A stretch of 14,654 nt of DNA from Alphaproteobacteria bacterium. GTDB lineage: Bacteria > Pseudomonadota > Alphaproteobacteria > RF32 > CAG-239. The stretch is from assembly GCA_003542415.1 (NCBI GenBank), contig DPKR01000055.1, forward strand, positions 1 to 14,654. The letters are read 5' to 3'. The notes beneath the pieces were generated by a model. The model had not been told where the DNA came from and ran no database searches. It worked only from the letters and a program-made list of their open reading frames with translations. Positions 1 through 14,654 of the stretch are shown one piece after another. Within the stretch, counting starts at the first letter, position 1. Each line of letters opens with the position of its first letter. A program made the position numbers and the translations under genes.

Positions 1-38
1 CGAAGAGGTCGCTGGTTCGAGTCCAGTCAATCCGACCA
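1..38 (+). tRNA. 3' part of a tRNA gene, probably tRNA-Pro (5' part outside window)
   Basis: Seen: a T-arm with stem GCTGG (11-15) and CCAGT (23-27), closed by one G-T wobble, around the loop TTCGAGT (16-22). Then come a 7-nt acceptor 3' strand CAATCCG (28-34), discriminator A35 and an encoded CCA (36-38). Positions 5-10 fit a short variable loop, so Ser, Leu and Tyr are unlikely. The 3' strand ends in G, which calls for C (or U) at position 1. C1-G72 with discriminator A is characteristic of bacterial tRNA-Pro, so Pro is the best inference. The anticodon lies upstream of the window, so the identity cannot be proven. Confidence 0.85.
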
Positions 39-43
39 AAATT

Positions 44-76
44 AAAAGCCTATCCTTGTGATAGGCTTTTTGTTTT
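44..76 (+). terminator. Intrinsic terminator of the tRNA
   Basis: An 11-bp stem AAAAGCCTATC/GATAGGCTTTT with a 5-nt loop (55-59) is followed by a T-rich tail, starting 6 nt after the tRNA CCA end. Confidence 0.85.
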
Positions 77-84
77 GGTTTGAA

Positions 85-235
85 AATGAATGACCGCTCG
101 AACCAGCGAGAAAGCTGGTTTGACTACAAGGCAAAGGCGCAAGAGAGTGCGCCGGTCGCTTGAAAAGCGATTGCCGCAGTGAACGTGCAAATATTTGAAA
201 AATATTTGCTAAGTAGTCCAGTCAAAAGGGCCATT
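85..235 (+). other. Hairpin-rich non-coding segment with an interrupted tRNA T-arm/3'-end copy; candidate structured RNA or inserted element
   Basis: No coding frame is convincing here. Four hairpins lie in series: AACCAGC/GCTGGTT (101-107 with 114-120, extendable to 99-122); GGCGCA/TGCGCC (136-141 with 148-153); TCGCTT/AAGCGA (156-161 with 165-170); and a perfect 10-bp GCAAATATTT/AAATATTTGC (187-196 with 200-209). GGCAA (130-134) pairs with TTGCC (171-175) to enclose hairpins two and three. GACTAC (122-127) pairs with GTAGTC (213-218) to enclose everything inner. Positions 114-123 and 216-225, joined, match the T-arm of the tRNA at 11-30 in 19 of 20 bases. Positions 216-233 have the length of a tRNA 3' end and close with CCA. 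So the segment reads as a T-arm copy split by about 92 nt of hairpins. No matching 5' tRNA half is visible. Strand and function are inferred. Confidence 0.5.
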
Positions 236-238
236 TAC

Positions 239-276
239 ATAACATAGAAAGTGCATACTTTCTATGTTATTTTTTT
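239..276 (+). terminator. Strong intrinsic terminator after the hairpin cluster
   Basis: A perfect 14-bp stem (239-252 with 257-270), loop GCAT (253-256), runs straight into a T tract to 276. It would end a plus-strand transcript of the 85-235 segment. Read on the minus strand it lies just beyond the stop of the gene ending at 324, so it could serve that gene too, though the minus-strand U tract is poorer. Confidence 0.75.
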
Positions 277-323
277 ATCCCAAACAATTTAATTATGTTT
301 TTCAATGAGTTGATGAAAAAAAA

Positions 324-821
324 TCATGATTCTTTTTTTAAATATTTAGGTGGAATATAGCCGTCTCTAAGCACAATCAGATAATGGCGCACCACAGCAT
401 ACAATAAATCTTTGGCAGTATTGACTTTTTCCCAAGTTAAAGGCGATAAGTCAATGTCTTCCGGTCTAACCTGAAAGAATTTTTCATTGTAGCCGCCAGC
501 ATCAGAGCCGTTTTTGCACCAAATAGATTCTACAAGTCCATCCTTGATTAAATCTTCAAGTTCAAATGAAAATAAAACGGAACGATCAACAATCGCTTTT
601 AATGCCGAATCATTTCCTTGCCATTTTATTGGCTCGGTTAAACAGGATATTGCCCGACTGCGACCGATAAAAGTCTTATCAAGCCATGCCATAATATCAT
701 CACGATTTTCCGAGCCGGCACGATGCGCATAAGCATGCAAATTCCTAGGGCTCTTTGATATTGAAAGCAAACCTATTTCTTTTACGGTATTTTCTTTTGG
801 TGCGTAATGATATAATTTCAT
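324..821 (-). CDS. Unrecognised 165-aa protein
   Basis: The start was placed at 821, not at the upstream in-frame ATG at 875. An AAGGAG lies about 6 nt before it, and a -10-like TATACT (858-863, minus strand) falls between the two ATGs. The protein opens with MKLYHYAPKENT and is soluble: no signal peptide and no membrane segment. It has conserved-looking blocks LTEPIKW and SIWCKNGSDAGGY. The opening LYHYAP followed by a G-L-L strand is faintly like ADP-ribosyltransferase-fold domains, but the catalytic residues of that fold cannot be traced, so this is not a functional call. It is transcribed alone, away from the glycosyltransferase, and converges on the 239-276 terminator. I do not recognise the family; that it is a real gene is supported by its length, ribosome binding site and protein-like composition. 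Confidence 0.75.
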   Translation of the reverse strand: MKLYHYAPKENTVKEIGLLSISKSPRNLHAYAHRAGSENRDDIMAWLDKTFIGRSRAISCLTEPIKWQGNDSALKAIVDRSVLFSFELEDLIKDGLVESIWCKNGSDAGGYNEKFFQVRPEDIDLSPLTWEKVNTAKDLLYAVVRHYLIVLRDGYIPPKYLKKES

Positions 822-857
822 GAATTGCTCCTTTTCATCTTTCAAAACCACCCGATT

Positions 858-863
858 AGTATA
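858..863 (-). promoter_or_regulatory. Candidate -10 box for the 165-aa gene
   Basis: TATACT on the minus strand matches TATAAT at 5 of 6 positions. No good -35 lies 16-18 nt upstream (an AT-rich TTTTAA-like hexamer only). It would start transcription about 30 nt before the ribosome binding site of the start at 821. Confidence 0.35.
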
Positions 864-945
864 AAGAATATCCACAAAAATTAAAAGATAAATTTTTGAT
901 GGTATCTTTTTCCTGATTTAGGGGTAGTGTGCACGACCAAGATAC

Positions 946-974
946 AAAGACCGCCTTTATGGCGGTTTTTTTCT
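946..974 (+). terminator. Orphan intrinsic terminator
   Basis: ACCGCC (950-955) pairs with GGCGGT (961-966), loop TTTAT, extended by A/T pairs (946-949 with 967-970) and followed by a T tract. No plus-strand gene ends before it: 876-945 holds no convincing frame. It may be left from a lost gene or end a short RNA. Confidence 0.6.
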
Positions 975-989
975 TTTACTTCCAAGCAC

Positions 990-1127
990 TTATAAGAGAT
1001 CGAATATCCAACTGTCAAAATCAGCCATTTGCATACTTTTAAAAGAAAAATCCTTAATTTTCAATGCCCGCTCTTTGAGAGTTTCAAACACAAATCCCTG
1101 GAAACAGGTTTGAAAATTTTTGCACAT
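990..1127 (-). CDS. Possible small or remnant ORF, 45 aa
   Basis: A minus-strand frame runs from ATG at 1127 to TAA at 990. Its peptide has protein-like composition, ending in SMQMADFDSWIFDLL. A GAGGTG lies about 14 nt upstream of the ATG, too far for a good ribosome binding site. It sits directly downstream of the minus-strand remnant at 1170-1322 and may be the tail of the same decayed gene in another frame. Alternatively it is chance. No family is recognised. Confidence 0.2.
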   Translation of the reverse strand: MCKNFQTCFQGFVFETLKERALKIKDFSFKSMQMADFDSWIFDLL

Positions 1128-1169
1128 AACAACTTAATTTTCACCTCAATTTTTGATTAAACAAAGAAG

Positions 1170-1322
1170 TTAATTTAGCGTTGCAGATTTTGTATGAGAA
1201 TAGGTATCGAATATATCAAAAATCTGTTTCAGGTCCGTTCGAAAATCAGTTTGGCGGTTCTGGAAAGAATTGTTGGAGCAATATGAATAAAACCCTACAA
1301 AATTCTTGCTTTCCACTTCATT
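1170..1322 (-). pseudogene. Possible remnant of a glycosyltransferase-like gene (minus strand)
   Basis: A minus-strand frame ending in TAA at 1170 encodes about 50 residues including the block NFVGFYSYCSNN, then a segment with the spacing R-x-x-x-F-x-x-x-L, then an aspartate and a final LN. This order resembles the stretch in family GT10 fucosyltransferases where a hydrophobic strand ending in S-N is followed by R..F..L and D-S-G-G. The match is by eye and weak. The upstream part would lie inside the plus-strand glycosyltransferase start region, so any parent gene is truncated at both ends. The 330-nt stretch 976-1306 holds nothing stronger than this and the 45-aa frame. Confidence 0.22.
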
Positions 1323-1359
1323 GTATGATATGAAGGTTGAAAAAGTGAAAGGATACAGC

Positions 1360-2565
1360 ATGAAAACAATAATCAATCGCCGACAAATTCTTGTGAAACT
1401 ATATACCATATGCGTTTTCGGTATCTGTTTCCTGACAGCGGTCTATCTGCCCGTCGTAAAAAAATGGGTGCTGCCGCCGACAGTCACCGTTTTGATGTCA
1501 ACTTATAACCGCGCTGCAGCCTTACCGACGGCTATTGAGTCCATTCTGGGGCAGACGTTCACAGACTTTGAATTCATCATCATCAACGACGGCTCCAAAG
1601 ACAATTCCGATGAAGTCATCCGCTTTTATGCCGAACGGGACCCGCGGATTATATACTTAAAAAACAGAAAGAATAAAGGGCTTATTTACTCGCTGAACAG
1701 GGGGTTGGATAAAGCACGGGGGCGTTACATCGCCCGCATGGACGATGACGACAAATCCGTTGCCTTCAGGTTGGAACGACAGGTTTTGGCCATGAGGATC
1801 TATCCAGAAATTACGGTGATGGGCACCGGTATCTTGGATAAAGATTCCATTCCCGAGAAAAATGATAATATCCCCGTCATCGAATCGCCGGATAAAATGG
1901 AACTGGAGACCTATTTCTCGTCGGGACTCGCGCATCCGACCATTATGATTCGGCGGGACTTTTTGGAAAAAAATCATATTCGATACAATCCGGATTACCT
2001 GTACGCCGAAGATTGCGGATTATATAAAGATATCCTAAATCAGGGCGGAAAATTGTCTGCTCTGAACGAAGGGTTGTTACATTTCGGCTACATTTCGAAT
2101 CTATGGCATCCTGACGAATATTATAAAATACAAGAGGAAACATTTAAAAAAATACAAAAGGAAAAACTGGCTCCTTTCTTTGATGCACCTTATGAGATGT
2201 TGGGGACATTCAAAAGCATCGAAAATAAGTGCGAAATCCTGAAAAAAATGGTGGCGAACAATCCGAAAAAGAAAATCCTAAATCAAGGGGCATTAGAGGA
2301 AATGCAGGCCATGGTATGCGCTAATGCAATCGATATGAGCAGAGCCGTTTTTGTCAGGCACCCCCATTGGGAAGACCACGTTGTTATCAATGATGACGGA
2401 ACAATATTCCGTCTTGACAAGCGATCGGAAACAGGCAAAATTCAAAAAAATGACGACGGAACAGTAACCATATATTGGAATCAGTGGGGACCTGAAATTT
2501 ATCGTATTCAAGATGACAAGCATTATGTCTATGATGAAGATAAGAACTCAAAACTGAATTCATAA
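1360..2565 (+). CDS. Membrane-anchored family 2 glycosyltransferase with an extra C-terminal domain (401 aa)
   Basis: The start at 1360 has AAAGGA about 6 nt upstream; earlier in-frame starts at 1306 (TTG) and 1330 (ATG) lack one. A hydrophobic segment at residues 10-33 should anchor the N-terminus in the inner membrane with the enzyme on the cytoplasmic side. The GT-A fold follows: VTVLMSTYNR (42-51), the first nucleotide-sugar motif NDGS with D77, and a metal-binding acidic run MDDDD (127-131) where most GT2 enzymes have D-x-D or D-A-D-D. A further ED is seen in the acceptor region (YAEDCGLY). From about residue 340 a separate beta-type module carries two DDGT repeats and ends in a WNQWG motif, unusual for simple GT2 enzymes. 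The role is presumably transfer of a sugar to a surface glycan; donor and acceptor are unknown. It stands alone, flanked by decayed sequence, so it may be what remains of a glycan locus. Confidence 0.85.
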   Translation: MKTIINRRQILVKLYTICVFGICFLTAVYLPVVKKWVLPPTVTVLMSTYNRAAALPTAIESILGQTFTDFEFIIINDGSKDNSDEVIRFYAERDPRIIYLKNRKNKGLIYSLNRGLDKARGRYIARMDDDDKSVAFRLERQVLAMRIYPEITVMGTGILDKDSIPEKNDNIPVIESPDKMELETYFSSGLAHPTIMIRRDFLEKNHIRYNPDYLYAEDCGLYKDILNQGGKLSALNEGLLHFGYISNLWHPDEYYKIQEETFKKIQKEKLAPFFDAPYEMLGTFKSIENKCEILKKMVANNPKKKILNQGALEEMQAMVCANAIDMSRAVFVRHPHWEDHVVINDDGTIFRLDKRSETGKIQKNDDGTVTIYWNQWGPEIYRIQDDKHYVYDEDKNSKLNS

Positions 2566-2888
2566 TTCGATTTGACGAAAATTTGATTTTTGGAACAAAT
2601 CCAAGTAAAATAGAGGAAGTGGAGGTTTCAAATATTCTATACGATAATGTTATGAACAAAGAAACCCTTGAGGGGAAAAGCCTTGTTTATGTAAAAGCAA
2701 AAGAAAATTCCTCTTGTCCGGTGCTTTCAAACGGTCTATAGACATATCAAGTGCCAGAAAGCCCTACCGAAATGAGCGAAACGATGATGCAGATTTTTTA
2801 TAAAAAAATCAAATCAGTCCACTCAAAAAGAAAAAGAAAAACAAAAGCTAAAAAAAGCACAACAAGTTTCATTGTTATGCTTTTTTGA
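2544..2888 (+). pseudogene. Open frame broken by an in-frame TAG; probable pseudogene
   Basis: One frame stays open from 2544 to TGA at 2886-2888 except for TAG at 2739-2741. Before the stop it reads protein-like, for example FDENLIFGTNPSK and LEGKSLVYVKAKE. After it the same frame continues with YQVPESPTEMSE and MQIFYKKIK, then dissolves into lysine-rich codons over the terminator. There is no good start: the only ATG before the TAG (2652) has no ribosome binding site. TAG is used as a normal stop elsewhere here (the gene ending at 4317). The simplest reading is the 3' remnant of a gene with a nonsense mutation. The family is not recognised; chance openness in AT-rich DNA cannot be excluded. 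Confidence 0.35.
2850..2886. terminator. Bidirectional terminator between convergent units
   Basis: An A-rich arm with GCA-C-AACAA pairs with TTGTT-A-TGC and a T run to 2886 (one C/A mismatch). It serves plus-strand transcripts from the glycosyltransferase and, with T tracts on the other strand, the lipoprotein gene ending at 2900. Confidence 0.7.
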
Positions 2889-2899
2889 GGTTTCAAAAA

Positions 2900-3199
2900 T
2901 TAATTGCAATAAATCGAATAGCTTTCCGGTGCATAAATGCCCATTGTCATACTGTTCATAAATGAATCGTAAAATGTCCAATTAGCCTCGATGGAATTGA
3001 TACCTCTTATCGGGCAAACGTTTGCCAGATTATAATTTTTTTCTTGAAACATTCCCCATAAGAAAAAATGGCTCCTGCCTTTATATGAGGGCGCGGTTTT
3101 CACCTCCGGTTGTTCACTCAAATTAAAACGCATAATATGGTCACTGCCACACGCAGACAACGCTAAGACAAGGCCGAGAGAAATTAAAATTTTTTTCAT
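2900..3199 (-). CDS. Bor/Iss-family outer membrane lipoprotein (99 aa)
   Basis: The N-terminus is a lipoprotein signal: MKK, a hydrophobic core, then the lipobox LSAC with C17 as the lipidated residue. The mature part follows the lambda Bor pattern: HFFLWGMFQ (Bor HHFFVSGIGQ), a short block with one cysteine (NVCP, Bor KICG), an aromatic threonine block, then TMGIYAPESYSIYC (Bor TLGIYTPLEARVYC). Length matches Bor (about 97 aa). Two cysteines outside the lipobox suggest a conserved disulphide. Bor and Iss are surface lipoproteins of phage lambda and colicin plasmids linked to serum resistance; many chromosomal members have no known role. A GAGAGGA lies about 7 nt before the start and a TTGACA promoter further upstream. 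No phage genes are nearby. Confidence 0.85.
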   Translation of the reverse strand: MKKILISLGLVLALSACGSDHIMRFNLSEQPEVKTAPSYKGRSHFFLWGMFQEKNYNLANVCPIRGINSIEANWTFYDSFMNSMTMGIYAPESYSIYCN

Positions 3200-3249
3200 G
3201 TGTTGTCCTCTCTTGATGAAAAATATAAGTGGTTATTCACTTTTATTGT

Positions 3250-3276
3250 TCTATAATAAATAGGATGATATGTCAA
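3250..3276 (-). promoter_or_regulatory. Promoter of the Bor-family gene
   Basis: On the minus strand, TTGACA (3271-3276) is a perfect -35. Fifteen nt further is TATAGA (3250-3255), a 4-of-6 match to the -10. The short spacer lowers confidence. Confidence 0.5.
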
Positions 3277-3292
3277 CAGCATTATAAAAAGC

Positions 3293-3320
3293 TTGCTTTT
3301 ACCGCAATGATCGATATGAT
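3293..3320 (+). promoter_or_regulatory. Promoter of the thioredoxin-like gene
   Basis: TTGCTT (3293-3298), 16-nt spacer, TATGAT (3315-3320). It lies back to back with the Bor promoter, giving a divergent pair. Confidence 0.45.
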
Positions 3321-3346
3321 TATGCTTAGATAACGGAGACGAGGTT

Positions 3347-3838
3347 ATGCCGACACTGGAGCAAATTAAACAACGAGCCCTTCAAACCCCAAAAAAACAA
3401 AAACCGAAAGCATTAAAAAAATTTATTTTAATCATTCTCGGCGCAGCGTTCGTTTGGTTCATATATACGCATTTTATAGCTACAAAATTTTTGAACATCC
3501 CGGACAACGCATACACAAAAAGCTATTTCAAAGAACTTTTTGATACCCCGTATAAAAAAGTTGTTTGGTTGGGAGCTGATTGCCCTGTAAGCAAACGAAA
3601 AAAAGATATCATCAACAAGCTGATGAAAGAAACAGCCCTCAACAAATATTATCAGCATCGCCCGTTTTTACAAAACTCTCTTTATATTGAACCGACAGAT
3701 AAATTAGGACATTTGATTGTTCAAAATTGCTCCTCAAGCATTTGTCTGATAAACCCACTGACAGGAAAAATTGCTCAAACAACTGAGCCAAAATTGATAC
3801 AAGATATGATGAAATATTTATCTGATGAAAATTGGTGA
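3347..3838 (+). CDS. Membrane-anchored thioredoxin-fold-like protein of unknown function (163 aa)
   Basis: The start has GGAGACGAGG just upstream. A basic cytoplasmic tail of about 24 residues precedes one membrane helix (residues 26-45), placing the rest in the periplasm. The periplasmic part reads like a degenerate thioredoxin fold: a strand KKVVWLGADCPVS with C79 at the position of the CXXC motif (second cysteine replaced), a helix, and later a CLINPLTGKIAQ strand-turn-strand as in the cis-Pro region. C128 and C133 form a second pair (NCSSSIC). With only one cysteine at the usual active site it is unlikely to be a standard oxidoreductase. The fold call is by pattern only. It is divergent from the Bor-family gene and followed at once by the promoter of the next gene. 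Confidence 0.7.
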   Translation: MPTLEQIKQRALQTPKKQKPKALKKFILIILGAAFVWFIYTHFIATKFLNIPDNAYTKSYFKELFDTPYKKVVWLGADCPVSKRKKDIINKLMKETALNKYYQHRPFLQNSLYIEPTDKLGHLIVQNCSSSICLINPLTGKIAQTTEPKLIQDMMKYLSDENW

Positions 3839-3848
3839 ATTTTATTTG

Positions 3849-3877
3849 TTGACAAAAAGACGAAAATATGATATAAA
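3849..3877 (+). promoter_or_regulatory. Near-consensus sigma-70-type promoter
   Basis: TTGACA (3849-3854), a 17-nt spacer, then TATAAA (3872-3877). It is one of the two best promoters in the window. Transcription would begin near 3884, about 35 nt before the ATG at 3919. Confidence 0.8.
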
Positions 3878-3918
3878 CTTGAATAGAATTGTATAACAAT
3901 GTCAATTATTTAACAGTT

Positions 3919-4317
3919 ATGACAAGAAAACAAATTTTGGACCAGCTCCAAGAAGAGCTTTCCTTCGGGCTTGTAAAAGAGGGATACTGTAAACGTATCG
4001 GGAACATCTTCTTCCGCGCCGGACACTCTGGTTGCGTGCAAAGGGATGTCGTCTACTACGGCTCCAAGCGCTATGGGCTCAATTTTGAGCTCATCGCGAT
4101 GGACTGGAGCTATTTTACAGGTTCTAAGAACCACGCCCTCGCCCTACAGGAAGCCTTCGGCGGAAAAGCTTATCCTTCGGAGTATGTCTCCTGCGTTGAC
4201 GGCATGGATCTCTGGATCTGGGAAGGCCCCGAACGCGAAGAGCAAAAAGAAGAAAGCCTGCATGGCACACCTCACTGCCTCGATTTTGAGGAAATCAAAG
4301 CAGCCCTGTTTGACTAG
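3919..4317 (+). CDS. Unrecognised 132-aa soluble protein
   Basis: The ATG at 3919 was chosen over a TTG at 3889, because the promoter at 3849-3877 would start transcription only about 5 nt before the TTG. No Shine-Dalgarno is visible before 3919, which is odd behind such a good promoter. The protein is acidic and soluble, rich in tryptophan and aromatic residues (FELIAMDWSYF, MDLWIWEGP), with an early block RKQILDQLQEEL. It has no signal or membrane helix. GC in the coding part is near 50 percent in the stretch counted, against about 35 percent in the gene before it, so recent arrival or a different expression history is possible. It ends in TAG and is followed by a bidirectional terminator. 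No family recognised. Confidence 0.75.
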   Translation: MTRKQILDQLQEELSFGLVKEGYCKRIGNIFFRAGHSGCVQRDVVYYGSKRYGLNFELIAMDWSYFTGSKNHALALQEAFGGKAYPSEYVSCVDGMDLWIWEGPEREEQKEESLHGTPHCLDFEEIKAALFD

Positions 4318-4329
4318 CTAAAAACAAAC

Positions 4330-4366
4330 AAAAGCGTGATGTTTTAACACATCACGCTTTTTGTTT
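4330..4366. terminator. Bidirectional terminator
   Basis: A 13-bp stem AAAAGCGTGATGT (4330-4342) with ACATCACGCTTTT (4349-4361), 6-nt loop, with A tracts before and T tracts after. It serves the gene ending at 4317 and the minus-strand gene ending at 4366. Confidence 0.85.
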
Positions 4367-4602
4367 TAATTTCTGTTGATCCACCATGAAGCAATACCAA
4401 TGTAGATAAGCATCAGGATGAACGGGGCACTTAAACCGCAGGAAACCCACATGAGGATTTCAAGATAAGGCACCCAACCTGCCATGGCTGTAACACTTGA
4501 GGCCACAATGTAGACAATAGAGGTTACAACAGCCACCGGAAACGCAATGCAGAAAAGCATAGTCACCGTTCCGATAAATTTTCCAATAGTATCAGGATCC
4601 AT
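4366..4602 (-). CDS. Small two-helix membrane protein of unknown function (78 aa)
   Basis: The sequence has two long hydrophobic stretches, about residues 7-35 and 45-73, joined by a short loop with AGWVPYLE, and ends in SWWINRN. There is no signal peptide with a cleavage site and no enzymatic motif. The ATG at 4602 follows a very AT-rich stretch without a clear Shine-Dalgarno; an internal ATG at 4560 is possible but would remove half of the first helix. It is transcribed alone, convergent with the 132-aa gene and divergent from trhA. Not recognised; small size and weak start keep confidence moderate. Confidence 0.6.
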   Translation of the reverse strand: MDPDTIGKFIGTVTMLFCIAFPVAVVTSIVYIVASSVTAMAGWVPYLEILMWVSCGLSAPFILMLIYIGIASWWINRN

Positions 4603-4751
4603 ATATATAAAATTTAAATAATTGTTTCATAACTTCGTTTGTCTTAAATTTATGACAAAAAAATGAAAAATGCAAGAATTTTTTTTAAGCTGGACAGATG
4701 AAAAAAAGCGTGATAACCTTGAATTCCTGTACGGTGAAAGGATTAAAAAAA

Positions 4752-5411
4752 ATGGTAAACGCATTAAAAATGGCGCGTCCGTATACACTTATTGAAGAAA
4801 TTTGCAACTGCTCCATACACGGCTTAGGCATTATTTTGAGCATTGCAGGATTGGTGATTTTGGCGGCCTTTTCTTCGGTTTACGGCAACGCATGGACGAT
4901 TGTTTCAACCGTGATATTCGGTTGTTCGATGATTTTGCTTTATACGGCTTCAACAATTTATCACGCGATTCCGAGCGAGCGTGCGAAAAAAGTTTTGAAA
5001 AAATTTGACCATATTTCGATTTATTATTTGATTGCCGGCTCATATACACCGTTTTTGCTCGTGAACTTACGCGGTACAATCGGTTGGACGATTTTCGGCA
5101 TTATATGGTTTTTGGCGCTGCTTGGCACAATCTTGAAACTCGTACTTCCCGCAAACGGCACAAAAATATGGTCTGTCGGGCTTTATTTATTGATGGGTTG
5201 GCTCATCATTTTTGCAACCAAACCTTTAATTGAAAATTTGAACCATCTCGGACTTGTGTTTTTGGTTTTGGGCGGCTTGTTCTACACCGGCGGCGTTGTG
5301 TTTTATGTTTGGAAAAGCAAAAAATTCACCCACGCGATTTGGCACTTTTTTGTGCTCGCCGGCACAATTATGCACTTTTTTGCCGTTTTATACGGATGTG
5401 TGTTGATCTAA
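4752..5411 (+). CDS. trhA: TrhA / hemolysin III (PAQR-type) membrane protein (219 aa)
   Basis: The family is clear from its order of motifs: YTLIEEICNCSIHGLG at the N-terminus, TASTIYHA after the second helix, FDHISIYYLIAGSYTPF in the middle, and HAIWHFFVLAGTIMHFF at the end. The conserved histidines (in IYHA and the last HxxxH), with an early acidic residue and the D-H pair, form the presumed zinc site of the PAQR/HlyIII superfamily. Seven membrane helices can be drawn. The start was set at 4752 (AAAGGA about 8 nt upstream), giving the usual length; an upstream ATG at 4698 would add 18 residues behind a weaker ribosome site. Bacterial TrhA is linked to membrane fluidity or energetics; the old hemolysin name is misleading. 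A weak TTGTTT-N17-TAAATT lies at 4622-4650. Convergent with the HdeD-like gene. Confidence 0.9.
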   Translation: MVNALKMARPYTLIEEICNCSIHGLGIILSIAGLVILAAFSSVYGNAWTIVSTVIFGCSMILLYTASTIYHAIPSERAKKVLKKFDHISIYYLIAGSYTPFLLVNLRGTIGWTIFGIIWFLALLGTILKLVLPANGTKIWSVGLYLLMGWLIIFATKPLIENLNHLGLVFLVLGGLFYTGGVVFYVWKSKKFTHAIWHFFVLAGTIMHFFAVLYGCVLI

Positions 5412-5443
5412 AAAAAGAACCTCATGTGAGGTTCTTTTTTTTT
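5411..5443. terminator. Bidirectional terminator between trhA and the HdeD-like gene
   Basis: A perfect palindrome GAACCTCA/TGAGGTTC centred at 5425-5426, preceded by an A run and followed by a T run. It starts at the trhA stop and abuts the stop of the minus-strand gene at 5444. Confidence 0.9.
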
Positions 5444-6004
5444 CTAACTTTCAACGCGTTTTGGTTTGTTAAAGTAAAAATATTCGGCAATTTCAAACGC
5501 ACCGTAAAACACCATATATAAGCCCATCAGGGTACTGATGGCAATGGTGCCGACAAGAGGATATTGAATAATCAAAAAACCGAACACGATGCCTAAAACA
5601 CCAAGCGCCATGCTCCAGCCCCACGGCAGATCCTGACGGCCGAATTTATAGGCACTCACAATTTGAGCCGCACCGACTGCTAAGCACCAAATGGCAAAAA
5701 CAATCGGCAAAGTGGCCGCTGTGATGCCCATGTTTGAAACCAAGACAATACCGATGAGCACATCTAAAAAACCGACGAATGTCCACCAGCCGTTATCGGA
5801 TTCTAAGGAAGATGTGATATAGCCGGCACCGACAACAATCAGTGCCGCACCCAAATAGAGCGCTAGGGCGATCAAGCTGATTTCGGGATTAAACCATAAG
5901 AAAAAGCCGATTAAAATCATCAAGGCTCCCGCAACGGCATGCCAAAAACCGGCACAGCAGCGATATTTCATCGGTTTTTCTTTTTTTATTTCTACTTCAA
6001 CCAT
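5444..6004 (-). CDS. HdeD / DUF308-family membrane protein (186 aa)
   Basis: The start at 6004 has AAAGGA 6 nt upstream; an in-frame ATG at 6052 has none. After a charged cytoplasmic tail (VEVEIKKEKPMKYR) come six hydrophobic segments in three two-helix units. Each contains glycine-rich patterns typical of DUF308: AGALMILIGFFLWFNPE, FLDVLIGIVLV and LGVLGIVFGFLIIQYP. The repeated G-x-x-x-x-G-x-x-L-x-x-x-P layout identifies the family. E. coli HdeD belongs to it and is tied to acid resistance at high cell density; for most other members the function is unknown. It is divergent, across 133 nt, from the YgiW-type gene, another envelope-stress-type protein, so common control is possible. The shared intergenic region is very AT-rich and no clear operator was found. 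Confidence 0.85.
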   Translation of the reverse strand: MVEVEIKKEKPMKYRCCAGFWHAVAGALMILIGFFLWFNPEISLIALALYLGAALIVVGAGYITSSLESDNGWWTFVGFLDVLIGIVLVSNMGITAATLPIVFAIWCLAVGAAQIVSAYKFGRQDLPWGWSMALGVLGIVFGFLIIQYPLVGTIAISTLMGLYMVFYGAFEIAEYFYFNKPKRVES

Positions 6005-6137
6005 AATTTTTCCTTTCAAAATATTAAAACAAACACAAAACGATATAAGCACTCTTTTTTTATTTGAAAGTTCTATTTAAAAAAAATATCTGAAAACTAT
6101 ATCAAAAAGGCAATTTTAATTTTAAAGGAGAAAAAAC

Positions 6138-6542
6138 ATGAACAAAACTTTATCAGCCCTCACTATTGCCTTGATGATGGGCGTATCTGCCGCAGCAATG
6201 GCCGGCGATCACGGCAAAAAAATGATGGGCGGCTTTAAGCAAGATGTGTCAAAAATGGAGGTTTCGACCGTGCAAAATGCTCAAGGCATGGCTGAAGACA
6301 CAATGGTCGTTTTACAAGGAAATATTTCTAAACGGCTCAAAAAGAACAAATATTTGTTCAACGACAACACAGGTGAAATCATCGTTGAAATTGAAGGCTA
6401 CACATGGAACGGGCAAGATGTTTCACCTCAAGATGTTGTGATGATTGTGGGTGAAATTGACAAAGATGATAATGTCAACATTGTAGAAGTTGATGAGATT
6501 ATGATGGCCCCGCAAAACAACAATACTAAAACGACAAAATAA
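6138..6542 (+). CDS. YgiW/YdeI-type periplasmic OB-fold (BOF) protein (134 aa)
   Basis: An AAAGGAG lies about 7 nt before the ATG. Residues 1-22 form a Sec signal peptide with an AMA|G cleavage site. The mature part contains the BOF pattern: VVLQGNISKRL, then KYLFNDNTGEIIVEIEG, a W (YTWNGQDV), PQDVVMIVGEIDKD, and a final VNIVEVDEI. This matches the bacterial OB-fold family of E. coli YgiW and YdeI in order and length. Those are stress-tolerance periplasmic proteins (hydrogen peroxide, cadmium, cationic peptides); the ligand is unclear. The extra mature N-terminus is rich in histidine, lysine and methionine (DHGKKMMGG). A terminator follows directly, so it is monocistronic. Confidence 0.88.
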   Translation: MNKTLSALTIALMMGVSAAAMAGDHGKKMMGGFKQDVSKMEVSTVQNAQGMAEDTMVVLQGNISKRLKKNKYLFNDNTGEIIVEIEGYTWNGQDVSPQDVVMIVGEIDKDDNVNIVEVDEIMMAPQNNNTKTTK

Positions 6543-6545
6543 AAT

Positions 6546-6573
6546 AAAGCCCCTTTAATCAGGGGCTTTTTTT
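6546..6573 (+). terminator. Intrinsic terminator of the YgiW-type gene
   Basis: AAAGCCCCT (6546-6554) pairs with AGGGGCTTT (6561-6569), loop TTAATC, followed by a T run. Confidence 0.9.
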
Positions 6574-6584
6574 ATAAAAAAATC

Positions 6585-6636
6585 TTGTAGAGAAAAAATC
6601 TATTAGTATAGAAAAAGCTCAAAGATCCTTTATAAT
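6585..6636 (+). promoter_or_regulatory. Promoter region of priA
   Basis: Two candidates overlap. TTGTAG (6585-6590), 16 nt, TATAGA (6607-6612) has both boxes. TATAAT at 6631-6636 is a perfect -10 without a good -35 and would give a leader of about 15 nt before the start at 6658. Confidence 0.5.
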
Positions 6637-6657
6637 AGCGCTAACAAAAGGATGAAT

Positions 6658-8832
6658 ATGAGCAAGATTGTCGGGGTGATGCTGCCCCTGCCCTTTAACA
6701 GTGTTTTTGACTACTGCGCGCCTGATGAAGTAAAGCTTGGCGATGTGGTACGTGTGCCTTTCGGCAAAGGAGTTGAAACAGGTGTTGTTTTCAAACTAGA
6801 GAAAACAGCGGATTTAGATGAAAAAAAAATCAAAGCCATTATCAAAATTTTGCCCTACCGCTTAAAACCCTCACTCATCAAATTTATAGAGTGGGTTGCA
6901 AAATACAATCTCGCTTTTTTAGGCCTCGTTTTGAAAATGGTGCTCTGCGCCAAAAATGCTTTTGACGACCCTAAAATGCATATTTTGTACAAGCTCACAG
7001 GGAAAACTCTCGCTGAGGCCAAACTCAAAAATTCGGACGCCAGGTGGCATGTCATTGATTTGTTAAAACACGCACCTTATTCTAAGGCTGAAATTATGGC
7101 AGGCGCAGGTGTTTCGGCAAGCGTTGTCACAACATTGATTGATGCCGGCATTTTAGAGCCGATGCCCGTTCAAAAGCAAAAGAAAAGTCAAGATTTAAAT
7201 TTTGAAGGCACGAATGTTCAGTTAACCGATGAACAACAAACCGCAGCTGACTTTTTGATAAAAAGCCAAGAAACAGGTTTTAATGTGACCTTAATCGACG
7301 GGGTGACGGGTTCGGGCAAAACGGAAGTCTATTTAACCGCCGCTATCAATGTTTTGAAAAAAGGCAAGCAGGTTTTGATTTTGGTGCCGGAAATTGCTTT
7401 AACAACGCAATGGCTGGAACGTTTTGAAAAAAGATTCGGCGTCAAGCCTTTTAAGTGGCACAGTGCTTTAAACCCATCCGAACGGCGCGATACATGGAAA
7501 GCGGCTTATGACGGCACGGCAAAAGTTTTGGTCGGGGCAAGAAGTGCGCTCTTTTTGCCTTTTGCTGATTTGGGTTTGATTGTTGTTGATGAAAGTCATG
7601 ATCAAACATTCAAACAAGAGGATATGGTCAACTATCAGGCGCGTGATATGGCTATTGTGCGAGCCAAACTTGAAAATATACCGATTATTTTATCGACAGC
7701 AACGCCTGATTTGGAAACACTCGTCAATATTGAAGAAGGAAAGTACCAATCCGTTGTCTTAAAAAACAGGTATGCAGCCGCCGCAATGCCCGAAATCAAA
7801 ATTATTGATTTGAAAAAAGACAAGCCGCAAAAGGGAGTTTGGGGAACTTCATGGCTCGCACCAAGCTTAGTTCAAGCCTTAAAAGAAAACCTCGAAAAAG
7901 GCGAGCAATCTATGCTCTTTTTAAACAGGCGCGGTTATGCCCCCTTGATGATTTGCAGAGATTGCGGCACAAAAATTCAGTGTCCGAACTGCACCGCGTG
8001 GCTCACCGAACACAGAAGCAAGGGCAAGCTTATATGTCACCACTGCGGATATATGATGAACACACCGAAAACCTGTCCCGAATGCGGCTCTGAAAGTGGG
8101 CTTGCCGCTTGCGGACCGGGTGTGGAACGCATTGCTGAAGAGGTGAAATTCCGCTTTCCTTTGGCAAAAGTTGAAATTTTATCTAGCGATACGACAACTT
8201 CGCTCAAAACTGTTTCTGAAGTGATTTCTAAAATGGAAAGAAAAGAAATTGATGTGCTTATCGGCACACAGATTTTAGCAAAAGGTCACCACTTTCCTTT
8301 ATTAACACTTGTCGGGATTATTGATGCCGATTTAGGGCTCATGGGCAGCGATTTAAGAGCTTCAGAACAGACTTTTCAGCTTTTGTCGCAAGTTTCGGGC
8401 AGAGCGGGCCGTGGCGCTAAAAAAGGCACTGTATATTTGCAAACCTTATGCCCTGAAAATGCCGTTTTAAAAGCCATTGTTGAAAACAATCGGGAAGCTT
8501 TTATTTCAATTGAAAAAAAAGCACGGCTTATGCTTGGGCTTCCACCTTTCGGAAAGCTCGCTGCAGTTATTGTGAGCTCTTCAAACGAACAAACGGCTGA
8601 AAAAGCAGCTTATCATTTGGCTAAAATCGCGCCGCATTACACAGGCGTTTCACTCTTGGGACCTGCTCCGGCACCGATTTATATGTTAAGAGGAAAATTC
8701 AGATACCGCTTGCTTTTGAAAACATTAAAGACTATAAATATACAAGCCGTCATTCAGACGTGGCTTAAAGATTTGAATCTGCCATCATCTGTTAAGGTTG
8801 AAGTTGATATTGACCCTTATTCATTTATGTAA
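6658..8832 (+). CDS. priA: Primosomal replication restart helicase PriA (724 aa)
   Basis: The ATG at 6658 has AAAAGG about 7 nt upstream; the ATG at 6652 is too close to it. Domains in order: the N-terminal 3'-end DNA-binding domain (VMLPLPFNSVFDY, VRVPFGKG); helicase motif I GVTGSGKT near 215-222; motif II DESH at 311-314; a zinc-binding insert with eight cysteines (about 433-477, CRDCG, CPNC, CHHCG, CPECG); LIGTQILAKGHHFP; and motif VI QVSGRAGRG. PriA unwinds the lagging strand at stalled forks and loads the replisome. Motif II is usually DEEH; here the third residue is Ser (GAT GAA AGT CAT), which the DExH pattern tolerates. E. coli PriA is 732 aa, so the gene is full length. It ends 11 nt before atpH, the standard alphaproteobacterial neighbourhood, and may share transcription with the atp genes. 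Confidence 0.97.
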   Translation: MSKIVGVMLPLPFNSVFDYCAPDEVKLGDVVRVPFGKGVETGVVFKLEKTADLDEKKIKAIIKILPYRLKPSLIKFIEWVAKYNLAFLGLVLKMVLCAKNAFDDPKMHILYKLTGKTLAEAKLKNSDARWHVIDLLKHAPYSKAEIMAGAGVSASVVTTLIDAGILEPMPVQKQKKSQDLNFEGTNVQLTDEQQTAADFLIKSQETGFNVTLIDGVTGSGKTEVYLTAAINVLKKGKQVLILVPEIALTTQWLERFEKRFGVKPFKWHSALNPSERRDTWKAAYDGTAKVLVGARSALFLPFADLGLIVVDESHDQTFKQEDMVNYQARDMAIVRAKLENIPIILSTATPDLETLVNIEEGKYQSVVLKNRYAAAAMPEIKIIDLKKDKPQKGVWGTSWLAPSLVQALKENLEKGEQSMLFLNRRGYAPLMICRDCGTKIQCPNCTAWLTEHRSKGKLICHHCGYMMNTPKTCPECGSESGLAACGPGVERIAEEVKFRFPLAKVEILSSDTTTSLKTVSEVISKMERKEIDVLIGTQILAKGHHFPLLTLVGIIDADLGLMGSDLRASEQTFQLLSQVSGRAGRGAKKGTVYLQTLCPENAVLKAIVENNREAFISIEKKARLMLGLPPFGKLAAVIVSSSNEQTAEKAAYHLAKIAPHYTGVSLLGPAPAPIYMLRGKFRYRLLLKTLKTINIQAVIQTWLKDLNLPSSVKVEVDIDPYSFM

Positions 8833-8843
8833 GAAAGAAAAAA

Positions 8844-9395
8844 ATGAAAAAAGAACCTATAAAAAACATTGCCAAACAATATGCTTTAAGTCTTTTTGAT
8901 GCTGCCGAAGAACAAGGAAAAATCAAACAAGTATGCGATGACATACAAAAACTCGAAGTTATGTTAAAAGATGATGTCATCTTAAAAGATTTGAATTCTC
9001 CTTTAATCAAAAAAGCACAAAAAAATGAGCTTATTGCTTTGATATCAAAAACATTGAAGTTAAATATCATCACAACAAATCTTCTAAAAGTTTTGGCAGA
9101 CAATAAACGTTTTGATGTTTTAAAAGAAATTTTCGGAGCCTTTGAAGACATAAATCTTAAAAAAAGCGGTATACTCAAAGTTTTGGTTGAAACAGCCGAG
9201 CCTCTGAGCGCCACACAAGAAAAAAAGCTTAAAGAAGGCCTTCAAAAAAAACTCAAAAAAGATGTTATTCTGTCTTATAAATTAAATGAAAATTTACTTG
9301 GCGGACTTATTTTGTATTACGATTCTGTTCAAATTGACGATTCGATTAAAAGCAAACTAAAAACTATGGAACAAATGATGAAAGGTTTGAAATAA
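8844..9395 (+). CDS. atpH: F1F0 ATP synthase subunit delta (183 aa)
   Basis: First gene of the F1 operon. The N-terminal helical domain ([20 protein letters not shown]) is the conserved OSCP/delta signature that caps the alpha3-beta3 crown. The C-terminal part contains the typical [24 protein letters not shown] motif that binds the b subunits of the stator. Length is in the usual range. The upstream site is an A-rich AAGAAAG, weaker than average, 11 nt after the priA stop. The TAA stop shares its last A with the ATG of atpA, so translation is probably coupled. Very lysine-rich, as expected for this subunit in AT-rich genomes. Confidence 0.95.
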
Positions 9396-10945
9396 TGGCA
9401 GGTAAAGCTGACGAAATATCTTCAATCTTAAAAGAAAAAATTGAAAGCTATGAGATCAAAACAGACTTAAACGAAGTTGGTCACGTTTTATCCATCGGTG
9501 ACGGAATTGCTTTAGTTTATGGCTTGGATCAGGTTCAAGAAAGTGAGATGGTTGAGTTTGAATCCGGCGTTAAGGGAATGGCTCTGAACTTGGAAGAAGA
9601 AAGTGTTGCTGTTGTGATTTTCGGCGATGACGAGAGCATCAAAGAAGGCGATATTGTCAAACGCACAGGAAAAATCGTCAGCGTTCCGGTAGGTTTTGAG
9701 CTTTTAGGCCGTGTGGTCAACGCATTGGGCGAGCCGATTGACGGCAAAGGCAAAATCAACGCCAAGCAATTCTCAAATGCAGAAATCAAAGCACCGGGCA
9801 TTATTGAGCGTAAAAGTGTGCACGAACCGGTGCAGACAGGCTTAAAAATCATAGATGCTTTAACACCGATTGGCAGAGGTCAGCGCGAACTGATTATCGG
9901 CGACAGGCAAACAGGCAAAACATCTATCATTTTAGACACAATTATCAACCAAAAGCATATCAACGAAAATGCAAAATCTGAAAAAGAAAAGCTTTATTGC
10001 ATTTATGTTTCCATCGGGCAAAAAAGAGGATCGGTTGCACAGGTTGTCAAAACACTAAAAGACCACGGCGCAATGGATTATACAATTGTGGTGGCGGCAA
10101 CAGCATCAGAGTCCGCCCCGCTCCAATATATTGCACCTTATGCCGGTTGTGCAATGGGTGAATATTTCAGAGACAACGGCTTACATGCCATTATCTTTTA
10201 TGATGATTTATCAAAACAAGCAACGGCTTATCGTCAAATGTCTTTACTCATTCGCAGACCGCCCGGACGTGAGGCATATCCCGGTGATGTGTTTTATTTG
10301 CACTCAAGGCTTTTGGAAAGAGCGGCAAAATTAAACGACGATTTAGGCGGCGGATCGTTAACGGCTATGCCGGTTATTGAAACGCAGGCAGGCGATGTTT
10401 CGGCCTATATTCCGACCAATGTGATTTCTATTACAGACGGACAAATCTTTTTGGAAAACAATTTGTTTTATCAGGGTATTCGCCCTGCTGTTAATGTCGG
10501 CATTTCCGTCAGCCGTGTAGGCTCGGCAGCTCAAATCAAAGCCATGAAGCAAGTGGCAGGCACAATGAAGCTTGATTTGGCACAATATCGAGAGATGGTT
10601 GCTTTTGCACAGTTTTCATCTGATTTGGATGTTTCTACCAAAAAACTCATCAATCGCGGTGCGCGTTTGACTGAGCTCTTGAAACAGCCGGTTTACCACC
10701 CCATGCCGGTTGAAGAGCAAGTTGTTTCAATTTTTGCGGGTGTCAACGGGTATTTGGACAGGCTCGAAATTAAAGATGTGAAAAAATTTGAAAAAGACGC
10801 ACTCCAAAATTTGAAGGAAAAACATGAAGATTTGCTTAAAAAAATTCGTGATCACAAAGAGTTGACGGATGAAATCAAAGCAGAACTTAAAACCTTTTTT
10901 GACACATTTACCACTCAATTTGAAGCTCAAAAAGAGGCAGCTTAA
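9395..10945 (+). CDS. atpA: F1F0 ATP synthase subunit alpha (516 aa)
   Basis: Non-catalytic nucleotide-binding subunit of the F1 hexamer. Residues 1-25 form the stator-binding N-terminal helix. The beta-barrel follows ([19 protein letters not shown]), then the P-loop GDRQTGKT at 169-176 (same positions as E. coli), and [17 protein letters not shown], which contains the family signature and the arginine finger region. The C-terminal helical domain is complete. The start overlaps the atpH stop by one base and the stop overlaps the atpG start by one base. No frameshift or missing motif. Confidence 0.98.
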
Positions 10946-11856
10946 TGGCTAGTTTGAAGGAATTACGATCCAGACTGAGTTCAGTCAAATCAACCGAGAA
11001 AATCACAACGGCAATGAAGCTCGTTGCGGCCTCTCGTTTGCGTAAAGCCCAAACAGCATTAGAAAAAAACAACAACTATACCACCCTTATAGAAAACACT
11101 GTTGCGCGTATTTTAGTTTCATACAAAAAGGAAGAAATCGAAAGGAAAATCAAACATATATTACCACCGATTTTTGCTCACAAAAAAAATACGCAAAACT
11201 ATGTGTTGATTGTTTTTTCATCTGAGCGCGGACTTTGCGGCAGTTACAACCAAAATGTGGCAAAAGCTGCGGCAAAACGCGTTCAAGAGCTCAAAAAACA
11301 AGGCAAAAATGTTAAAATTGTTTGCTACGGTAAAAAGGCTTATGACATCTTAAAAAAGAATTACGCTGACCTGATTGCACACCATGAGGCCTCTTTTGCA
11401 AGCGGCGGCATTTTTTATGACGAAGCGATTCAAATGATTGAGAAAATTATGAATTTAGCAAAAAAAGGTGGGTTTGATGTGGTTGAAATTGTGCACAGCA
11501 GTTTTAAAACGGCGGTATCAAGAGAGATGGTTGCCATGCAGATTTATCCCCTCAAAATTGATACACAGAATTTAGATGAGCATATTGATCATGTGGGTGA
11601 TGCTTATTTTGACTATAAACCTTCAAGAGAAGAAGTGCTTGAAAAAACAGCAAATAAACTCTTAACGGGACGTGTGTTTCGGGCCATGCTGAGCGCTGAA
11701 GCTTCCGAGCAAGGGGCTCGGATGATGGCAATGGACAATGCCACCCAAAACGCCAAAGAAATGATCAAAGATTTGACCTTAAAATACAACACCATCAGAC
11801 AATCAGCCATCACAACCGAGTTAAATGAAATTATTTCAGGTGCTGAAGCCATTTAA
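10945..11856 (+). CDS. atpG: F1F0 ATP synthase subunit gamma (303 aa)
   Basis: Central rotor shaft of F1. The N-terminal helix LRSRLSSVKSTEKITTAMKL and the C-terminal helix ending in ITTELNEIISGAEAI make the coiled coil that turns inside the alpha-beta ring. The middle has the Rossmann-like domain with SSERGLCGSYNQNV. Length is in the bacterial range (about 285-310). The ATG overlaps the atpA stop by one base; 15 nt separate it from atpD. Confidence 0.97.
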   Translation: MASLKELRSRLSSVKSTEKITTAMKLVAASRLRKAQTALEKNNNYTTLIENTVARILVSYKKEEIERKIKHILPPIFAHKKNTQNYVLIVFSSERGLCGSYNQNVAKAAAKRVQELKKQGKNVKIVCYGKKAYDILKKNYADLIAHHEASFASGGIFYDEAIQMIEKIMNLAKKGGFDVVEIVHSSFKTAVSREMVAMQIYPLKIDTQNLDEHIDHVGDAYFDYKPSREEVLEKTANKLLTGRVFRAMLSAEASEQGARMMAMDNATQNAKEMIKDLTLKYNTIRQSAITTELNEIISGAEAI

Positions 11857-13323
<1,467 letters not shown>

Positions 13324-13325
13324 AA

Positions 13326-13586
13326 ATGGCAATAGGCTTAAAAATATATTTGCCGGACAGGGTTTTTGTGCAAACAAAAGCAGACAAAGTTTTACTCCCT
13401 GTGATTGAGGGCAATTTGACAATTATCAATGAGCGTGCGCCGCGTTCGCAGCTTTTGACCGAAGGGGTTGTTGCGCTCTTAGATGAAAACAACAATGCTT
13501 TCAAAAAGTGGAAAATCGGCGGCGGGGTGGCAGAGATTGCTGAAGATATATGCCAAATTGCCGTTGAGCAAATTGAAGAAATATAA
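13326..13586 (+). CDS. atpC: F1F0 ATP synthase subunit epsilon, short form (86 aa)
   Basis: The whole protein corresponds to the N-terminal beta-sandwich of epsilon: a strand LKIYLPDRVFV, the loop around LPVIEGNLTIINERAP (the usual GxxGxxxILPxHAP region, diverged), and a final KWKIGGGVAEI block like the F-x-V-x-G-G-x-x-E-V of longer homologues. Bacterial epsilon is usually 130-140 aa, with a two-helix C-terminal domain that can lock the rotor and bind ATP. That domain is absent: after VEQIEEI comes TAA, and no continuing frame is seen before the terminator. Such short forms are known (for example in green sulfur bacteria). Coupling should be intact, but the epsilon brake should be missing. 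Last gene of the operon. Confidence 0.93.
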   Translation: MAIGLKIYLPDRVFVQTKADKVLLPVIEGNLTIINERAPRSQLLTEGVVALLDENNNAFKKWKIGGGVAEIAEDICQIAVEQIEEI

Positions 13587-13615
13587 GTCAAAAAAATCTA
13601 TTGATTCTTTTTATG

Positions 13616-13643
13616 GCCTCTCTTGCATAAGGGAGGCTTTTTT
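13616..13643 (+). terminator. Terminator of the priA-atp operon
   Basis: GCCTCTCTT (13616-13624) pairs with AAGGGAGGC (13629-13637) with one T-G wobble, loop GCAT, then a T run. Confidence 0.9.
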
Positions 13644-13645
13644 AT

Positions 13646-13674
13646 TTGACTTTTGATACAAAACCATGCATAAT
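13646..13674 (+). promoter_or_regulatory. Strong promoter of the structured leader
   Basis: TTGACT (13646-13651), 17-nt spacer, CATAAT (13669-13674), each 5 of 6 to consensus. It starts right after the operon terminator; the transcript would begin near 13681. Confidence 0.75.
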
Positions 13675-13680
13675 GGGTGA

Positions 13681-13834
13681 TGTAACCAAAATGGTTATGG
13701 TGTTTGATAAACATCTTCAACAACAAGGACTCCTCTCAGGGGGAGTGAACGAATAAGGTTTTCCAAATAAGTTCATCTGTGTTGTTGCAGTTTATCAGCT
13801 CCTCCATTTTGAGTTTTTCAAAATGGATTTTTTT
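13681..13834 (+). ncRNA. Structured leader or small RNA with alternative folds; candidate riboswitch/attenuator
   Basis: Helices that can be drawn: hairpin A TAACCA/TGGTTA (13683-13697, loop AAA); P1 GATAAAC/GTTTATC (13706-13712 with 13790-13796, plus a T-A pair); P2 CAACAACA/TGTTGTTG (13718-13725 with 13780-13787); hairpin B ACTCCTC/GGGGAGT (13729-13735 with 13740-13746, one T-G); hairpin C GAAC/GTTC (13747-13750 with 13771-13774). The 3' end is an intrinsic terminator. CAAAATGG (13687-13694) repeats the terminator's right arm and can pair with its left arm CCATTTTG (13804-13811), which would undo both hairpin A and the terminator and close P1-P2 into a long rod. GGGGGAG (13739-13745) can also pair with CTCCTCC (13799-13805). 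Only 24 nt separate the T run from the next ATG, so the gene at 13859 probably depends on read-through. No known riboswitch, 6S or SRP consensus was recognised. Confidence 0.6.
13804..13834 (+). terminator. Intrinsic terminator in the leader of the 212-aa gene
   Basis: CCATTTTGA (13804-13812) pairs with TCAAAATGG (13818-13826), loop GTTTT, followed by a T run (13828-13834). It overlaps the last two bases of CTCCTCC, so forming it competes with two other pairings in the leader. Confidence 0.85.
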
Positions 13835-13858
13835 AATATTACAACAGGACGAAAATAA

Positions 13859-14497
13859 ATGAATAACTTTCAACTAATAGGCACAATTTCAACTATATTT
13901 TTTATAAAACTAATATCAATTTTTATATTTCTGAGTCACCTTTTCTTTCCTGTCGGAGCTGTCTGGTTATTAGTTTTAGGAGAATGGAAAATTGTATTGT
14001 GCTCATTCGTATTCTGTTTATGTTCTACTTGGTATGTTTCTATTCCTATGTTATTAATTAAAACCCCTATTATTTTCATTACCATGGCTTGTGAAAGAAT
14101 AAAGATACTATATGCCTGTTTTCTCTTACTTGGATACCTTGTTACACCACTACTAATATCCATTTACGTTTCTTTAACCACCTTACCCTTCATTGCTCTT
14201 TCTTCCAAAATAAATTGTATACCAATATTTTTGATAGGTTACGAAATATTAGTACATCCTTGGATCTTTCTTGCTTCAAAAGAACAAGAAAATAAATTTA
14301 CCTTGCTAAGTATTACACTATTGCAAATCACATCTGCAATTATCTGTATCTTTTTTATATTCTCGAAATTATCTCTAAAAGAAGTGTTTTTAATTACTTT
14401 AATTCCGCAGCTATTAAGCCCATTAGTAATTATGTTTATAGAATATCTAATTTTGATAAAGCATAAAAAATCATTACAAAGCCCTATCTCACAATGA
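13859..14497 (+). CDS. Polytopic membrane protein of unknown function, very AT-rich (212 aa)
   Basis: The ATG at 13859 follows AGGAC about 9 nt upstream. The protein is almost all hydrophobic, with about six membrane helices and short loops, and ends in a hydrophilic tail (KHKKSLQSPISQ). Motifs that stand out are FFPVGAVWLLVLGEW near the N-terminus and PLLISIYVSLTTLPF in the middle; neither points to a family I know. GC in the first 60 nt is about 20 percent and codons such as TTA, ATA and AAA dominate, unlike the atp genes just upstream, which suggests acquisition from another source. A regulated leader with a terminator precedes it, as for many transporter genes, but transport is not shown. 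Its last 14 nt overlap the convergent gene at the right edge. Confidence 0.7.
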   Translation: MNNFQLIGTISTIFFIKLISIFIFLSHLFFPVGAVWLLVLGEWKIVLCSFVFCLCSTWYVSIPMLLIKTPIIFITMACERIKILYACFLLLGYLVTPLLISIYVSLTTLPFIALSSKINCIPIFLIGYEILVHPWIFLASKEQENKFTLLSITLLQITSAIICIFFIFSKLSLKEVFLITLIPQLLSPLVIMFIEYLILIKHKKSLQSPISQ

Positions 14498-14654
14498 GGG
14501 TGGCTTTGTAGGCTTGATGTTTGGCAACGAGTTTAACACCTGCTTCTTCCAAAAGCGCAAGAAGATACACTATCGGAGCCATAAGCGCCGGATTATCTTC
14601 AGGCACGGTGCCGTCAATCGCCTTCTGAATGTTTCCGACCTTGGAGGCGGACAA
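14484..14654 (-). CDS. C-terminal 56 residues of an unrecognised protein (runs off the right edge)
   Basis: The minus-strand frame is open from the window edge to TAG at 14484-14486. It encodes a helical, regular sequence with KVGNIQKAIDGTVPEDNP, MAPIVYLLALLEEAGVKL and a final ATLIVR. GC is clearly higher than in the convergent membrane-protein gene, and codon choice is balanced, as expected for a real gene. It overlaps the 3' end of that gene by 14 nt. A hairpin AAAGCC/GGCTTT with an upper CTCA/TGAG stem (14478-14507) spans both stops but lacks a proper T run. The start and most of the protein are outside the window; the family is not recognised. Confidence 0.65.
   Translation of the reverse strand: MSASKVGNIQKAIDGTVPEDNPALMAPIVYLLALLEEAGVKLVAKHQAYKATLIVR

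Follow-up and report, generated by a model that had tools for sequence, protein, structure and literature searches.

The window, by which we mean the whole stretch of 14,654 nucleotides that was analysed, carried an ATP synthase operon at its 3' end, with the epsilon subunit encoded at 13326-13586 (PF02823). A terminator-like stem of this operon, at 13615-13638, was followed by a promoter-like pair, by the leader studied here and by an ORF of 212 amino acids (Table 1). The leader (13681-13834) had a folding energy of -50.5 kcal/mol (z -5.27), which none of 200 shuffled sequences equalled, and its predicted fold consisted of hairpin A and a rod of P1 and P2 with two inner hairpins. The distance from the T run to the ATG was 24 nt. 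The promoter (TTGACT/CATAAT), the fold, the terminator (stem 13803-13827) and the nearby ATG described in the original prediction were all present. A Pfam search with the 212-aa downstream protein gave no match, and a single protein cluster, 99% identical, matched it at E <= 0.001.

Table 1. Features of the leader and its surroundings in the window. Swap z values are given for 95 genus copies and, where a second value follows, for 30 divergent copies.
Feature	Position	Strand	Evidence
Promoter: -35 TTGACT 13646-13651, 17 nt, -10 CATAAT 13669-13674	13646-13674	+	Sequence
Hairpin A: GTAACC/GGTTAT, loop AAAAT	13682-13698	+	Swap z -15.4, -8.9
Hairpin C: GGTGT/ACATC; loop 13704-13710 is the 5' strand of P1	13699-13715	+	88.7% of cells paired; swap z -2.2, weak
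P1, 5' strand; partner 13790-13797	13705-13712	+	Two-sided changes at 6/6 core pairs in A4; swap z -34.6, -17.9
P2, 5' strand CAACAAC; partner is the D loop 13781-13787	13718-13724	+	Two-sided changes at 8/8 model pairs; swap z -34.2, -17.5
Hairpin B: ACTCC/GGAGT; rival of B' for the GGAG strand	13729-13746	+	89.3% of cells paired; swap z -4.2, -2.0
B', 5' strand GGGGGAGT; partner GCTCCTCC 13798-13805	13739-13746	+	99.8% of cells paired; swap z -7.7, -4.9
P3: GAAC/GTTC; conserved two-sided internal loop GAATAAG ... AAATAAG; apical P3b	13747-13774	+	99.5% paired, two-sided changes at 4/4 pairs; swap z -18.7, -10.4 (P3b -13.9); loop motif counts
Hairpin D: CTG/CAG; loop is the 3' strand of P2	13777-13790	+	100% paired, near-invariant
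J, 3' strand of P1	13791-13797	+	Swap tests and A4 pair counts
B', 3' strand GCTCCTCC; last 3 nt double as terminator foot	13798-13805	+	Sequence; overlap of at least 1 nt in 79/94 genus copies
Intrinsic terminator: 10-bp stem 13803-13827, T run 13828-13834	13803-13834	+	Sequence; strong stem and T run in 75/98 copies vs 3/490 shuffled
Shine-Dalgarno-like AGGA of the downstream gene	13846-13849	+	Sequence
Downstream gene, 212-aa membrane-type protein	13859-14497	+	No recognised family

We found that the leader is one copy of a large family, in which a promoter, a conserved fold and a terminator are followed in most copies by a Shine-Dalgarno (SD) sequence and an ATG. A DNA search of 57 genomes gave matches in eight, all of the same genus, at up to 14 places each, and 59 copies were aligned. 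The covariance model R1 comprised 57 copies, 111 positions and 29 pairs; a half copy (L047) and a copy cut by a contig end (L059) were left out of alignments A1 and A3. With at most 150 candidates scored per genome, R1 copies were observed in nine of the 11 genomes of the genus (at least 85, 64, 32, 12, 9, 6, 4, 4 and 2), the genome with at least 85 being 1.4 Mb in size, and no copy was found in the remaining two, one of which is 59% complete. At the family level, with at most 25 candidates scored per genome, the element was present in at least 109 of 152 genomes and in 14 of 16 genera. Ten of the 385 genomes in a class sample were matched, four of them belonging to the family; the clear matches outside the family were in G224, G434 and G317, and those in G241 (2.3e-5), G048 (1.5e-4) and G430 (4.8e-4) were nearer the threshold. 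Pattern scans of viral contigs pointed to 15 distinct contigs, and among the first 13 of these R1 scored L084 (E 1.5e-5) and L082 (E 0.031) and not the other 11, with E-values that are flattering because the loci were picked by pattern; the viral-contig loci L092 and L093 lay outside R1 scoring. A second RNA subtype was observed at L094-L100 and L102-L105, in the same and other families, with a C/P1/P2 plan that looked alike by eye and with lipoprotein, pilin-like and other genes behind it.

Compensatory changes were assessed by a swap test, in which the pairing of each helix with its own partner was compared with its pairing to partners from other copies. Alignment A4 held 99 genus rows, without L005, L029, L031 and L058, and the 99 genus copies had been collected by virtue of matching. 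Set A5 contained copies from other genera, three outside loci and MAG contigs of unassigned genus, with near-duplicates possible. Nine of 143 copies (4 of 99 in A4 and 5 of 44 in A5) were not parsed in the swap tests, and tests using downstream sequence covered 94 or 95 genus copies. P1 and P2 gave the strongest signals both in the genus and in the 30 divergent copies, which were less than 70% identical, and the compensatory support that had been proposed as a check for hairpin A, P1 and P2 was strong in both samples, as it was for P3. For hairpin B in the divergent copies, 95 of 5000 permutations were equally good.

Under a structure composed of C, P1, P2, B', P3, P3b and D, 96.9% of the cells of A4 (99 rows) were paired, compared with 72.0% in shuffled alignments, and 856 cells showed two-sided changes, compared with 228. 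The variable outer pair of B' was AU in 67 rows, GC in 15 and GU in 15, with none broken and two gapped. A4 had been fitted to a model with P1, P2, B, P3 and P3b and without B', C and D, so its counts lean towards the former helices and not towards B'; hairpin D, because it is near-invariant, gives no covariation evidence. The strands of P1 and P2 suited their own copy (-16.3 kcal/mol, compared with -6.0 for foreign partners, in 94 copies), and the D loops were diverse, with 59 distinct loops in 95 copies. All helices except hairpin B are compatible as one pseudoknot, in which J is the partner of the hairpin C loop and the D loop that of the P2 strand. The leader has a conserved structured core with conserved unpaired letters, as a riboswitch does. 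A pairing of the hairpin A strand with the CTCC strand was also considered and was rejected, as the own partner was worse than foreign ones (swap z +3.0).

Two antiterminator pairings had been put forward in the original prediction; the letters needed for both are present in the window copy, and across copies they fared differently. The main one, CAAAATGG with CCATTTTG (13687-13694 with 13804-13811), did not hold, with a swap z of +0.14 in 95 copies and -0.7 in 30 divergent copies; across copies, changes in the hairpin A strand are not followed by the terminator arm. The second alternative, GGGGGAG with CTCCTCC, is the helix B' and was upheld in both samples (Table 1). The GGAG strand is common to hairpin B and B', and the 3' strand of B' extends into the terminator foot. 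Among 94 genus copies, B' and the terminator arm overlapped by at least 1 nt in 79, by 0 in 11 and by -1 in four. The mean length of B' in the genus was 7.16 pairs with the own partner and 6.81 with permuted partners (1000 permutations, maximum 7.05); in the 39 copies of A5 the own length was not beyond chance (6.38 vs 6.00, permuted maximum 6.79). B' overlapped the terminator in 26 copies of A5 and not in 13, eight of which had a B' length of zero and may be parsing errors. By sequence comparison in the genus, hairpin B, B' and the terminator foot form a set of mutually exclusive helices of the kind expected of riboswitches, with hairpin B the weak member.

The B' helix of the window copy has eight pairs, and without its three foot pairs the terminator changed from -11.2 to -3.4 kcal/mol. 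Nested folding of the window copy preferred an OFF-like state, at -40.0 kcal/mol with the pseudoknot energy excluded, compared with about -28 before pseudoknot terms: the nested part of the ON-like state, with the 8-bp B' and without the terminator foot, had -28.4 kcal/mol, again with the pseudoknot energy excluded, and a 5-bp B' together with the whole terminator was as good (-28.8 kcal/mol). In the order of transcription, hairpins A, C and B are able to form first. A constitutive leader, whose fold protects the mRNA or sets a fixed level of read-through without switching, would agree with the lack of a known ligand or protein and with the fit of every helix but B into one pseudoknotted fold. 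We nevertheless regard it as unlikely, since under a loose criterion each of 94 copies had a terminator-like stem with a T run, the stem was strong in 75 of 98, and finding B as well as B' supported on the one strand points to alternation, although B is weak.

In 75 of 95 genus copies, an ORF with an SD motif and an ATG, either 30 or more codons long or cut off by the contig end, began no more than 60 nt past the terminator; the opposite strand gave such a start in 3 of 94 cases and randomly placed controls in 117 of 1900. Upstream, 82 of 99 genus copies had a promoter-like pair with at least 9 of 12 matches, compared with 316 of 1980 shuffled sequences, and a stem of at least seven pairs with a T run was located in 97 of 98, compared with 152 of 490. 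The original view that the element looks like the leader of the downstream gene and contains mutually exclusive pairings was supported.

Attenuation through ribosome stalling on a leader peptide would share the architecture of a leader followed by a terminator; an SD-preceded ORF of at least five codons ending within the leader occurred in only three of 99 copies, which leaves this reading a negligible probability. A free-standing, terminated small RNA acting in trans, with a separate promoter for the gene behind it, would account for a promoter and a terminator enclosing about 150 nt and for the 20 of 95 copies without an SD motif and ATG within 60 nt. The small RNA sRNA-Xcc1, a distant relative of the leader (see below), was cloned as an 88-nt mapped RNA and gave a Northern band of about 100 nt, according to the portions of PMC2996969 consulted. 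On the other side, the same-strand SD motif and ATG followed in 75 of 95 copies, the D loop and J matched the 5' strands of their own copy and were diverse (59 distinct D loops in 95 copies), and at least 85 copies in a genome would be odd for a trans regulator, so that we consider a trans-acting RNA quite improbable.

We consider it likely, judging from sequence comparison, that the leader is a cis-acting transcription-attenuation leader and that it belongs to a large new family in gut Alphaproteobacteria that is distantly related to sRNA-Xcc1. The comparison among copies established the helices, the promoter, the terminator, their overlap with B' and the gene-proximal position, and the anatomy of the leader is well supported; its function is put forward as a proposal. 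The RNA would start just 5' of hairpin A. The conserved core would consist of B', hairpin D and P3, the last carrying two loops of the AATAAG type. P1, made of J and the loop of hairpin C, and P2, made of its 5' strand and the D loop, would tie this core to the 5' end. With the GGAG strand kept upstream in hairpin B, the terminator would form, and this would presumably be the default off state. When the core with B' is stabilised, the GGAG strand would pair downstream as B' and take up the terminator foot, so that RNA polymerase would read through into the gene and the gene would be on. We infer that, in the cell, termination is prevented by B' and that the state of the leader is chosen by a signal, which may be a ligand, a protein or an RNA. 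By comparison, the leader resembles terminating riboswitches and attenuators in the strand exchange among an upstream hairpin, a core helix and the terminator foot, but differs from riboswitches and attenuators in general in that it is without a known ligand or protein and in that its 5' region enters two core loops.

No Rfam family reached its cut-off in the window. Against 13590-13900 at E up to 10 the matches were all weak, and RF02221 (sRNA-Xcc1), with a gathering score of 53 bits, was not among them. In divergent members, RF02221 was the one Rfam family to recur on the element and matched at full length in L072, L076, L078 and L082 (4 of 15 sources) with 26.9-36.4 bits against the cut-off of 53, and in 38 relatives it gave no match over the cut-off and 13 below it. 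One locus, L101, was matched by both models (63.8 bits with R1 and 35.6 bits with RF02221), and L076 and L078 were likewise matched by both. Among 42 RF02221-type loci, R1 clearly matched L101 alone (L097, E 0.15; L099, E 2.6), and the two families are therefore far apart. They share, in the same order, a closing helix that corresponds to B', P3 with an A-rich two-sided internal loop, P3b, hairpin D, J and a closing strand. RNAalifold found only three pairs in the combined RF02221 alignment A6, in which MAFFT had apparently misaligned the subtypes; the homology of the leader and RF02221 thus rests on the bridging loci L076, L078 and L101. The original statement that no known class was recognised in the leader stands as far as the Rfam cut-offs go, and is qualified by this distant relative. 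A match to a known family with another role had been named as evidence against a leader; sRNA-Xcc1 answers to this in part, being filed as trans-acting, yet it may be cis-acting.

Other known RNAs did not account for the leader. RAGATH-9 (RF03146) matched weakly over a double CGAAUAAG-like motif (24.7 bits, E 0.025, cut-off 75.2) and was not listed when 15 further loci of the genus were searched at E up to 1, or 15 divergent loci at E up to 2; with one weak match and no recurrence, this is probably motif resemblance only. An identity with 6S RNA was set aside, as the genome carries its own 6S RNA at G000:C76. On the viral contig of L082, a sub-threshold match to Pseudomonadales-1 RNA was observed at 3984-4154 (51.1 bits, cut-off 68).

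RF02221 matched 57 of 398 Pseudomonadota genomes sampled, 39 of them over the cut-off. Like the leader, RF02221 loci have upstream sequence that pairs with D..J: in 30 over-cut-off loci, the 125 nt upstream complemented the own D..J with z -10.9, and 26 of the 30 beat the median foreign partner, eight being the best of all. Complementarity to the own D..J was also found in the 60 nt downstream, where the Shine-Dalgarno region is located (z -8.9; 27 of 30 and 7 of 30), and pairing on both sides of the SD motif was found in 12 of 30, compared with a mean of 5.5 and a maximum of 9 for foreign guides in 20 permutations. A T-rich stretch was located behind one of 30 RF02221 loci, whereas the leader has an intrinsic terminator overlapped by B'. 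Eight proteins picked by eye behind the 30 RF02221 loci comprised SymE (two), Bro-N (three), KilA-N, P22_AR_N and Rha, and were thus SymE or of the phage antirepressor type.

The pairing downstream of RF02221 loci bears on translational control, in which the CTCCTCC stretch or the D loop would mask the Shine-Dalgarno sequence. In its favour, CTCC is complementary to the SD sequence, the SD sequence matched the own CTCC in 37 A5 copies (z -3.05, 2 of 2000 permutations), the specific pairing with D..J seen at RF02221 loci offers a precedent, and the window copy ranked fifth best of 94 for SD against D..J. Across the genus, however, neither SD against D..J (z 0.03) nor SD against CTCC (z 0.20) was copy-specific, so that the window's genus, unlike RF02221 loci, has no general SD mimic, and we consider control of this kind very improbable here. 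The absence of downstream complementarity in the genus is consistent with control by termination instead. Near the start codon of L070, the Shine-Dalgarno region repeats the 5' strand of P2 and its duplex with D..J has -14.7 kcal/mol; this locus is intermediate in type, combining traits of the terminator leaders with those of the SD mimics.

These comparisons raise the possibility that the sRNA-Xcc1 family is itself cis-acting. PMC12444791 reports that symE is preceded by sRNA-Xcc1 in integron cassettes of Xanthomonas and takes this to suggest a divergent regulatory mechanism, which comes near a cis-acting reading. Seven Xylella homologues are given in PMC12189769, and the portions consulted of PMC8876359 and PMC6557892 mention sRNA-Xcc1 and nothing more. 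Among the titles and abstract openings covered, in which subscription journals are thinly represented, none concerned sRNA-Xcc1 as a cis-acting leader or an LRR_5 leader family, and the leader class is undescribed as far as our search extended. We tentatively entertain a wider reading, to which, taken as a whole, we give somewhat less than even chances: the leader and sRNA-Xcc1 would together make up a single, widespread superfamily of RNA switches guided in cis. A core sensing a ligand or a protein would display two variable guide strands, the D loop and J; these would find their partner either in a 5' decoy or, among members of the phage and integron types, in the Shine-Dalgarno region of the gene that follows; and in gut Alphaproteobacteria the core would have been rewired onto a terminator and, in dozens of copies, would run a repertoire of surface proteins. 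If so, the trans-acting sRNA-Xcc1 of the literature would be a piece of a cis-regulatory leader.

The proteins encoded behind the leaders were examined by Pfam for 53 of 58 chosen downstream ORFs. LRR_5, found in BspA-like surface proteins, was matched in 33 of the 53, HTH_3 in four, RHS repeat in two and sulfatase in one; the downstream proteins of L017, L019 and L044 had, by eye, a pilin-like N-terminus. In six picked genomes (G007, G002, G001, G000, G008 and G003), LRR_5 domain matches, which are not gene counts, numbered 112, 90, 84, 3, 1 and 0, and R1 elements numbered at least 85, 64, 32, 12, 9 and 0, being high where LRR_5 matches were high. The element is not tied to LRR_5 alone, because G000 and G008 hold more elements than LRR_5 matches. 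G003, of the same genus and 86% complete, had neither LRR_5 matches nor leader copies. At L067 and L069-L074, in other genera of the family and in one outside family, the leader was located before small proteins that by eye were of the Cro/CI-type HTH-like kind, and Pfam confirmed the HTH type for L067.

The result is a complete and testable anatomy of an orphan class of leaders, by which many surface-protein genes of uncultured gut Alphaproteobacteria may be controlled, and sRNA-Xcc1 gains a concrete explanation as a cis-acting RNA. Should the core bind a ligand, the leader would represent a new class of riboswitch; otherwise, it would be an unusual switch operated by RNA alone or by a protein.

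Tandem copies of the leader, about 220 nt apart, were observed at L151 (351-465 and 574-684) and L164 (901-1009 and 1122-1230), in two genomes of one other genus, and the same spacing was found in a third genome of that genus (G015:C15). The promoter stretch of the window copy (13624-13678) was 96% identical to that of L027 (G007:C22), a copy located behind atpC, and the next best was 73% identical. Despite the near-identical promoter stretch, the remaining leader and the gene differed between the two: the L027 gene starts like LRR_5-type proteins and contains an LRR_5 match, and the window gene is membrane-type, as if the cassette behind a common promoter had been exchanged.
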